A DNA stretch of 64,000 bases from Paraburkholderia flagellata (GTDB lineage: Bacteria; Pseudomonadota; Gammaproteobacteria; Burkholderiales; Burkholderiaceae), in assembly GCF_021390645.1 (NCBI RefSeq), contig NZ_JAJEJT010000005.1, forward strand, positions 1 through 64,000, in the 5' to 3' direction. Each line of letters starts with the position of its first letter. Positions within the stretch are counted from its first letter, which is position 1. Positions 1-64,000 of the stretch are shown here, one piece after another. A program made the translations under genes and the position numbers. A model generated the notes under the pieces. The model did not search any database and was not told where the DNA came from. It worked only from the letters and a program-made list of their open reading frames with translations.

Positions 1-2
1 AT

Positions 3-440
3 TTCGCGGACGCGTTCTCCGTGGATCTGCCAGAAGGAGCATGCTACGACGTAGAGGCGCTGGCACGACACGTCTTTGCCAACCAGCCCGCATGGATTGC
101 GATGCTGCTGGGAATCCGGGACACTCTCGTGCGGCCGCTCGGCTTGAAGACAACAGTTGACTTCAAGGAGAAAGGAGGGGACAGGATCAGCCTGTTTCAT
201 GTATTCGAACGATCGGATGACGAGATCGTTCTCGGCGAGGATGACACGCATCTGGATTTCCGCGTGTCGGTCCTCGTGCAGCCGTCATCACACAGTCGAT
301 CCCGCCTCACAGTGACGACGCTCGTTTTCTACAATCGTCCGCTGGGCCGAGCCTACATTACGCTCATCGCACCTTTTCATCGGGCTGTCGTCCGAGCCTC
401 GCTTCATCGAGCGCAGCGGCTAGGTTGGCCCAATGCATAA
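3..440 (+). CDS. DUF2867 family protein, 5' end outside the window
   Basis: The frame is open from base 3 and reads FADAF-SVDLPEGA before a possible internal GTG at 21, so the true start most likely lies upstream of the window. The protein has the layout of DUF2867 proteins: an N-terminal ADAF motif, a central stretch with aromatic residues (LFHVFER, DDEIVLGEDDTHLDFRVSV) and a C-terminal FYNRPLGRAYITLIAPFHR segment, which in this family marks the conserved end. DUF2867 proteins have no firmly assigned activity; some are fused to SDR-type domains. The stop at 438-440 is followed by about 590 bases without a convincing gene. Confidence 0.7.
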   Translation, partial: FADAFSVDLPEGACYDVEALARHVFANQPAWIAMLLGIRDTLVRPLGLKTTVDFKEKGGDRISLFHVFERSDDEIVLGEDDTHLDFRVSVLVQPSSHSRSRLTVTTLVFYNRPLGRAYITLIAPFHRAVVRASLHRAQRLGWPNA

Positions 441-1030
441 CGGCGGTCCGCGATGTTTTCGCCGCATCCGGCACCGACTGCCGTCGCTGTTGATATGAAC
501 TGCTTGAATTCCGAAGTATCGAAGAGGGCATCAACGGCTGAAACGACATGCGTAACCGACGTCAGAGCGACCGACTGATACCGTTGACGACCGACGCCTC
601 TTGGCCGACTGTACTCATTCACAGAAGCCCTCCCCAGAAAGCTGCCTTCGGCGAAATCAACGTCCGCTTTTCTGAGACCGTCGAACTGGTGCTCTCGGCC
701 ACTTCAAGTCATCGGGCAGGGCCTTGGCCGAGTCATTCGAACGCCTGATTTGTACAGACTTCTTGACATCCGCTCATCGCGATTGCTATCAACGCCAGGT
801 TCCCAAGACCATCGGCGGATTGCGAATTATTTCAATCGGGACGAAGCTCTCTGCGCATCTAGCCGCTGATCGAACTCCAAGGTCAAGTGCCTCAAGCGGA
901 ACGCTGTAAGTGCGTTTCAGAGCGAGTAATGCATAGATAATAAATGTGCCAATCGTTTGCCGATTTGGGATCCGACTTCACATTTTTTTGAGTTATTTTT
1001 CGCAAGGCTGAACGTTCTTGCGGAGAAGAG
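441..1030. other. Gene-poor stretch, no gene recognised
   Basis: Short open frames exist on both strands but none has a ribosome binding site together with recognisable protein character. The last 60 bases are AT-rich (around 935-1010) and probably hold the promoter of the cytochrome b561 gene. Nothing else is visible. Confidence 0.4.
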
Positions 1031-1738
1031 ATGATATCAAAATGGAGACGGGCGCTGCTGACGGCGAGCGGTGCCACGATGTCGGCCCGCGCCCTCACAG
1101 TTGAAAGGGCTGAGGAGCCGACCATCGGAAAGATGTCATGTGGCGCTCTTGCAGACGAACGGAGCATCGTGACCGCGCAAACAGATCACTCTGGCTCGCG
1201 CACGTTGCGCCGGGCGACGAGCGGGGGCGCCCTCGACCGTTACGACGGCGTTGCGCGATTTTTCCATTGGACGTTTGCCGCCAGCATCATCTACGCTAGC
1301 ATCGCTGGCTACACGCTCGCCCGGATCGGCAGTGGACCCGTCCATGACTTCCTGTCGCAACTGAATATGTCGATCGGGACGGTACTCCTCGTACTCTTTC
1401 CGTTTCGGGTGGGTTGGAAACTGATTCGACCCGAGCTACGCGAGTTGCCCGGTGTGTCCGTCTGGCAGCAATCGCTGGCGCGCTTCATACACGGCGTAAT
1501 TTATGTCACGATCTTCGCTGTGCTTATAAGTGGCTTCTTCATGGTATCAAACGGATATTCTTTCTTCGGGCTGTTTGAGATCCGCACGCCGTTCCAGAAA
1601 GGCCAGCTAACGGACAAGTTGTTTGCTATGCATCGCGTAAGTTGTGCGACGCTGGCCGGGCTAGTGATGCTGCATGTACTCGCGGTAATCAAGCATCAAT
1701 TGCTTGCGCGTAACGATGTGTTGCGACGGATGCTTTAA
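1031..1738 (+). CDS. Cytochrome b561 family protein
   Basis: Four-helix di-heme membrane protein of the bacterial cytochrome b561 (CybB) family, expected to pass electrons between quinol and a periplasmic or membrane partner. The family match begins near residue 70 (RYDGVARFFHW). Candidate heme-ligand histidines are His79 (helix 1), His154 (helix 3), His201 and His215 (helix 4), with the usual spacing. Hydrophobic segments lie near residues 80-97, 111-129, 153-172 and 200-221. GGAG five bases before the ATG at 1031 favours this start, which gives an unusually long hydrophilic N-terminus of about 70 residues; the ATG at 1133 would give a family-length protein of about 200 residues. No partner gene is adjacent. 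Confidence 0.85.
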   Translation: MISKWRRALLTASGATMSARALTVERAEEPTIGKMSCGALADERSIVTAQTDHSGSRTLRRATSGGALDRYDGVARFFHWTFAASIIYASIAGYTLARIGSGPVHDFLSQLNMSIGTVLLVLFPFRVGWKLIRPELRELPGVSVWQQSLARFIHGVIYVTIFAVLISGFFMVSNGYSFFGLFEIRTPFQKGQLTDKLFAMHRVSCATLAGLVMLHVLAVIKHQLLARNDVLRRML

Positions 1739-1898
1739 GGCTTGGATTAAAGGAGGGTCCGCGGGACTATTAAGAAAAGTCTTGTCGGCCAGATTGCAAA
1801 CCATGTTGCGATATCGAGTACGGTCGACCGCATCGGACGGTAGTCGGCCAGAAAGCATCGTTCGCTCTCACAGTCGCTCGGACGCTCAGGCGTCCATT

Positions 1899-2030
1899 TC
1901 ACTCCGTGGATTCAACCGGTCGATGCACAGATTGATGGAAGCGCTCGGCATGCGCGTCAAAGTTAAGCGTCTTACGCGGACGCTCGTTGAGTCGCCGTTC
2001 GAACTTGTCGCGTTCAATCGTCGCCGCGAG
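1899..2030 (-). pseudogene. IS30-family transposase relic, C-terminal end
   Basis: On the minus strand the translation reads FERRLNERPRKTLNFDA followed by HAERFHQSVHRPVEST. This resembles the end of IS30 transposases, where LN-RPRKTLG-x-TPAE-F is conserved. The rest of the transposase is absent. Right after the coding end lies GATTCAACCGGTCGATGCA (1909-1927, plus strand), the same sequence that flanks an IS30 N-terminal relic at 31887-31905, so it is probably the terminal inverted repeat. Confidence 0.6.
1909..1927 (+). repeat. IS30-like terminal inverted repeat, copy 1
   Basis: GATTCAACCGGTCGATGCA. Identical copies occur at 16571-16589 (same orientation) and 31887-31905 (opposite), with a degenerate one at 49274-49292. 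Confidence 0.6.
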
Positions 2031-2320
2031 CCTTGAGGCCTTCAGGTCGACAGAGTTCTTCTCAATATCTTCGAGTGTGCGCACCGGATTTACCCTGGAT
2101 TAGGATATTTCCCGCTGCCGCCGTGCATCTTTCGGTATTAGCATCCCAGAGTTTGCATAGAGCGTATGTTACCCAGTTAGTGCTAGGCAACGCTCCAGCG
2201 AAACGCGCGCCGTTCCTCGACAGGTCTGAAGCCTGCGCGCCTCTGTTGTAATGTCACTGACATGCGATAGGCCCGGCAGAATGGCGAACACAAAAAGAGC
2301 AGAAGACGCGGGGTCGTGGT

Positions 2321-2830
2321 GTGACCAGAAAACGCAAGGTACTGTTTCTCGGCCGAGGAAATTCAGTGTCCAGCATCATGGCCGAAGCCCTGGTGCGGGA
2401 ACTGGGTGGCGACAGTTTCGAGGTATTCAGTGCGGGGGCAAAGCCGACAACCCGCGTTCATCCGCTCGCGATGGCGCAATTGCGCCCGGGCATTTCCAAC
2501 CTCGACCTGCTCAGTCCCAAGAGCTGGCTGGAATTCACGGGTGAATGGGCTCCGCGGATGGACATCGTTATCGCGATGTGCGACCAGGTTGCCGACCATG
2601 CTCACGCGCTTCCTGGCCAGCCGGTGCTCTACCATTGGCATTTTGGGGACCCGCTCGCGGTGGGAATGACGGATGCCGAACGCGCCCGTTCGTTTGAGAA
2701 GACTTTCTGGCAGATCCTTCGTCGGGTCAATTTTTTCATCGCCGCGCAGCGGCACTCGATGACAATCGAGCAGACGCTGACTACCGTGGAGCGCGGAAGC
2801 TACGGAAACGCGATACTCATGTCGGGCTGA
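2321..2830 (+). CDS. ArsC/LMW-phosphatase fold protein lacking catalytic Cys and Arg
   Basis: 169-residue member of the low-molecular-weight protein tyrosine phosphatase/thioredoxin-coupled arsenate reductase fold. The overall pattern is kept: a beta strand and P-loop (KVLFLGRGNSVSSIMAEAL), AMCDQVAD near 86 and a YHWHFGDP motif whose Asp110 matches the general acid. The catalytic loop C-x5-R, normally CTGNSCRS, is here GRGNSVSS (11-18): the nucleophile Cys is Gly11, the second Cys is Val16 and the Arg is Ser17. The Cys of the usual second redox position is also absent. It cannot work as a standard arsenate reductase or phosphatase and may be a binding or regulatory pseudoenzyme. The GTG start at 2321 has no good ribosome binding site, so the start is uncertain. 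No ars genes are adjacent. Confidence 0.7.
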   Translation: MTRKRKVLFLGRGNSVSSIMAEALVRELGGDSFEVFSAGAKPTTRVHPLAMAQLRPGISNLDLLSPKSWLEFTGEWAPRMDIVIAMCDQVADHAHALPGQPVLYHWHFGDPLAVGMTDAERARSFEKTFWQILRRVNFFIAAQRHSMTIEQTLTTVERGSYGNAILMSG

Positions 2831-3417
2831 CCAGCGCTTGCCGGTACTCCATGCCAATGTCCACGCCTCGTTGTCGGTGAATGTCGCATTGGCTCGGTTG
2901 TACGCATTCGCACCAACACGCCTAAGCGGGGGTTGAAAACCACAGTGGCTGCGCTGAAAAGCGCTCATCGAACTGGTGCTATCGGCCAGGAAGAGTCACT
3001 CAGCGCGACCACCGATTGGATATTCGTGCGACTCCTTCGCTCGGTCAACGGCCCTTCGACCACTGATGATGTACGTCGCGTCGTCGGCCTTTGCCGACAT
3101 TGGGGCGTGGTGGGTTCTACGTCGGCAATGCGCGGGAATGCTGTCGGTGGCAGTATCGAGCGGCCCGGCGTCAGCTCCCTGCATCAGCGAACTCACACTT
3201 TCGACCCATACCAGACAAATTGACTCACAGCGAAGTGATGGCCGCTTTGGGGATGAGATCCGCCAACCGACCACGATATGACGCGGCGGCACATCGCACA
3301 TCAATCATCCGAGTATTGCGTGTGTGCGCCGCGTTCAGATCCTATGCCGGTGAGCCTGGTCACGTGGGCACGGCGCCCCGCTTGCCAGGCCACCACCAGC
3401 CGTTCGCACCGTGCGTT
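2831..3417. other. Gene-poor stretch, no gene recognised
   Basis: Several short open frames are present but none has a recognisable family or good start. It lies downstream of the ArsC-like gene and downstream of the minus-strand catabolic operon. Confidence 0.4.
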
Positions 3418-4353
3418 TCAAGCTTCGGTGTTCTCAAAGAAATACGCCGGCACGTCCGGGCCCCACAGATACAGAGAGTCCTCGGGCGGATGATCTCCGC
3501 CGGGCCACGCGGTGCCGGCTCCGACGTAGTCGATATTGGCCGAGTATTCCCAGAACGAACCCCACGGATCACGCACGTACTGAAAGTAGTTCGATCCGAG
3601 CACATGGCGCCCCACACCCCATCCGTCGACGTAGCCCGCGCGCTGCATCTGCATCTTGCCGAGTCCGACCGCTTCGATATCCGGAACATCCCATGCGCTG
3701 TGGTGCCATCCCTTCGCCGCACCGTGCGCGAATGCAATCAGATGATGATCGCTGCCGTGGCGCGCATGCAGGAACGCGACGATACCCTCAGACCCGTCGG
3801 ATAGCGTGAGGCCCAATGCGCGTTCGTAGAATGCGACCGCGCCCCGCACGTCTGGCGTGAACATCAGGACATGAGAAAGCCGCGAGGGTCGTGTAACCGG
3901 TGCGTCGGCGCGTGCGCATGCACCGCGCAACCGCAAGGGCGCCGATTTCCGGCCCAAGGCCGGCGTGCAGCCGGGCGACGTCTTTACGCCCGCCTTGAGT
4001 TGCAACAGGTTGCCATCCAGATCGTGGAACCAGAAGCCGTCGTCCGGCGCGAGCCGCGCGGGCGCGGCGGCGGTTGCACCGGCTGCCAGGATCTGCTCGC
4101 ATAGCGGCACGAAGTCGTCGGCGTAACAGTTCAACGCGAGATACGCGAGTTGCTTGCGCGTGCCCTCGCGGACCTTCGCCCACACGTGATCGCTTTGCGG
4201 CGTGCGCAGCAGCAACTCGCCCGCCCGCGATTCCAGATCGAAGCCAAAGGTGTCGAGAAAGCGCGTGGCTTCCTGGAGGCCCGGCACATCGAGCGCGAAA
4301 TGGTCGATCGAATGAACGCCGAAATGCGCGCGCTTTGCCGTTGTCGATGTCAT
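3418..4353 (-). CDS. Extradiol ring-cleavage dioxygenase (VOC family)
   Basis: 311-residue two-domain vicinal-oxygen-chelate protein of the catechol 2,3-dioxygenase type, which opens a catecholic ring next to the hydroxyls using Fe(II). The C-terminal catalytic module has the 2-His-1-carboxylate ligands: His161 (LSHVLMFTPD), His217/218 (GWHHSAWDV) and Glu269 (SFWEYS). The start at 4353 has a GGAG box and lies 16 bases beyond the stop of the hydroxylase gene, indicating one operon. It is the last gene of the minus-strand cluster regulator, hydrolase, hydroxylase, dioxygenase: the hydroxylase makes the catechol and this enzyme cleaves it. The exact substrate cannot be read from sequence. Confidence 0.85.
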   Translation of the reverse strand: MTSTTAKRAHFGVHSIDHFALDVPGLQEATRFLDTFGFDLESRAGELLLRTPQSDHVWAKVREGTRKQLAYLALNCYADDFVPLCEQILAAGATAAAPARLAPDDGFWFHDLDGNLLQLKAGVKTSPGCTPALGRKSAPLRLRGACARADAPVTRPSRLSHVLMFTPDVRGAVAFYERALGLTLSDGSEGIVAFLHARHGSDHHLIAFAHGAAKGWHHSAWDVPDIEAVGLGKMQMQRAGYVDGWGVGRHVLGSNYFQYVRDPWGSFWEYSANIDYVGAGTAWPGGDHPPEDSLYLWGPDVPAYFFENTEA

Positions 4354-4369
4354 AACGTCTACTCCCGTG

Positions 4370-6163
4370 TCACGCGGCCACGCCGCCTGCATGCTCCGCT
4401 GTACCATTCGTTGTGCGTGGTGCGGCGCCGAGCACCTGTGTCAGCACGCGCCGCAGTTCCATCGCGGGATCCGGCGCGCGTGTGCCGCAGCGCCAGGCGA
4501 CGAAGCGGTCTGGCCTCACCAGCACGCAGCCATCGTCCTCGATCTCCCTCTGGGCGGCCCACTGGCCGTATGCGTCGAACGTACCGGTCGCGTGCGCGAT
4601 CGACATCGCCTCGATCCTGATGCCAAACTCGTCGCCGATCTGCCGCGCCGCGTCCAGCCAGGCCTCGCCGCCGCGACCCGTAATCACCGTGAACACGCCG
4701 TTGCCGACCACATCGAGCGTCGATATCATCTTGCCCTCGCGCTCGATCCACGCGTGGGGAAGATACGCGCCGGGCGTCGTGGTGGGGTGGTAATACAGTT
4801 CGGGGTCGCGCCATGCGGCAGGGAAGGTGGCGCCATCGCGCACGATCGCAGCCGATTCGTAGCGCTGCCCCAACTCGACGCCATGACAGTTGAACTGATA
4901 GTTTTGCTGATCGACGGCCTGCGCAAGTGTCTTGCGGCGCGCCTTGCCGGTCTCGCTGTCCGAGAACAGTTCGGCGAGCGAGGCCCAGCCGTCCGCAGCG
5001 CTTTGCCCTTGCGAGAAGCCGAGGGCGCTCGCAATCGGCAGCATCTCGCCGACCGATTTGATCGCGCGGTTCACGACGCCCCTGGCAACCGGCTGCCGCT
5101 CGTCGGAGTAGGTTTGCAGGAGCGCGGGCGATGCCTCGCCCTTGACGATCATCGCGAGTTTCCAGGCCAGATTGAACGCGTCCTGCACGGAGGTATTCGA
5201 GCCAAGCCCGTTGGCCGGCGGATGCCGGTGCGCGGCGTCGCCCGCAATCGCCACGCGGCCCTTGACCATGGTGCGCGCGACCATCCGGTTGATGTTCCAC
5301 TTCGAAACGGCTTTCACGCGCACGGGGATGTCCGCTTCGCCGATGGTGGCGCGGGCGCGCGCGATGACCGCTTCCTCGCTGAGGTCGGGCTCGCCTTCCT
5401 TCGGGTCATACATGAAGAGCAGTACCCATTCGTTCCACGGGCGCACGCAGATCCAGGTGCCGCTGCCCACCCAGTAGTCGCTGCCCGGCTGGGTCATCCA
5501 GTACAGCACGCCAGGGCGGTGCGCCGTGTACTTCGCCAGATCGACTTCCAGCCAGCAGTTGACCGCGCAACCCAGTCCCATCTCGCCGTCCATCTCGAAG
5601 CCGAGATCCCTCACGACCACGCTCTGCGCGCCGTCCGCGCCCACTGCGTAGTCGGAAATCACTTCGATCTCCTCACCGGTCACGCGATCGACAAGCCGCG
5701 AATAAACCGCTTCATCAGTCTGCCGGATGGACACCAGCTCCGTATTGAAGAGCATCTGCGCACCATATTCACGCGCCGCCGCGAGAATGACCGGTTCGAG
5801 CAGGTGCTGCGGTGCATTGCACATCTGCGAGGGGCTCGCCGCCTCGTAGTCGGACTTGCGGGCGATGCCGGTGCCCCATGTCTGCAGTCGCGCGAGTTCC
5901 GTGCCGGCAAAGCTGGTCGCCCACACGTTGTTCGACATCAGTTCGTTGGACGTGGCGAGGGCGCGCACGCGATCCTCGATGCCCAGATCGCGAAACACCT
6001 CTACCGTGCGCTGATTCGTGATGTGCGCACGAGGGGAATGGGCCGTGCCGGGATAGCGCGTGATCGCCAGCACGTCGACACCGTATTTCGCCAGCAATGC
6101 GGCGGTTGTGAGTCCGGCGGGGCCCGCACCCACCACGAAAACCCGGACGCGAATCTTTCTCAT
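4370..6163 (-). CDS. FAD-dependent aromatic hydroxylase, TfdB/PheA type
   Basis: 597-residue flavoprotein of the class A monooxygenases (phenol or 2,4-dichlorophenol 6-monooxygenase type), which hydroxylates a phenol ortho to OH with NAD(P)H and O2. Visible motifs are the Rossmann GxGxxG (VGAGPAG, 11-17), the DG motif region (GADGAQS, 175-181) and the GD motif (AGDAAHRHPPANGLG, 307-321). A C-terminal thioredoxin-like domain fits the length. The ATG at 6163 is preceded by a strong AAGGAGGAG. It sits between the hydrolase (31-base gap) and the dioxygenase (16-base gap). A broken copy of a close relative lies at 19025-19480. Confidence 0.88.
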   Translation of the reverse strand: MRKIRVRVFVVGAGPAGLTTAALLAKYGVDVLAITRYPGTAHSPRAHITNQRTVEVFRDLGIEDRVRALATSNELMSNNVWATSFAGTELARLQTWGTGIARKSDYEAASPSQMCNAPQHLLEPVILAAAREYGAQMLFNTELVSIRQTDEAVYSRLVDRVTGEEIEVISDYAVGADGAQSVVVRDLGFEMDGEMGLGCAVNCWLEVDLAKYTAHRPGVLYWMTQPGSDYWVGSGTWICVRPWNEWVLLFMYDPKEGEPDLSEEAVIARARATIGEADIPVRVKAVSKWNINRMVARTMVKGRVAIAGDAAHRHPPANGLGSNTSVQDAFNLAWKLAMIVKGEASPALLQTYSDERQPVARGVVNRAIKSVGEMLPIASALGFSQGQSAADGWASLAELFSDSETGKARRKTLAQAVDQQNYQFNCHGVELGQRYESAAIVRDGATFPAAWRDPELYYHPTTTPGAYLPHAWIEREGKMISTLDVVGNGVFTVITGRGGEAWLDAARQIGDEFGIRIEAMSIAHATGTFDAYGQWAAQREIEDDGCVLVRPDRFVAWRCGTRAPDPAMELRRVLTQVLGAAPRTTNGTAEHAGGVAA

Positions 6164-6194
6164 GTCTCCTCCTTCAGGGGAATTCAACGATCGA

Positions 6195-7052
6195 TCAACG
6201 CTGGATCGACGCGTCTTCATCGACGACGGTGTTGCGCAATACGCCAAGACCTTCGATCTCGACTTCGCAGACGTCGCCGGCACGCATGATGAGCTTCGGC
6301 TCGCGCGCCCAGCCAATGCCAGCGGGCGTGCCGCTCACGATGACATCGCCGGCTTCCAGCGTGATCGCCTCACTGATGACCGAGATGAGCGAGGCGACGT
6401 CGTGCAGCATGTCGCTCGTATTCGCCGATTGCACGACCTGCCCGTTCAGGCGCGTTTCGAGCTTGAGGCCCGCGCCGCCTGCGGGCAGTTCATCCGCGGT
6501 GACGAACATCGGGCCGAACGCGCCGGTGCCGTCAAAGTTCTTGCCGACAGTCCATTGCGGTGACTTGAACTGGTACTCGCGCACCGAGCCGTCATTGAAG
6601 ATCGAGTAGCCCGCCACGCAGGAGAGCGCGCGTTGCTTCGAAATGTGGCGGCCGCCGCTGCCGAGGATGACCGCCAGTTCGCCTTCGAAATCGAGCGAGT
6701 CGGAGATGCGCGGGCGGATCATGGGCGCCTCGTGTCCGATCAGGCTCGAGTTCAGGCGCGGGAAGATCGTCGGATAGTCGGGCTGGTCATACGGGCTCTC
6801 CTTTGTGTGATCCGCGTAGTTGAGTCCGATGCACAGCAGCTTGCCGGGGCGTGCGAGTGGCGGCAGATACGTAACTGAAGCCGTCGAGAATGCCTCGGCG
6901 TCCGCATGGTGCGACGCGCCCCATGATGCGAGGTCGATGCCACGCGCGAGCAGATCGTCAAGAGTCGTTTCGCCGAGTGAGCGGATGGTATTGCCCTGCG
7001 CGACGCCGAGCAGCCGGCGACGGCCGTCGGGGGAAAAGTGGATGTATCGCAT
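6195..7052 (-). CDS. Fumarylacetoacetate hydrolase family protein
   Basis: 285-residue FAH-fold protein. This superfamily includes fumarylpyruvate and acylpyruvate hydrolases, oxaloacetate decarboxylases and 2-hydroxyhepta-diene-dioate isomerases, and commonly completes ring-cleavage pathways. The metal site is visible as Glu123 and Glu125 (LDFEGELAVI) and Asp154 (FNDGSVREYQ), followed by the family signature GKNFDGTGAFGP (170-181). The start at 7052 has an AGGAGA box. It is the first structural gene after the LysR gene on the same strand and would act on the product of the dioxygenase. Whether it hydrolyses, isomerises or decarboxylates cannot be decided. Confidence 0.85.
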   Translation of the reverse strand: MRYIHFSPDGRRRLLGVAQGNTIRSLGETTLDDLLARGIDLASWGASHHADAEAFSTASVTYLPPLARPGKLLCIGLNYADHTKESPYDQPDYPTIFPRLNSSLIGHEAPMIRPRISDSLDFEGELAVILGSGGRHISKQRALSCVAGYSIFNDGSVREYQFKSPQWTVGKNFDGTGAFGPMFVTADELPAGGAGLKLETRLNGQVVQSANTSDMLHDVASLISVISEAITLEAGDVIVSGTPAGIGWAREPKLIMRAGDVCEVEIEGLGVLRNTVVDEDASIQR

Positions 7053-7227
7053 TGCGTCTCCTGGTGTTGTCAGCTTGATGGCATGTCGAGGCTCGATGGA
7101 GGAAGAATAGAAATGGGCTGGCGGCCGCGGTAGATCGCGCGGCCGTACAGAGTGTCCTGTCAAAGGAACAATCGAAGAGGAAACAACTGATGCGCGTTGC
7201 CGAAGCCGGATAGCCCGCGCTGTGCGC

Positions 7228-8124
7228 TCACTCGTCCTTCTGAATGTGCGTGGCGAGGTGATCGATCAGGAGCCGCACGGCTGGCAGGAGGCCTCTGCGT
7301 GACGGAAAGACGGCATGAACCAGTCCGCCCTTGGGCGTCCAGCCTGGCACCACGTCGACCAGCGTGCCGTTTGCCAGCTCGTTTTCGACGACCATGTAGG
7401 GCATCTGCACGACGCCCACGCCTTTCAGAGCGGTCTGCCGAAGCACGGTCATGTCGTCGGTGATGTAGCGCGGCGCATGAGGCACGCGCGCCTCGGCCCC
7501 GTCCGGGCCGACTAACGTCCAGGCGTGATCGCGCTGCGGTCCCCAATCGAGGCTGGGCAGGCCGGCGAGATCGGCTGGATGCTTTATCTTCGCTTGCTCT
7601 GTGAGGAGCGCCGGAGCAGCAACGAGACGCTGCGGACTTCCCGAGAGTACGCGCATGACGAGCCCGCTGTCTTCGAGCGGCGGGAAACGCACGCGCAGCG
7701 CAAGATCGAGGCCTTCGCCGAGGACATCGACCCGGCGATTGGTGGCATCGAGAAGAATCCGCACCTTCGGGTATTGCATCATGAAGTCGGCCACGAGACC
7801 CCCGATGCGGTATTTGAGCAGCGTGGTCGGGCAGCTCATGCGTACCACGCCCTGGGGTTCAGAAACCCTGCGCTCCATCACTTCGCGGGCAGCTTCGGCT
7901 TCCACGAGCACTGCTATGCAGCGCTCGTAGAACTCTTGTCCCGTTTCCGTCACCGAGAAATGCCGCGTGGAGCGGTTGAGCAAACGAACGCCGTATCGGG
8001 CTTCGAGGTCGGCGACGCGCCGGCTCAGCTTGGACTTGGGCATGTTGAGCGCCCGGCCTGCCTGCGTGAAACCGTGGTTTTCGACCACTTTCACGAAGTA
8101 GAAGATGTCGTTCAGGTCGTCCAT
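7228..8124 (-). CDS. LysR-type transcriptional regulator
   Basis: 298-residue LTTR with an N-terminal winged helix-turn-helix (residues 4-63, FTQAGRALNMPKSKLSRRVADLE) and a ligand-binding domain of the DsdC/AaeR-like branch (SRR...RLLNRSTRHFSVTETG, GLVADFMMQYPKVRILL). It is the leading gene of the catabolic run on the minus strand, 175 bases before the hydrolase, and is divergent from the isochorismatase-like gene at 8336. This position suggests it controls both directions, with an aromatic or cleavage product as inducer. A TGTTCT-N6-AGAACA inverted repeat at 8186-8203 in the divergent region is a candidate operator. Confidence 0.88.
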   Translation of the reverse strand: MDDLNDIFYFVKVVENHGFTQAGRALNMPKSKLSRRVADLEARYGVRLLNRSTRHFSVTETGQEFYERCIAVLVEAEAAREVMERRVSEPQGVVRMSCPTTLLKYRIGGLVADFMMQYPKVRILLDATNRRVDVLGEGLDLALRVRFPPLEDSGLVMRVLSGSPQRLVAAPALLTEQAKIKHPADLAGLPSLDWGPQRDHAWTLVGPDGAEARVPHAPRYITDDMTVLRQTALKGVGVVQMPYMVVENELANGTLVDVVPGWTPKGGLVHAVFPSRRGLLPAVRLLIDHLATHIQKDE

Positions 8125-8185
8125 GACTGTTCCTCTGGCAGAACAATCGAGACATCTTAAGGCATTACATGCCAGCGACCGACGT

Positions 8186-8203
8186 TGTTCTTCCAATAGA
8201 ACA
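8186..8203. promoter_or_regulatory. Candidate operator TGTTCT-N6-AGAACA
   Basis: Perfect inverted repeat with 6-base arms and 6-base spacer in the 211-base region between the divergent LysR and isochorismatase-like genes, where a LysR regulator would be expected to bind. Confidence 0.4.
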
Positions 8204-8335
8204 CAGTCGGCATCTTTCGGGACTTCAAGGCGGCGGGGCGCCCGCATAGGATTGCCCGTGCATGCAGATCCGATGCTCTACGCATCGATCCTCGGGATCC
8301 CACTTTCACTTCCTGCACTGTTTCTGGAGCCAACC

Positions 8336-8974
8336 ATGGCAAGCGAACCCATTCGCGACCCCGCGAACGATCATCTGCTCACCCCGCAGAACGCGGCATT
8401 CATCGTTATCGATTACCAGCCGGTCCAGGTGAATTCCATCGCTTCGATGGACCGCCAACTGCTGATCAACAACATCGTGGGCGCCGCCAAGGCCGCGGTC
8501 ACCTACAAGCTGCCGATCGTGCATTCGACGGTCAACGTGAAGACGGGCCTGAACAAGCCGCCGATTCCACAACTGCGCGCCGCGCTTGGCGACTATCCGA
8601 CCTACGATCGCACGAGCATCAACTCGTGGGAAGACGTCGAATTCCGCAAGGCCGTCGAAGCAACCGGCCGCAAGAAGCTGATCATGACGGCGCTCTGGAC
8701 GGAAGCCTGCCTGACGTTCCCGGCGCTCGATGCGCTGAAGGCCGGCTACGAGGTCTATGTCGTCGTCGATGCGGTCGGCGGCACATCCGTCGCGGCGCAC
8801 GATGCCGCGTTGCGCCGTATCGAACAGGCAGGCGGCAAGATGATCAGTGTCGCCCAACTGTTCTGCGAGTTGCAGCGCGACTGGGCTCGCAGCGAAACCG
8901 TCCCCGCGTTTATTGACCTCTTCATTCAAACCGGCGGCACGGCGGGCATTCAGTTCTCGTACGACAAGAACTGA
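8336..8974 (+). CDS. Isochorismatase-like cysteine hydrolase (YcaC type)
   Basis: 212-residue member of the isochorismatase-like hydrolases, which cleave amides or vinyl ethers through a Cys nucleophile. Asp26 (FIVIDYQP) and Cys125 (ALWTEACLTFPA) match the catalytic Asp and Cys; the short C-terminal extension with FCELQRDW resembles YcaC-type proteins. The ATG at 8336 follows TCTGGAGCC. It is divergent from the LysR/catabolic operon and followed by a porin after about 80 bases, so it may release an amine or acid from the pathway substrate before uptake or ring attack. The physiological substrate is unknown. Confidence 0.82.
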   Translation: MASEPIRDPANDHLLTPQNAAFIVIDYQPVQVNSIASMDRQLLINNIVGAAKAAVTYKLPIVHSTVNVKTGLNKPPIPQLRAALGDYPTYDRTSINSWEDVEFRKAVEATGRKKLIMTALWTEACLTFPALDALKAGYEVYVVVDAVGGTSVAAHDAALRRIEQAGGKMISVAQLFCELQRDWARSETVPAFIDLFIQTGGTAGIQFSYDKN

Positions 8975-9052
8975 TGTGTTGCGCGCGCGGCCGGCTGCGG
9001 CAGCCGGCCGCGCGTATCCCTCATGTCGGACGAATTCGCGGAATCGATCATC

Positions 9053-10171
9053 ATGAAGAGACAGACCGTGCTAACAGGCCTGGCTGTCTGCCTGACCTCA
9101 GCCTGCTTCCACGCCGACCTGCACGCACAGGGTAGTGTCACGCTGCAGGGCATGGTCGATGGCGGCGTGACCTGGGTGAACAACGAGCATGGCGGCTCGG
9201 TAACGCAGTTCGACAGCGGGATTTTCGCGCCGAATGTTTTGACGCTCAGCGCAAGCGAGGATCTGGGTGGCGGAACGAAGGCTCTATTCAACCTGACTTC
9301 ACAGTTCGATCTCGGCAGCGGCGCAACCATCCCGGGCGCGGGCCAGATCTTCAATCGCACGGCTTACGTTGGGCTGTCCGATGAGCGTCTTGGCACCGTC
9401 ACGTTTGGCAACCAGTACGATTTCATGTTCGACACGCTGACGCTCGGTCTCTTTGACGGCGCATTCCTGTTTGGCGGGCTCTATGATTTTCGCCAGGGAC
9501 CATTCAGCGCGCTGGGCATACCGCAAAATCCGACCGGCTCGTTCGATTTTGACCGTCTGGCCGGCGCAACGCGTGTGGCGAACGCGGTCAAATATCGCAG
9601 TCCATCTTTCTCCGGATTCAGTTTCGGCGCGCTGTATGGCTTCGGCGGCGTTGCGGGCTCGTTCTCCGCCAATTCGACGATCAGCGCAGGGATGAACTAC
9701 GAGAACGGGCCGTTTGCTGTCGGGGTCGCATATATCGAAGCCAAATATCCAGAGCTGGGCAATGGGCATGAAGGAATCCGAAATTTTGGAGCCGGTGCGC
9801 ATTACAGGTTCGGCAGCGTGCTCGCCATGCTGCTGTACACAAACACAAGGAATACGGCGAGCGGCGCAAAGATCGACGTCTACAAGGCGGGTGCGTACTG
9901 GACGATTTCGGGTCCCTGGTCGGCAGGACTCGACTACCAGTACATGAAGGGAAACCAGGTGCTCGAGAACAACAAGGCTCACCAGATCACCTCAGCGGTG
10001 CAATACCACTTCTCGAAGCGGACGATGGTGTACGTCGAGGCTGTCTATCAGCGTGCCAGCGGCGACTCCGAAACGACGCAAGCCTGGATCAACGGATTGC
10101 TTGAACCCGACGCGGCTGCGAGCAACCGTTCACAGACACTGGCGCGCATCGGGTTGCAGACGAGATTCTGA
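9053..10171 (+). CDS. Gram-negative outer-membrane porin (OmpC-like)
   Basis: 372-residue 16-strand trimeric porin of the beta-proteobacterial type. It has a signal peptide (KRQTVLTGLAVCLTSACFHADLHA, about 24 residues) followed by the family start QGSVTLQGMVDGGVTWVNN and ends with the aromatic terminus IGLQTRF needed for outer-membrane assembly. The start at 9053 was chosen because it gives a normal signal peptide; an in-frame ATG at 9023 would add ten polar residues. Located between the isochorismatase-like and pirin genes, it probably serves entry of the cluster's substrate. Confidence 0.9.
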   Translation: MKRQTVLTGLAVCLTSACFHADLHAQGSVTLQGMVDGGVTWVNNEHGGSVTQFDSGIFAPNVLTLSASEDLGGGTKALFNLTSQFDLGSGATIPGAGQIFNRTAYVGLSDERLGTVTFGNQYDFMFDTLTLGLFDGAFLFGGLYDFRQGPFSALGIPQNPTGSFDFDRLAGATRVANAVKYRSPSFSGFSFGALYGFGGVAGSFSANSTISAGMNYENGPFAVGVAYIEAKYPELGNGHEGIRNFGAGAHYRFGSVLAMLLYTNTRNTASGAKIDVYKAGAYWTISGPWSAGLDYQYMKGNQVLENNKAHQITSAVQYHFSKRTMVYVEAVYQRASGDSETTQAWINGLLEPDAAASNRSQTLARIGLQTRF

Positions 10172-10321
10172 TCGGCTCGCCCGGAAAGAGGGTATTGAGC
10201 ATGTCCATTGTTCCATCTGTGAGACACAGAGGGCAACTTCCACCCTCTACCGCCGTCATCGTCGCGCGACTACCCTGTATTGATACAAGCACGGCCGCGG
10301 GCCGTTAAACAGGAATATTCG

Positions 10322-11218
10322 ATGATGAAAAAGATTCTCGGTGCTTACAGCAACCCCAACGCGCATTGGGTCGGCGACGGTTTTCCCGTGCGCACACTGT
10401 TTTCGCATCACACCATGGGCCGCCACGTGAGCCCTTTCCTGATGCTCGACTATGCGGGACCGAAAGGCTTTGCACCGACGGACCGCCGGCTGGGTGTAGG
10501 GCAGCATCCGCACCGTGGCTTCGAAACCGTGACCATCGTGTACGAGGGCGAACTGGAGCACCTCGACTCAACGGGTAGCGGCGGCCAGATCGGTCCCGGT
10601 GACGTGCAGTGGATGACGGCGGGCGCTGGCATTCTGCATGAGGAGTTCCACTCGCGCGCGTTCGCGAAAACCGGCGGGACGCTCGAAATGGTCCAGCTCT
10701 GGGTCAATCTGCCAGCAGAGCACAAGATGACGGCGCCCGGCTATCAGAGCATCGTGGCCAGCCAGATTCCGTCCGTCGACCTGCCGTCAGGCGCAGGCTA
10801 CGTGCGGGTGATTGCCGGCGACTACGCAGGCAAGGTGGGGCCAGCGCACACCTTCACGCCGATGGATGTCTGGGACGTGCGGCTCAACGCAGGACGCGGT
10901 GCAGCCTTGACGCTACCTGCGGGCCGCACGCTTGCGCTCGTCGTGCTGCGCGGTCAGGTTCGCGTGAACGGCGACGAGCGGGTTATCAGCGACGCGCAAC
11001 TGGTTCTGCTTGCACGAGAAGGCACCGACGTCCAGCTTGACGCCATCAGCGACGCAATCGTCCTGGTGTTGAGCGGCGAACCTATCGACGAACCCGTTGC
11101 TGCGCATGGCCCGTTTGTCATGAACACGACGGAAGAGATTCGCAAGGCGGTAGACGACTTCAACAGTGGGCGTTTTGGGCAGATGGCTCCGAAGGACCAA
11201 CGCGCCATGGCACAGTAA
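10322..11218 (+). CDS. Pirin family protein
   Basis: 298-residue bicupin of the pirin family. Some bacterial pirins are quercetin 2,3-dioxygenases, others act as metabolic regulators. The metal ligands are visible in the first cupin: His62 and His64 (QHPHRGFETV), His106 and Glu108 (AGAGILHEEF). The second cupin (around 180-260) is less conserved, as is usual. The start is one of two tandem ATGs at 10322/10325 after an AGGAA box. It is the last gene of the rightward set isochorismatase-like, porin, pirin, although 150 bases separate it from the porin. Confidence 0.85.
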   Translation: MMKKILGAYSNPNAHWVGDGFPVRTLFSHHTMGRHVSPFLMLDYAGPKGFAPTDRRLGVGQHPHRGFETVTIVYEGELEHLDSTGSGGQIGPGDVQWMTAGAGILHEEFHSRAFAKTGGTLEMVQLWVNLPAEHKMTAPGYQSIVASQIPSVDLPSGAGYVRVIAGDYAGKVGPAHTFTPMDVWDVRLNAGRGAALTLPAGRTLALVVLRGQVRVNGDERVISDAQLVLLAREGTDVQLDAISDAIVLVLSGEPIDEPVAAHGPFVMNTTEEIRKAVDDFNSGRFGQMAPKDQRAMAQ

Positions 11219-11630
11219 GCGCCGCCATAGTATTCGAAGCGATTCCTTTCCTGACGCCAGACGTGGCGCCGGGAAAGGCGCTCTGGGCCGCGAACCGACT
11301 TCGTTGTGTTCGCGACCGGGCGATGCTGCGGGTTGAGCGGTTGGCCAGCGCCGACGTTGGTGTCCTATGGCCGCTGAGGGGGAGGACTTGACGCTTGAAC
11401 GGCCTGTCGAAGCTAAGCACGAGTGACGCCTCATGGCCGGTTTCACCCACTGAGCCATGACGTCACGAAGCCGCCACTGGCGCTTGGCTAGTGTTTTTGA
11501 ATGGCAGTAAACGGCGAAGTCGGCGAGCGCGTAAAGTCGGCCACGAACCGCCTTTCGCACTCCCCTCGGTTCGGACGTTCACATATCCAGCCAATCCTCA
11601 AAGCGGCCGGTCGGACAGCGTTTCTCAGTA

Positions 11631-11828
11631 CTAGTCCAGCAGGAACTCGAAAGCCGCAACCACGACGAACGAGAGCAATGTGATCGTGAACATGGTGCTC
11701 AAGAAGAATGACAACCCTGTTTGTCGCGTCCTTCTCGCATTCGAAGTATCGGGTGTGTTTGCAGAATAAATGTGATTGCGCATGCACGTAGATTGATCAA
11801 TAAATACAGGCTCGTGGCGTTCTTTCAT
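11631..11828 (-). CDS. Possible small single-pass membrane protein
   Basis: 65-codon frame with a polar N-terminus and one convincing C-terminal membrane helix (FFLSTMFTITLLSFVVVAAFEFLL). An AAAGG sequence lies about 9 bases before the ATG at 11828; an internal ATG at 11783 would give 50 residues without a good binding site. The family is not recognised. It stands alone in a gene-poor stretch, so it may be a chance frame. Confidence 0.3.
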   Translation of the reverse strand: MKERHEPVFIDQSTCMRNHIYSANTPDTSNARRTRQTGLSFFLSTMFTITLLSFVVVAAFEFLLD

Positions 11829-12253
11829 CGGGATCGCCTTTTGAGGAAAGGTTCAACAAAGGTCAGTATTTGCGTCGATCCGTCACTACATTGGCGCCGC
11901 GCTTCCGTTCAACCTTCATCGAACTACTATCCAACCAGGCGAAGCGAGATCGTGAATGACGCTGGCGTCTGCCCGTTCAGAACGCTCGGGCGCTGCCTTC
12001 GCATCAAACGCAAGATGACATATCAACTATATCGGACGATGTAAGCAAGCCGTATGCGTCAGTCCGTCGCCAATGCCTGCTTAAATCACGCCGTGAAGAC
12101 GGTCAGGGAACCACACCGCGTAGAGTGCGAAGTTCCCGAAGAGACTGATCATACGCTCGAAGTCTTGGAGAGATATGGTGGGCAGTTGTATCCCCGTAAG
12201 CAGCCACTAGTCTTGCGCCAGTCTGAAAGGCTGCTCAGGGTCGATCTCCATCC

Positions 12254-12304
12254 GATGCAGTTGGGGCGACGACTACCTTCGTCGGCGACTCTCCATCGGA
12301 CCGG
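12254..12304 (+). repeat. Dispersed intergenic repeat R, copy 1
   Basis: GATGCAGT...GACGAC...CGGCG-CTC-CCATCGGACCG. Aligns with copies at 16583-16634 and 17038-17086, which share the GATGCAG start, a central GACGACAAC and the CATCGGACCG end. Confidence 0.5.
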
Positions 12305-12649
12305 ATGTTGCCATGAGCCGCCGTTCGATTCGGGCGTCGGCTTCGCTCAGTTTTCGACCAATCGCGCATCGATGATGCTTGTCGCATTAGCGGCCGCTGC
12401 CGACGTTCGAAGACAGTGGTCGGTGAGGCGGTTACAGGCTACGTTCCTGGCATTCGCGCCTCGGCAACAACGGAAGTTAGAGTTCACTGCAAGAGGATGC
12501 GTGCTTCTGACACATCCCTCCGCCAGCCCATTTTTCCAAATGCCTCCATCACGCCGACGAGCATGGCCATCAAATTGATGGTGAGCGCCGCGGTGCTCGT
12601 AGACCCCCGCTGACCCACGCGCTTTTCTGGCGCAAGGGGGCTCGCAGCG

Positions 12650-13876
12650 TCACGTAAGTTGTTCAAGACTGTCGCCATAGATTGCGCATTGGATCGGCAG
12701 ATAACGTTCCACCAGTCTTGCCCAAAATGCGGAGCCGACGACCAGGTTCTCATCGTTGAAGTCGTAGGTCGCACTATGCAGGGTGTTCCCGCCATCGGTC
12801 GGGCCGTTGCCAATGCGCAGAAATGCGCCGGGGCACGCCTCGAGCATGTACGCAAAATCCTCGCTGCCCATCAATGGGTTCATCTGCTCCGTCACCCGAT
12901 CCTCGCCAACCAACTCTTTCGCAACCGCTATCGCAAATTCTGTTTCTGCATCGCTGTTCGTCACCATCGGATACCCTTCCACATAGTCGACGACAGCTTG
13001 GATGCCATAACTGTCGGCCTGCGCGTGCACGAGCCTGATGATTCTTTCTTTCAGCATCCGCCGCACGTTCGCGTCGAACGACCGGACGCTGAGGCTCAAC
13101 TCGACCTCGCCGGGAATCACATTGGGCGCCGATCCGCCAGCTATCTTTCCGATGGTCACGACCGCGGACTGCGTCGGGTCGACATTGCGCGACACGATGG
13201 TCTGCAGGGCCATCACAATGCTTCCTGCTGCAACGATCGGATCGTTGGCCAGATGTGGACGGGCAGCGTGCCCACCCTTACCCACAATCTTCACGAACAC
13301 ACGGTCGCCCGCAGCCATGAAGTTTCCCTTGCGGAACATGAACGTGCCCGCCGGAGCGCCCGGATGGTTATGCATTGCGAACACCGCGTCGCAGGGGAAC
13401 CGAGTGAAGAGCCCTTGCTCGACCATGCGCTTGGCCCCGCTGTCGTAGCCGCGCTCTTCGGCCGGCTGGAAGATCAGATGCACGGTGCCGTCGAATCGCC
13501 GTCGTTGCGCGAGGTGTTGGGCCGCGCCGAGCAGCATGGCGGTGTGCCCGTCGTGGCCACACGCATGCATCCGTCCCGGACTGAGGCTCCTGTGGCCGAA
13601 CGTATTGAGCTCGTCGATCGGCAGCCCGTCCATGTCGGCACGGATCCCGATGCGGCGCTCGCTCGAGCCCAGTCGCAATGTGCCAACCACGCCGGTGCCG
13701 GCAATGGCAGTCTCGACCGAGTAACCGTATTCCTTCAGGCGGCTTGCCACAATCTCTGCGGTCTGCACTTCCTCGAACGCCAGTTCAGGGCAGCAATGCA
13801 GCGTGTAGCGGAGCTTACGCATGTCGTCGGCAAGCGGTTGAAGGTCGGAGACGGAACTGAGGTCAGGTAATAGCAT
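12650..13876 (-). CDS. M20 family amidohydrolase (hippurate hydrolase/aminoacylase type)
   Basis: 408-residue metallo-amidohydrolase of peptidase family M20D, which cleaves N-acyl amino acids or related amides. The metal motif MHACGHDGHTAML places Cys106 and His108 as ligands, Glu140/Glu141 (QPAEERG) as catalytic and metal residues and the His of AMHNHPG as another ligand; the dimerisation domain (GKGGHAARPH) follows. The first ATG with family homology is at 13876 (MLLPDLSSV). The gene lies 32 bases downstream of the carrier gene on the same strand, suggesting uptake and cleavage of an acylated amino acid or peptide. Confidence 0.88.
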   Translation of the reverse strand: MLLPDLSSVSDLQPLADDMRKLRYTLHCCPELAFEEVQTAEIVASRLKEYGYSVETAIAGTGVVGTLRLGSSERRIGIRADMDGLPIDELNTFGHRSLSPGRMHACGHDGHTAMLLGAAQHLAQRRRFDGTVHLIFQPAEERGYDSGAKRMVEQGLFTRFPCDAVFAMHNHPGAPAGTFMFRKGNFMAAGDRVFVKIVGKGGHAARPHLANDPIVAAGSIVMALQTIVSRNVDPTQSAVVTIGKIAGGSAPNVIPGEVELSLSVRSFDANVRRMLKERIIRLVHAQADSYGIQAVVDYVEGYPMVTNSDAETEFAIAVAKELVGEDRVTEQMNPLMGSEDFAYMLEACPGAFLRIGNGPTDGGNTLHSATYDFNDENLVVGSAFWARLVERYLPIQCAIYGDSLEQLT

Positions 13877-13908
13877 GTTCGATCCAGGAGGAAACGGGGC
13901 AACAGCCC

Positions 13909-15345
13909 CTAGAATGGGCCCCAATGAATGGCGACACCTGTTGCAATGGCGGCAATGCTGATGGCGAGCCAGGCAATCAGCAAAGGCATGACGAACCGCA
14001 CCCACTTGAAGTAGGGAATGCCGGACGTTGCAAGGACAGCCATCAGGACGCCGGAAGTTGGGTTGAAGCAATTGATGAAACCCTCGCCGAGCAACACCGC
14101 CTGTACCGTGACCTGCCGGGTCAAGTGCAGCGCGTCGCCAAGTGGAGCGAAGATCGGGATGAGCACCGCCGATTCGCCCGATCCGGACGAGATTCCGATA
14201 TGAATCAACGCGGCGCTCAGAAACATGCTGATCGCAGCCACCGTGGAATGGAGCGGGGCAAGCCATCCGGCGAGCATGTTGACGATTGGGTCCAGAATCT
14301 TCCCTTCACAGAGGACGATCGAGATGGCGCGCGCCATGCCCACTACAAGCGCGCCCTTGATGAGCCCGCTGCAGCCGTGAAGGAACGTGTCCGAAATCTT
14401 GCCCGGGCGAATGCCGCTCACGATCCCGGAGGCAATCGCCATGACGAGAAACATCGCGATCATTTCGGTCTCGGCCCAGTGCAGCGTCGATGATCCGTAG
14501 ACAAAGACCGACAGGCAGACCAGCACGATGCCGACGACCGTGAATTGCCGGGCGTCGAGTCGCGGCAAAGACGAGACCGCCGTGGTCCCGTCCTGCACCG
14601 GCACCGGCACGCAAACCGCTGCACCATTGATTCGATCGGCGCGGATTCGAGCGAGGAGAAACAAGATAGTGGCCAGGAGGAAGGCGAAATAGACGCACAC
14701 CCGGAACGTCATGCCGGAAAACATCGGCAGGCCGGCCAGACGTTGCGACAGTCCGGTCGTCACCGGGTTGAGGATGCCCGTATTGAATCCGGCATACGTG
14801 GCCAGATAGATCAGGCCAGCGCCAATTTCCTTTCGGAGTCCCATTGATTCCGCAAGCAGCAGTCCGAGCGGGACGAAAGCCACAACCGAGTTTGTCACCA
14901 CACCCAGAGTGCCGAGCAGTGAAAAGATCGCGCAAACGACAATGACGGCGATGCGCGTGCGCGTGCCGTCCCGGCGGGCAACCAGGGCGAGCGCGCTGCG
15001 CACGGCGCCCGTTGCTTCAAGCACGGCCAGCGAACCGCCGGTGAACAGAATGAGAAAAATGATTGGCGCGGACGCGATCATTCCGTTAGCGAGCGCGACG
15101 AACATCTCACCGGGCAGCACACCATGCTGCGCAACCGGTTTAAGGCTGTTCGGTACCACGAAGCTGATGCCGTTGCTGAGCTTGCGGGAAAACTCGCCCG
15201 ATGGCACCACCCATGTGGCAATCGCGGCCAGCGCCAGCATGAGAAAAAGCAGCACGTAGGGACTGATCGGCTCCTTGGCCGCGCTCACGTGCGATGGCTG
15301 GCGCTTTGGCTGCGCGCCTTCTACTGGCTGGCTGGCGTCGTTCAT
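13909..15345 (-). CDS. YfcC family (C4-dicarboxylate/basic amino acid type) membrane transporter
   Basis: 478-residue integral membrane protein with about 12 hydrophobic helices, resembling YfcC/ArcD-like carriers of the ion transporter superfamily. Recognisable segments include the early VVPSGEF turn, GTLGVVTNSVVAFVPLG, ATYAGFNTGILNPVTTGLSQRLAGLP and IGISSGSGESAVLIPIFAPLGD. The start at 15345 has a GGAGGAGC box. Together with the downstream M20 amidohydrolase it forms a two-gene operon transcribed away from the LysR gene at 15517. The substrate is likely a peptide, acyl amino acid or amino acid, by family and context only. Confidence 0.8.
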   Translation of the reverse strand: MNDASQPVEGAQPKRQPSHVSAAKEPISPYVLLFLMLALAAIATWVVPSGEFSRKLSNGISFVVPNSLKPVAQHGVLPGEMFVALANGMIASAPIIFLILFTGGSLAVLEATGAVRSALALVARRDGTRTRIAVIVVCAIFSLLGTLGVVTNSVVAFVPLGLLLAESMGLRKEIGAGLIYLATYAGFNTGILNPVTTGLSQRLAGLPMFSGMTFRVCVYFAFLLATILFLLARIRADRINGAAVCVPVPVQDGTTAVSSLPRLDARQFTVVGIVLVCLSVFVYGSSTLHWAETEMIAMFLVMAIASGIVSGIRPGKISDTFLHGCSGLIKGALVVGMARAISIVLCEGKILDPIVNMLAGWLAPLHSTVAAISMFLSAALIHIGISSGSGESAVLIPIFAPLGDALHLTRQVTVQAVLLGEGFINCFNPTSGVLMAVLATSGIPYFKWVRFVMPLLIAWLAISIAAIATGVAIHWGPF

Positions 15346-15486
15346 GGTGCTCCTCCATCGATGCGCACGAGTGGTCAATCACTCTGTTCTTTGTCCGGCT
15401 TGAAGATGTCGGCATCCCTTGACCGGTTCCGGGGCGCAGTATCAGCGAAAATCAGCGTGGAAAGTTGCTTACGTGGCTGCGAAAAT

Positions 15487-15503
15487 GTTGCATGACATGC
15501 AAC
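15487..15503. promoter_or_regulatory. Perfect 8-bp-arm palindrome, likely LysR operator
   Basis: GTTGCATGACATGCAAC, arms of 8 with one central base, in the divergent region between carrier and LysR genes. It ends just before the GGAG box of the LysR gene and contains a T-N11-A core (TGCATGACATGCA), the LysR-box form. Its position fits autorepression. Confidence 0.6.
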
Positions 15504-15516
15504 ACTGGAGCACTCA

Positions 15517-16431
15517 TTGGATCCCTTTGAACGCGGCCTCCCGGAGCGCACGCTGCAATATCTGGTCGCAATCGCGACGTACGGCGGCATGCGTCAAGCC
15601 GCGCTTGGTCTGGATGTGAATGTGTCGACGATCAGTCGACAGGTCGCCGTTGCCGAGCGAGAACTGCGGCTATCGCTCGTAACGCGTCGGGGCCGGAAAA
15701 TGGAGTTGACCGAAGCGGGTCATATGGCGGTCGACTATTTTCGCGACTGTGAGCGCCATGCCCGCCGATTCCGCGCGCAGCTCGACGAATACCGCAGCCT
15801 GCGGCGCGGCCAGGTCACAATCGCCGCAGGCGAGGGCATCATGACGAGTCTGGTCGCGGTCGTCCTGAAGCCTTTTCTGGAGAGATACCCCGACATCGTC
15901 GTGGAGTTGCGCACCGGCGCGCTACCCCAACTCATCTCAATGATCCGTGAGGATCTGGTCGATATTTGCGTGTCCATCGGCGCTGCGAACGATCCGACAC
16001 TGAACGCACGCAAATTCCAAAGCGAGCCCTTGTGCGCGATCTTCCCGGTCGACCATCCGATGTCGTCGCGCAAATCGGTGAAGATGGAGGAGCTCGCCAA
16101 CGAGCGCCTGGTCTTCATGCCCGCGGAATTCGGGCTACAGGCCCATGTCGATGCAATCCTTGCCGATATCGGACGCACCTATGTGCCGGCATTCCGCTGC
16201 GACCGGTTTTCGACAGCCGCTGCCATTGCGGCGCAAAACCTGGCCGTTGCATTCATGACGCGCGCGGCTTCCCAGGAGAGAATCGCTTCCGGCGAGGTCA
16301 AGGCCGTGCCAGTCGACCACCCAATCGCGCGCACGTTTGATCGCTACGTGATCACACGGGCTGGCCGCAGACTGGGGCCGGCCGCGAACTATCTCCTGCG
16401 GGAAATCGTCAGGCTCATGTCGACTGTGTAG
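15517..16431 (+). CDS. LysR-type transcriptional regulator
   Basis: 304-residue LTTR with HTH in residues 10-65 (LQYLVAIATYGGMRQAALGLDV, STISRQVAVAERE) and effector domain beginning near 95 (GQVTIAAGEGIMTSLVAV). The TTG start at 15517 is supported by TGGAG eight bases upstream; no ATG precedes the HTH. It is divergent from the carrier/amidohydrolase operon and probably regulates it through the palindrome at 15487-15503. Confidence 0.85.
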   Translation: MDPFERGLPERTLQYLVAIATYGGMRQAALGLDVNVSTISRQVAVAERELRLSLVTRRGRKMELTEAGHMAVDYFRDCERHARRFRAQLDEYRSLRRGQVTIAAGEGIMTSLVAVVLKPFLERYPDIVVELRTGALPQLISMIREDLVDICVSIGAANDPTLNARKFQSEPLCAIFPVDHPMSSRKSVKMEELANERLVFMPAEFGLQAHVDAILADIGRTYVPAFRCDRFSTAAAIAAQNLAVAFMTRAASQERIASGEVKAVPVDHPIARTFDRYVITRAGRRLGPAANYLLREIVRLMSTV

Positions 16432-16570
16432 TAATAGAAGCAGCACAGGTTACGTTCAGCACATTCGCACCTCGGCATCTGGGGCGATAGACGTAGCGGA
16501 GCCGACGACTGTTGTTTCCTCGAAGCGGTCATTTTGTACGTGCTGGCTCGAACGTCTCTTGTGGGTGGCG

Positions 16571-16589
16571 GATTCAACCGGTCGATGCA
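16571..16589 (+). repeat. IS30-like terminal inverted repeat, copy 2
   Basis: GATTCAACCGGTCGATGCA, identical to 1909-1927. It runs directly into dispersed repeat R copy 2. Confidence 0.6.
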
Positions 16590-16634
16590 GTCGGGTTGAC
16601 GACAACCCCCGGCGGCGGCTCACCATCGGACCGT
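16583..16634 (+). repeat. Dispersed intergenic repeat R, copy 2
   Basis: GATGCAGTCGGGTTGACGAC...CGGCGGCTCACCATCGGACCGT; aligns with 12254-12304 and 17038-17086. Confidence 0.5.
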
Positions 16635-16724
16635 GCGCAGCCCGAGGGACACGTTCAAGGCGGCGATGCGAATCGCCGCTTCATTGCTCACCTCGGCTGC
16701 CTGTTTTCTTCCTGGGGACCGACG

Positions 16725-17030
16725 TTAGCCGCCCGTTGGAGGCGTATGTCCCAACACGGCCGCGATCACAAGTACGAGCAGCATGGAGATCCCTTCAACG
16801 GACAGCCAGGCGTCGAAGCGCCTTTGCGCGGCCATGAAAGCCGGGCCGTCCTGTTGCGCTCGCGCGCGCAAATCCTGCAGGACCACCAGCCGGTTCCAGC
16901 CGCCCAATGCCACGGCCGCTGCGACGCACACGAGCTTCGCCGCGAGTATCCGGCCCCACCCCATGCTGAGGAACGACACGCTTGTCTGCGCGGTGTCCTG
17001 CATCACGTTGTACAGGCCGGTGGGTCGACT
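16725..17030 (-). pseudogene. copD-type copper resistance membrane protein, C-terminal relic
   Basis: The minus strand encodes GLYNVMQDT followed by ILAAKLVCVAAAVALGGWNR, a polar helix pair and LLVLVIAAVLGHTPP. This is the last third of CopD/PcoD-like inner-membrane proteins, whose ending LGHTPP is characteristic and intact. The remaining roughly 200 residues are missing: upstream of 17030 the sequence passes into dispersed repeat R copy 3. It is therefore a 5'-truncated relic, probably cut by rearrangement at the repeat. An internal ATG would permit a 93-residue product, but function is unlikely. Confidence 0.7.
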
Positions 17031-17037
17031 TTTGACA

Positions 17038-17086
17038 GATGCAGTCCGCTCGACGACAACATCTGTCGGCGGCTCATCATCGGACC
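17038..17086 (+). repeat. Dispersed intergenic repeat R, copy 3
   Basis: GATGCAGTCCGCTCGACGAC...CGGCGGCTCATCATCGGACCGT; abuts the truncated end of the copD relic. Confidence 0.5.
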
Positions 17087-17466
17087 GTGTGCGGCCAGAA
17101 TGCGCCGTTAAGATCGATGGTTGCGCCGACGTTCAGATGTCGCCTACCTTACCTGCAACCTGCCATTCGACCGAAAGGGACGAAGGGCCATTCGGCGGCC
17201 TTTGCTGCCTTCAGCGCTACGCAGCGTAACGGAACTCAACGAGGTGCGTGATTTTCCTCTGCAGGGCTTAGTCACGATTACCGGTCGACCCTCAAGCACC
17301 GCCCGGAGAGATTGCCTGTCCACCGAAAGGCGACGTCGTCATGACAGTTTGGGGCGTTCAGGCGGCAGCCCAAACCACACAGCACGCGCGCATAGCACGA
17401 CGCTCCACGCCGTCCCTTGCAGAGACGGCATGCTCTCCATCGCCCGACTTGATCAGACGAAAGCGC

Positions 17467-17769
17467 TTATGACCCGCCAAAGAACACCGGCCTCATCCCG
17501 CTCGTGCCGGCCGGCCGGCCCATCTGCGATGAACCGTTGGTCGCAGGGCCGTAGCCGCTGCTCTGGTCTGCGGCCCTAGGGTCGGCGGCTTGCATATTGG
17601 CAGGAAAGTCGACGGTATTCGCATTGGCAGGATTGAAGCCGGCTTGCTGCAGCTGAGCGATCTCTGCCTGCACTTGCGCGCGTGTGAGCGCCCCCTCCGA
17701 CTGCGCCAACGACGCAATTGGTACAGCGATGACGGCGACCGCGCAAACTGTGTGGACTAACGTCTTCAT
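17467..17769 (-). CDS. DUF4148 exported protein
   Basis: 100-residue secreted protein with a cleavable signal peptide (MKTLVHTVCAVAVIAVPIASLAQ) followed by the DUF4148 motif LTRAQVQAEIAQLQQAGFNPANAN. DUF4148 proteins are abundant in Burkholderiaceae, usually 80-120 residues and of unknown role in the periplasm. A GGAGG sequence lies about ten bases upstream of the ATG at 17769. It stands alone. Confidence 0.85.
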   Translation of the reverse strand: MKTLVHTVCAVAVIAVPIASLAQSEGALTRAQVQAEIAQLQQAGFNPANANTVDFPANMQAADPRAADQSSGYGPATNGSSQMGRPAGTSGMRPVFFGGS

Positions 17770-18570
17770 AATGGTCCACCTCCTGTGGTCAATTACTCCG
17801 GTTGTTCATTCATCGAATTCGGATATCGGGCAAGGCGCACGTGCGCGAGGATATGCTCGCTCCGCCAGTCGAGTGTCCGCGAGGGTCGATGTTCAGACTT
17901 CCCGCGTGGCCGCAACTGCAATGCGGCACGCCGGCAGTTATGACTGTATTCGCTGACAAAATGCGCATGAATCAGGCAAGCGTCCTAAAAGAAGCTCGGG
18001 GATTACCTTATTCCGTAAGCACTTCCGCCCTATTGCCCCTCGATCCGCTGAATCGCGAACCGAATCAGCCACGGCGCCGACGTTTCGCCGCCGGTAGAGT
18101 GATACGACATGCTCACCAATTCTGGAGAAAAACCAACCAGTTGCACGGGCGTGAACGGATGTCCCTAAGGGGTCTAGGAGCGGACGCCGTGGTCACAAAA
18201 GACTCAGCGACGGCTCAGGGTCGTCATGACTCATTCGACAGCGACGAGAGCTGTCGAATGAGTCATGACGAGGGTACAGCGGCCATTGCCGTATCGCCGC
18301 GGTCGCTGGACCATCCGGGCGCCTTTCACGCACTACCTGCCGTCACTCCCCAGTGATTCGCTTAATGCATGTCGGGGCTTTACCCAGGCCGTTTGGAGAG
18401 GATGCCGACTTCCTTTCATATCCATCCAGGCAAAGAATGACGTGGCAGTCGCCGAGTGAGAGTACCGGGAGGTGCCATACCCGTCACGGGCTCGCGGCAA
18501 GACCAGGTTCCCATCGTCGAGCGACCCTCCTTTAGATTTTCAGCCTCGTCGTTCGCTGAGGGATCACATC
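17770..18570. other. Gene-poor stretch containing a perfect 21-bp inverted repeat
   Basis: No gene is recognised in about 800 bases. The striking element is the hairpin at 18221-18271, listed separately. The 3' part is the leader of the MXKDX gene. Confidence 0.4.
18221..18271. repeat. Perfect 21-bp inverted repeat with 9-base loop
   Basis: Arms 18221-18241 and 18251-18271 are exact reverse complements; the left arm begins TCGTCATGACTCATTC. The loop is CGACGAGAG. The arm contains a smaller palindrome, GTCATGAC. No T run follows on either side, so it is not a typical intrinsic terminator. Confidence 0.75.
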
Positions 18571-18819
18571 ATGAACAAGCTCACTGCCACCATTCTTGCC
18601 AGCTGCGTATCGTTCGCGGCTGCGGGCGCCTTCGCTGCTGATAGTAGCTCAACAGACGCGAATGCCACAGACGCGACGAGTCAGGAGACCACCGCAAAGA
18701 GTCCAACGGAATCAGACGCGATGAGTGCCGACAACATGGCCAAAGACGGGATGAAAGAAGACGCGACAGACCATGGCGGCATGGCCGAAGATGGAACAAA
18801 GAATCTCGAGGCGAAGTGA
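18571..18819 (+). CDS. MXKDX-repeat-type exported protein
   Basis: 82-residue small exported protein: signal peptide MNKLTATILASCVSFAAAGAFA, then a low-complexity Asp/Ser/Thr/Met-rich tail with motifs such as MSADNMAKDGMKEDA, resembling the pentapeptide MXKDX family of Burkholderiaceae. The function is unknown; Met/Asp-rich repeats suggest metal binding, but this is inference. The start at 18571 gives a standard signal peptide and follows GAGGG at 18558-18562. Confidence 0.75.
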   Translation: MNKLTATILASCVSFAAAGAFAADSSSTDANATDATSQETTAKSPTESDAMSADNMAKDGMKEDATDHGGMAEDGTKNLEAK

Positions 18820-18875
18820 ACTGCTTCCAGGCGTTCGCACCTGGCCGACTACTGCCCTACGCGGACGCCCGAAGC

Positions 18876-18926
18876 CGACCCTGAACAGCCGTTCAGGCGG
18901 TCCTGACGTCGATGGCTGCCGTGAAA
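18876..18926 (+). repeat. Dispersed intergenic repeat S, copy 1
   Basis: GACCCTGAACAGCC-GTTC...GTCGATGGCTGC. Related copies at 23368-23420, 46788-46842 and 61855-61905. Confidence 0.45.
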
Positions 18927-19024
18927 GTGTTTCGGACATTTGAACGTCTCCGCCATCACCCACACACCACAAAGCCCTAACGACGAACTCAGCGCGTGGG
19001 GCATGAGACGGGGCCTCCGCACCA

Positions 19025-19480
19025 TGAAGGGTGTCTGCGTTGACCGTGACGCCGAATTCATCGCCCACGTCCCCGCGCCAGTTCGAGCCACGTCTTGCCG
19101 CCCGAGCCAGTCAGAACCGTAAAGACACCCTGGCCAACCACATCGAGTGTGGAAGCGACTTTACCGTTGCGCTCGATCCACGCGTGAGGCGTGCACGCGC
19201 CCGGCGTCGTGGTGGGGTGATGCTACAGTTCGGGGGCGCGGGTCGGCGCAGGAAACGTGGCGCCATCACGCACGATCGCGGATGACGTATAACGTGGCCC
19301 CGTTGGCCATGACAGTTGAACTGATAGTTCTGCAATTCCACCGCTTCGGCAAGGGCCTTACCGCGCCGTTTGCCCGTTACGCCTGGCGAGAACAGTTCGT
19401 CGAGGGAAGCACAGTTGTCGGCAGCACGCATTTTGCCGACCGATTTGATCGCCTCACCAATGCCCCGTGAGCAGCGACTG
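19025..19480 (-). pseudogene. TfdB-like hydroxylase relic (second paralogue)
   Basis: The minus strand encodes GIGEAIKSVGKM, LDELFSPGVTGKRRGKALAEAV and ELQNYQFNCHG, then after a frame change TTPGACTPHAWIERNGK, LDVVGQGVFTVLTGSGGKTW and VGDEFGVTV. These align in order with roughly residues 370-540 of the intact hydroxylase at 4370-6163. The frame is broken at least once, the first two thirds are missing and the end has decayed. The differences show it is a distinct paralogue and not a recent duplicate. Confidence 0.8.
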
Positions 19481-19615
19481 GCCCGGGATGTTGGCATAGC
19501 ATCACCGCATATGCACGCGAGGCGCCGGTGCACCGCATGTGCCGGGCGAAGCCCGCAGCATCACGCCATTCAACTGATCTCGCGCGCGAGATCGCGCTAC
19601 TCTGAGGAGTTACCC

Positions 19616-20023
19616 ATGCCGCTCGCCTCCGCCACTGCCCGTCTTGCGGCCGACGCGCCCAACTACGTCGTCGCCATCGAGGCTGGCCGCCACCCGCTGA
19701 CGGGCGACGAAGGCCACCACGAAGGCGGCCAGGATCGCGGCCCCGCGCCATTCGCGTTCGTGCTGTCCGGGCTTGCCGCGTGCACAGCCGCCACGCTGCG
19801 CATGTACATGCAGCGCAAGACGTGGCCGGCCGCCACGATCGCCGTTGAAGTCAGCCTGCATGCCGATCACGACGGGATCCAGTACATCCGCCGCGGCGTG
19901 GCGGTCGAAGGGCCGCTTGAAGAGGCGCAACGCGCGCGCCTTGCCGAAATCTGCGAAAAGACGCCGGTTACCCTCTTCATCAAGCGGGGCACGCGCATCG
20001 ACACGACGCTGCGCATTGCATGA
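19616..20023 (+). CDS. OsmC family peroxiredoxin-like protein
   Basis: 135-residue OsmC/Ohr-fold protein. The N-terminal strand region is followed by the helix carrying the conserved Cys (LSGLAACTAATLRMYMQRK), characteristic of OsmC-like thiol-dependent peroxidases, and by an ICEKTPVTLFIKRGTRIDT segment in which the second Cys is displaced by one or two positions from the classic place. The ATG at 19616 follows TGAGGAG. It stands alone after the hydroxylase relic. The likely role is detoxification of organic hydroperoxides. Confidence 0.82.
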   Translation: MPLASATARLAADAPNYVVAIEAGRHPLTGDEGHHEGGQDRGPAPFAFVLSGLAACTAATLRMYMQRKTWPAATIAVEVSLHADHDGIQYIRRGVAVEGPLEEAQRARLAEICEKTPVTLFIKRGTRIDTTLRIA

Positions 20024-20499
20024 CGCAAGCATCATTGCCACACGCGTCGAAGACACCGCGCCTGTATTTGTTTGAGCGCTTACATCAGTTCACGCGGCTT
20101 CCACTGAGGCGTCCGGCATCGCGGACTCACTGTTTCCCTACCGCGAATGCATAAAGCTTGTGGTTATCACCGGCATACGGCCAGAGTCGACCGCGGTGTT
20201 CTATGGTGTCCGGTTCTCGACTATTGCGGTCGTTGCAACGGCACGATTTTCGTTACCTCCGAACGGCAGGTTGCGGCCGAACCCGGAAGTAGGAGACCAA
20301 CCATCCCAGTTTCGGAGGTGCTGCGACGATGCACTTCCGTAGACGACCCCTGAACCGCTATTCACACTCCGGCCACTGCGACGGCCGCTCCTAAAATGCA
20401 TCCGTCGCTCGCCCCATAGAGTTGATCGGTGAGTCATCGACCTGGGCATCTTTCGGGGCGCCGCCCCATGCGATGCATCGTGCCGCGCAATTGTGCAGG
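20024..20499. other. Gene-poor stretch with dispersed repeat P
   Basis: No gene is recognised. Contains repeat P copy 1 (20275-20349), followed by a degenerate S-like segment, GACCCCTGAACCGC. Confidence 0.4.
20275..20349 (+). repeat. Dispersed intergenic repeat P, copy 1
   Basis: GGCCGAACCCGGAAGTAGGA...CATCCCAGTTTCGGAGG...CTTCCGTAGACGACCC. Aligns with 51531-51607, 31908-31970 and, more weakly, 61784-61858. Confidence 0.5.
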
Positions 20500-21474
20500 T
20501 CACCCGTCGAGTTCGTGCAGGAAGGAGAGTAGCAACCGGTTCACTTCGCTGGCGCGCTCGCGCTGCAGCCAATGGCCCGCGCCTTCGAGCACGTGAGCAC
20601 CGCGCAACCCCGGCAGCACTTGCGGCAACGCTGCGATGCGCTGCTGCATGCCTGGAAACCTGAGTACATCGTCGCGTGAGCCACCGATGAAGAGCGAAGG
20701 CTGACGAATCGGGCAACCATACCAGGGGGCGAGCAATTCCGCGCTCCTGCGGATCGCGCGGTACCAGTTCAATCCGCCACGGAAGCCGGTGCGTTGGAAC
20801 TCCCCGACGACATAGTCGAGGTCGTCCTGAAGAAGCCAATCCGGCAAGACGTCGGGGTCCACGGTGGTGTCGAGGAGGCCGGCGCCCGGCGCGAGGACGC
20901 CCGCGACCATGCGGCCCGGGCCGTCGCCCGACATGCTGAACGTGATGCGGCGCAGGGTGGCTGCGACATCGGTCTGAAGCTCCTTCTCAGCCACACCCTC
21001 CTGCTGGAAGTACTGCATGTAGAAGGTCGTCACGCCCTGCCGTTCGAGTGCCGTCAGCAAGTCGAGCTTCGAGGGCGGGACATAGGGCACGCTCAGGCCG
21101 ACGACGGCACGGAAGACGTCGGGCCGCAACAGCGCACTGGTCCAGGCTGCGGGCGCTCCCCAGTCGTGGCCCACGATCACCGCCGAATCGGCACCAAGCA
21201 CCCTGACCAGCTCCACCATGTCGCCCGCGTGGTGCAGCATCGTGTACTGTGCGGGGGCGGCCGGCGCGTCGGTACCCCCGTAGCCGCGCATGTCCGGCGC
21301 CGCGGCGCGGTAGCCCGCGTCCGCGACCGCCGCCATCTGCGCGCGCCAGGATACCCACGACTCTGGAAATCCGTGGCAAAACACCACGAGCGGTCCAGCG
21401 CCCTGCAACGCGACACGCATGCGGATGGCGCCGACCTGCAGCGTTTCGAGCTGCACCTCGCGGGGGGCGCTCAC
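20500..21474 (-). CDS. Alpha/beta hydrolase, epoxide hydrolase type
   Basis: 324-residue alpha/beta hydrolase. HGFPES (34-39) forms the oxyanion loop; Asp104 in VGHDWGAPAAW is the nucleophile expected for epoxide hydrolases and haloalkane dehalogenases; SRDD in the C-terminal third and the His of GAGHWLQRE complete the triad. The GTG start at 21474 overlaps the TGA of the upstream flavoprotein gene (GTGA), indicating translational coupling and a joint pathway, perhaps oxygenation of a double bond followed by hydrolysis. An ester substrate cannot be excluded. Confidence 0.85.
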   Translation of the reverse strand: MSAPREVQLETLQVGAIRMRVALQGAGPLVVFCHGFPESWVSWRAQMAAVADAGYRAAAPDMRGYGGTDAPAAPAQYTMLHHAGDMVELVRVLGADSAVIVGHDWGAPAAWTSALLRPDVFRAVVGLSVPYVPPSKLDLLTALERQGVTTFYMQYFQQEGVAEKELQTDVAATLRRITFSMSGDGPGRMVAGVLAPGAGLLDTTVDPDVLPDWLLQDDLDYVVGEFQRTGFRGGLNWYRAIRRSAELLAPWYGCPIRQPSLFIGGSRDDVLRFPGMQQRIAALPQVLPGLRGAHVLEGAGHWLQRERASEVNRLLLSFLHELDG

Positions 21475-22883
21475 GCTGCCTCCGCTGCGGTGAGAAATCG
21501 AGGAATGCGCTGCGCCGCATCCGAAGCTTTGGCCCCGACGGCCTTGATAAGGTCCTGCACGGCAGTGTCCACCTCTACGCCTTTGAGAACCACAACGTTC
21601 CCGTTGAGGCGGCATTGCCTGAGCCAGGCGTTCAGGTCGGGGTTCTGCTGCCAGCGCGCTGCATTGGCGAGAGTCGGTAGCCACATGCGCAGATAATCGA
21701 TCGGCAGTTCGGGCACGGGCACGGGCATGCACATCGCGTTCTGTTCCTGCAGATTCTCCAGGTGCGCCTCGACCCAGGCGATCACGCTGCCTGAAAAGAC
21801 CGGCTGGCACCAACGGACCATCAGGAGGTTGATCGCTTCATCCTGGAACACCGGCACGCCCGGCGCCGGCTGGATCGCGCAGGCAGTGCAGTCGATGTAC
21901 AGCGTGTCAGGATCGGCGGCGAGTTCACCTTTCTCCAGTACGATGCGCGACGACTCGATCGCGCGCACGCGGCCCAGCCGCACGATCTCACCGACCTTGC
22001 GCAATTGGATCATCTCGCCGCGTGAAACGACTGCGCAGCGGTAGGTCGTGGGTTCGATGGCAGGGTCGATCCGCATCAGCGCGCCGCCCGCTTCGAGCCT
22101 CCGGAACAGGTCGGGGACGTCGCGTGCGTCGCGGATCGCATCAAATTGCACCACGCTGTTCTCGAAAAAGCGCCGCCAGCCGGTCGGGCCGGGCTGCATG
22201 TTGGCACGGTCCATCACCCAGGCGTCGCGCGGCATGATCCAGCGGATGCGCTCGTGCGGGACACCGTTCTCGATCAGCCAGATGCACGCATCCATGCCGG
22301 TCTTGCCGGATCCGACGACGGTATAGCACGCGTAAGGCCGCGCAACCTTCGGCAGCTCGTTGCAGGGAATGCATTGCACACCCGCAGCCAAGCTGTATTT
22401 GGGCGGGTGAGTGGACGGCACCTCGGTTTTCGCAAGCGTGGCATTCACCCATTTGCGCTGCACGCGCACCTCGTGCTCGGCGCCGGTCAGCAGCGAGCGG
22501 AAGCGGTGCGTGCGGCCGTCGCTCGCGAAGTGATCGCATTTCGGGAACCACTGCACACGGCCAGAGGGAATGAAGCGCTGTTTCATCACCTGCTCGAAAT
22601 GCGCGAGCACCTCGGCTCCCGAGGACAGACCAAGCATTCCTTCGTTAAAACCCGTCGTTTCATGCGACCAGTCACTCAGTTCGCGCGATGCCACGCCATA
22701 CCAGGCGGACGGCTGGTGCAGCCGCACGTACGGATAGGTGTCGTTCCAATGGCCACCGGGACGGTGGTGGCGATCCACCATCACGACTCGCGCATCGGGC
22801 GACTCGGTGAGCAACGTGTCGACGAATGCCATGGCAGTAGCGCCCGTCCCTGTCACGAAGTAATCGGACTCGATCGATGCCAT
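21471..22883 (-). CDS. FAD/NAD(P)-dependent oxidoreductase (flavin monooxygenase-like)
   Basis: 470-residue flavoprotein. The N-terminal nucleotide-binding motif is GTGATA (12-17), with Ala replacing the last Gly of GxGxxG, followed by an acidic strand end (VVMVDRHHRPGGHW) like FAD-binding flavin monooxygenases. A second Rossmann motif, VVGSGKTG near 195, would bind NAD(P)H. The DTYPYVRLHQPS segment resembles FMO-like enzymes. It is the first gene of a two-gene operon with the coupled epoxide-hydrolase-type gene. Substrate unknown. Confidence 0.75.
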   Translation of the reverse strand: MASIESDYFVTGTGATAMAFVDTLLTESPDARVVMVDRHHRPGGHWNDTYPYVRLHQPSAWYGVASRELSDWSHETTGFNEGMLGLSSGAEVLAHFEQVMKQRFIPSGRVQWFPKCDHFASDGRTHRFRSLLTGAEHEVRVQRKWVNATLAKTEVPSTHPPKYSLAAGVQCIPCNELPKVARPYACYTVVGSGKTGMDACIWLIENGVPHERIRWIMPRDAWVMDRANMQPGPTGWRRFFENSVVQFDAIRDARDVPDLFRRLEAGGALMRIDPAIEPTTYRCAVVSRGEMIQLRKVGEIVRLGRVRAIESSRIVLEKGELAADPDTLYIDCTACAIQPAPGVPVFQDEAINLLMVRWCQPVFSGSVIAWVEAHLENLQEQNAMCMPVPVPELPIDYLRMWLPTLANAARWQQNPDLNAWLRQCRLNGNVVVLKGVEVDTAVQDLIKAVGAKASDAAQRIPRFLTAAEAA

Positions 22884-24036
22884 GTCACTCTCCTTAGTGG
22901 GAGACTTTGAAGTGGTTTTCAGCGCCGGGGAAAACTGGACCTCCGGCTTCTCGGCCGGTCAACGAGAGAGCGTTTGAATCCTTCAATATCGTGCAACTCA
23001 CGTTCAAAGTAGAATTTCGCCGACGCCTTCGTCAAGGTTACCTAACCATATCTTTTCTCGAGAGAAGCCGCCCCATTACGCGCAGCGATTTTCGAAAATG
23101 GAAAGTCCTTTGGGATGGTTATAACGCCTTATTCGGTCGCCACGGAGTCGGGGTTACATCGTGTCTGTGCGCTACCGCACACACTTTCGATGTGCACGCG
23201 GCCATTCGATGGTCCGGGCCTGGACGCAGGGCTCTCTACTCCGCGTTGCCATATCGGGGTACTCCTTACTGTTTCCCCGTGCAGCGGCGGCCCGAACCCA
23301 TATTCATGAAGGAGACGGTTTGCGGTTCAGGCGAGCGTCGCCTTTGGGAGAAAGCGAACGGGTCGTCTCGACCCTGAGCAGCCACTCATGCCGTCGTGAC
23401 TTCAATGGCTGCTTACGAGGTGCTTCGGACCTCCCGCTGTTCCTCAAGAACAAGCCGGTAGCTATAGTCGACCGAGCCTTGGACGTGGCCCCGGTTCGCG
23501 GGCGTTCCTGGCCTGCTTAGCCGATACCCGGCGCATCAGCGGCCCGCTGTTCTTCGTCTGGCCACTCGACTAGCAGGCGCCGGAAAGCTGGACTAAAAAG
23601 GCCTATCACAACCTGATTTACTTCAACTAGCCCGAAACGGATGGGCACTTCGCGGCGTGGGAAGAGCCGATGATCTTCGCAAAAGAAGTGCGCAACGGCT
23701 TGAGACCTTTGCGTACCTGACGTGTGAAGCGCTCCGACGCGTATGCGGCGGAGCGCTCGTCGACACATGTCGCAATGTCTGATATTCCTCGAAAGAAGGC
23801 CATATTGCCACTTCCGCCCGCTTCTCCAAAGCCTGATGATCAGGCGACCTTCCGTTGCTGGATCCCGAACATGGCGGCAAAAGCGTATTTCTCGACAAAC
23901 CTGCTGCTTGCCTATGTAGCTTGGGCTGCCATTTGGTGCGGCTGCGAATCGGCTTGCGCAACTGAAATAAAACCCCAGCGATTCCTGGCGAAGCGACGGC
24001 GAGAATTGCCCCTCGGAATTATTAGTGAGAACGTAA
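22884..24036. other. 1.15 kb gene-poor stretch
   Basis: Open frames here have no family character. Dispersed repeat S copy 2 lies at 23368-23420. The bases before 24037 are the leader of the DUF6130 gene. Confidence 0.35.
23368..23420 (+). repeat. Dispersed intergenic repeat S, copy 2
   Basis: TCGACCCTGAGCAGCCACTC...CTTCAATGGCTGCTT; aligns with the copies at 46788 and 61855. Confidence 0.45.
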
Positions 24037-24510
24037 ATGAACATGCTGCTCAAGACGCTTGCCGCAGTCGCGGCTGGTACCGTGCTCGCAACGAACACCC
24101 TCGCTGAGAGCACAACGGCGGTCAGCGTCGCCTCACCGTACGTCACCATTGACAACGAGCCGCCACCCAAACTGACCGTGAATCCCACGCCGCTCGCGGC
24201 AGGACTAGCCCACGGCATTGTCTGGATTCAATATCGCGTTGAGAATGTGCATATCGTGCCCGTGTTCGGGGCAGCCGCGCTCAACGTATCTCCACGGATC
24301 GGCCATCTGCACGTACACATCGACGACGTACCTTGGGGCTGGGTAGAAGCAAATAACGTCAATACAATCAGTGTCGCGGGCCTGCCACCAGGTCAGCACA
24401 AGATGCTCGTCGAGTTGGTCGACGCTCAACACCACCTATTCGCTGGGTGCACTGAGTGCAGGCAGACGGTGACATTCACGGTCCCAGAAGACGCGTCTCA
24501 TTCACACTGA
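24037..24510 (+). CDS. DUF6130 family exported protein
   Basis: 157-residue exported protein: signal peptide up to about residue 23 (LAAVAAGTVLATNTLAE), then a beta-rich domain with the motif GHLHVHIDDVPWGW (108-121), VAGLPPGQHKMLVELVDAQHHLF and a C-terminal FTVP. This layout matches DUF6130 proteins, whose His-rich motif suggests metal binding; the role is unknown. A CAGTC-type leader with weak GTGAG precedes the start. A degraded transposase lies right downstream. Confidence 0.75.
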   Translation: MNMLLKTLAAVAAGTVLATNTLAESTTAVSVASPYVTIDNEPPPKLTVNPTPLAAGLAHGIVWIQYRVENVHIVPVFGAAALNVSPRIGHLHVHIDDVPWGWVEANNVNTISVAGLPPGQHKMLVELVDAQHHLFAGCTECRQTVTFTVPEDASHSH

Positions 24511-24518
24511 AGGTGAGG

Positions 24519-24700
24519 ACGATACGACGCCGAACAGTCGAACATGTGTTCGGCACACTCAAGCACTGGATGGGCTCGACGCACTTCCAGACACGCGGGC
24601 TGGGCCATGTCGCGGCCGAAATGAGGTTGCATGCTGGCATACAACCTTAAACGAATCATCAGGATTCTCGGCCTGATCCTTGGCTTGGAAACCACGTCGC
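24519..24700 (+). pseudogene. IS1182-type transposase relic, C-terminal end
   Basis: The translation RRTVEHVFGTLKHWMGSTHF, then LGHVAAEMRLH, continues after a frame change near 24628 as MLAYNLKRIIRILG. IS1182-like transposases end with EH-FGTLK-WMG-THF and EMxLH-LAYNLKR, so this is the tail of such a gene with a frameshift. No terminal repeat was identified. Confidence 0.7.
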
Positions 24701-24783
24701 TTACAGTTGATTACAAGTGTGCGGGGTTGCCAGCGTGCGCCGTTCGTACAATCCAAGCATTCAGGTGGCTTTTGGGGAGGAGT

Positions 24784-25188
24784 ATGAAAACAGCACAATG
24801 GCTTGCCGCCGGCGTCGTGGCACTTGCGTCCGTATCAGCCCTGGCGGCGGCGGGTGGCAATGGAGGCGGGAACGGTGGAAGTGGCGGAGCGGGAGGCAGC
24901 GGGGGCGCCGGACACGGTGGTCTGGGCGGCAACGCGGGCGGCATGTCCGCCGGCCACATGAGCAGCAAGGGCGTCAGTAACACCAATGGCTTTAATTCAG
25001 GCGACCGCGATGCCGGCCTTGCCCGCGCGGCGGATCGATCGGACACGCAGGCGGACCGCGCCGACTCACGAACGAGCACTCACAGTCTTCACGCGGCTCA
25101 CACCGAACACGCGAGTTCACACTCGCATGCGCGGGTGAGCGCGAAGGCTCACCACAGCCAGCACATCGCCATCAGTCGTTCGACTTGA
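24784..25188 (+). CDS. Glycine-rich then Ser/His-rich exported protein
   Basis: 134-residue exported protein. A signal peptide (MKTAQWLAAGVVALASVSALA) is followed by a Gly/Ala repeat region (residues about 23-60, with GGNGGGNGGSGGAGG), a short middle with DRDAGLARAADRSD, and a His/Ser-rich tail (HAAHTEHASSHSHARVSAKAHHSQH). The ATG at 24784 has GGGGAGG six bases upstream. The family is not recognised beyond generic Gly-rich exported proteins; the His-rich tail could bind metals. Confidence 0.7.
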   Translation: MKTAQWLAAGVVALASVSALAAAGGNGGGNGGSGGAGGSGGAGHGGLGGNAGGMSAGHMSSKGVSNTNGFNSGDRDAGLARAADRSDTQADRADSRTSTHSLHAAHTEHASSHSHARVSAKAHHSQHIAISRST

Positions 25189-25242
25189 TAAAAAACACAA
25201 AGGGTGCCCGCGGGCGCCCACTATGCGTCGTCTTTCTTCTCG

Positions 25243-25408
25243 TCAGCAATTCCCTTTTTTCGCTTGCCCTGGCGGACAGAAGCCGTTGCCAGGACCGCCC
25301 TGGGGGCCGCCTTGCGGAACGACAACCACGCCAGGCGAATCAGGCACATACAGCGCACAGCCGCCCAACAGGGCTGCACCCGCCGTCAGGACAGAAGATT
25401 CTTTTCAT
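25243..25408 (-). pseudogene. Small lipoprotein with frameshift near its start
   Basis: From the ATG at 25408, which has a GAGGAA box, the frame starts MKR and then leads into a short dead end. One base over, the frame reads SSVLTAGAALLGGCALYV and then PDSPGVVVPQGGPQGGPG with end NGFCPPGQAKKGNC and a stop at 25243. LLGGC is a lipobox, so the natural protein would be a lipoprotein of about 54 residues. The length of 166 bases is not a multiple of three, pointing to a one-base change in the AAAAG run after the ATG. A sequencing error is possible. Confidence 0.6.
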
Positions 25409-25420
25409 GGGGTTCCTCGA

Positions 25421-25440
25421 GGAAGGGCTTACGCCCTTCC
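25421..25440 (-). terminator. Strong hairpin, likely terminator
   Basis: GGAAGGGCTTACGCCCTTCC: perfect 8-bp stem with 4-base loop, 19 bases beyond the stop of the minus-strand DUF4382 gene and just upstream of the lipoprotein start. A long T run is absent. Confidence 0.55.
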
Positions 25441-25458
25441 TTCATCGCGTAGTGAACG

Positions 25459-26619
25459 TTAGAAACTGAAGTTGACGTTGGCTTGATCCGCTGTCGATAC
25501 ATCGACTGCGGCCGACTGGGTTACCCCACTAACGTTATCGGCTTCTGCTGTGTACTGTCCGGCGGCACTTGCGGCCGGGGCCAGCGCGACCGGCAAGCTG
25601 CCCGTGTAAGTACCGGTAAGTGGCGCGGCCGCTGGCGGATTCAGTGCATAGTTGCCGGTATCCAGATTGGCGTTCGCGCTGGTGATTTCGTAGTTCAGGC
25701 CGCTGATCGATTGCAGTGCCCGTACGATAGCTTGCGCGCTAACCGGCAGAACTGTCCCGCTAGCAACATGCGTGACGGACGCCGGCAGCACGATCGGTGT
25801 CGATGACGTGGCCACGACCGTCGATGCATTCACAACGACCGGCACGGAGCGCACGATACCCGTTGCAACGTTATTCTGCACGATGACGACATCATAGTTG
25901 CCGTTGGTCGAACTCTGCTCGCGCGGCGTTAGCACGAACAGTCCGTTGCTTTCGGCAACGGTTCCTTTGATCGCGTGGCCGTTCTGCTCCGCATAGACAG
26001 TGGCCCCCGCTTCGCACGGCGCAACGTAGCCGGAGATCGTGCCGCTCACGACCGTCGGTGTCGCGGTCACGACCGGCTTCAGACTGTACGAGCCGTTGCC
26101 TTTCTGGACGATCGATTTGCAGGCGTTGAAGTCGAGTACGAGATCGACCAGCGTGTTGGGCTGAACCGTGAACGGCCGGATGATCTTGTAGCCGCGTTGC
26201 GTGGCGCTTGGCGTGTCGAGCGGCTGTTCGCTACCGCCGGTCGGAACAATCGAATTGGCCAGCGTGTTGCCCTGATTCTGCGCGAGCACCAGACGAACCT
26301 GCTGATACTGGCCGGTGGGTAATGCGGTTTGTCCCAGGTCGGCCAGCACGCCGTTGGTCAGCGACAGCAGATCGATCTTCTGCGGGCCCGCCAATGCCAC
26401 GTCAGTTCAGCCAGCGTCAGTGTCACCGGCCTGCGCGTTTGTGTTAACGCGAACCTTGCTGACCGTCACATGTACATGATCGAAACCGCATGACGGAGAA
26501 TCTGTCATCTGGACATGGAGCGTGCCCGAGGGGTTGCTGCCGCCACCTCCGCCTCCACATCCGGCAAGCGCGAGTGGGACCGCCAGCACGCACGTCAGCG
26601 TTTTGAGTATCGTTTTCAT
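25459..26619 (-). pseudogene. DUF4382 lipoprotein gene interrupted by an in-frame TGA
   Basis: The gene starts at 26619 with a lipoprotein signal (ILKTLTCVLAVPLALAGC, then a Gly run) and the DUF4382 opening GTLHVQMTDSPSCGFDHVHV. It reads DTDAG, then TGA at 26407-26409, and continues in the same frame as TDVALAGPQKIDLLSLTNG to 25459. In this family the interrupted motif reads DAGWTD, so TGG (Trp) appears changed to TGA. The downstream 313-codon part is fully open and well conserved, so the mutation is young or is read through. A GGAGG box precedes the start, and a hairpin follows the stop at 25421-25440. Confidence 0.85.
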
Positions 26620-27291
26620 GGGGAATCCTCCTTCATTGTTGTGCGCTGAAGGGTGCGGAAACGCCCTGTAAGTGAAGCGAGCAAATTGCAACAACCGGTA
26701 ACCACGATGTTTGACATTTTTGGCATGCCGGGAGAAACGCTGGCCGCGCGACTATCTGATGGTGCAGATCTCTTCCGGGCTGATCCTGCGGGTTGGACCG
26801 GAGTCCAGAATATCTGACAGTTGCGTGTCTGCCGGTCCTGGCGCACCGCGAGCGCGGCGATGGCGCGTCGTCCGCTCGCCGCACGATGTGCGGCCCATCA
26901 GGGGCCGGTCTAGCCGACGGCCGACCGGATGGCATCGCTCAACGATGGGCCGCTTTCAGCGGTGAAACTTGTTGGGCCCACAGGAGGGCACAGGACATTC
27001 AGGCCCTGAGAACTCGCCTCGCAGAATCGACATTCACCCTGTAGAACGGTTATCTTGATGTAGGCATTCTTGCGTTGCCTTGCCTCTGTCCTGTGTAGGC
27101 GCAGGTAGTTCGTCGATCCTTACGTCCAGTTCAGTTCTGCAATGTATGGAGTGGGCGCGGTTGCGCAGGCGTCGTCACTTATTTGCGCGCTCGCGTAAAG
27201 AATGATCTAGGATCACCCAGAACAACCGCACGCGGCCGGCGATACCGGGCGATGGAACGTTATCGGTTGCGGCCCAATGAGGAGCACAGTG
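26620..27291. other. Gene-poor stretch between divergent genes
   Basis: No gene is recognised in 670 bases between the divergent DUF4382 and Kef-type genes. Promoters for both must lie here but no clear consensus stands out. Confidence 0.4.
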
Positions 27292-28470
27292 ATGGAGCAA
27301 TTGCTGGCTGACTCGGTGATATTCCTGGCGGCGGCATTGATCGCGGTGCCGCTGTCCGTTCGCTTAGGCTTCGGCTCGGTGCTTGGCTACCTGGTAGCCG
27401 GGGCCGTGATCGGGCCTTGGGGGCTGAGGCTCGTCACGGATGTCCACTCGATCCTGGACATATCCGAGCTGGGCATCGTGCTGATGATGTTCATCATCGG
27501 TATCGAGATGGAAATTGACAAGCTGTGGGCGATGCGCCGCTCCATCTTTGGCTATGGCGCGGCCCAGGTTGTTTTGTGTGCGACGTTGCTGGCAGCGATT
27601 TTCATCGCCTTTGGCCTCTCTTGGCGGGTGGGTGTGGCAGCCGGATTTGCCTTGTCGCTGTCTTCCACTGCGATGGTGATCGCAATCCTCGAGCAGAATC
27701 GCCTGATGGATACGCCGCTTGGGCAAACGAGTTTTGGCATCCTCCTGTTCCAGGATATCGCTGCCATTCCGATGATTGCCCTGTTGCCGCTGCTGGCGCC
27801 GGTCCTAGAGGACGCAAGCACGTCGAGCGGCTGGCTCGCCACCGGGAAGGCACTGGCGATGATCGCCGTGGTGCTCGTCGGCGGGCGTTTCCTGCTGAAA
27901 TATGTCCTGCGCATGATCCAGCGGAGCGGGACGCGCGAGATCTTCACCATCTTTGCGCTGCTCTGGGTGATCGGCATCTCCTTGCTGATGCACGTCGTTC
28001 ACCTGTCGATGTCCCTTGGCGCCTTCATGGCCGGACTGCTGCTGGCAGGATCCGAATGCCGCGAGGAGATCGAATCCGATATGGCGCCCTTCAAAGGCAT
28101 CCTGCTTGGGCTGTTCTTTATTGCTGTCGGCATGACGATCGATTTTGGTGTCCTCGCGGACAAGACATGGCTTGTGGCCCTGCTGGTGACTGCCGTGATT
28201 GGAGGCAAGTTTCTGGCGCTCAAGTATCTGGCGAAGCGGGTCAACCTGCCGCGTGAGCATCGAACCCACTTCGCCATCCTGCTTTCGCAGGGCGGGGAGT
28301 TCGCCTTTGTCGTGATGGGGGCGGCACAGTCAGCCAACCTGATCCATGTCGAACAACTGAATGTTGTCACCGTCGTCGTTGCCCTATCGATGGCAACGAC
28401 TCCGCTTCTCGTCCTTGCTTATCGCAAGCTGCTGGGTGCCAGCACCGCCGGGCATCAGGCTGGTTCGTAG
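27292..28470 (+). CDS. Kef-type K+/H+ antiporter membrane domain (CPA2), no RCK domain
   Basis: 392-residue CPA2 antiporter with about 12 membrane helices. Hallmarks are GSVLGYLVAGAVIGPWGL in helix 2, ELGIVLMMFIIGIEM, LSLSSTAMVIAILE, the LLFQDIAAIPMIALLPLL core and SQGGEFAFVVMGAA. KefB/KefC are about 600 residues with a C-terminal TrkA-N/RCK domain; here the protein ends soon after the membrane domain (YRKLLGASTAGHQAGS), so ligand gating by that domain is absent. The ATG at 27292 follows GAGGAGC. A frameshifted K+ channel gene lies 100 bases downstream on the other strand. Confidence 0.88.
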   Translation: MEQLLADSVIFLAAALIAVPLSVRLGFGSVLGYLVAGAVIGPWGLRLVTDVHSILDISELGIVLMMFIIGIEMEIDKLWAMRRSIFGYGAAQVVLCATLLAAIFIAFGLSWRVGVAAGFALSLSSTAMVIAILEQNRLMDTPLGQTSFGILLFQDIAAIPMIALLPLLAPVLEDASTSSGWLATGKALAMIAVVLVGGRFLLKYVLRMIQRSGTREIFTIFALLWVIGISLLMHVVHLSMSLGAFMAGLLLAGSECREEIESDMAPFKGILLGLFFIAVGMTIDFGVLADKTWLVALLVTAVIGGKFLALKYLAKRVNLPREHRTHFAILLSQGGEFAFVVMGAAQSANLIHVEQLNVVTVVVALSMATTPLLVLAYRKLLGASTAGHQAGS

Positions 28471-28574
28471 CGCAGGAAACGATGCGCTGGCCTTGGCCTG
28501 AATTTCAGGTCAAACAGGCCGCCACCTTCGCCAAATGCAGCCAATTTACCTGGTCTGGCCGCGTTGCCCAACGT

Positions 28575-29097
28575 TCAGGCCACTGCTCTACCTGAGCCGC
28601 GAAGTGCCAGGGTATGGCCCAGCCTGGCGTCCCGGCGCCTGGCACGTGCGTGCTTTCGCGGCGACTCCTGCTGCAGCGGGGCATGATGGTACTTAGTCAC
28701 ATCCATGACCGCGGCCGTCATCACCGAGGTTGAGACTACGAACATAAGGATGCCGTTGGCAGCTTCGATCCGGCCAGGCATGCGCCGTTGCCTGGACATG
28801 ACAAACTCGCCGTAGCCCAACGTGATGAAGTTGGCCGCGGAGTGATACAGAGCCGTGGCGAAATCGGAAGACTCGCCCAAGAACATGAACAGCGCGGCCC
28901 AGATTGCCATTGGGGCGAAATTGCAGAGCAAGGTCAGCAGCATTACGTTTGCCAATGGCAGTGCGGCCAACCATATTAAGTCTTCCTAACGTTACGCGAG
29001 AGCACGCGTACCGGCGCAGGCAGATGGCTACCACCACGCCTTGCAGCAGCATGCACACGACCATGGCCGAAGCGGCGGCCAGAATTGTGTGTAGCAT
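28575..29097 (-). pseudogene. Two-TM potassium channel gene with a frameshift
   Basis: From the ATG at 29097 the frame gives MLHTILAAASAMVVCMLLQG and a basic end (RRYACSRVTLGRL), then loses homology. One base over, it resumes as IWLAALPLANVMLLTLLCNF through the pore helix AANFITLGYGEFVMS and the second helix ANGILMFVVSTSVMTAAVMD. TLGYG is a K+ selectivity filter. The frames meet at about 28976-28984, where CTTAATATGG looks like CTTATATGG with one extra A. Ion_trans_2-type channels are single genes of this size, so this is a frameshifted copy or a sequencing error. Confidence 0.75.
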
Positions 29098-29526
29098 GAT
29101 TGACTCCGTTTTCAGGGGGAACGCAGAGGCAAAAATGGCGTCGCATTCGGGATGCGGAGATCGCAAGTTTAAAAACGTGTGCCCCCATCCAATCGTAGGA
29201 AGGCTCGCATGTCGATGTCGAATGGCCGGTTGCTGGGGATTCTCTTTATTGCCTTAATGCAGGACCGGAGGACGCACACCGCGAGACCCGCAGGAGGCAC
29301 AACCGCCACATCGCAGAGCGTAACTTGTTTGCGAAGATTCACTCCGTCATGCGATGGGCGGTCCAGCCCTGTCCAGCTGGCCTCGGGCCTTTTGTGCCGC
29401 CCCCGGCGCTCCCAGTCCATCAATATAAGGGAACCGAACTGTCGGCTCTTTCATATACTGCTCGTACCAACAGCTCTTGTTGGCAGCTAGCGCGACGTCT
29501 CGTTACCTACATTGAGTCGAGGCCAT

Positions 29527-30207
29527 ATGAGCACTATCATGCCGACCGGACGCGCCGAACCCGAACGGCGCGAACCGATTCTCAATACCGTCGATCGTGT
29601 CTGCGAAATATGTTTTGGTCTGTTCATGGCACTGACGTTCGTCGGGGCGGTCAAGGCGGTCACAGCGGGCGAAGATGAGGGATACAAGATGTTCTTCGCC
29701 GCACTCGGATGCAATCTTGCGTGGGGCCTCGCCGACGCCGTGATGTACCTCGTACGTACGCTCGCCGATCGAGGACAGCGCCTGCAACTCGCGCAGACCG
29801 TCAAGCGCGAGCAGGATCAGACGGTCGCCGTGCGGGCGTTGCGCGACGCATTGCCTGAGAAACTGGAGCCGCTCGTCGAAGATGCCGACCTCGAGCGCAT
29901 CCGAGTGCGCCTCGCGGCAGCCTCGACGCTGCCACCCCGGGCGAATTTTGTGAGAGGTGATTTCGTCGGCGCGCTGGGCATCTTTCTGCTTGTTGTCCTG
30001 GGAACGTTTCCGGTCGCAGTGCCATTCCTCGTCGTCAAGGATGTTGCAACGGCACTCATCGCCTCGCGCGTGCTTACACTCGCGATGCTTTTCATCGCTG
30101 GCTTTGCGCTGGGGCGTTACACCGGCGCAGGGGCTATGAAAGCAGGTATTGCAATGATCGCGCTTGGCATTCTGCTTACAGTGGCAATCATCAAGCTGGG
30201 CGGCTAA
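29527..30207 (+). CDS. VIT1/CCC1-like membrane protein
   Basis: 226-residue membrane protein resembling the VIT1/CCC1 family of Fe/Mn transporters. There are two N-terminal helices (ICFGLFMALTFVGAVKAV, MFFAALGCNLAWGLADAVMYL), a cytoplasmic helical segment of about 80 charged residues (LADRGQRLQLAQTVKREQ), and three C-terminal helices including FVRGDFVGALGIFLLVVLGTFPVAVPFLV. The start at 29527 follows GAGG; an upstream in-frame start at 29512 is possible. Transported substrate and direction are inferred from family only. Confidence 0.7.
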   Translation: MSTIMPTGRAEPERREPILNTVDRVCEICFGLFMALTFVGAVKAVTAGEDEGYKMFFAALGCNLAWGLADAVMYLVRTLADRGQRLQLAQTVKREQDQTVAVRALRDALPEKLEPLVEDADLERIRVRLAAASTLPPRANFVRGDFVGALGIFLLVVLGTFPVAVPFLVVKDVATALIASRVLTLAMLFIAGFALGRYTGAGAMKAGIAMIALGILLTVAIIKLGG

Positions 30208-30403
30208 CTGTCCCCGTGCCGTTCTAAACCTGGCCGGCCCGCTTTCCGTATGCGGGGGAGACTCGGCACGTTTGCAGGGCGATCAACAAAAATCGCGAGA
30301 GGCAAGCGTCATGGAGAAGGCCAACATTTCCGCACATACTCGCTGAAGGCTCGCCACGTCCTGGAGGAGTTTGCCAGGGCCCTCTGGCGTGTGTAGCAAT
30401 ACG

Positions 30404-30423
30404 CCTCCATCAACTGATGGAGG
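30404..30423. repeat. 8-bp-stem hairpin
   Basis: CCTCCATCAACTGATGGAGG, a perfect 8-bp stem with loop AACT. It lies about 200 bases beyond the VIT1-like gene; no T run follows, so a terminator role is doubtful. Confidence 0.4.
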
Positions 30424-30661
30424 GACGGCTTTGGTACGCATTTTAAATGCAGCACTGTGACTCGTGGATGCGCACCGGACCATTCTGGAGCGATGCACGA
30501 TTCGGGCATTGTGCGGCTCGAGATGGACTGCATCTGTTCTCTGTCTAAAGCCTGGCCTGGCAGCCTGATTCTCATTCAAGTACCAGCGCCTCTCGTCCTC
30601 GCTTTCTGGTGGTTCTTGGCAGGTGTTTCGGCATCCTCAGCAGACTGTTCCTCTCTCCGAG

Positions 30662-30699
30662 TCGCTATATAGCGAAAGACTTGCGCTATATAACGAAAA
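30662..30699. promoter_or_regulatory. Palindrome and 21-base-spaced repeat, operator-like
   Basis: TCGCTATATAGCGA (30662-30675) is a perfect 14-base palindrome. CGCTATATAACGAAAAG begins 21 bases after the first CGCTATATAGCGAAAG, so the half-operator recurs two helical turns later. The regulated gene is not evident. Confidence 0.45.
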
Positions 30700-31016
30700 G
30701 CATGGTATCTCTTCTGGCAGACGACGTATTGTTAATACATGTGCTTCCTTTTGCGCACCGGGCTTACCGGCCCCCCGGGCAGTTCTTCAGGTGCTCCTGT
30801 CTCCTCGAACGCCAATCGCGGATTTGCCGCGCTCTTGTATCCCCTGAATCCGGTAAAAGGCCCATGCCGGGAATAACGTTGCCTCGCCCGGGTTCCGGCA
30901 CCAGGTGGAATCGCTGGCATTGCCTGTCCCGATGCGCATGCCACTTCCTTCACCCGCTGCCTGGCTCATAGCGTCTACATAAACCGAACCCTGATTTCGT
31001 CGTAAGGAGTTAAGCC

Positions 31017-31271
31017 ATGAAGACGACGTTTCTCCTGTCTGTAGCACTCCTGAGCGCATTCTCATTAGTGGGTACAGTGCAAGCTCAGGACATGTCCGGG
31101 CAGCAAGATGCTCAGCCGGTATCAGCCGCTACCAGTGCCTCTCCCGGCACGTCCGGGAACTCCGGGTATGGTGGGGTAGCTGGCATCTCCAGTGCAACTG
31201 GCAATGTAAGTCGCGCGGATTGGACTCGCTGTGGTCATCTGCCCAAATGCAACCCTGATAGCGGCCACTAA
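31017..31271 (+). CDS. Small exported protein, family unknown
   Basis: 84-residue exported protein: signal peptide MKTTFLLSVALLSAFSLVGT up to VQA, then a Gly/Ser-rich region (GTSGNSGYGGVAG) and an ending with two Cys (WTRCGHLPKCNPDSGH) that could form a disulfide. The ATG at 31017 is preceded by TAAGGAG. The architecture resembles small exported proteins typical of Burkholderia, but no named family is recognised. Confidence 0.7.
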   Translation: MKTTFLLSVALLSAFSLVGTVQAQDMSGQQDAQPVSAATSASPGTSGNSGYGGVAGISSATGNVSRADWTRCGHLPKCNPDSGH

Positions 31272-31734
31272 ATCGAACACATGAAAGCGTGGGTCATTCG
31301 CGGATGAGCTTGTTTCAGCCTCGAAAGGCCCACGCGGAGTCAGATCTAAGCGGAGCCGCTACTTGGCTTGATAAAGAAATGCTTTGCGAAGCGCCCCTCT
31401 ATTGCCGAAAGCGTATTGCCAGGATTCGCGTATCAAATGCGGTTAATGCATAGATCGGTGTCGCGGTGCGAACACCGGGCCAGTGCCCGGACCCACGGGG
31501 GCGACTCAGCCGACGTTCACAGCCGTCCGTTGAGCACACATGAGACGGTCGGGCAATTCTTGCTGCGCCGCGAAAACGAAGAAGCTGAGCCCGTTTCGCG
31601 GGAAGTGCCATGCCAAAGCGCTTCACGGACCAGCCCGATCGTGATCGAGACACGCGTGTTTCGTCACTCAGGGCCGCTGCTTGTGGCACTGTACCCGCAC
31701 CGGTCGCATGTGTGGCACGAGACGTCCGCCTTCA

Positions 31735-31905
31735 ACTTCCCCTCTGAAACAATCGGGCGATCTGGTGGAGCGTATCGCCCTGGCGCCAGCGCTTCCACAT
31801 CAACGCCTTCTGGCTCTTGCTGTAATAGATCCGGGTTCTGTACTTCATCTGCAACACTCCCGCTGCTGGCGCAGCTGCCATTGTCTTGCATCGACCGGTT
31901 GAATC
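31735..31905 (-). pseudogene. IS30-family transposase relic, N-terminal end
   Basis: The minus strand from the ATG at 31848 reads MKYRTRIYYSKSQKALMWKR then WRQGDTLHQIARLFQRGS and stops. This is the N-terminal region of a beta-proteobacterial IS30-type transposase, cut after about 38 residues. Forty bases upstream of the ATG lies the terminal repeat GATTCAACCGGTCGATGCA (31887-31905 on the minus strand), matching the sequence beyond the C-terminal relic at 1899-2030. Together they define both ends of the element. Confidence 0.75.
31887..31905 (-). repeat. IS30-like terminal inverted repeat, copy 3
   Basis: TGCATCGACCGGTTGAATC on the plus strand, the exact reverse complement of 1909-1927. Confidence 0.65.
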
Positions 31906-31907
31906 CG

Positions 31908-31970
31908 CAGCCCAATCCGGAAGCAGGAGGTCGACGATCCGAGTATCGGAGGCGCCTCGAGTGTAAACGC
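31908..31970 (+). repeat. Dispersed intergenic repeat P, copy 2
   Basis: CCCAATCCGGAAGCAGGAGG...GATCCGAGTATCGGAGGCGCC; aligns with 51531 and 20275. Confidence 0.45.
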
Positions 31971-32012
31971 TGCGTCGCTCGCCGAATCGGCACTCCATCC
32001 CATTTCGGGTAA

Positions 32013-34118
32013 TCAATCCGTTTGCCTGCCGGAAGCCGGATCGGTAATGAGCCTCGTACTGCGCCGGTATGTGAAATACGCCCAGAGCCAATCCAGCATG
32101 ACCTTCACCCTGTTTGGCCCTCCCGTCAGGAATGCGATATGCGCGGCGCCCCAGAACCACCACGCAGGTGCGCCCCACATCTGGATGGGGCCGATTTCCG
32201 CCACAGCTGCCTGACGCCCAATTGTCGCCAGGCTTCCGAAATGCCGGTATCGAAACGGCGGTGGCGGACGGCGCCCCACAAGCTGCGCATCGATAACTCG
32301 CGCGGCGTATTTGCCTTGCTGCTTTGCGGCAGGGGCCAGCCCCGGGACGGCTGCTCCATTCCAGCCCAGACTTGAGGCGGTATCACCAATTGCATAGACG
32401 CCTTCAAGCGCCGGAACGGAGAGGTCGTCGTTCACCTTGATTCGTCCCGACGCATCCCCTCGCTGGTTTAGCCATCGGGCAACCGGAGACGCCGCCACCC
32501 CGGCAGCCCAGAGGATCGTGCGGGATGCTATTCGATCTTCGCCGAGATCGGCGCCATCCTGGTCTACGCGCAGCACTCTGGTATCGAGATAGACAGTGAC
32601 ACCCAGCTTGCGAAGGGATTGTTCTGCGGCGGCAGAAAGGGAAGGGGGAAAGGTCGGTAGAACGCGCGGCCCTGCATGAACCAGAATGACACGCGATGTT
32701 GATGGGTCGATTGTGCGATATTCCTGGTCCATGCCATGATGCGCCAGTTCCGCGATGGCGCCGGCCAGTTCGATACCCGTTGGCCCTCCACCGACGATGA
32801 CGAAGGTGAGCCACGCAGCGCGGGCTCGTTCGTCGGCGGCCGTTTCCGCTTCCTCAAAGGCCCGCAGCAGACGACTTCTTATCGAGGTTGCGTCCTCTAT
32901 GCTTTTTAGCCCGGGCGCGTACGGCGCCCAGTGATCGTTGCCGAAATAACTGTGACGTGCGCCGGTCGCCAGCACGAGATAGTCGAACTTCACCTTGGCC
33001 GCGCCAACGAGCACTTCGCGGGTCGCGGTGTCGACGCCTGTGACGGTCCCCAGGCGTATCTGGACGTTTCGCTGGCTGCGAAAGAGGCTTCGGATCGGCG
33101 TTGCGATTTCGCCGGGCGACAACGCTGCTGTCGCGATCTGGTAGAGCAGCGGCTGGAACAGATGATGATTCCGCTGATCTATGAGGGTGATCCGGCAGCG
33201 CGAATTGCGTAGACCGCGAACTGCCTCGATTCCACCAAAGCCACCGCCTACCACTACAACCTGTGGATACTGATCCAGCGAGCCTTCGTCCTTCTCAGAA
33301 CCGTCGAGCACAGGGCGCGCGAGCAATTGATCCACAGAGATGACGCCAGGCCCCGTGACTACTAACATCAGCAGCAGAAGAAGCATTGCGAGCCGCTCGT
33401 CCATGGACATGGCGATGCCAGCGAGTGGAACCATGGCGGCATAAATGAACGTCGCTGGTCGTGTCATGCAGCCGAAAGCGATGCAGAATGCGAGGATCGC
33501 GCTGACCGATGAGGGGTATGCGAACAGTGTCGTCAGACTGTGACGAGTGGCGTGGCTGAACAGGGAAGGCGTCAGCGCGGAAGCGAGACTGAGCGATGCC
33601 GCCAGGCCTGCGCGCGATACGAGCAGGAGCACCGGTGAGACATATCGTTCGGCCTGCTCATAGAATTTTTTGATCTGTCGCGCCGGGCCAAGTGGAGCCC
33701 ACGCGAGGCCTCGCCCCAGCATCGCATCGAGCGAGAACGGTCCCGGTCCCAGCACGATGAGCCACGCGAGCAAGACAAGCGTTGCGCCGCCCGGACCGAG
33801 GGCGATTGATCCGTAACCCCCAGCGAGCAGCACAAGCGCTATGGGCCGGGTAAGGAGGCCAGCGCTGAGCAGGAATGGCACGATACCGTGCAGCGCCGCC
33901 TCCACGCTGGACGGAACATGTAATCTGGCGCCGGCTACCCCGCCTTGACTGCTTTGTGCCATCGCCATGATCTGATGCACGAGCACGACCTGTCCGAACC
34001 AGAGCCGAGTTGCAAGAAGAAGCCACGGCATGCAAAGCGCGCGAACTTTGGGAGCGAGGCGGACCAGGTGTTGGAAGGCGTTCCGGAGCATACAGCACCA
34101 TCTTGAGAGAATCATCAT
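32013..34118 (-). CDS. DoxX-DoxX-NDH-2 fusion: membrane type II NADH dehydrogenase-like protein
   Basis: 701-residue fusion. Residues about 28-150 and 160-270 are two DoxX-like four-helix membrane modules, each closing with the DoxX end motif (LGPGPFSLDAMLG at 123-135 and TGPGVISVDQLLA at 255-267). Residues about 284-690 form a type II NADH dehydrogenase: FAD site VVVVGGGFGG (287-296), NAD(P)H site VIVGGGPTGIELAGA (440-454), second FAD contact VYAIGDTAS near 585 and an amphipathic C-terminus. Normal NDH-2 is 400-450 residues and lacks DoxX. The gene follows nrsF by 64 bases on the same strand, so it probably belongs to the bufferin operon. It should pass electrons from NADH to quinone or to a DoxX-linked acceptor. 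Confidence 0.85.
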   Translation of the reverse strand: MMILSRWCCMLRNAFQHLVRLAPKVRALCMPWLLLATRLWFGQVVLVHQIMAMAQSSQGGVAGARLHVPSSVEAALHGIVPFLLSAGLLTRPIALVLLAGGYGSIALGPGGATLVLLAWLIVLGPGPFSLDAMLGRGLAWAPLGPARQIKKFYEQAERYVSPVLLLVSRAGLAASLSLASALTPSLFSHATRHSLTTLFAYPSSVSAILAFCIAFGCMTRPATFIYAAMVPLAGIAMSMDERLAMLLLLLMLVVTGPGVISVDQLLARPVLDGSEKDEGSLDQYPQVVVVGGGFGGIEAVRGLRNSRCRITLIDQRNHHLFQPLLYQIATAALSPGEIATPIRSLFRSQRNVQIRLGTVTGVDTATREVLVGAAKVKFDYLVLATGARHSYFGNDHWAPYAPGLKSIEDATSIRSRLLRAFEEAETAADERARAAWLTFVIVGGGPTGIELAGAIAELAHHGMDQEYRTIDPSTSRVILVHAGPRVLPTFPPSLSAAAEQSLRKLGVTVYLDTRVLRVDQDGADLGEDRIASRTILWAAGVAASPVARWLNQRGDASGRIKVNDDLSVPALEGVYAIGDTASSLGWNGAAVPGLAPAAKQQGKYAARVIDAQLVGRRPPPPFRYRHFGSLATIGRQAAVAEIGPIQMWGAPAWWFWGAAHIAFLTGGPNRVKVMLDWLWAYFTYRRSTRLITDPASGRQTD

Positions 34119-34182
34119 GTCGAATGTCAGCCTCTGACACCGCTAGCTGGCGAAAGCGCGATGCCCCGCGTCGACGCGAATT

Positions 34183-34824
34183 TCACCAGCGCAGACAGTG
34201 CGGTGCGATTGCCGCGCCAATGGCCGTCGTGATGACGATCGCCAGCACGTACCACACACCCCAGAACGGCGCCGCCATCTCCGAGCAATACAGCGTGTAG
34301 ACGAGCCATCCCTGCGCGCCGGCCAGGAGACCCGCACCCGCGCCGGCCAGCGCGAGGCGCGTTGGCGCGAGCTGCTTCATCGCGCGCAACACTGCAATGA
34401 GCGAGGGCAGCGAGAGCAGCACGACACTCGCCGTCGTCGTGCGCCACGTCGTGCCAAGCACCAGTTGCAGCCGGTAGCCTGGCGGCGTCGCCAGCAGGAT
34501 GCTGCCCGCGGCGATGAGCATCGTGGCGATGGGCAGCGCCACCGCGAACCAGGCGAGCCTGAGCCGCGCACCGGGGCGGCCAAGCCGCTCCGTGAGCTTC
34601 ATGGCCGCGGCGATGATCGCGAGTGGGAATGCGAGGCGCACCCAGAACATCGCCGTGAGGATCAGCTGGGGCATGTCGCTGCGTACGCCGTACAGCGCGA
34701 CCAGCAGGACCGTGCTACCTGCAAGGCCTCGCAGCAGCGCGCGATCGAGCAGCCTCGGGACGGCGTCGCGCTCGATGTGCGACCCGTTGCTCGCGAGCCG
34801 CGCGACCAGATCTCGCGTTTTCAT
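34183..34824 (-). CDS. nrsF: NrsF (DUF1109) six-helix anti-sigma factor
   Basis: 213-residue integral membrane protein of the NrsF/DUF1109 family, which holds SigF-type ECF sigma factors at the membrane and releases them under metal stress. Six helices are visible. Family motifs include MKTRDLVARLA at the start, RAMKQLAPTRLALAGAGAGLLAGAQG, YTLYCSEMAAPFWGVWYVL and the terminal PHCLRW. In NrsF of Caulobacter two Cys are required for sensing. The one in LYC-E is present; the earlier one, expected in the WR-x-C segment, appears to be Thr (TTWRTTTASV). The ATG overlaps the stop of doxX by four bases (ATGA). No SigF gene lies beside it, which is unusual. Confidence 0.85.
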   Translation of the reverse strand: MKTRDLVARLASNGSHIERDAVPRLLDRALLRGLAGSTVLLVALYGVRSDMPQLILTAMFWVRLAFPLAIIAAAMKLTERLGRPGARLRLAWFAVALPIATMLIAAGSILLATPPGYRLQLVLGTTWRTTTASVVLLSLPSLIAVLRAMKQLAPTRLALAGAGAGLLAGAQGWLVYTLYCSEMAAPFWGVWYVLAIVITTAIGAAIAPHCLRW

Positions 34825-35324
34825 GACCGGTACGCGCGGTCTCCGAGCAGGTAGTCGATCGAAATGACGCCCGGGCCCCACGCAGCGATGCCGAGCGCCA
34901 TGGCCGCCCACGTGAGGTGGATCGGCCAGCCGTCCGGCACCGTTAGCTCAATGATGCAGGTCATCAGCAGCAATCCGGCGGCGGCGAAGCGTGTGCCGAA
35001 TCCAAGCGCAAGCAGTACCGGGAACGTGACCTCGCCGCACGCGGAAAGGAACGCGAAGATGGCGGGCGCCGGAAACGGATACGGACCTCCGGGCAGATGG
35101 AGCTTGAATTCGTCGGTGAAGAGATCGATGGCGGTGTCGTTGAGTTGCAGGAATCCGTGCCACTTGAGGATGCCCGATTTCCAGAACGGCACGGCCAGCG
35201 CGAAGCGCAGCACCAACTGCACGAACGATGGTTGTGCAAGACGTTCGATGAAGCGCCGGGCGCATATGATCGCGTGCGCGACATTGCCCGCAAAAGACGG
35301 TCTCGAGTCTTGTGGAGTTTGCAT
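34821..35324 (-). CDS. DoxX family membrane protein of the bufferin operon
   Basis: 167-residue four-helix DoxX protein. Segments are VLRFALAVPFWKSGILKWHGF, a loop with FTDEFKLHLPGGPYPFPAP, the helix FAFLSACGEVTFPVLLALGF and the C-terminal WGPGVISIDYLLG motif. DoxX proteins accompany many bufferin (BUF) operons and probably take part in redox or maturation steps at the membrane. It follows bufC by 5 bases and overlaps nrsF by 4 bases. The C-terminal motif closely resembles that of the second DoxX module in the downstream fusion. Confidence 0.88.
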   Translation of the reverse strand: MQTPQDSRPSFAGNVAHAIICARRFIERLAQPSFVQLVLRFALAVPFWKSGILKWHGFLQLNDTAIDLFTDEFKLHLPGGPYPFPAPAIFAFLSACGEVTFPVLLALGFGTRFAAAGLLLMTCIIELTVPDGWPIHLTWAAMALGIAAWGPGVISIDYLLGDRAYRS

Positions 35325-35329
35325 GGTGA

Positions 35330-36109
35330 TTACGCTCCCAGTTGAACGGTGGCGAACACGCCGGCCGAAATCATCGCAGCCAGGCTGGCCGCCAGGTCGA
35401 AGGTGTCGTTCTCTTCGAAGGCTGTCTGCGCGGCGGCGCCGAGCGGCATGCCCTCGATGAGCGCGAGGAGAAACGCCGCGCCGCCCGCGGGCAGGCGCGA
35501 GACAATCACGTCGTATTCGGGCCGTGTGACGAGTGCGTCTTCTGCATCGTTCGAACACAACGGGGTGACGGGGCCGGGCGTTCGGTTCATCGCGAAGATC
35601 GCGACCGCCGGGTAGCGCGAGCGCACGATGCGCGCGGCCGGGTGGGGGACAAAGCGCATCTGCGCGAGTGAACCCGGATCGATGCCCGCGAATGCCTCGG
35701 CCGCGAGCGGTGCGGCATCCTCGGCGTGATAGGCGTCGAGCCAGGCGCGCTCGACGCGCGCCGTATCTGCAAGCCAGGGCATGTCGCGCGCGTACTCCCA
35801 GGTTTCGATAAACGACGGAAAGTCGCGTCCGTAATCGAACAGGAGCGGCGAAACCGGCGGCGTGGCACGCACGTGAAAGCGGGCCATCGCGCGGAAGAAC
35901 TCGACGCCCGTGATGCGCTGCACAGCGGGATAAATTGCGGCGAGCGCCTCGATGAGGCTGACTGTGACATTGTTGCGATAGACGTTGTAACGCCTGACGA
36001 CGCCCTTGCCATGCGAAGCCACGACGCCTTCTGGCGTGGCGAGTCCGGGGTTCGTCAGTCCAGGCGCGAAGGCCGTCGCGTAGTCGAGCGTGCGCTGTTC
36101 AGGCTTCAT
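35330..36109 (-). CDS. bufC: BufC (DUF2063): partner of the MNIO enzyme
   Basis: 259-residue DUF2063 protein. The N-terminal half carries the family pattern [20 protein letters not shown], then [20 protein letters not shown] and [13 protein letters not shown]. BufC-type proteins bind the precursor and assist the DUF692 enzyme, as MbnC does with MbnB in methanobactin synthesis. The ATG at 36109 lies 11 bases inside the end of bufB, so translation is coupled. Earlier in-frame ATGs would enter the bufB tail without family homology. All parts look intact. Confidence 0.88.
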
Positions 36110-37046
36110 GGCCGGCGCGCTCCGAGTGAGATACATCGGACTCCGATACATTGCTGGGAGCATGCTCAGACACGATCCGGTGGGCCATCACCGCCTGCGC
36201 GCGCAGCTCGGCCCACGCCGGCAACTGGCTATCCCATTCGATCAGCGTCGGTATCGGCCCGGTGCGCGCGATCAACTCGCGGTAGAGCGCCCACACGACA
36301 TCGGCGACGGCGCGGTCGTGGCTGTCGATGAGGAGCGGCGCGCTCTCGTCGTCGTGCTGTTCGCTGTGGCCGGCCAGGTGAATCTCGCCGACGTATTCAA
36401 GAGGAAAGTCCGCAAGATACGCACGTGCCGTGTAACCTTGATTGGTCGCCGAAACGTAGACATTGTTGACGTCGAGCAGCAGCCCGCAGCCCGTGCGCTG
36501 CGCGACCGTACGGATGAATTCCGTCTCGCTCATCGTCGATGACGCGAACGCCACATACGTCGATGGATTTTCGAGCAGCATCGGACGCCGAATGGCTTCC
36601 TGAATTTGATCGATGTGTTCGCAGACCTTGTCAAGCGTCGCCTTCGTGTAGGGCAGCGGCAACAGATCGTTGAAGAAGGTGCCGTCGTGCGAGGACCATG
36701 CGAGATGTTCAGAGACGAGCGCGGGTTCGTAGCGCGTGACCAATTCGCAAAAGCGCGCAAGGTGGCTGGCGTCGAGTTCATCCGGTCCGCCGATCGACAT
36801 GCACACACCATGCAGCGAGACCGGATAGCGTTCGCGGATCGCGCGCAAGGCGCGGTGCGGCGGGCCGCCCGCGCCCATATAGTTCTCCGCGTGTACCTCG
36901 AAGAAGCCGTCCTGCAGGCCGTCTTCGAAAATTGCAGCGAGATGTTCGTGCTTGAAACTCGTGCCAGCGAGGCCGGCTGCGCCGGGCGCTGCGCAACGAG
37001 GACGGCTGGACGCATGGATCGCCGCCAATCGGGAGAAAGCAAGCAT
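36099..37046 (-). CDS. bufB: BufB (DUF692/MNIO): peptide-modifying iron oxidase
   Basis: 315-residue multinuclear non-heme iron-dependent oxidative enzyme (DUF692, TIM barrel). Conserved metal-site segments appear in order: SFKHEH (30-35), [11 protein letters not shown] (48-58), [10 protein letters not shown] (78-87), VSEHLAW (111-117), LLENPSTY (157-164), [10 protein letters not shown] (190-199), GEIHLAGH (220-227) and LIEWDS (268-273). MNIOs of bufferin systems convert Cys of the BufA peptide into thiooxazole groups that bind copper. The gene lies 29 bases after bufA1 and overlaps bufC. The start at 37046 has a GAGG box. The C-terminal tail (about 300-315) is Ser/His-rich. Confidence 0.92.
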
Positions 37047-37075
37047 GGCCGCCTCGTTTCCTGTTGTCGTTACAG

Positions 37076-37387
37076 TCAGGACTTGATCGGCGTGAGCGAG
37101 CCGTGGCCGCCGCCCGGCACGACGATGCTCGCGCAGGTGCCGCCCTGGACGAACTTCCACGAGTTGCCCTGGAAGTCGACCGTCGACGTACCCTGACAGG
37201 TGGTGCCCGGACCGGCGGCACAGTCGTTTTGCCCCTTCAGCGCGACGCCAAAGCACTTTTCCTTGTGGGCAGCGACGGCGGCGCTCACTTCTTCCTTTGT
37301 GAGCGGCGCAGCATGAGCGACCGAAGCGAGCAGGCTTGCAACGGCGCCTGCCAGCAGGGCGGAACTAACAGTGGTCTTAGTGGACAT
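37076..37387 (-). CDS. bufA1: BufA1 (DUF2282) bufferin precursor peptide
   Basis: 103-residue precursor. A signal peptide ([20 protein letters not shown] to AHA, about 27 residues) directs the product to the periplasm. The core has four Cys in DUF2282 positions: Cys45 (EKCFGVAL), Cys56 ([10 protein letters not shown]), Cys64 (TTCQGTS) and Cys85 (QGGTCASI). In characterised bufferins the central Cys are oxidised by BufB/BufC to thiooxazoles that sequester copper. It is the first gene of the operon and has a SigF-type promoter at 37442-37468, 55 bases upstream of the ATG at 37387. Confidence 0.92.
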
Positions 37388-37441
37388 GGACTTTCTCCAG
37401 AAGTTGAGGTCGGTGGTATCCGTTGCGGATACAGCAGCTAA

Positions 37442-37468
37442 TTCGCCGGACGCCTGGCGCCGGTTACA
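37442..37468 (-). promoter_or_regulatory. SigF-type ECF promoter of the bufferin operon
   Basis: Read on the minus strand: TGTAACC (37468-37462), 16 bases, CGAA (37445-37442). This matches exactly GTAACC-N16-CGAA, described for SigF of Caulobacter. It lies 55 bases before the bufA1 start. Confidence 0.8.
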
Positions 37469-37574
37469 CGGAGCGGTTCTTTTTTGCGCGAAGCCACTGA
37501 CGGGGAGTGAGGTGAGGGCAGGACGCTCGTGAGATCTGCTGTAAGTGCTTTCTCGCCAAATAAATATCTCTGGC

Positions 37575-37601
37575 TGTAACCGGCACGTGTAGCCGAACGA
37601 A
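37575..37601 (+). promoter_or_regulatory. Second SigF-type ECF promoter, pointing rightward
   Basis: TGTAACC (37575-37581), 16 bases, CGAA (37598-37601) on the plus strand: again an exact match. No intact plus-strand gene follows; about 335 bases downstream the group II intron begins. Confidence 0.65.
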
Positions 37602-37739
37602 TACACAGAGCGGGGCAACGAATGTCCGTACCTGAACGCGGCTTGATAGTGGCCCTGAATTCTGGCTGCGTTGAGTGGGTATGCAGATCGGCCTGGCGGG
37701 GGCGCGGAGGGTGGCAGGTTCAGAACCTGAACCTCATGC

Positions 37740-37936
37740 TCACGCGGCAATAGTGGCCAGGACAGACCGTTTTGCACGGGCGGCGTCAGCGCACCATTTT
37801 TCAACCATCTGAGGGCCTGACGTACCAGAAGGGTCTGAGCCGAACGTTCGGGGGTGTTCGCCGGATGTCTCCTCATGGATGGTCAGGAGACTTTCGAGCA
37901 GCGGGGTCGCTGGACTGCTCGGGGACTGCTTGTGGC
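37740..37936 (-). pseudogene. ORF fragment flanking the group II intron, family unknown
   Basis: The minus strand from the intron edge reads [20 protein letters not shown], then [20 protein letters not shown] and [13 protein letters not shown], with a stop at 37740. The composition looks like real protein, with a natural-looking C-terminus. The upstream part is not continuous into the intron, so the intron or a rearrangement may have separated it. No family is recognised. Confidence 0.4.
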
Positions 37937-39895
37937 GTGCGCCGTGCAAAGGCGGCGCTTTTCCAGTGGGTGAAAGCCCCACCCGGCAACCGCTCCAGCC
38001 GGAAGCAACCGGAGCAATCGTGGAGGTAACGAAGCGGTTGAAGCCTCCGGTGAAGCATGTCACGAAATACGGTGACAGCGCGAGTGTGCAGGCCGTAACG
38101 CGAGTGAACGCTGAGCAAGCCTCGAAAAAGTCGATGCGCAGGCCGACCTGACTGCCATATCGGGGAAGGCTGACACGGGTGGGTGAACGAGCAGGCAGGA
38201 CACCCAGTCGCTGCGCCGGGGTAGTGGCGACAGCATGCACACAAGGGAAGCGCACGCAACACGGGAAGCCCCTTGGCGTGGTCAGGGATGACCAACCGGA
38301 CGCCCGTGAGGGACAGGCCGGGCACCCTGGGGTGACGGAGAGGCCCGTATTACCGTTGAAGCCGGTGTAATGCGGGTGGAGGGAAGGGGCCTCAGTTCAA
38401 GACAGACGCAATACGTAGTGAGGACGTGGAGATTGGGCAACCTATCAACTCCGATTCGTGTTCAGAAGCTGCAGATGGCGTTACACGCGAAAGCGAAGGC
38501 AGAAGCCGGGTATCGCTTTTACGCGCTGTACGACAAGATCTATCGCGAGGATGTGCTGGCGCATGCGTACGCCCAGTGCCGCTCTAACAAGGGCGCGCCG
38601 GGTGTCGATCGGCAGGACTTCGCGGAGGTTGAAGCGTATGGGGTGCAGAAGTGGCTCGGCGAACTGGCGCTTGCGCTCAGGCAGGAGACTTACCGGCCGG
38701 ACCCTATCAGAAGAGTGTTTATCCCGAAGGCCAATGGCAAGCTGAGGCCCTTGGGCATCTCGACCCTGCGTGATCGGGTGTGCATGACAGCAGCGATGCT
38801 GGTGCTCGAACCGATCTTCGAAGCTGACCTTCCACCAGAGCAATACGCTTACCGCCCGGGGCGAAATGCCCAGCAGGCGGTGGTCGAGGTGGATGAGCGG
38901 TTGCACCGTGGACAAACGGACGTTGTTGATGCCGACCTGGCGGACTACTTCGGAAGTATTCCCCACGCCGAACTGATGCTGTCGCTCGCGCGACGCATCG
39001 TTGACCGGCGTGTGCTGCATCTGATCAGGATGTGGCTGGAATGCCCCGTGGAAGAAACCGATGACCGTGGCCGGCAGAAACGTACGACGGAGGCCCGGGA
39101 CAGCCGGCGCGGCATTCCGCAAGGTTCTCCCATCTCACCCCTGTTGGCGAATGTTTACATGCGCCGGTTTGTGTTGGCATGGAAGAAACTCGGACTTCAG
39201 CGCAGTCTTGGCAGCCGCATTGTGACTTACGCGGATGATCTTGTGATCCTGTGCAAGCGGGGCAAGGCGGAAGAAGCCTTGGTGCGAATGCGCGAGATCA
39301 TGAGCAAACTGAAGCTGACGGTCAACGAGGAGAAGACGCAAATCTGCAAGGTGCCGGAAGGCGAATTCGACTTCCTGGGTTACACGTTTGGGCGGATGTA
39401 CTCTGCAGTGACTGGCCAGGCCCGTATGGGCATGCGTCCGTCGAAGAAGAGTATCCGGCGCATGGTCGAGAAGATTCACGCGCTGACCGCTTCGACGATG
39501 ACGTGGCTCGATACCACGGAGTTGGTGGGCAAGTTGAACCGCACGCTGCGCGGCTGGGCGAACTACTTCAAGGTAGGGACGGTCAGTCGCGCGTATCGGG
39601 CGCTTGACAGCTACACTTCCACGCGGTTGCGCCGGTGGTTACGTATCAAGCACAAGGTCAGACGTCGTAGGGGCGGGACGTATCCACCCTCGCACCTCTA
39701 CGGGCACTTTGGTCTCGTTCGTCTCCAAGGGCCTTGGTAGTGACTTGCCGTGTACGAAGGCGTGATGTCTTGTCCGAGAGCCGGATGCGGGAGATCTGCA
39801 TGTCCGGTTCGATGAGCGGGTTGTGGAAACGGGGTTAAGGCAAGGATATTCGGGCACCGCCAGACGAAAGGGGCGGCAACAGACAAACCGAACCT
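37937..39895 (+). mobile_element. Group II intron with reverse transcriptase
   Basis: The 5' end is placed at GTGCG (37937), the GUGYG consensus, followed by about 430 bases of structured leader with many short GC-rich inverted repeats. The intron-encoded protein occupies 38370-39740. Domain V is recognisable at about 39777-39811: GAGCCGGATGCGGGAGATC pairs with GATCTGCATGTCCGGTTC. Domain VI and the 3' end lie within about 39812-39895; the exact end is uncertain. The element sits between the rightward SigF-type promoter and an IS3 relic. Confidence 0.75.
38370..39740 (+). CDS. Group II intron-encoded reverse transcriptase/maturase
   Basis: 456-residue LtrA-like protein. Reverse-transcriptase blocks are visible in order: [22 protein letters not shown] around 112-133, [46 protein letters not shown] and the catalytic [11 protein letters not shown]. 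The maturase (X) domain follows with [21 protein letters not shown]. It ends [14 protein letters not shown] without an HNH endonuclease domain, so it belongs to the classes lacking En, which often target replication forks or terminator-like sites. The ATG at 38370 is the first; homology starts nearer 38475 ([16 protein letters not shown]). Confidence 0.92.
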
Positions 39896-40544
39896 AATGC
39901 TACCGCGCCACAACTCGACTCTACCGACTGTACGCGCTCACCAACTTCGCCGTAAGCCGCCATTCAATGACATTCACCGTCCACCAGCGGCAGCTTTGTG
40001 GTGCGTTGGGTCGGCGGGTGAAACCGGCCATGAGCAGTCGCTTGAGCCTGTGTTTCTGTCGACGTTCTCGCGTCGATCTACATCAGCAAACGGCCATTCG
40101 ATTCGCGAAGGTAACGTCGTTTCATCCCGAGCTTGCTGTTTTCCAGTTCCAGTTTCTTCAGCCGCTGCGCTTCTGAGACGGTTATCCTGTCAAACTTCAT
40201 CTGCCAGTTGCAGCGGGTTCGAAATATCGTGCTTGCGGCCCGGTTTCACATCAGGTTGCGGATGTCTTCGAGCGCCCTCGAACTCGTGTGAATTCAACAT
40301 GTCGATGTAAAACACTAGACGCTGCGCGCGCAGCGCGGCGTATTGAAATTGAAAGCCGCCGGTTACCAATTGCAACGACTGCAACTGAACCTCTCCCTCG
40401 AACCATCCTCTCACCGGAAGCATTCGGCGGGGGACCTCGCATCCGCCGACGCTCGTCATGCACCGCGACTGTCCTGCATGTAGCAAGCTCCATCGACAGT
40501 CGAGCATCGTTCCGCTTTTTAACCACGATTGGAGGAAATGGAAC
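39896..40544. other. Stretch between intron and phosphatase gene with IS3 relic
   Basis: Only the IS3-like relic (40078-40200) is recognised. The final 30 bases hold the TTGGAGGAAA leader of the phosphatase gene. Confidence 0.4.
40078..40200 (-). pseudogene. IS3-family OrfA relic
   Basis: The minus strand from 40200 reads MKFDRITVSEAQRLKKLELE, then NSKLGMKRRYLRESNGRLLM and stop. This matches the leucine-zipper region of IS3-type OrfA proteins (VSEAQRLKxLExENxKLK). The N-terminal HTH and the whole OrfB are missing. Confidence 0.6.
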
Positions 40545-41894
40545 ATGGCAAAGAAGCGCCCAGTTCGAACGTCAACCAGCAGCGGCCGCGTCCTCGCAGC
40601 TCCCGTTTTCTCGCAGCCGCAGCCGACACCCGATCCGCAAACCTTCATCGTCAGGCACGCATCCGATGTGGCAGCCTACAAGGTCATCGATGAACTCAAT
40701 CGCGAGCACAAACTCAAGGCCCTTCCGTTTCCTGCGCCGCGCGGCGGCGTCGAGCCCCGCCTTACATTCGCGGACGTGATCAACAACGCTCAGACCATCC
40801 TCGACCAGATCAACGTGAGCGGACAGATCGTTTTTCACTCGACGGGCGATTGCGGCAGTACCAGAAGCCCAAAAACACAGAACGAAGTCTCCGACAAGAT
40901 GATCAGCGACTTCGACGAAACCGATCCTGCTGAGGTTCCGCAATTCAACTTTTTGCTGGGCGACATCGTCTACAGCTTCGGCGAAGCGCAGTACTACTAT
41001 GACCAGTTCTATGAGCCCTATCGCGACTATCACGCACCTATCCTCGCGGTCGCAGGCAATCATGACGGCATGATCTCGCCTCTGCAGCATGAAAAGAGTC
41101 TGCAGGCGTTTCTGCGAAACTTCTGCTCCGACTGCTTTCAGGTTTCGGCCGATGCGGGCAATCTTTCACGCACTGCGCAGATTCAACCGGGAGTCTTCTT
41201 TACATTCGAGGCCCCGTTCGTGCGAATCATCGCGTTGTATAGCAATACGCTCGAAGATCCTGGCGTGATTTCGAACAGCGACATCGGCAACAGCCAGCTC
41301 AAGTTTCTCAAGGCCGCATTGACGCGGGTGAAGAAGGAGGGCTACAAGGGCGCATTACTGTTCGCGCATCATCATCCACCGTATGTCGCGCGCGGACGTC
41401 ACGGCTGGAGTATCGAGATGCAGCAGCAGATCGACGCGATCTGCAAGGAGGTGGGCGTATGGCCCCATGCCGATCTTGCGGGGCACGCGCACAACTATCA
41501 GCGCTTTACACGCACACGTCCTGACGGAACCCACATTCCGTACATTGTGTGCGGTAACGGCGGACACGGTATTCAGCGGTTGACCAGCAACGGGCAGCCG
41601 CCGCTGCGTGCACCGCAGCTGATCCAGGCCGCATCGAAGGACACCGATGCCGTTGTCATCGAAAACTACGACGACCAGAATTACGGCTATTTGCGCATCG
41701 TCGCGAACGAGACCCAGTTACGGATCGAATATCACGCAGCCGTCGACGGGCCCTATACCAAGGCGCCCGACGATCAGGTGACCGTGGATCTGGCTACACG
41801 CCAGATTTCCCACTACGCCGCCCGCAACGCGGGCATACCCGAACTGGCCGCGCGCATCAGGGAGTTCGCGCAAAGCGGGAAATCCAGGCGCTGA
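40545..41894 (+). CDS. Calcineurin-like metallophosphoesterase (purple acid phosphatase-like)
   Basis: 449-residue dimetal phosphatase. Metal-ligand motifs appear in order: FHSTGDCG (Asp102), FNFLLGDIVY (Asp140), VAGNHDG (Asn172, His173), LFAHHHPP near 285 and DLAGHAHNYQRF near 330, the last typical of acid phosphatases. The N-terminus (MAKKRPVRTSTSSGRVLAAP) is basic and lacks a clear signal peptide. The ATG at 40545 has a strong GGAGGAAA box. It stands alone; a tat operon lies 2.7 kb further on, but no twin-arginine motif is visible here. Substrate unknown. Confidence 0.85.
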   Translation: MAKKRPVRTSTSSGRVLAAPVFSQPQPTPDPQTFIVRHASDVAAYKVIDELNREHKLKALPFPAPRGGVEPRLTFADVINNAQTILDQINVSGQIVFHSTGDCGSTRSPKTQNEVSDKMISDFDETDPAEVPQFNFLLGDIVYSFGEAQYYYDQFYEPYRDYHAPILAVAGNHDGMISPLQHEKSLQAFLRNFCSDCFQVSADAGNLSRTAQIQPGVFFTFEAPFVRIIALYSNTLEDPGVISNSDIGNSQLKFLKAALTRVKKEGYKGALLFAHHHPPYVARGRHGWSIEMQQQIDAICKEVGVWPHADLAGHAHNYQRFTRTRPDGTHIPYIVCGNGGHGIQRLTSNGQPPLRAPQLIQAASKDTDAVVIENYDDQNYGYLRIVANETQLRIEYHAAVDGPYTKAPDDQVTVDLATRQISHYAARNAGIPELAARIREFAQSGKSRR

Positions 41895-41960
41895 TATTGG
41901 GTCATAAGTATCGGGGCAGCACAAACCAGACCAGGCGATGACCGCGGTCCGCGCCGGCAG

Positions 41961-43292
41961 CTAGTAGCTCTGATCCGCAATCGTCTTCGCTACTCTCTCC
42001 AGAGCGTGTTCGATCGCCGCCAGGCTGACTGAACCGAGTGCGAGCCGAATGGCGTGCGGCACTTGTGTCGACGCGGAGAACGCGTGCGCAGTCGATACTG
42101 CAATCCGTTCGTTCCTGAGCGCCATCGCGATCGCGTCGGCACGAACCTCCTGCGGCAATGGAAGCCAGAGAAAGTACGACGCAGGATGTCCGACACGTTT
42201 CAGTTTGCCGAGCACGCGCGCGGCGATCGCCTGGCGAAGTGCGGCATCGCGGCGCTTCTGCGCCTCGAGCATCGCGACCGTGCCGTCCTCGATCCATCTG
42301 CACGCGATCGACGTCAGGGTCGCAGGAGTATTCCACGTCGTCGCGCGAATATAACGTTCGATCTTCGCAACCCGGTCGCGCGGCGCGTGGATGAAGCCAA
42401 CACGCCGCCCCGTCGCGACGCTCTTCGAGAAGCTCGATACGTACACCGTCAACTCGGGCGCAAGCGAGGCAAGCGGAGGTGGGGCGCCATCCGCGAGAAA
42501 CGCGTAAGCACCGTCTTCGATGATCAGGATTCCATACTGCCGCGCGATGGCAACGAGTTCGCGCCGGCGCGCCACTCCCATCACCCAGCCCAGCGGATTG
42601 TGCAGCGTCGGCATCATATAAACCGCGCGCACCTTGCGGCGCTTGCATAGTCCGGCCAGTACATCGAGATCGGGGCCGTTACCCGCAGCCGGAACGGGCA
42701 CGATCTCGAGCCGGCAGGCTTCGGCGGTCAGCTTGAAACCCGGATAGGTCAACGCATCCACGGCCACCACGTCGCCGGGCTCCAGTAAAGCCATGGCCGT
42801 CGTCGTCAATCCGTGCTGCGCGCCACTCACGAGCAGCACGGTTTCGGCAGCGGCTTGCAGGCCCCGTACGGCGAGGTGTCGCGCGACCGTCGCACGTTCG
42901 TGCTCGCGTCCACCGTGCGGCTGATAACGGAGCATCGATTCGAGATCACCTGACGCCGCGAGCTGACGCAGTGCCACACGAAACAGGTCGGCCTGTTCCG
43001 GCGAGGATGGATAGTTGAACGTCATGTCGACGGTGTCCGCGCCTGACCCGAGCAAGTCGATGCCTTCGGCCGGAGGCAACGGTTCCTTGACGAAGGTGCC
43101 GCGCCCCGTCTCGCCGCTCACGAGTCCCATGGCCTGCAACTCCGCGTAGACGCGCGTCGCCGTGACGAGCGCGAGACCTTCGCGCGCAGCCAGTTCGCGA
43201 TGCGTCGGCAAACGCGTTCCCGGACGCACACGCCCGGCCCGGATATCGGCGGCGAGACGATCGACCAGCGCCTTGTAGCGAAGCTCGGGCAT
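41961..43292 (-). CDS. MocR-type regulator: GntR HTH fused to an aminotransferase fold
   Basis: 443-residue MocR/PdxR subfamily protein. Residues 5-70 are a GntR winged helix (ELRYKALVDRLAADIRAGRVRPG, RLPTHRELAAREGLALVTAT). The rest is a fold-type I aminotransferase with HNPLGWVMG and the PLP Lys in SSFSKSVATGRRVGF, so PLP binding is likely. MocR regulators sense PLP or amino-acid-related ligands. It is divergent from the DJ-1/PfpI gene, 87 bases apart, and probably controls it. GntR-aminotransferase proteins are normally 440-500 residues, so it is complete. Confidence 0.88.
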   Translation of the reverse strand: MPELRYKALVDRLAADIRAGRVRPGTRLPTHRELAAREGLALVTATRVYAELQAMGLVSGETGRGTFVKEPLPPAEGIDLLGSGADTVDMTFNYPSSPEQADLFRVALRQLAASGDLESMLRYQPHGGREHERATVARHLAVRGLQAAAETVLLVSGAQHGLTTTAMALLEPGDVVAVDALTYPGFKLTAEACRLEIVPVPAAGNGPDLDVLAGLCKRRKVRAVYMMPTLHNPLGWVMGVARRRELVAIARQYGILIIEDGAYAFLADGAPPPLASLAPELTVYVSSFSKSVATGRRVGFIHAPRDRVAKIERYIRATTWNTPATLTSIACRWIEDGTVAMLEAQKRRDAALRQAIAARVLGKLKRVGHPASYFLWLPLPQEVRADAIAMALRNERIAVSTAHAFSASTQVPHAIRLALGSVSLAAIEHALERVAKTIADQSY

Positions 43293-43315
43293 GGCTATGT
43301 ATCCATGACAATTAT

Positions 43316-43344
43316 TTGATTGTAGTGATTCTCGGTCCTACCAT
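43316..43344 (+). promoter_or_regulatory. Probable sigma-70 promoter of the DJ-1/PfpI gene
   Basis: TTGATT (43316-43321), 17 bases, TACCAT (43339-43344), 35 bases before the start codon. It lies within the 87-base divergent region where the MocR protein should bind. Confidence 0.4.
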
Positions 43345-43379
43345 GGCGCAACACAAGCTCAGCACCGTATGAGGACGCC

Positions 43380-43976
43380 ATGAACATCGCCATCCTGACA
43401 TTCGACGGCTTCAACGAAATCGATTCGCTGGTCGCGTTCAATATTCTGAACCGGATCAGAAGGCCCGGATGGCGCGTGGCCATAGCGAGTCCCACGCCGC
43501 GCGTCCGTTCGATGAACGGTGTGGAGGTCGAGGCGCAGGCGTCATTGCATGACGCTTGCCATGCGGACGCCGTACTCGTCGGCAGCGGAATACGGACGCG
43601 CGAGATCGTCGCCGATGGAGGCCTGATGGCGCAGTTCCGGTTCGATCCAATGCGCCAGCTGCTTGGCGCGCAATGCTCGGGCACGCTTGTACTTGCGCGG
43701 CTGGGCTTGCTCGACGGGGTTGCGGCGTGCACGGATACGACCACGAAGCCGTGGGTCGAAGCGGCAGGCGTCGCCGTGCTCGAACAGCCATTCGTGGCCC
43801 GGCACAACGTGGCGACGGCAGGCGGCTGCCTGTCGTCCCAGTATCTTGCGGCGTGGGTGATTGCGCGCCTCGAAGGGGTCGAGGCGGCACGTGGCGCGAT
43901 TCGCTACGTCGCGCCGGTAGGTGAAAAGGACACTTATGTAGCCCGCGCACTCGCCAACATCACGCCCTATTTGTGA
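43380..43976 (+). CDS. DJ-1/PfpI family protein
   Basis: 198-residue class I glutamine amidotransferase-like protein of the DJ-1/PfpI superfamily. The nucleophile elbow is LLGAQCSGTLVLARLG with Cys99; Glu13 (GFNEIDSLVAF) matches the acidic partner, and TTTKPWVEAAG plus NVATAGGCLSSQYLAAW follow as usual. Members act as chaperones, deglycases or isonitrile hydratases; the function here is not readable. It is divergent from the MocR gene and probably regulated by it. Confidence 0.82.
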   Translation: MNIAILTFDGFNEIDSLVAFNILNRIRRPGWRVAIASPTPRVRSMNGVEVEAQASLHDACHADAVLVGSGIRTREIVADGGLMAQFRFDPMRQLLGAQCSGTLVLARLGLLDGVAACTDTTTKPWVEAAGVAVLEQPFVARHNVATAGGCLSSQYLAAWVIARLEGVEAARGAIRYVAPVGEKDTYVARALANITPYL

Positions 43977-44557
43977 GCGATCATCAATCTGGTCGCGAGA
44001 CTTGTCGTACGTCGCGACCTGCTTAAATCTGCGGTTCGCCGCTTTGCGTTGCGCGCGCGGCGTACGCCCGTTACATCCCCCAAGCTCGCCCTATAACTGG
44101 AAGCGCCCAGCACTGAGGCGACTTCGACGTCCGCACCTACGACCACCGCATATGTCGATGCCGCCGCTATCTGCTTACGCAGCCCGTTTCTGTCAGGTAT
44201 GCCAAGCGTTGCACGGCATGTGAGCGGTCCACCCGACGATCCACCGCCCCCCTCACAGAATTGTTTCTCAATGTGTATGCCGCTCGCGCAGATACACATT
44301 CATGCAACAGGCCACTCTCTCGACACAACCCAGATACCTCGCCCAGTTTCAATGGTCAACGCTGCGGGCCTTCCCCTGCAGGCTCCTGTGTCGGTCTTTC
44401 CAGGCGAGATCTAACGCGCACCGTGGAACTGGACGGAGCGTAGCTATGCAAAACATCGGTTTAATCAGCGGAGCGTCGATGCTCCGCTTCGGGCCGCAAG
44501 GTCCACATTCTTCGCAGCGCGCGACACGCGCTGCGCAGCCAGAGAGGGTTGTCAATC
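43977..44557. other. Gene-poor stretch upstream of tatA
   Basis: No gene is recognised. An inverted repeat (44270-44300) stands out. The tat promoter must lie in the last 150 bases, with no clear consensus. Confidence 0.4.
44270..44300. repeat. 9-bp-arm inverted repeat upstream of tatA
   Basis: AATGTGTAT (44270-44278) and ATACACATT (44292-44300) are exact reverse complements separated by 13 bases. It may be an operator, or the stem of a transcript end. Confidence 0.4.
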
Positions 44558-44785
44558 ATGGGTTCGTTGAGCATTTGGCATTGGATGATCGTATTGCTGA
44601 TCGTGGCACTTGTTTTCGGTACGAAGAAGCTGAGAAACATCGGGGGCGATCTTGGCAGTGCGGTCAAGGGGTTCAAGGAAGGCATGGCCGAGAATCACAT
44701 TTCGGAGCAGCAGCGCGAATTGCCGCACGACGGTGTCGTTGAGGTGGAAGCGAAGGACATGACACGTCGGGGCGAATACCGGTAG
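44558..44785 (+). CDS. tatA: TatA, twin-arginine translocase pore subunit
   Basis: 75-residue TatA. One N-terminal helix ([20 protein letters not shown]), the FGTKKL hinge, the amphipathic helix ([18 protein letters not shown]) and an acidic tail are all present. TatA oligomers form the passage for folded proteins. The start at 44558 follows AGAGAGG. It heads a tatABC operon with an 81-base gap before tatB. No his genes are adjacent, unlike many beta-proteobacterial housekeeping loci, so this may be an accessory Tat system. Confidence 0.92.
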
Positions 44786-44866
44786 TTACCGGATCAGCCG
44801 CACAGTCCACTTCAGATCAGTACGGCCTCGGCCGTACCCGTTCCCAGTTCCAGGAGCTTTGATTCC

Positions 44867-45406
44867 ATGTTCGACCTCGGATTGACCAAAATGGCGATGA
44901 TCGGCGTCGTCGCGCTTGTCGTGCTCGGGCCAAAGCGCCTGCCTGGCGTAGCGCGAACGGCGGGTGCGCTGTTCGGCCGCGCGCAACGGTATGTAGACGA
45001 CGTCAAGGCGGAAGTCGCTCGCGAGCTTGAACTCGACAGTTTGAAGAAGATGCGCGGCGAGTTTGAATCAGCGGCGTTGGATGTCGAGAACAAGGTTCAC
45101 GACGTACTGCGATCGCAAGAAAGCGAACTCGATAACGCATGGAAAGCGGGCACATCGAAGTCGGACACTGCGGCGGGCTCAGAAGGTCGAGATCTGACGT
45201 CCGTCTACGGTGATACCTCAGGTCTCCTGATGGAGTTCAGAAACACGCCGCAAACGAAGCGCAGGAACTGGCGCGTCAAGCAGGCTGCGATCCCGAGCTG
45301 GTACAAGCACGCGATAGTGCGCAGAACGCGCCAGCAATCGCGCGCGTCGCGGACTGTATGGCGCAATCCTGAGACGATGCGCCGCCGCGCGTGGTTTTTC
45401 TCATAG
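44867..45406 (+). CDS. tatB: TatB, twin-arginine translocase receptor subunit
   Basis: 179-residue TatB: the N-terminal helix carries the conserved MFDLGLTKMAMIGVVALVVLGP with Glu-to-Thr/Lys drift near residue 8, the LGPKRLPGVARTAG hinge and a long charged helix (KAEVARELELDSLKK). The C-terminal tail, very basic and Arg/Trp-rich (RRTRQQSRASRTVWRNPE), is unusual in composition. TatB with TatC binds twin-arginine signals. It lies 67 bases before tatC. Confidence 0.9.
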   Translation: MFDLGLTKMAMIGVVALVVLGPKRLPGVARTAGALFGRAQRYVDDVKAEVARELELDSLKKMRGEFESAALDVENKVHDVLRSQESELDNAWKAGTSKSDTAAGSEGRDLTSVYGDTSGLLMEFRNTPQTKRRNWRVKQAAIPSWYKHAIVRRTRQQSRASRTVWRNPETMRRRAWFFS

Positions 45407-45473
45407 CCTTCCCCGCGTTCAATTGGCATTGACCCAATTTTCTTCCATCGACGATTCCTGGCGGAGGCCTGGC

Positions 45474-46244
45474 ATGAGCGAGCTGCAACACATTAGCGAC
45501 GAACCAGTCGAAGAGACGTTCATCTCACACCTGGTTGAACTACGTAACCGGATCATCCGTGCAGGCGCTTCAGTGGTGTTCGTGTTCATGGGACTGGTTT
45601 ACTGGGCGCCCAATATCTTCCGGGTACTGGCCCATCCGCTGATACAGAACTTGCCGACGAACGGCAAGCTGATTGTCACCGACGTCACCGGCTCTTTCTT
45701 CGTCCCAGTGAAGGTCACTCTGGTGGTTGCGCTCGTCATCGCACTACCGGTCGTGCTGTACCAGATCTGGGCGTTTATCGCTCCGGGGCTTTACCGGCAC
45801 GAAAGGAGGCTCGTCGTGCCGCTGGTCGCCAGCAGCTACACCCTGTTTCTGTGCGGCATGGCATTCGCTTATTTCGTCGTGTTCCCAACTATCTTCCATG
45901 TGATGGCGCATTACAACGCCCCACTCGGGGTGGAAATGACGACGGATATCGACAAGTATGTGAGTTTCGCCCTCACCATGTTTCTTGCGTTTGGCGCAAC
46001 GTTCGAGGTGCCAATCATCGTGGTCATTCTCGCAGGAATGAGGATCGTGCCGGTGAGGAAGTTGCGCCAGATCCGGCCGTATGTGATTGTCGGAGCGTTT
46101 GCGATTTCCGCCGTGGTGACGCCACCGGACGTGTTCTCTCAGCTGATTCTCGCGTTCCCGTTGATCATTCTCTACGAGGTCGGACTCATTGCGGCCGGGA
46201 TAATCACACGCAAGGACAGGATCGAGCAGCGGGACGCAGAATGA
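45474..46244 (+). CDS. tatC: TatC, twin-arginine translocase core subunit
   Basis: 256-residue six-helix protein. N-terminal FISHLVELRNRIIRA is the TatC signature that binds twin-arginine signals. Further motifs are FFVPVKVTLVVALVIALPVV, YQIWAFIAPGLYRHERR, FAYFVVFPTIF and AVVTPPDVFSQLILAFPL. The ATG at 45474 with GGCGGAGG was chosen; an upstream in-frame start gives a 17-residue extension without homology. It ends the tatABC operon. All three subunits appear complete and likely functional. Confidence 0.93.
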   Translation: MSELQHISDEPVEETFISHLVELRNRIIRAGASVVFVFMGLVYWAPNIFRVLAHPLIQNLPTNGKLIVTDVTGSFFVPVKVTLVVALVIALPVVLYQIWAFIAPGLYRHERRLVVPLVASSYTLFLCGMAFAYFVVFPTIFHVMAHYNAPLGVEMTTDIDKYVSFALTMFLAFGATFEVPIIVVILAGMRIVPVRKLRQIRPYVIVGAFAISAVVTPPDVFSQLILAFPLIILYEVGLIAAGIITRKDRIEQRDAE

Positions 46245-46367
46245 GGGATAGTCAGGCGGTTGGCGGGAAGGCGCGTCCTCACTCACTTTCACACCCCACA
46301 TTAAGGCGAACTCGCTGAATGACCGGGCACAGCCCCGCCGCCTTGTATCCCAAGGTACCGACGGCAT

Positions 46368-46680
46368 TCAGCGGCCGGTCCGGCTTTTCGCAAAGAACCA
46401 GCGATCCGACGCTGCCGCCCAGAGCACGATGGCGCCGAACGCCACCATCGGGGCCGCGTCGAGGGCAATGAACAGTGGCAACGATCCCGTGAGCCGCAGC
46501 AACAGGGTGCCGGCGCTCACATACAGTGCCAGTCTCAACGCACCCGCCATGAGCGGCCACGCAAGCCGGCCCGCATCCTGTGCGGCAAAGTACAGCGCGA
46601 ACCCCAGCCCGAAGAACCCATAGAACGGACCGATGATGTGCAGATACATCGCACCGGTTATGCGTTCGACTCGGCCATAG
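46368..46680 (-). pseudogene. MATE-type transporter relic, C-terminal end
   Basis: The minus strand encodes YLHIIGPFYGFFGLGFALYF, AAQDAGRLAWPLMAGALRL and LLLRLTGSLPLF followed by a last helix. This matches the final three helices of MATE-family multidrug carriers (IVGPFYGFFGLG and AGRLLWPLLAG). The first 300 or more residues are missing beyond about 46680, where repeat-rich DNA starts. It is a 5'-truncated relic. Confidence 0.65.
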
Positions 46681-46787
46681 CCGACGGTCGGTGATCGGGG
46701 GCTGTGGGACAACTGCACGTCCCATTGCTGACACTCGCAAACCGGCGTCGACGAACGTCAGCTCTCACCGCCAACGAACGGGTCTTC

Positions 46788-46842
46788 GCGACCCTGAACA
46801 GCCTCTTAGACTGGTACTACGCCAATGTCTGCTTCCTGGGGT
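46788..46842 (+). repeat. Dispersed intergenic repeat S, copy 3
   Basis: GCGACCCTGAACAGCC...GACTGGTACTACGCCAATGTCTGCTT; best match at 61855-61905. Confidence 0.55.
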
Positions 46843-47003
46843 ACAACTCCCGCGGTATCTTCCCCCGTTTGCGGGTGCATGGTCAGCGTCTTCGGAAGGC
46901 CCACACTCTACTTGCCCTGGTTGCCCGACAATCCGGTCCGCCCGACTTAAGCAGGCATTGGCGACTCACAGACGCATACAAATTACTTACAGTGTCAGTT
47001 ATA

Positions 47004-47017
47004 GTTGACGTATCAAC
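47004..47017. promoter_or_regulatory. GTTGA-N4-TCAAC inverted repeat, copy A
   Basis: GTTGACGTATCAAC, preceded by TATA and lying 19 bases before the start codon at 47036. The same element (GTTGATATGTCAAC) occurs at 62075-62088. Confidence 0.5.
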
Positions 47018-47035
47018 TTGACTGACGGAGAGGCG

Positions 47036-47383
47036 ATGACGACCGGGCAACAATTTGTCGGGACGCTGGAAGCGCGATTGCTGGATGTGCTGGCTGATGG
47101 AGCGCAACAGAGCGTCGCGCAGCTGGCCGCAGCCTCGGGTGTACCTGGTCGGCGACTAACAAACGCGCTTAGGGCACTGGTGTTGAGCGGCGACGTGCAT
47201 GTTTCGCAGCGCGACAGCCGAAGTGGCGAGCGCCATTTCAAGCGTGGTCTGGCACCCGTCAAAGACCGAACACCACGCATGCAACAATCGACGGACACTG
47301 CGAAAAAGTCGCCCACGATGGACCCGGTCTCGGCTGCCTTTCATGCGATGGTCGCCGTTGGGCACCACCCTGTGCAATGCTGA
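47036..47383 (+). CDS. Small winged-helix DNA-binding protein
   Basis: 115-residue protein. Residues 8-65 have the pattern of a winged helix: LEARLLDVLADGAQQSVAQLA, AASGVPGRRLTNALRALVLS and a wing-like GDVHVSQRDSRSGERHFKRG. The rest is polar, with a Met/Thr linker and VSAAFHAMVAVGHHP. GGAGAGG precedes the ATG. It overlaps the following gene by 7 bases, so both are made together. It may bind the palindrome just upstream (47004-47017), as an autoregulator; this is inference. The family is not named with certainty. Confidence 0.6.
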   Translation: MTTGQQFVGTLEARLLDVLADGAQQSVAQLAAASGVPGRRLTNALRALVLSGDVHVSQRDSRSGERHFKRGLAPVKDRTPRMQQSTDTAKKSPTMDPVSAAFHAMVAVGHHPVQC

Positions 47384-47664
47384 TCATGAACTGTAAACCT
47401 AAAATTGTTCACTGGGAGGACGTTGAACCTACACGTTCCTTCCTGAAGTATTCGATTCCGGCCAGGGATCTTGGTCTGGGCGTGGACGAATGGCCCCTGT
47501 TCCTCGAAACGAGCATGGGTAGCGGCAAGCCATTCGAGCGCGTGCAGCGGCTGGAAGAGGGTACCCTATACCGGCAAGGCAGAGATCTCGTCCTGCTTGT
47601 GCTTGACCGTAAGGTCTGGTCAGGTCCCTTGCGGGGGAAAGCCTTCTCGATGGTTGTTTCTTAA
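47377..47664 (+). CDS. Hypothetical protein coupled to the winged-helix gene
   Basis: 95-residue soluble protein with no recognised family. It starts MLIMNCKPKIVHWEDVEPTR and contains SFLKYSIPARDLGLGVDEWP, LFLETSMGSGKPFERV and a LVLLVLDRKVW stretch, giving an alpha/beta impression. Composition looks natural and the ATGCTGA overlap with the previous stop supports expression. An internal ATG at 47386 is also possible. Given the partner, it could be a sensor or modulator of the winged-helix protein. Confidence 0.55.
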   Translation: MLIMNCKPKIVHWEDVEPTRSFLKYSIPARDLGLGVDEWPLFLETSMGSGKPFERVQRLEEGTLYRQGRDLVLLVLDRKVWSGPLRGKAFSMVVS

Positions 47665-47886
47665 CGAAACAGGGTAAGCAGTCTTTATTTCACGCCCCTC
47701 AGAGCAACCCGCCGTCCTGGAAAAAGCCGTTTTGCTAACAGACGTTTGACATCGCTGCACCGCACTTTGCAGTGTGGCTGGTACAACAGCGAATACTCGT
47801 GGAATTCGTCGGCACCCAGAAACTACCGGTGCCATCACGCCGACTGGTTGAAGCCACAACGAGCGTGCTCAACGCGCCGCCGCTGG

Positions 47887-48795
47887 TCAGCCCGTTTCCG
47901 TCGACTCCGCTGCAGGGTCGCCGCGCATATTGAGGCGCTCGTATTCTGCGATCAGTTGCGCGCCAAACAACATCAGCGTCGCGAGCGCTTCGAGGCCGAA
48001 CAGCACAACGATCGCTGTCGTCAGCGACCCATAGACGACGTTCACCTGCGAAAGCTTCGCGAAGTACCAAACCAGCACGCGTCTTGTGATTTCCCACAGA
48101 ACGGTGGCCGCGACCGCGCCGACGACCGCATGCCGTAGTGTCGTGCGTCCCGCCGGGATCACAAAATAGATTGCCGTCAGCACGAATATTTCGCCCGCAA
48201 GGCCGCACAGATATAGCACGACGCGGGTCACGCCAGTCAGGAACACCCCATGGCCGAACAGATCAATGCTACCGGTCGCAACAGCCCGCAGGCCGCTGGA
48301 GACGAGCGTCACGAGCAGCACACCGATACCTAGTGACAGACTGAAGAGATAGGGCAGGATTGCCGACAGCAGGAAGTGCCTTCGCCGGACCTCAACGCGA
48401 TGCACGAAGATGATTGACAGGGCATTCTCCAGAACCGTGAACGCAAGCGAACTGAAGAAGATCATCGTGATGACGAGGTACCAGCCGACCACGGAGCGAT
48501 GCTCGAAAAAGGTCGCGAGCTCGCGCACGAGCGTTTTTGACTGCCCCGGTATCAGCCATTCGAGCAGACGTCCGAGCGTGTCGAAAAGCAGCTGCTCGCC
48601 GATGAAGTGACCGAACGCGATTACAACGAGAATGAGCAGCGGCACGATTGACAACAAAGCGTAATATGCGATCGCGCCCGCGAGCAGCAGCCCCTGGTTT
48701 TTACGGAACGCGGTGCAGACCTGGAATATGAATCGCGCTGGATGCGCCGCAACAAAGCGCAACGCGCGCTTGCCTGTCTCATCGGTTGTGTTCAC
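47887..48795 (-). CDS. YihY/BrkB family inner-membrane protein
   Basis: 302-residue protein with six membrane helices of the YihY (BrkB) family. Characteristic segments are LLLAGAIAYYALLSIVPLLILVV near 36-58, SLAFTVLENALSIIFV, VLLVTLVSSGLRAV, the FVIPAGRTTLRHAVVGAVAATVLWE turn and the AKLSQVNVVYGSLTTAIVVLFGLE end. The function is not settled; it is no longer thought to be RNase BN. It ends in a short acidic tail. The start at 48795 has no strong binding site. Confidence 0.88.
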   Translation of the reverse strand: MNTTDETGKRALRFVAAHPARFIFQVCTAFRKNQGLLLAGAIAYYALLSIVPLLILVVIAFGHFIGEQLLFDTLGRLLEWLIPGQSKTLVRELATFFEHRSVVGWYLVITMIFFSSLAFTVLENALSIIFVHRVEVRRRHFLLSAILPYLFSLSLGIGVLLVTLVSSGLRAVATGSIDLFGHGVFLTGVTRVVLYLCGLAGEIFVLTAIYFVIPAGRTTLRHAVVGAVAATVLWEITRRVLVWYFAKLSQVNVVYGSLTTAIVVLFGLEALATLMLFGAQLIAEYERLNMRGDPAAESTETG

Positions 48796-49360
48796 ATCAG
48801 GCTCCGCCTGTTCATTGCACTCGCGCCGCCCTCATCGCACGCGTTGAGCGCGGCGCACGCAGTTCACTCCGCGCAAGCCGCCGCACTGTCACCGAGGCAT
48901 CAAGCCATTGCAACTGCGCGCGGCGGCACCGCAAGCCCGTTCGCCGACAGCCCATCGCGCGCGAGATCCGTTGCATCCGCGCATAACTACCGCGCCTTGC
49001 CGCGCAACTCGCCTGTCGTGGCCGCCAATCGCGTCGCGTTGTCACCGGTAGGCGAGCCGATCGTTTCCTTCGCGTTTCCCGCAGCTTCGCGGATTGCAGG
49101 ATCAAACTTGCTACCCCGACCAATCATCGGACACGTTGCGTCAGCCGCACCCAGGCTTGTCCCGAACCAGTTATTGCGCCCGCCGGAAGGTTGCTTACGG
49201 AGCGAAGGCTGAACGAGCGTCCACGGAAGACACCGAATTACGAAACGCCAGCTGAACGGTTCCAGCAAACTATTGCCTCGACCAGTTGAATCCGCCCGGG
49301 TTAAGCGGACATCTCGCCTGCAAGTTGTTCCACAAATCAACCCATGCATTGCGGCCACAC
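48796..49360. other. Gene-poor stretch between BrkB and the cyclase gene
   Basis: An open plus-strand frame runs from within the BrkB gene to 49212, with an Ala/Ser-rich translation and no family; it is not called. A degenerate IS30-like terminal repeat lies at 49274-49292. Confidence 0.4.
49274..49292 (-). repeat. IS30-like terminal inverted repeat, copy 4 (degenerate)
   Basis: TGCCTCGACCAGTTGAATC, two mismatches from the 31887-31905 copy. Confidence 0.4.
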
Positions 49361-51226
49361 CTATACCGCTTCTTGGGGCGCGGGCGCTTCAGGCACGAAG
49401 ATCTCGACACGGTTTCTGCCGGCTCCCTTCGCACTGTAAAGCGCGGCGTCGGCGCGCTCTTGCGTGGCCACCAGATCGGCTTCGCTCTCGCTGTACATCG
49501 CGATGCCGATACTTACAGTCTGCGATATCGTTTGCGCGGACTCTAGAACGACCGGCGTATTCTGGAGAGTCGTGCGGATACGTTCGGCGATCGCCTGTGC
49601 CTGCTCCAATGAGGTGTCCAGCAGGATCGCGGCGAATTCTTCTCCACCAACCCGTGCGGCAAGATCAGTGTCTCGCAGTACACCTTCGAATATCCGTGCG
49701 ACGACCTGCAGAACGCGATCGCCGGCGGCATGGCCATAGGTGTCGTTGACGCGCTTGAACAAATCCAGGTCGAGCGCAAGAACCGATAACGGATTGTGCT
49801 GCTGCCGGGCATGTTCGACCGCTATTTGCGCTGCCCTCTCGAAGTAGCGTCGGTTAGCGAGCCCTGTGAGCGCGTCGAAGTCGGCCTCGGTGCGCAACTG
49901 CTTGAGCAACTGCTGCTGACGAGTGACATCGACCAGTGTGACCAACAGCGCCCCGGATGTCGCTGCTGTCTCAACCAACTCGAACGGCGTGCACTGCACC
50001 AGCATGTACCGTGCTCCGTCGCGCGTGAGCATGGGCATGGGCACGGCCTCGTCCGTACGGGTCGCGCGCACCTCCGACCAGTTCGCAGCATCGACAAAGA
50101 GCTGGGGAAACGACTGCCCCGCGCCAGCTACGGCGCCGAACACCGTGAGCAGAGGTTCGTTGGCCAACAGGATTTTTTCCGTGTCGTGGTCCACTACGGC
50201 AATTGGCGTCGGGATGTTTTCCACGATGGTCGACACCGTGCTCGCGAACGTCAGCACCCGGTCCTGCAGTGCACGCTCGCGGCGGACCAGCCACACGCCA
50301 CCTACCAGCATGAGTACCACAACGGCAGCCGCGCCGACGTTGACGTAAAGGCTCCGCCAGAGGCTTGCCCGGTAATCGCTTATCGCAAACCCGACCGATA
50401 GCATCCAGTAGTTGGGAGACAGTCCCGTCGCGATCTTGCGGGTGGCTACCAGACGGTCGATGCCGTCGATCCGGGAATGCGCATATACAGTTGTGGCCGT
50501 CGGCCCCGTACGCACCAAGCCTTGACCAGCCAGGACCTGACCAACGGAAAGCTGTTGCGGCATGCGATTGAGCATGAGGACGCGATTATCGCTATCCCTC
50601 AGTAGCACAGCGGTACCGGGTGCCAGGTCCACGCCCTCTAGCAGAAGATGTTCGAAGGTAACGACCATGATGATGATCGCATCGAGATTTGTGGCTCGAT
50701 TCCGATGCCCCTTCGCGACGACAAGTGCGCCTCGATGTCCCCATGCAACCGGTCGTATGAGAGTTATGGAAGGGTTCGCGCGAACCTTCGCTATAAACTC
50801 GTCAAGCGGTGGCACTTCATTGATTATTCCAGGACGAGAACTGGCGAGCAAATGCCCATCGGAAGGCTCGAAATCGAATACCCCAACCAATGTGTGCCTT
50901 AAAGGATTCTCAAACGCATCAGTGAGGCTAGCGAGGGTGGCGTCCGTAAGCGTGCCGGCCTCGAGCAGTTTCTCCATTGCGGTCGTCATCGCATTCACGT
51001 CACGAAGCTGGTCCGCGACGCGTCCGGCAACCAGGGCAGTCTGCACATCCAACCGCTGGGCGGCCAGTTGATCGCCTGCACGAAAGTCATACCACGACTG
51101 CCACGCGTTCATCAGGATATTGATAGCCACGAGCAGGGCGAGGACAGGAAGCGCCCGCCGAAGCAGTGACTTATCCGTAATTGGATCGATCGACCAGTGC
51201 ACGGTTTTGCCTAAGGAACGCTTCAT
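49361..51226 (-). CDS. Sensor diguanylate cyclase (periplasmic sensor, PAS, GGDEF)
   Basis: 621-residue protein making cyclic di-GMP. An N-terminal helix (LPVLALLVAINILMNAW, about 25-41) and a second helix near 305-325 (VNVGAAAVVVLMLVGGVWLV) enclose a periplasmic sensor of dCache type. A PAS-like domain follows (TIVENIPTPIAVVDHDTEKI, near 345-460), then the GGDEF domain with DFDALTGLANRRYF, DLDLFKRVNDTYGH and the active VGGEEF signature. No inhibitory RxxD was noticed five residues before GGEEF (LAARVGGEEF). The start at 51226 gives MKRSLG; a GTG/ATG at 51238 is an alternative. Confidence 0.88.
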   Translation of the reverse strand: MKRSLGKTVHWSIDPITDKSLLRRALPVLALLVAINILMNAWQSWYDFRAGDQLAAQRLDVQTALVAGRVADQLRDVNAMTTAMEKLLEAGTLTDATLASLTDAFENPLRHTLVGVFDFEPSDGHLLASSRPGIINEVPPLDEFIAKVRANPSITLIRPVAWGHRGALVVAKGHRNRATNLDAIIIMVVTFEHLLLEGVDLAPGTAVLLRDSDNRVLMLNRMPQQLSVGQVLAGQGLVRTGPTATTVYAHSRIDGIDRLVATRKIATGLSPNYWMLSVGFAISDYRASLWRSLYVNVGAAAVVVLMLVGGVWLVRRERALQDRVLTFASTVSTIVENIPTPIAVVDHDTEKILLANEPLLTVFGAVAGAGQSFPQLFVDAANWSEVRATRTDEAVPMPMLTRDGARYMLVQCTPFELVETAATSGALLVTLVDVTRQQQLLKQLRTEADFDALTGLANRRYFERAAQIAVEHARQQHNPLSVLALDLDLFKRVNDTYGHAAGDRVLQVVARIFEGVLRDTDLAARVGGEEFAAILLDTSLEQAQAIAERIRTTLQNTPVVLESAQTISQTVSIGIAMYSESEADLVATQERADAALYSAKGAGRNRVEIFVPEAPAPQEAV

Positions 51227-51776
51227 GATTCCCGCCAATCCGCCTAAATGCCGTCGTTCATCATAGGAAAACCGCGACCGTCACGCCATGCGTTCAAGGA
51301 ACGACGCTCCGCTCTAACGGGTAGCCTACATCGGTTACCAGAATAAAGCAGCGGCAGATTCGTCGTGAAAACGCCCTTGCGCTTTTCCTGCACAAACGTT
51401 CCCCAGACGGGCAGGCACATGTGCGGCGTCCGCTCACCTTCGTCAACTAGCGTGACAAGCGAACGGCAATTTTGTGCTAATGGACCGGACCTCGAATAAC
51501 TCCGCTAAGGTCCAACCGAACGACGGCTCGTGGCCGAATCTCAAAGTAGGAGGTCGATCATCCAGGTTTCTGGGGCGCCGGGACCTTGACCTTCCGTAGA
51601 CGACCCGATGCCGACGGTCGAACCTTTAGCGGCACAATGGCGGGTATCGGAAGTCGAGCAGTCGCTCGCTACGACCACTCACGGAAATAGCAGGCCTCTA
51701 TAGCTACCCGGACGTCGATATTTCCAGCCAGACGGACCCTCATATTGTTATAGGTTGGGTGACGAACGGCGCGAGC
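51227..51776. other. Gene-poor stretch with repeat P
   Basis: No gene is recognised. Repeat P copy 3 at 51531-51607. Confidence 0.4.
51531..51607 (+). repeat. Dispersed intergenic repeat P, copy 3
   Basis: GGCCGAATCTCAAAGTAGGA...CATCCAGGTTTCTGGGGCGCC...CTTCCGTAGACGACCC; aligns with 20275 and 31908. Confidence 0.5.
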
Positions 51777-54692
51777 CTACCGCGCCGCGTCGCCGGTCAA
51801 TATATAGGCTGCCCAGAAGTACGGATGGCGATACAACTTGCCGTACTTTCCGTGAAGCATGTCTCGCTCGACCTTGGCAAGAGCGTCGGCTTTCGAGAGC
51901 GATGCATCAGCAGCGTAAACCTGGAACGCACTTGTAGTGACTGCCGCTGCCGAGTGCGATTCGACCGCCCACTGCGTCACAAGCATCGTGCGCGCACCAG
52001 ATGCAAAGAAGGCGCGAGAGAGTTCGGAAATCGCGTCGCCCGCGTTTCCGGTCGCGAGCCCCGTGTTGCACGCCGACAACACCACCCAGTCTGCGTTCAA
52101 TCGTAAAGTGATGATGTCATCGGACGTCAGAACTGAATCATCGAGACCGCTGCCTTCGTAGGCCAACGCGAGGCCGGCCTTACGCCATCCGGGCACCTCG
52201 CCGGGCACGATTCCGTGTGTCGCGAAGAGTACGACGCGATCGTTTGAGAGGTCAGTCTTCATCACCATGCTGCGCGAGGCGCGCGTGCCCCATATCACAC
52301 TCTGATCGCCCGCACCTAGCGCGCTGGCAATCGCGCGCGCCTCGTCAAGCGTTTCGGGTAGTGGCGTGACGCGATGGTAATCGAGGCTACGCGTGGATTG
52401 ATCGAGCGGAAACGCTCGCGCCGTGCTCCCTGCATCCGTAGCCACAAGGATGGAGGCGGAGGGAGTGTCACGGCCATCGAAGCTCGGATCGGCATATGCG
52501 GCGAACGGTTCGTTCGCGTGAGGCGCCGGAAGGCTGCGCGCAAACACGAGCGCAGAAGCGCTGGGGATTCGCACGGGGATGGCCGTGTCGAGCCACCAGT
52601 TAGCCTGCGCGAGGCTGCCGGCAGGACGCATCAAAAGCGCGTCGAACGGCACGCTCGCAAGAAGGCCGCTGGTGGCAATGTAGACCGTCGTAAAGCCCCG
52701 CAAGTCGCCTTCAATCGGTGCGATCAGCGTCTGGTAGAGCGCCGAGGCGGCCACGAGATCAAACCCGCCGGAATCATCCGGTGTCGTTGGCGGCCGGCCA
52801 ATGTCGAAACTCCGTCGCAACGCGACAACCAGCTTGCGCAGCTCCGCGCGCGTTGCGGCGATCCGAACGGCATGGAATGCGCCACCCGGCCGGACGATGA
52901 ACGCATAGCTCGCGTCGCGCCCGGCATAGAAGTTGACATACACCTCTCCGCCTCGCAGGACGCTGCTAAGCGCAGAGGGCGACGGAATGACCGGCGCCGT
53001 GAGATGCCGGTAGGCGGGGAACTGCGCTGCAATCTGCTTACGCAACGCGTGCAACCGGTCTTCAGTGCCACGCAGCGCACTGTCCTCGTTCTCCAGGTTG
53101 TTTTTTGCACGATTCACGGCCCTGGTTGAAGCCTGATTCACGGTGTCGAGACGTGCCTGTCCTTGAGCCAGTTTTCGGTGTGCATCGTTGCTCTGTTCGG
53201 TGAGCGCGCGTTCCTGTTCGATCAGTGCGCGTAGTTGTGGCGTCGCCGCCGCGAGGCGTGCAGCGCCGTCGCTCATGGCGCCCTGTGTCGCGTTCATGTG
53301 GAAAAGCTCAGCGATACGAAACGCCAGCGTCTGGTCCTCGGCGTCGCCCTGCATCAGTCGGCTCAACGATGCCGCCAATGCGCCGTCTTCGTCATAGGCT
53401 CCGCGCGTCGGCGCGTCGTTGCCTTCGTCCTCGCTGCCGAGGATGGGACCGATGTACGCAGCAATGTCGGCGTCGGTTACCTTCGATGACGAGTCCTCGA
53501 GCATATAGAGCATCTGCATCGCGGCCTTGTACTTGTAGAATGGGCTTTCCGGGCCTTGCTTGCGCAGATCTTTGGCCTTGTCGGCTGCTATGAAACTTGT
53601 TGCTACAGCCCACTGCCCGTGCGCCGCTGCGACCAGCGATTCACGCTCGCTATCCCTTATCGACTGCCCCACGACGGGATTGATTGACGCCGCGTTTTCG
53701 TAGGCGTCCGCGTCGGCACGGTAGTCGCCGATCCTCCCCAAGGCAAGCGCAATCATCAGCCGCATACGCAGCGCGCCCGCATACGAGCCGTTCCATGGCT
53801 CGACGCCGGCGCGACGGTAGCCGTCGATCGCATCATTGATAGCGATTAGCGCACCATCGTAGTCGTCGTTCGACGCAAGGGCGATGGCGAGCGCCTGAGC
53901 GAGACCCGCCCGCTGAACGCCCGAAGGATTCATTTGAGCAAGGTTATCGGCATTCCAGCGCATTTCATTCGCATAACTGAGCGCTTCACCTCGGCGATTG
54001 TTCTGCACGAGAAGCCGAACCAGTTCCGTGGTGACGGAGAGCATTTCGTTGGCCGCCGCGCGATGACGCTTTTCACTGAGCGATGGATCGTTGAGGTTAT
54101 GCCACGCCAGGTCAAAGTCTTCGCGGCGCTTGATTAGCGCTTCCTGATGATGATTCTCCCGACGCCTCGCAATTTCTGCCTCGGCGCCATAGTACGCATA
54201 GGCGGGCTCCCGCGGCAGCGTTTCGAGTTCAGCCGGCGTCGTTTCCTCTGCCAATGACTTGGCACGCGCAACGAGGCGCTCGCTGCGCCCCCAGTCGCTC
54301 TCTAGCGCATAGGACGCCGCGAGATCTGAAGCCTCGAGCGAGCGACGCCCAGCGGGTATGTGCCCGTCCTCGACGATCTGCTCGCGTACACGCATGGAGT
54401 CGGTCACCATGCCGACCGCGAAATACTCGCCGGAAAGCGATTTGAGCAGTGTGAATCTTTGCTCGCCGTCTGAAGTGTTGGCCAGTTGCTGCTGGATCTG
54501 TTTCTCGTGTTTTGCGATCGCCTGCGCCCGCGACTGCTGTGAAGGGGTGGAGGCCGCAGTTGGGGCGTTCGACAAACTCGGGACCTGATGAGACGTTTGG
54601 GGGGAGGAGCACGCGACGCACGCGAGCACGCACAGCGCCAGCGCGAATTGCGAAACAAACCCGGGAAACTGGCAATGCGAATGGATCTGCAC
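51777..54692 (-). CDS. CHAT-domain (caspase-like) lipoprotein with TPR-like region
   Basis: 971-residue protein. The N-terminus is a lipoprotein signal (FALALCVLACVACSSP, lipid Cys near residue 29). Residues about 55-480 are helical repeats of TPR type. A coiled-coil stretch follows (ALTEQSNDAHRKLAQGQARL). The C-terminal CHAT protease domain (about 570-971) has the catalytic dyad: His826 in LFATHGIVPGE and Cys875 in VVLSACNTGL, and the usual end YILTGDAAR. CHAT proteases act in regulated proteolysis and bacterial conflict systems, usually cytoplasmic; a lipoprotein form would act in the periplasm. A small exported protein gene lies upstream on the same strand and a SLATT-like gene diverges beyond it. 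Confidence 0.88.
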   Translation of the reverse strand: MQIHSHCQFPGFVSQFALALCVLACVACSSPQTSHQVPSLSNAPTAASTPSQQSRAQAIAKHEKQIQQQLANTSDGEQRFTLLKSLSGEYFAVGMVTDSMRVREQIVEDGHIPAGRRSLEASDLAASYALESDWGRSERLVARAKSLAEETTPAELETLPREPAYAYYGAEAEIARRRENHHQEALIKRREDFDLAWHNLNDPSLSEKRHRAAANEMLSVTTELVRLLVQNNRRGEALSYANEMRWNADNLAQMNPSGVQRAGLAQALAIALASNDDYDGALIAINDAIDGYRRAGVEPWNGSYAGALRMRLMIALALGRIGDYRADADAYENAASINPVVGQSIRDSERESLVAAAHGQWAVATSFIAADKAKDLRKQGPESPFYKYKAAMQMLYMLEDSSSKVTDADIAAYIGPILGSEDEGNDAPTRGAYDEDGALAASLSRLMQGDAEDQTLAFRIAELFHMNATQGAMSDGAARLAAATPQLRALIEQERALTEQSNDAHRKLAQGQARLDTVNQASTRAVNRAKNNLENEDSALRGTEDRLHALRKQIAAQFPAYRHLTAPVIPSPSALSSVLRGGEVYVNFYAGRDASYAFIVRPGGAFHAVRIAATRAELRKLVVALRRSFDIGRPPTTPDDSGGFDLVAASALYQTLIAPIEGDLRGFTTVYIATSGLLASVPFDALLMRPAGSLAQANWWLDTAIPVRIPSASALVFARSLPAPHANEPFAAYADPSFDGRDTPSASILVATDAGSTARAFPLDQSTRSLDYHRVTPLPETLDEARAIASALGAGDQSVIWGTRASRSMVMKTDLSNDRVVLFATHGIVPGEVPGWRKAGLALAYEGSGLDDSVLTSDDIITLRLNADWVVLSACNTGLATGNAGDAISELSRAFFASGARTMLVTQWAVESHSAAAVTTSAFQVYAADASLSKADALAKVERDMLHGKYGKLYRHPYFWAAYILTGDAAR

Positions 54693-55098
54693 GACACCTG
54701 CCTCGCGCCGCGTGCGCCTTCTCGAACCATACGGCGTTCGTCGCGCGAATGTCGCCGAGTCGAACAGCCGTCTGCCTGCGATCTATTTCAGCAGGCGCCG
54801 CGCCTCGACAAGCGTTCGCAATCGTGCAATTGGTTGCTCACGCAGGCTATCGCGAACTTCGTTCCGATCCCCCATCGGGGAGTGCACGGTACCTAATCAA
54901 CCACGTTTGCCGGTCGCAACAATGTGCGGCAGACCACACAACGAGACAGTTTTGATTTCCATACGTCTACGCAACGCGCGGCTCTCGGCTTCGTTGTGTA
55001 GGACGAGCGTCGGCCGCCCGAAACGGCGGAGGAATTGGGATTGGCGCCACAAAGGCCTCAAAGCAATCTGGCTCGCCCCACCCGCGACGGGTGAGGCC
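54693..55098. other. Stretch upstream of the CHAT gene
   Basis: A minus-strand frame covering 54897-55256 includes LRPLWRQSQFLRRFGRPTLV and looks partly protein-like, but overlaps the small exported gene and has no family; not called. The CHAT promoter must be here. Confidence 0.3.
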
Positions 55099-55395
55099 CT
55101 ACTTCGATTCATCAACCGCTCCGCGACGCGGCCACGGTTGTGTGGGATCGACGCTGGGCTTGGCGCTATCCGGAACGAGGCTGCGTGTCCCGGGCGGTGC
55201 ATCCCCCTTGTCCGGCTTCGAAGTGGCGCCGCTTGCGCCGTCTTCAGGTTGTGCATTCGCAGCGCGCGGCAGAGACTTCACGCTCCCCGGTGCAGGTGTG
55301 TCCGGTTCGGGCACACCTGCCGTAGTGAGAGTCGACCAGCACAACAGCGCTGCCGGCATTACGAGAACGCCTTTGCTGGGTTTCTTGACTATCAT
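55099..55395 (-). CDS. Small Pro/Asp-rich exported protein upstream of the CHAT gene
   Basis: 98-residue protein: a basic start and hydrophobic helix (KKPSKGVLVMPAALLCWSTL) followed by a disordered Pro/Asp/Ser-rich tail (VPEPDTPAPGSVKSLPRA, KPDKGDAPPGTRSLVPDSAK). The single Cys in the hydrophobic stretch (ALLCWS) is not a good lipobox. GCGGAGC precedes the ATG at 55395. The family is not recognised. It is 406 bases upstream of the CHAT gene on the same strand and only 30 bases from the divergent SLATT-like gene. Confidence 0.55.
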   Translation of the reverse strand: MIVKKPSKGVLVMPAALLCWSTLTTAGVPEPDTPAPGSVKSLPRAANAQPEDGASGATSKPDKGDAPPGTRSLVPDSAKPSVDPTQPWPRRGAVDESK

Positions 55396-55425
55396 TGTTT
55401 TGCTCCGCACGTGTACGGGAGAATT

Positions 55426-55947
55426 ATGGAACGCGAGAACCATCCTGTCTGGGCGGTATATGACATGCTTCGTACTGCTCGGCTCAACGTCCGATATTAC
55501 AGTCAACGACTGCGCCGCCTCGAACATTTGGATATGGCTATGGACACGGCGCTCGTCATTGCGGCCCCCACGTCGGCGGTCGCCGGCCTGTGGTTCTTCA
55601 AAACGGACATGGGCAAACACGTCTGGCAAGCCCTTGGGACGTTTTCCGCCTTCGTCGCAGCCATCCGGCCGGCGATTCAGTTCAGAAGAACGCTGAAAGC
55701 CTACGAAACAACTATCGCTGCCTATCAAGCTCTCGAGTACGACCTGGAAACGATACGCCGCAAAATCGAACAGCGCGGGACCTACGACGAGGAGTTGAAG
55801 GCCGACTATTTGCGTGCTCTTGAACGACAGCGCCACATCGATATATCCAGTCCCGACAAGATCGCCAATTCCCGGCTTCTAAAAACGTGCACGGCGGCGG
55901 TCATGTCTGAAATGCCCGCGAGTGTGTTTTTTGTTCCGGAAACATAA
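55426..55947 (+). CDS. SLATT-like two-helix membrane protein
   Basis: 173-residue protein. Start VWAVYDMLRTARLNVRYYSQ (amphipathic), two hydrophobic helices (DTALVIAAPTSAVAGLWFF at about 40-58 and VWQALGTFSAFVAAIRPAI at about 66-84) and a charged helical tail (FRRTLKAYETTIAAYQALEY, IRRKIEQRGTYDEELKADYL). This order matches SLATT-domain proteins, predicted pore-forming effectors tied to SMODS/SLOG nucleotide sensors, but the match is by layout only. The ATG at 55426 has CGGGAGA. It diverges from the CHAT-side genes, 30 bases apart. A defence role would need a CD-NTase or SLOG partner, not visible here. Confidence 0.45.
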   Translation: MERENHPVWAVYDMLRTARLNVRYYSQRLRRLEHLDMAMDTALVIAAPTSAVAGLWFFKTDMGKHVWQALGTFSAFVAAIRPAIQFRRTLKAYETTIAAYQALEYDLETIRRKIEQRGTYDEELKADYLRALERQRHIDISSPDKIANSRLLKTCTAAVMSEMPASVFFVPET

Positions 55948-56035
55948 TCGAGGCGGTGCGCTCGCCGCGCAGATAGCAGCCCGGTTGGACGCACCTGGGT
56001 TCCATATGCCGAATCGGCTGACCCCATCGTAGGAA

Positions 56036-56150
56036 TCACCGAGCGGCATCGCCCGTGAGGACGTATGTCCCCACTTCAGGGCCATCCCGCTGTCCGAGAG
56101 CACCGAACAATAGTAGTTGATATAGCCGGTGGAGGCGTGCCTCAGAAGTA
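56036..56150 (-). pseudogene. Possible CHAT-domain relic, last residues
   Basis: The minus strand ends EVGTYVLTGDAAR then TGA, matching the end of the CHAT protein at 51777 (AYILTGDAAR). Codons differ, so it is not a copy of the same DNA. Upstream homology is lost. Only about ten residues support it. Confidence 0.35.
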
Positions 56151-56304
56151 CGAAGCGCGCGGGAACATCGCTGCATGGCGATTACGCTCGCACGGTACGG
56201 ACCGACAGCACTGTGAAAACGCGCTATGTGCGTGCCGTAGCCTGGCGAGGCCCGCAACGACGTGTGAACCGGAGGCAAAGATGGTCACAAATGAAGCACA
56301 GCGG

Positions 56305-57213
56305 TCATACGCGAATGGGATCCGCGTTTTGGTCTTTAATTCCAAGTTCGTTCATCAGCCATGTCTTGAACGTCTCGAACGCCTCGTGGCGGTGCTGCCT
56401 TCGTGGATGTACAAGGTAGTGCCCTACGTATTCCACTTCTCGCGTGGAGCCAGCGAGCGGCCGCACGAGTTCGCCCCGTTGCAATTCACGCTCCGAAAGC
56501 AGCGTCGACTCAAGCACCACACCAAGGCCGTCTACTGCAGCGGCGATCGCCATCGCGCTGCGATCGAATCGCAGGCCGTAGTGCGTGGGCGGCGGGAGCT
56601 GATTGGCTTCAAACCAGCCCTTCCATTGGTACAGCTGAACCTCGCATTGAATCAGCGGCATGCCATACAGATCCTCGGGCTTGCGGATGTACTCCGCGAG
56701 CGCGGGCGTACACAAAGGCGCCAGCCCTTCGACACCCAGTGGGATCGTCTCGTGCGGCGAAGGTTTCGGTTCGCCGTAGACGATATCGAGATCGAAGTCA
56801 TCGTCGAAACGCGCATATTCGGTGCTGGCAGAGAATCGAAGGTCGATATTCGGATGATCCCGCACGAAGCTGGCGAGCCGCGGCAATAACCACTGGGTGG
56901 CGAAGCTGGGAGCGGTATGCAGTCGCAGCGGCGTGCGCTCTTCGCCCGCCAGCAGCGCGAAGCCGCGCTGCATCTCCTCCATGCCGCGCTGGATGTGCTC
57001 CATGAGCATCGCGCCCTCGCGCGTCAGCCGCACTTCCCGCGTGCTGCGCTGAAACAGCCGATGGCCTAGCAGATCTTCCAGCTTGCGCACCGAATGGCTG
57101 ACCGCGCTCGGAGACAAATTGAGTTCGCGCGCCGCATCGGCAAAGGAAAGCGTTCGACCCGCAGCCTCGAAAACCCGGATGTACGACAGTGGAATCTTGC
57201 GAAACACGTTCAT
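56305..57213 (-). CDS. LysR-type regulator (GcvA-like)
   Basis: 302-residue LTTR of the GcvA branch. The HTH occupies residues 8-65 (LSYIRVFEAAGRTLSFADAA, NLSPSAVSHSVRKLEDLLGH) and the effector domain begins near 95 (PLRLHTAPSFATQWLLPRLA). It is divergent from the transketolase operon, 180 bases apart, so it likely controls it. A sugar or sugar acid intermediate is the plausible ligand. Confidence 0.87.
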   Translation of the reverse strand: MNVFRKIPLSYIRVFEAAGRTLSFADAARELNLSPSAVSHSVRKLEDLLGHRLFQRSTREVRLTREGAMLMEHIQRGMEEMQRGFALLAGEERTPLRLHTAPSFATQWLLPRLASFVRDHPNIDLRFSASTEYARFDDDFDLDIVYGEPKPSPHETIPLGVEGLAPLCTPALAEYIRKPEDLYGMPLIQCEVQLYQWKGWFEANQLPPPTHYGLRFDRSAMAIAAAVDGLGVVLESTLLSERELQRGELVRPLAGSTREVEYVGHYLVHPRRQHRHEAFETFKTWLMNELGIKDQNADPIRV

Positions 57214-57392
57214 GGGCTGGACTCGTGAATGGCATTCATGAGCTAGTGTAATCTTTTCTTTTGTCAGGCACTGTCGCCCGAGGCTACATTAGGTCCACCT
57301 CGTTTCCACACTGGTCCGATTGCTGAACAGGAGACAACTGCGGCGATTGGAGGTTGTTGGGGATATTTCTCTCGTCTCTCGCAGGAACAGCC

Positions 57393-58277
57393 ATGACAAT
57401 GATTACGGAGACCGAGCCGCAAGTCGGCTCGACACTGGCGAAAATCGCCGATCACGCCTATCGCATTCGCCGCTTCGCGCTGCGTATGGGTGAAGTGCAA
57501 GGCCAGGGCTACATCGGCCAGGCGCTCGGGCTTGCCGACGCGCTTGCCGTCACGTGGTGTCACTCGATGACTCTCCGCCCCGAGGACCCCGAATGGGAAG
57601 GCCGTGACCGCTTCCTTCTGTCGCACGGCCACTACGCGATCGCGCTCTACGCCGCGCTGATCGAAGCGGGTGTCATCCCCGAGGAAGAACTGGAGACCTA
57701 CGGCTCCGACGACAGCCGCCTGCCCATGTCAGGCATGGCGACCTACACACCCGGCATGGAAATCTCGGGAGGCTCGCTCGGGCAAGGCCTGACCATCGCC
57801 GTCGGCATGGCGATCGGCCTGCGTCTCAAAGGCAATACGGCTTTCGTCTACAACTCGATGTCCGACGGCGAACTCGACGAGGGCGCCACCTGGGAAGCCG
57901 CGCTCTCTGCCGCGCACCATGGACTCGGAAATCTGATCACACTGGTCGACATCAACCGGCAACAGGCCGACGGCCCGTCGCATGACGTGCTCGCCTTCGA
58001 ACCGCTCGCCGACAAGTGGACCTCGTTCGGCTGGCATGTCGAGCGTGTGAATGGCAACGATCTGCCCGCGCTCGTCGAAGCATTCGACCGCGTCCGTGCG
58101 CTTAAGGAAGCGAAGCCGCGTGTGATCCTGCTCGACACGCTGATGGGCAAGGGCGTGCCCTTCCTCGAAGCGCGCGAGAAGAATCACTTCATCCGTGTCG
58201 ATGCAGAAGAGTGGCAGCAAGCGATCGCCGTTCTTGACCGAAACCACGAGCAAAGCACGAAAGGAGACGAAGCATGA
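57393..58277 (+). CDS. Transketolase-like N-terminal (TPP-binding) subunit
   Basis: 294-residue split transketolase, first half. The TPP pyrophosphate motif reads MSDGELDEGATWEAA (156-170) and DINRQQ (186-191), with Ser in place of the first Gly of GDG. HGHYAIALYAAL (78-89) and GGSLGQGLTIAVGMA (126-140) are typical. Two-subunit transketolases of this type act in special sugar pathways such as apulose phosphate cleavage. The ATG at 57393 was chosen (AGGAAC upstream). It overlaps the next gene by 4 bases (ATGA). Confidence 0.88.
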   Translation: MTMITETEPQVGSTLAKIADHAYRIRRFALRMGEVQGQGYIGQALGLADALAVTWCHSMTLRPEDPEWEGRDRFLLSHGHYAIALYAALIEAGVIPEEELETYGSDDSRLPMSGMATYTPGMEISGGSLGQGLTIAVGMAIGLRLKGNTAFVYNSMSDGELDEGATWEAALSAAHHGLGNLITLVDINRQQADGPSHDVLAFEPLADKWTSFGWHVERVNGNDLPALVEAFDRVRALKEAKPRVILLDTLMGKGVPFLEAREKNHFIRVDAEEWQQAIAVLDRNHEQSTKGDEA

Positions 58278-59275
58278 GCGCCGTCGCTGAAAAGAAACCC
58301 CGCCTGACGACGTCTGCAATGATTGCGTCGATTGCATCGGAAGGCCAGAAGACGCGCACCGCTCCCTTCGGCCATGCATTGGTCGCGCAAGCGGAGAAGC
58401 GCCAGAACATTGTCGGCATGTCCGCCGATCTTTCCAAATACACGGACCTTCACATCTTCGGGAACGCGTTTCCCAAGCGTTTCTTCCAGATGGGCATGGC
58501 CGAACAGCTGCTGATGGGCGCCGCGGGCGGCATGGCGAAGGAAGGCTTCATCCCGTTTGCAACGACCTATGCCGTGTTCGCGACGCGCCGTGCGTATGAC
58601 TTCATCCATCAGATCATCGCCGAGGAAAACCTCAATGTGAAGATCTGCGCCGCGCTGCCAGGCCTCACGACCGGCTATGGCCCGAGCCATCAGGCCACAG
58701 AAGATCTCGCGCTGATGCGCGCTATCCCCGGCATGACCGTAATCGATCCGTGCGATGCGCTCGACACTGAGCAGGCGGTTGCTGCGATTGCCGCGCACAG
58801 CGGTCCCGTCTATATGCGTCTACTGCGCGGCAAGGTACCCGCTGTGCTCGACGACTACAACTACACGTTCGAACTCGGTAAGGCCAAGATGCTGCGCGAC
58901 GGCAAGGACGTTCTCATCATCTCGTCCGGCATCATGACCATGCGGGCGCTCGAAGCCGCGCAGGCGCTCGATGACGGCTCGGCGAGCGTCGGCGTGCTGC
59001 ACGTGCCGACCATCAAGCCACTCGACGAAGCGACCATCATCGAGCAATGCCGCAAGGAAGGACGACTCGTCATCGTCGCGGAAAACCACAGCGTGATCGG
59101 CGGCCTTGGTGACGCAGTGACCAGCGCGCTCGTGCGTCGCCGTGTGCTGCCGGAGTTCCGTCATATCGGCCTGCCCGACCAGTTTCTCGACGCGGGGGCA
59201 TTGCCGACGCTGCACGACCGCTATGGCATCTCGACGGACGTGATCGTCCAGAACATCAAGACATGGTTGAAGTGA
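58274..59275 (+). CDS. Transketolase-like C-terminal (pyrimidine-binding) subunit
   Basis: 333-residue second half of the split enzyme. It has the pyrimidine domain with the catalytic Glu in GMAEQLLMGAAGGMAKEG (about 75-92), FATTYAVFATRRAYD and the C-terminal transketolase domain VLIISSGIMTMRALEAAQAL, then VAENHSVIGGLGDAV. The overlap with the upstream gene shows that both subunits are made together. It is followed 17 bases later by the dehydrogenase gene. Confidence 0.88.
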   Translation: MSAVAEKKPRLTTSAMIASIASEGQKTRTAPFGHALVAQAEKRQNIVGMSADLSKYTDLHIFGNAFPKRFFQMGMAEQLLMGAAGGMAKEGFIPFATTYAVFATRRAYDFIHQIIAEENLNVKICAALPGLTTGYGPSHQATEDLALMRAIPGMTVIDPCDALDTEQAVAAIAAHSGPVYMRLLRGKVPAVLDDYNYTFELGKAKMLRDGKDVLIISSGIMTMRALEAAQALDDGSASVGVLHVPTIKPLDEATIIEQCRKEGRLVIVAENHSVIGGLGDAVTSALVRRRVLPEFRHIGLPDQFLDAGALPTLHDRYGISTDVIVQNIKTWLK

Positions 59276-59292
59276 TTGACGGAGCCAGTACG

Positions 59293-60138
59293 ATGAAAGT
59301 GACATTTATCGGCGTCGGTGCGATTGGCTTGCCGATGGCCCTGCAAATCAAAGGCGCCGGTCACACAGTGACCGGTGTCGATCTCTCTAGCCTGGCGCGC
59401 GAGGTTGCGCAGGAAAGCGGCCTCGCAGCGGTAGACAGCTTCGCCGCCGCGCCCGCTGCCGACGTGGTGGTTGCGATGGTGGCGACACCGCAGCAACTGG
59501 GCTCGCTCGTCGATAGCGTCGGTACGAAGCTAGACGGTCAAACGTGGGTCATCATGTCGACGGTGGGGCCAGAGGCTGTGCGCGAACAAGGCGAACGCCT
59601 GATTGCGGCGGGCGCGCGAGTCGTCGATGCGCCCGTCACCGGCGGGACCGCTCGCGCAAAATCCGGCCAGCTCGTCATCTTCGCATCGGGCGATCACGCG
59701 GACATCGACGCCGTTCGGCGCGTGCTCGACGCGATGGGCAGCGTACGCATCACGGGCCCGAAACTCGGCGACGGTCAGGCAATCAAGGTTGTGAACCAGC
59801 ACCTCTGCTCGGTCCATATTGTGGCCGCCGCGGAAGCGCTTAGCCTCGCGCGCTCGCTTGGCCTCGATCCGGCGGCTGTGCTCGAATTGATCGAGAAAGG
59901 CGCCGCCGGCTCGTGGATGCTGTCCGATCGCGGCCCGCGCATGCTTCAAGGCACCGACGTAACGGTGACGAGTTCGATCAACATCTTCGTAAAAGACAGC
60001 GATCTTGTCGCTACGGCCGCGAAATCATGCGGCGCAGACGTGCCGCTATTGTCGATCGCGAACGCCCGCTACAGAGCGGCGGCAGAAGAGGGACTCGGCC
60101 TGCGCGACGACAGCCGCGTAATTGAAACCTGGCGCTGA
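59293..60138 (+). CDS. NAD(P)-dependent beta-hydroxyacid dehydrogenase (HIBADH family)
   Basis: 281-residue dehydrogenase of the 3-hydroxyisobutyrate/tartronate semialdehyde reductase family. The nucleotide motif is FIGVGAIGLPMA (5-16), with GxGxxG intact. The substrate motif VDAPVTGGTARAKSGQL (about 114-130) and the catalytic Lys in GDGQAIKVVNQHLCS are present. GGAG lies upstream of the ATG at 59293. It sits between the transketolase pair and the MFS gene and probably oxidises or reduces a hydroxy acid derived from the same sugar. Confidence 0.88.
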   Translation: MKVTFIGVGAIGLPMALQIKGAGHTVTGVDLSSLAREVAQESGLAAVDSFAAAPAADVVVAMVATPQQLGSLVDSVGTKLDGQTWVIMSTVGPEAVREQGERLIAAGARVVDAPVTGGTARAKSGQLVIFASGDHADIDAVRRVLDAMGSVRITGPKLGDGQAIKVVNQHLCSVHIVAAAEALSLARSLGLDPAAVLELIEKGAAGSWMLSDRGPRMLQGTDVTVTSSINIFVKDSDLVATAAKSCGADVPLLSIANARYRAAAEEGLGLRDDSRVIETWR

Positions 60139-60248
60139 GCACGAGCCGTTCAGCCCTTTCTTTCGTGTCAAGCGCTCGACGAAGCGCAATGCGATCTGGC
60201 CATCTCACTGTAAAAGGCGGCCAGCCGAAGTAATGGAGACGACACACC

Positions 60249-61556
60249 ATGAGTACGAGAAAACAAGGACGCGCGGTCAAGGTCGCCGTCGCGTCGATGA
60301 TCGGCTCGGCAGTAGAGAGCTATGACTTCTTTATTTACGGAACCGCCGCCGCCGCGTGGTTCGGAAAGATTTTCTTTCACACCACTGAGCCCATCGTCGG
60401 CATCATGGCGGCGTTCGCGACGCTCGCCATCGGCTTTCTGATGCGTCCGCTCGGCGGCTATCTCGCGGGCCACTATGGCGACCGCATCGGGCGCAAAGCG
60501 GTATTGTTCTGGTCGCTCGCCGCGATGGGCGGTGCCACTGTGCTCATTGGCGTCTTGCCGACTTATGCGCAGGCCGGCGTGCTCGCGCCCATCATGCTGA
60601 TTCTGTTACGCATGGTGCAAGGCGTCGGCTTCGGCGCTGAATGGGGAGGCGCGGTTTTGATGGCGTGCGAACATGCGCCCGAAAAACGCCGCGGTTTCTT
60701 TGGTGCCGTCCCGCAGCTAGGCATTCCATTTGGTCTTCTGCTCGCGAACGGGGCGTTCCTTTTGTCGGGTGCGTTACTTGAGGGCGACTGGATCTGGCGT
60801 ACGCCGTTCCTGCTGTCCTTCCTGATGGTTGCGATCGGCATCTTCATCCGGATGAGTGTCTCGGAATCGCCAGAGTTTGAAGCCGTGAAGGCTGAGAACA
60901 AGGTGATGAAGCAGCCTGCGCTCGAAGTCATCAAGAGTGACTGGCGCAGTATCCTGAAGATCATTGGCTTGCGTATGGCGGAAACGGGTGGCTACTACAT
61001 CACGACGAGCTTCATGCTGTCTTACGTGGCGCTGGCGCACGTCTCGACAACCCGTCACATTCTGTGGGGTACGCTGATCGGCTCTGCGATTGGGCTCGTT
61101 AGCCATCTGATCTATGGCGCGCTGAGCGACCGGATCGGCCGCCGTCCGATTTTCATGTTCGGCGCCATCTTTACCATCGCCTTCGGCGTGCCGATGTTCA
61201 TGCTCATCAACACGGGCGCAATTATCATGGTGATCGTCGCTGTCACGCTGTCGCTACTGTTCAGCCACGATCCGATCTTCGCAGTCGAGCCAAGCTGGTT
61301 CTCCGAACAGTTTCCGGCAAACGTGCGCTCATCGGGCATTTCACTGGGATATAACGGCGCTTCAGTCATTGCGGGGTTGCTGCCGATCATCGCAACGGGT
61401 ATCTACGGAGCCTTCGGCTGGATCGGGCCCGCACTCATGTTCTCAGCGCTCGGTGTGGTTTCGGCTTGCTGCGCCCTTGCGATGCGGGAAACGGCACCAG
61501 CAGTGCTCGAAAAGAAGACTCTGAATGCGAGCGCCGAGCGCAGGTTCGCCTCGTAA
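60249..61556 (+). CDS. MFS metabolite:H+ symporter (ShiA/ProP type)
   Basis: 435-residue 12-helix carrier of the metabolite:H+ symporter family. Signatures are SAVESYDFFIYGTAAA at the start, RPLGGYLAGHYGDRIGRK in loop 2-3, RMVQGVGFGAEWGGAVL in helix 4 and GALSDRIGRRPIF in loop 8-9. Members transport shikimate, proline/betaine, citrate or dicarboxylates. It ends the operon that starts with the split transketolase and likely imports the substrate. It is followed by a clear terminator at 61588-61610. Confidence 0.9.
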   Translation: MSTRKQGRAVKVAVASMIGSAVESYDFFIYGTAAAAWFGKIFFHTTEPIVGIMAAFATLAIGFLMRPLGGYLAGHYGDRIGRKAVLFWSLAAMGGATVLIGVLPTYAQAGVLAPIMLILLRMVQGVGFGAEWGGAVLMACEHAPEKRRGFFGAVPQLGIPFGLLLANGAFLLSGALLEGDWIWRTPFLLSFLMVAIGIFIRMSVSESPEFEAVKAENKVMKQPALEVIKSDWRSILKIIGLRMAETGGYYITTSFMLSYVALAHVSTTRHILWGTLIGSAIGLVSHLIYGALSDRIGRRPIFMFGAIFTIAFGVPMFMLINTGAIIMVIVAVTLSLLFSHDPIFAVEPSWFSEQFPANVRSSGISLGYNGASVIAGLLPIIATGIYGAFGWIGPALMFSALGVVSACCALAMRETAPAVLEKKTLNASAERRFAS

Positions 61557-61587
61557 CACACGTTCGTTTCAATATCCGCGACCTTTA

Positions 61588-61610
61588 AGCCCGCCTATCA
61601 AAGGCGGGCT
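61588..61610 (+). terminator. Rho-independent terminator after the MFS gene
   Basis: AGCCCGCCT and AGGCGGGCT form a 9-bp GC-rich stem with loop ATCAA, followed by GTTTCG. It closes the transketolase/MFS operon. Confidence 0.8.
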
Positions 61611-61783
61611 GTTTCGTATCTGCAAGCCTTCATTCAATCGAATCGGCAACCGCTGCAGATTTCGCCTATGAAAGACGTCGCCGTATCACGTTGCTCCTAC
61701 ACCGACGGCGTCGACTCGGTGGCTGTTTTCCGCCGCGGTCAGGTCACTCGATCGTCATAGCCGAAGCATTGGCGACGGTCGCC

Positions 61784-61858
61784 GATTGGCCGAACCCGGA
61801 AATCTACGTTGGTCGTCCGGCGCCCTTACTCTCGTCAGCCACGAATTTCTGTAGCCGA
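61784..61858 (+). repeat. Dispersed intergenic repeat P, copy 4 (diverged)
   Basis: GGCCGAACCCGGAAATCTAC...GGTCGTCC...TTTCTGTAGCCGACCC; directly followed by repeat S copy 4, as also in reduced form after copy 1. Confidence 0.4.
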
Positions 61859-61905
61859 CCCTGAACAGCCTTTCCGACTGGTGCAACATCAATGGCTGCT
61901 TTTGG
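61855..61905 (+). repeat. Dispersed intergenic repeat S, copy 4
   Basis: CCGACCCTGAACAGCCTTTC...GACTGGTGCAACATCAATGGCTGCTT. Part of a segment of about 240 bases that aligns with 46788-47026. Confidence 0.55.
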
Positions 61906-62074
61906 GGGGGCAACTGCCCATTGTATCTTCCCCCACGTTTGCTCCCGCATGATCCGCCACCTCGGAAACTCCTCGCCTAACTGGCATGGTTTGGACCAGG
62001 CCCTCTAGATGCGATGAATTAAGCGTACGCTGGCGACCCTTCGGCGCATACAAATACCTTACATGACAAGTATA

Positions 62075-62088
62075 GTTGATATGTCAAC
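62075..62088. promoter_or_regulatory. GTTGA-N4-TCAAC inverted repeat, copy B
   Basis: GTTGATATGTCAAC, 86 bases before the MASE1-GGDEF start, in the same sequence context (GGCGCATACAAATACCTTAC upstream) as copy A. Confidence 0.5.
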
Positions 62089-62173
62089 CTGATTCTTCGG
62101 GGTAACTTGCTATGTCCGATTGGCCCAACAAATCGCAGGAGTTCGAGGACGGCATCGCCACGGAGCAGTCAAA

Positions 62174-63592
62174 ATGCTAACGGCCAAGCAGTGGGTGAAG
62201 CTGATTCTCGGTGGGCTGGTGTATTACCTGTGCGCGCGCTTCGGGATGTTGCTGTTTTCTCTCCAGCCGAACAATATCACCCTACTTTGGCTATCCTCAG
62301 GGGTCGGTCTGGTGCTGGTGCTGCGCTTTGGCCGATTGGCGTTGCCGATGATTTTTCTTGCCAGCCTGCTGGCCAATTACCCCGGGATGCGCCATGTCGG
62401 CGCGCTCGAGCAGTCCTGGCACGTCTTGATTGCCGCTGCCGCCGATACGTTGAACGCCTTTCTCGCCGCGCGCTTCCTGACCTGGATACTGCCCGCTGGC
62501 TTGCAGCGCGCGAAGGATCTTGCGCGATTTATCTTTTTTGTCTGTTTAGTGCCAACCGCGATCAGTGACGTAATGATTGTCGTCAATCTGGTGTGGGGCG
62601 GTTATATCGCATCAACCGGGGCGATGGGGTTGCTGCGCGATCTGATTCTGTCCGACTGCCTGGGGATATTGCTGATCTACCCCTTGTACCAGGCTTGGCC
62701 AACGCAGCGGCCGCATGGCCGTGAAGAATGGGGCTGGGTGCTGGGCACCCTGCTATTTTGCGGCGTAATGCTGGCACTGGATATCCTGAACGTCAGCGGT
62801 TGGTTCTATTTCATCTTGCCGGGCTTGCTTCTCCTCGTTTTCCGAGTCAATACGGCTGGTGTTTATCTTGCATTGCTGCTGACGGTGGCAGCAATTGTGG
62901 CGCTTAGTGCGAAACAATTGGGGCCTTTCGGTGGATTCAGCGCCGAGGAAGCGCACTTCAGATTGCTGGGGTTTGTCTTCGCCACCACCTATGTCAGCCT
63001 GAGTCTGGCCATGAAGTATCATGATTTTCTGGTGGCCGATGCGTCTGGGCAGCGCTGGCATCGCGAAGCTCTGCACGATCCGTTGACCGGCCTGCTCAAC
63101 CGCCGCGGATTTACACCACTGTTGACTGGTGAGCATCAACGGGTCATGCGGAATCGGCGCCCGAGTGTGCTGGCATTGATTGATATAGACCATTTCAAGA
63201 AGATCAACGATAACTATGGGCATCCAGAAGGCGACCATGTGCTGCGAGTGCTGGCGGAAGTTTTAACTGCGCAGCTGCGCGAAATCGACTGCTCGGCGCG
63301 CATTGGTGGTGAGGAGTTTGCCATTCTGTTCCCGGACACCGGTGCCGCTCAGGTGATGGGGACACTGGAGCGTATCCGACAGCACATGGCAGCCAATCCA
63401 CTGCAACTGGGCGGCGACGCGGTCACGGTGAAGTTCAGTGCCGGCGTCGTGGAATTTGCCGGCGGGATCGAGAGCGTTGAGCAGTTGTTTGGGGCGGCTG
63501 ATCGCAGCCTGTATGCCGCCAAGGCCGGAGGCCGCAACCGTAGCGTGACGGCCAACTGGCCGGCAATTCACGGAAGAAACGCTATTGGATGA
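62174..63592 (+). CDS. MASE1-domain diguanylate cyclase
   Basis: 472-residue membrane-bound cyclase. The N-terminal MASE1 sensor (about 8-290) has eight hydrophobic helices, with the typical TLLWLSSGVGLVLVLRFGRL and YYLCARFGMLLF. The GGDEF domain follows at about 310-465: DPLTGLLNRRGF, DIDHFKKINDNYGH and the active RIGGEEFAILFPD. The start at 62174 is supported by GGAGC; open frame extends upstream without homology. The leader (61855-62100) is homologous to that of the 47036 gene, pointing to shared control or a duplication. Confidence 0.88.
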   Translation: MLTAKQWVKLILGGLVYYLCARFGMLLFSLQPNNITLLWLSSGVGLVLVLRFGRLALPMIFLASLLANYPGMRHVGALEQSWHVLIAAAADTLNAFLAARFLTWILPAGLQRAKDLARFIFFVCLVPTAISDVMIVVNLVWGGYIASTGAMGLLRDLILSDCLGILLIYPLYQAWPTQRPHGREEWGWVLGTLLFCGVMLALDILNVSGWFYFILPGLLLLVFRVNTAGVYLALLLTVAAIVALSAKQLGPFGGFSAEEAHFRLLGFVFATTYVSLSLAMKYHDFLVADASGQRWHREALHDPLTGLLNRRGFTPLLTGEHQRVMRNRRPSVLALIDIDHFKKINDNYGHPEGDHVLRVLAEVLTAQLREIDCSARIGGEEFAILFPDTGAAQVMGTLERIRQHMAANPLQLGGDAVTVKFSAGVVEFAGGIESVEQLFGAADRSLYAAKAGGRNRSVTANWPAIHGRNAIG

Positions 63593-64000
63593 TGACGGCG
63601 TGCTGCTGCGAGCCACGCAGATGCCCCTGTGGCCAAGAAAGCCGACGAGGCGCGATTGCGCACGGAGGACTGGTCTTGGCGCGAAGCCGTCGCCGGAACG
63701 ACGTAGTTGCGAGAAGGCGAACGGCCGAACCTGGCCGACCGCTGCCCCACGCCGTTGCCCGAAATCGCCCCTGAGCCGTCAATCGAGCAGCGCAGATCGA
63801 GCGGCAGCTTTCGAGGATAGAACGGCCGGCGCGGACCGAAATGGATCATTGCGTTGAGCGCGTGCTGCCCTGCGGGCGCACGCGCCGGGGAATTGGTGCA
63901 GGCACTGAGGCGATCGGCTGTGCAGTCGAACGCCCTCAACTCCGCTCGTCTTTCCACGCGTTCTTTCGGATACCTTGCGATTGCAAAGTGAAAACACGTT
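63593..64000. other. Gene-poor end of the window
   Basis: Open frames on both strands have no family character. Nothing can be supported here. Confidence 0.35.

Follow-up and report, generated by a model that had tools for sequence, protein, structure and literature searches.

DoxX reportedly takes part in a mycobacterial membrane oxidoreductase complex, in which its partners are said to be superoxide dismutase and a thiosulfate sulfurtransferase-like protein. Type II NADH dehydrogenases (NDH-2), with solved examples from C. thermarum (4nwz), S. aureus (5na1) and yeast (Ndi1, 4g6g), possess two dinucleotide-binding domains, a catalytic Glu and Asp, a quinone-site motif and a C-terminal membrane domain. 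In the S. aureus enzyme, the conserved Glu E172 lies near the nicotinamide and Asp D302 at the FAD, and the quinone-site motif of the family is AQxAxQ, with APxAxQ as a known variant present in 10% of NDH-2s (PMC5299459). Bufferin (captophorin) clusters are said to have DoxX as a core gene, and the bufferin-1 operon is defined by a DUF2282 precursor with four Cys, an MNIO enzyme, a DUF2063 protein and DoxX (PMC12452194). An earlier proposal has the DoxX-like protein GigT pass electrons between copper in the periplasm and quinone (PMC10304878). The Caulobacter sigma-F/NrsF regulon comprises bufferin operons and the YedY-like CC2748, and its promoter sequence is GTAACC-N16-CGAA; chromium and cadmium induce the sigma-F genes, an induction described as not depending on oxidative or disulphide stress, and copper goes unnamed in the main text of that paper (PMC3511200).

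The window, i.e., the whole stretch of 64,000 nucleotides of Paraburkholderia flagellata DNA that was analysed, carries a gene (32013..34118, minus strand) whose product joins two DoxX modules and a full NDH-2 in one chain, as the initial annotation had proposed and as the open reading frame, the Pfam matches and the profile comparison bear out. Like the mycobacterial complex, it places DoxX alongside a redox enzyme, but the partner here is an NDH-2. It shares with the DoxX, GigT and HvfX proteins of bufferin clusters the module ending in GPG..S.D..L, held in two copies, and differs from them in that DoxX is joined to a flavoenzyme. The NDH-2 features listed above are all present; unlike in NDH-2, two DoxX modules stand in front and Gln or His replaces the acidic residue presumed to select NADH. 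The open literature searched, which leaves subscription papers outside, yielded no report of DoxX combined with NDH-2, in agreement with the initial annotation, to which no description of this combination with bufferins was known.

The product has 701 aa as called; the form of 692 aa beginning at the ATG at 34091, 27 nt further in, is the likelier one, as several relatives begin at the Met of MLRNAF. Because of these two candidate starts, the gap to nrsF measures 64 nt for the 701-aa start (34119..34182, minus strand; sequence scan) or 91 nt for the 692-aa start. The same strand carries nrsF, of the anti-sigma-F type (34183..34824; PF06532, 207.2 bits), the stand-alone doxX (34821..35324; PF07681, 58.0 bits; HvfX family 48 bits, cut-off 80), bufC, the DUF2063 partner (35330..36109; DUF2063, 77.9 bits, which passes the Pfam cut-off), bufB, the MNIO bufferin maturase (36099..37046; NF050167 MNIO_BufB, 377.4 bits, cut-off 310), and bufA1, the DUF2282 bufferin-1 precursor (37076..37387; DUF2282, 75.8 bits), with four Cys and an N-terminal signal-like stretch judged by eye. 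The matches to the NCBIfam models for NrsF, HvfX and HvfC were below their cut-offs. The four-Cys precursor, MNIO, DUF2063 and DoxX genes that define a bufferin-1 operon are thus all present, and in the order bufA1-bufB-bufC-doxX-nrsF-fusion the fusion is the last gene, 64 nt past nrsF by the long start, as had been stated initially. No sigma gene adjoining nrsF was found. A terminator or a separate promoter between nrsF and the fusion, which the initial annotation had named as evidence against a joint operon, was looked for, and the 64-nt gap showed no intrinsic terminator-like, sigma-70-like or sigma-F-like site.

Module 1 (33663..34043, minus strand; residues 26-152) contains GPGPFSLDAML and module 2 (33294..33653, minus strand; residues 156-275) contains GPGVISVDQLL, so the GPG..S.D..L end motif ascribed to each of them is present in the sequence, and it is common to both modules and the stand-alone DoxX. 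Pfam alone was rejected as a test of this part, as the DoxX model (PF07681) gave no match to the window protein; the identity was settled by relatives and by profile comparison. Ten relatives were scanned, and in eight, none of them a member of Burkholderiaceae, PF07681 matched module 1 above the cut-off; module 1 of P0020 fell narrowly below it (23.5 bits, cut-off 23.6), and P0114 gave no match. In the profile comparison, modules 1 and 2 each matched DoxX with a probability of 96.2 (module 1, E 2.4e-9 over 64 columns; module 2, E 2.7e-9 over 55 columns) and matched one another with 97.4 over 111 columns, against at most 1.1 for the controls (reversed, NrsF, BufC and FAD-domain). The likeness of the second module to the stand-alone DoxX holds, but it is not special to that module, as module 1 is equally alike. 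Before residue 270, hydropathy gave 7 segments for the window protein itself and 6 when averaged over the family, with 8 expected of two four-helix bundles. The search by sequence for a solved DoxX structure gave one match, at chance level. No Cys or His is invariant in the DoxX modules, and therefore electron carriage by them cannot be shown and the carriage of a metal or haem is unsupported.

The NDH-2 domain with its C-terminal membrane domain (32037..33263, minus strand; residues 286-694) was recognised by Pyr_redox_2 (PF07992; 170.7 bits, above the cut-off), by the C-terminal membrane-binding domain NDH2_C (PF22366; 32.0 bits, cut-off 27.7) and by solved NDH-2 relatives, of which 9mqy was the best match. 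Both GxGxxG dinucleotide-binding motifs are present (VVVGGGFGG and VIVGGGPTG), the quinone site reads APAAKQ (32319..32336, minus strand; residues 595-600), i.e., the APxAxQ variant, and the FAD, NAD(P)H and quinone motifs are intact and conserved across 36 aligned relatives, picked among 120 matches listed. E450 and D579, equated from the motifs with S. aureus E172 and D302, are invariant in these 36 rows. The protein has six cysteines, of which C308 alone is invariant among the aligned relatives; with a single invariant Cys in the chain, a thioredoxin-reductase-like dithiol mechanism was rejected.

His481 (codon 32676..32678, minus strand) stands in place of the acidic residue believed to select for NADH. 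The acidic residue is absent in all 64 fused rows (Gln in 52 and His in 12), whereas Glu is kept in 71 of the 74 unfused NDH-2 rows, and the aligned residue is Glu in 4nwz and Asp in 9mqy. From this loss the use of NADPH is predicted, i.e., the NDH-2 domain of the fusion probably uses NADPH. Judging from the sequence, the gene product is predicted to be an integral-membrane NAD(P)H:quinone oxidoreductase.

The fusion was found in 11 of the 349 Burkholderiaceae genomes, and in 10 of these a DUF2282 gene is no more than 4 kb away, for which the chance is <0.5% per genome; as the sampled genomes are related, a probability calculated over all of them comes out too small. This survey of DUF2282 loci upholds the assignment of the fusion to a bufferin/metal setting, and fusions are not confined to places away from bufferin loci. 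The fusion stands behind bufABC-doxX, on the same strand, in the window and at six related loci. At four loci it abuts a bufA-doxX unit in which bufB/bufC are missing or fragmentary, and the genomes concerned carry an intact MNIO gene elsewhere, 8 kb or more away. Genes for thioredoxin and DsbD_TM (CcdA/DsbD-type) proteins lie directly upstream of the fusion, in one unit, in G361 and G356, and in G014 and G001 such a pair has its own sigma-F-type motif near bufferin genes. The fused NDH-2 domains form one clade, and the neighbouring branch is the unfused NDH-2 of the G398 bufferin operon, whose gene stands between doxX and bufB (doxX-ndh2-bufB-bufC). Outside Burkholderiaceae, bufferin genes occur within 3 kb at one of 12 fusion loci (L023 only); L022, L024 and L025 among these are short contigs with cut flanks, and the bufferin-gene profiles were built from the fusion loci themselves and may miss distant bufferin genes. 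On this count the fusion was rejected as a pure bufferin-operon gene, and its core activity therefore need not concern bufferins.

The sequence GTAACC-N16-CGAA lies 54 bp ahead of bufA1 (37442..37467, minus strand), and the motif scan revealed a second, divergent one (37576..37601, plus strand). Of the 16 Burkholderiaceae fusion loci, 15 have it heading the putative unit, across three gene orders, and at six a separate copy lies 72-189 bp ahead of the fusion itself; the locus of the G026 fusion has no such motif. In total, 54 sites were counted in 341 kb; 299 scrambled versions gave 0.75 on average and 8 at most. The 12 fusion loci outside Burkholderiaceae gave one site in 200 kb, the 71 unfused NDH-2 loci one in 1,252 kb, and five loci with an unfused NDH-2 near bufferin genes none. 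Genome-wide, the motif is weakly specific (18 sites in G000 against 11 for the reversed pattern). The fusion is predicted to be co-regulated with the bufferin genes by a sigma-F-type promoter, and its steadier link appears to be regulatory, i.e., to a sigma-F/NrsF regulon in three gene orders and not to one operon. The promoter sequence and the bufferin genes are shared with the Caulobacter regulon, in whose gene table no NDH-2 was seen (PMC3511200); in Burkholderiaceae the fusion is added, and in some members thioredoxin-CcdA too. The sigma-F regulon would thereby widen from metal binding to membrane redox as well.

The natural fusion, the gene order in G398 and the shared promoter type point to DoxX acting in concert with electron transfer between NAD(P)H and quinone. 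The best explanation, given here as tentative, is that the fusion couples NAD(P)H, by way of quinone and DoxX, to the redox chemistry of copper and thiols in the periplasm so that bufferin binds Cu(I). The NDH-2 domain would oxidise NAD(P)H, probably NADPH, on the cytoplasmic side and reduce quinone at the DoxX modules; DoxX would draw on the quinone pool to control how reduced the copper and thiols of the periplasm are, and the exported bufferin would thereby be able to bind Cu(I), with its cysteines kept in the right state. Fusion may have turned the doxX-ndh2 gene pair found elsewhere into a channel, and the same promoter type may in some relatives also drive thioredoxin and a CcdA-type thiol carrier. 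One argument against this reading is that ubiquinol reduces disulphides only weakly. Counted in its favour, besides the conserved NDH-2 motifs, the sigma-F-type sequences, the thioredoxin-DsbD_TM pairs, the NDH-2 genes near bufferin genes in G398 and G609 and the loss of the acidic residue, were three reports: the disulphide of Buf1 joins the first and last Cys (PMC12452194), copper loading of an EGKCG-type peptide was done with ascorbate, i.e., with the metal as Cu(I) (PMC12668002), and GigT had been proposed to connect copper and quinone (PMC10304878). The direction proposed for GigT is the opposite one, from the oxidation of Cu(I) to the quinone pool (PMC10304878), and counts against it. 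The chromium and cadmium induction of the Caulobacter sigma-F genes, the weak motif specificity, the single outside locus in 12, the lack of invariant Cys or His in the DoxX modules and the missing motif at the G026 fusion and at the five loci with an unfused NDH-2 near bufferin genes were likewise entered on the negative side. Copper reduction, one of two roles suggested initially, survives in the form of copper/thiol redox, which is favoured over peptide modification.

A respiratory bypass, in which sigma-F induces an Fe-S-free NDH-2 that sustains NADH oxidation and respiration when metals poison Fe-S enzymes such as complex I, and DoxX is a membrane anchor only, is possible but somewhat unlikely. 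It agrees with the complete NDH-2 and its known quinone-motif variant, the lack of a conserved dithiol motif, the metal-stress type of promoter and the presence of a bufferin gene near only 3 of 71 related unfused NDH-2s; it leaves unexplained the choice of DoxX as fusion partner, the doxX-ndh2-bufB order in G398, the thioredoxin-CcdA-fusion units and the loss of the acidic residue in every fused row. Rather doubtful is a self-contained NADPH-driven transmembrane reductase, in which electrons would pass from NADPH to FAD, to quinone between the two DoxX bundles and on to periplasmic copper/thiols, with DoxX as a quinone-linked redox module and neither haem nor a DsbD-type cysteine relay needed. 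If true, it would represent a new transmembrane reductase type built for metal stress and a first physical clue to the role of DoxX in bufferin clusters.

Direct cupric reduction, with the NDH-2 domain turning Cu(II) into Cu(I) for bufferins or copper export, is unlikely. E. coli NDH-2 was reported to have Cu(II) reductase activity and described as likely important for growth when copper is stressful (PMC3817396), and the bufferin setting and the sigma-F-type promoter fit; however, the catalytic domain is expected on the cytoplasmic side while bufferin is exported, the modules lack invariant His/Cys, the whole chain has one invariant Cys, and DoxX is left without a role. The supply of electrons for BufA1 modification by the MNIO enzyme BufB, also suggested initially, is very unlikely, because among the 121 Burkholderiaceae genomes with DUF2282, 110 gave no strong match to the DoxX part of the fusion, the four loci without intact bufB/bufC have their MNIO at least 8 kb off, and EGKCG-type peptides were modified in a foreign host, one with its own dehydrogenases, by MNIO and its partner only (PMC12668002); the same-strand position behind bufABC-doxX and the NDH-2 gene directly ahead of bufB in G398 speak for it. 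That the fusion is a chance neighbour or a hitchhiker on a metal-resistance island is hardly credible, given the sigma-F-type sequence kept in each of three gene orders and the 10 of 11 copies close to DUF2282, although two database records matching G014:C3 and G001:C4 are listed as plasmids and the G000 copy lies on a 655-kb contig, so that shared mobility could gather these genes.

Returning to the copper/thiol reading, the DoxX-NDH-2 fusion makes the job of DoxX in bufferin clusters testable. In G609, an NDH-2 gene lies upstream of the bufferin genes. In G000, an Oxidored_molyb gene is divergent from an ECF sigma gene, an arrangement likened to the Caulobacter sigma-F regulon.

The fusion (34118-32013) lies on the reverse strand behind bufA1 (37387-37076), bufB (37046-36099; 377.4 bits against a cut-off of 310 in the curated bufferin-maturase model), bufC (36109-35330), a stand-alone doxX (35324-34821) and nrsF (34824-34183). 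Neither terminator-like nor sigma-70-like or sigma-F-like sites were found in the 64-nt gap between nrsF and the fusion. Several 692-residue relatives point to a putative true start 27 nt inside the 701-residue frame.

The NDH-2 domain comprises the C-terminal 410 residues of the fusion (Pyr_redox_2, 170.7 bits; NDH2_C, 32.0 bits), and the best 13 rows of a solved-structure search with the fusion were all NDH-2s (9mqy, 4nwz and others). The catalytic Glu, the FAD-binding Asp and both GxGxxG motifs were invariant in 36 aligned relatives picked from the 120 best matches of the protein search, while the quinone-site motif, APxAxQ, is a known variant (PMC5299459). The Pfam DoxX model matched neither N-terminal module of the window protein; on module 1 it scored above the cut-off in eight of 10 relatives scanned, all eight non-Burkholderiaceae, with P0020 marginally below the cut-off and P0114 without a match. 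Compared as profiles, each module scored 96.2% against stand-alone DoxX (19 rows taken from the loci retrieved), with 64 and 55 columns aligned, and the two modules scored 97.4% against each other; controls reached at most 1.1%. Among the charged, aromatic or polar residues of the two modules, R38, W40, Q43, M53, R91, W119, D131, R169 and D263 are invariant; none of the invariant residues is Cys or His.

The 120 best matches showed 51-100% identity to the fusion, with query coverage of at least 93% in all but six; their named sources were Paraburkholderia, Burkholderia, Trinickia, Pararobbsia, Caballeronia and MAGs of Acetobacteraceae and Alphaproteobacteria. Given these matches, several of which already bear names combining NADH dehydrogenase and DoxX, the fusion by itself represents a protein kind that already exists but is uncharacterised. 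Its DoxX part had a strong match in 11 of 349 Burkholderiaceae genomes, a count that leaves out eight weak matches (E 1e-5 to 5e-4). DUF2282, the bufferin precursor family, was present in 121 genomes, including all 11 with the fusion, and lay less than 4 kb from it in ten and 20.6 kb away in G356; the probability of this proximity, 6e-27, is not literal because the genomes are related. Fusion genes also occur on the Paraburkholderia plasmid records NZ_CP155075.1 and NZ_AP023177.1 (1.09 Mb and 0.61 Mb).

According to a bufferin survey, the cluster core consists of bufferin, MNIO, DUF2063 and DoxX, and further conserved genes are extremely rare; a few EGKCG-type clusters carry Oxidored_molybd or ferric reductase genes, taken as a sign of redox functions, and words starting with NADH or oxidoreductase are absent from its main text (PMC12452194). 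A literature search, confined to papers outside subscription, found none with both DoxX and NDH-2. The protein families and the regulon type are known, but no description of the combination was found; the initial annotation likewise knew of no description of it with bufferins.

The gene orders were compared in 16 Burkholderiaceae fusion loci, i.e., the 11 from the family sample, four from an initial search for relatives (G007, G001, G004, G026), and Burkholderia sp. H160. Seven of them, including the window, have bufA-bufB-bufC-doxX-(nrsF)-fusion on one strand (G270 without nrsF), and bufA is preceded by GTAACC-N16-CGAA, reported as the sigma-F binding sequence of Caulobacter (PMC3511200). In six (G253, G014, G007, G001, G004, H160), bufA and the fusion stand head to head and the fusion has its own motif 72-189 bp upstream of the start picked by script. 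The remaining order, in G361 and G356, is motif, thioredoxin, DsbD_TM/CcdA-type protein and fusion. Thus, 15 of the 16 putative units carry the motif across three gene orders; it was not found at the G026 locus. The 16 loci, 341 kb in all, contain 54 exact matches, against a mean of 0.75 and a maximum of 8 for 299 scrambled versions; one was found in 200 kb of 12 other fusion loci and one in 1,252 kb of 71 unfused NDH-2 loci, none of which had a site near the NDH-2 start. Genome-wide, the window's own genome has 18 motif sites against 11 for the reversed pattern, so a single site far from such genes means little. Two divergent sites of this genome separate an ECF sigma gene from a cytochrome b561-Oxidored_molyb pair that resembles the YedY-type gene of the Caulobacter sigma-F regulon. 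Other genes near such motifs in this genome (L183, L181, L180) include DUF1223 and a CxxCxxCC protein.

The unit adjoining the fusion is bufA-doxX without bufB/bufC in G007 and G014, and only bufB/bufC fragments remain between bufA and doxX in G253 and G001; all four genomes have an intact MNIO elsewhere, at least 8 kb away. G004 and H160 have intact bufABC next to the fusion and, nearby, another bufA-doxX-nrsF unit that lacks bufB/bufC. A search of 40 genomes located close relatives of the CcdA-type protein (at least 56% identity) in 10, counting the query's own genome: inside the fusion's unit in G361 and G356, less than 5 kb from DUF2282 in G389, G346, G236, G014 and G253, about 11 kb from bufA in G001, on a contig other than that of DUF2282 in G303, and, in G108, some 194 kb from the closest of the listed DUF2282 sites. 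In G389 (C151), G346 (C33) and G236 (C1) the distance is 0.3-1.2 kb, and the DoxX-part search found no fusion in these three genomes; therefore, the fusion and the thiol carriers seem to have been added separately to the same regulon.

A Cys is common to all 11 sigma-linked NrsF rows and absent in 12 of 14 rows without a sigma gene found adjoining (the window nrsF, L130, L133, L131, L101, L132, L136, L021, L105, L196, L197 and L198). The exceptions are L083 and L195, the latter being, by coordinates, the sigma-linked gene of L137. The missing position resembles periplasmic C131 of Caulobacter NrsF (PMC3511200), a likeness drawn without alignment to that protein. An orphan anti-sigma factor of this type may dampen the regulon without acting as a sensor.

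Beyond Burkholderiaceae, bufABC-doxX lay within 3 kb upstream of the fusion at one of 12 loci (L023, a Rhodospirillales MAG, with a gene judged chemoreceptor-like by eye in between), and at L107 bufB/bufC lie some 7 kb from it. The profile search found no bufferin genes near the other ten, three of which (L022, L024, L025) are short contigs; the profiles may also miss distant bufferin genes. A 398-genome phylum sample yielded two more full fusions (G726, G477), both distant from their own DUF2282 genes. Five of the 12 loci (L098, L022, L024, L107, L108) adjoin a large protein and/or an aquaporin, identified by Pfam as an MGH1-like glycosidase in L098 and MIP in L107 and otherwise by eye; with such neighbours, the enzyme's role there may lie in a different stress context.

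Unfused NDH-2 also occurs beside bufferin genes. G398 has the order bufA, DUF2063-like gene, doxX, ndh2, bufB (347.8 bits, above the curated cut-off) and bufC, with 9 nt from the doxX stop to the ndh2 ATG and 3 nt from the ndh2 stop to the bufB ATG. In G609, 1.4 kb separates ndh2 from a downstream DUF2282 match that has an internal stop codon and is followed by bufB, bufC and doxX. Bufferin-type genes lay within 1.5 kb in three of the 71 unfused loci, which include the contig-edge row L049: L083, L097 and L040, the last with a DUF2063-type gene only. None of these five loci carries the strict motif.

A tree of 138 NDH-2 domains, built by a quick search without bootstrap and with a midpoint root only, placed the fused rows in one group (SH-aLRT 98), which also takes in one row counted as unfused, L049, which begins at a contig edge. 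The adjacent branch was the unfused G398 enzyme, with support of 93, below the tool's mark of 95. Of the 64 fused rows, 52 have Q and 12 have H at the position corresponding to Ndi1 E272 (Ndi1 itself being outside the alignment), an acidic residue proposed to exclude NADPH (PMC11670749); of the 74 unfused rows, 71 have E and three, L049 among them, have Q. Rows are not independent, as the window protein is P0001 and the L130 and P0002 domains are identical. Of the solved NDH-2s, 4nwz has E here and 9mqy has D. Because no fused row has an acidic residue, relaxed or NADPH-preferring coenzyme use is predicted from the alignment.

The flavoenzyme domain, the DoxX modules, the promoter sequence and the neighbours are directly seen; that they link NAD(P)H through quinone and DoxX to periplasmic copper or thiols is a tentative reading, somewhat short of an even chance. 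Electrons would pass from NAD(P)H to FAD and to quinone met at the DoxX modules, and the quinone pool would exchange with periplasmic copper or thiols. A link between periplasmic copper and quinone was proposed for the DoxX-like GigT, but one that would oxidise Cu(I) (PMC10304878). E. coli NDH-2 is reported to act as a cupric reductase that is probably important during copper stress (PMC3817396), a disulphide joins the first and last cysteines of Buf1 (PMC12452194), and a related peptide was copper-loaded under ascorbate (PMC12668002). In Caulobacter, sigma-F induction was described as not depending on oxidative or disulphide stress; the metals used in that work were chromium and cadmium, and its main text does not mention copper (PMC3511200). 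This counts against a thiol role: it slightly weakens the copper/thiol link and slightly strengthens the rival explanation of the fusion as a respiratory bypass, a rival that we nevertheless consider rather unlikely. Electron supply for peptide modification, as the initial annotation had suggested, is unlikely where the MNIO is concerned.

Several further features of the window were observed. A group II intron (Rfam; 37964-39924, forward strand), with an ORF judged reverse-transcriptase-like by eye (38370-39740), sits behind a divergent sigma-F-type motif at 37576-37601. L101 has a DUF899 gene divergent from bufA; no clear gene was seen at this place in the window. Two tandem sigma-F-type motifs (23016-23041 and 23132-23157) precede a 470-aa FAD/NAD-binding-like protein (21474-22883, reverse strand; weak Rossmann match only), a possible further member of the regulon.
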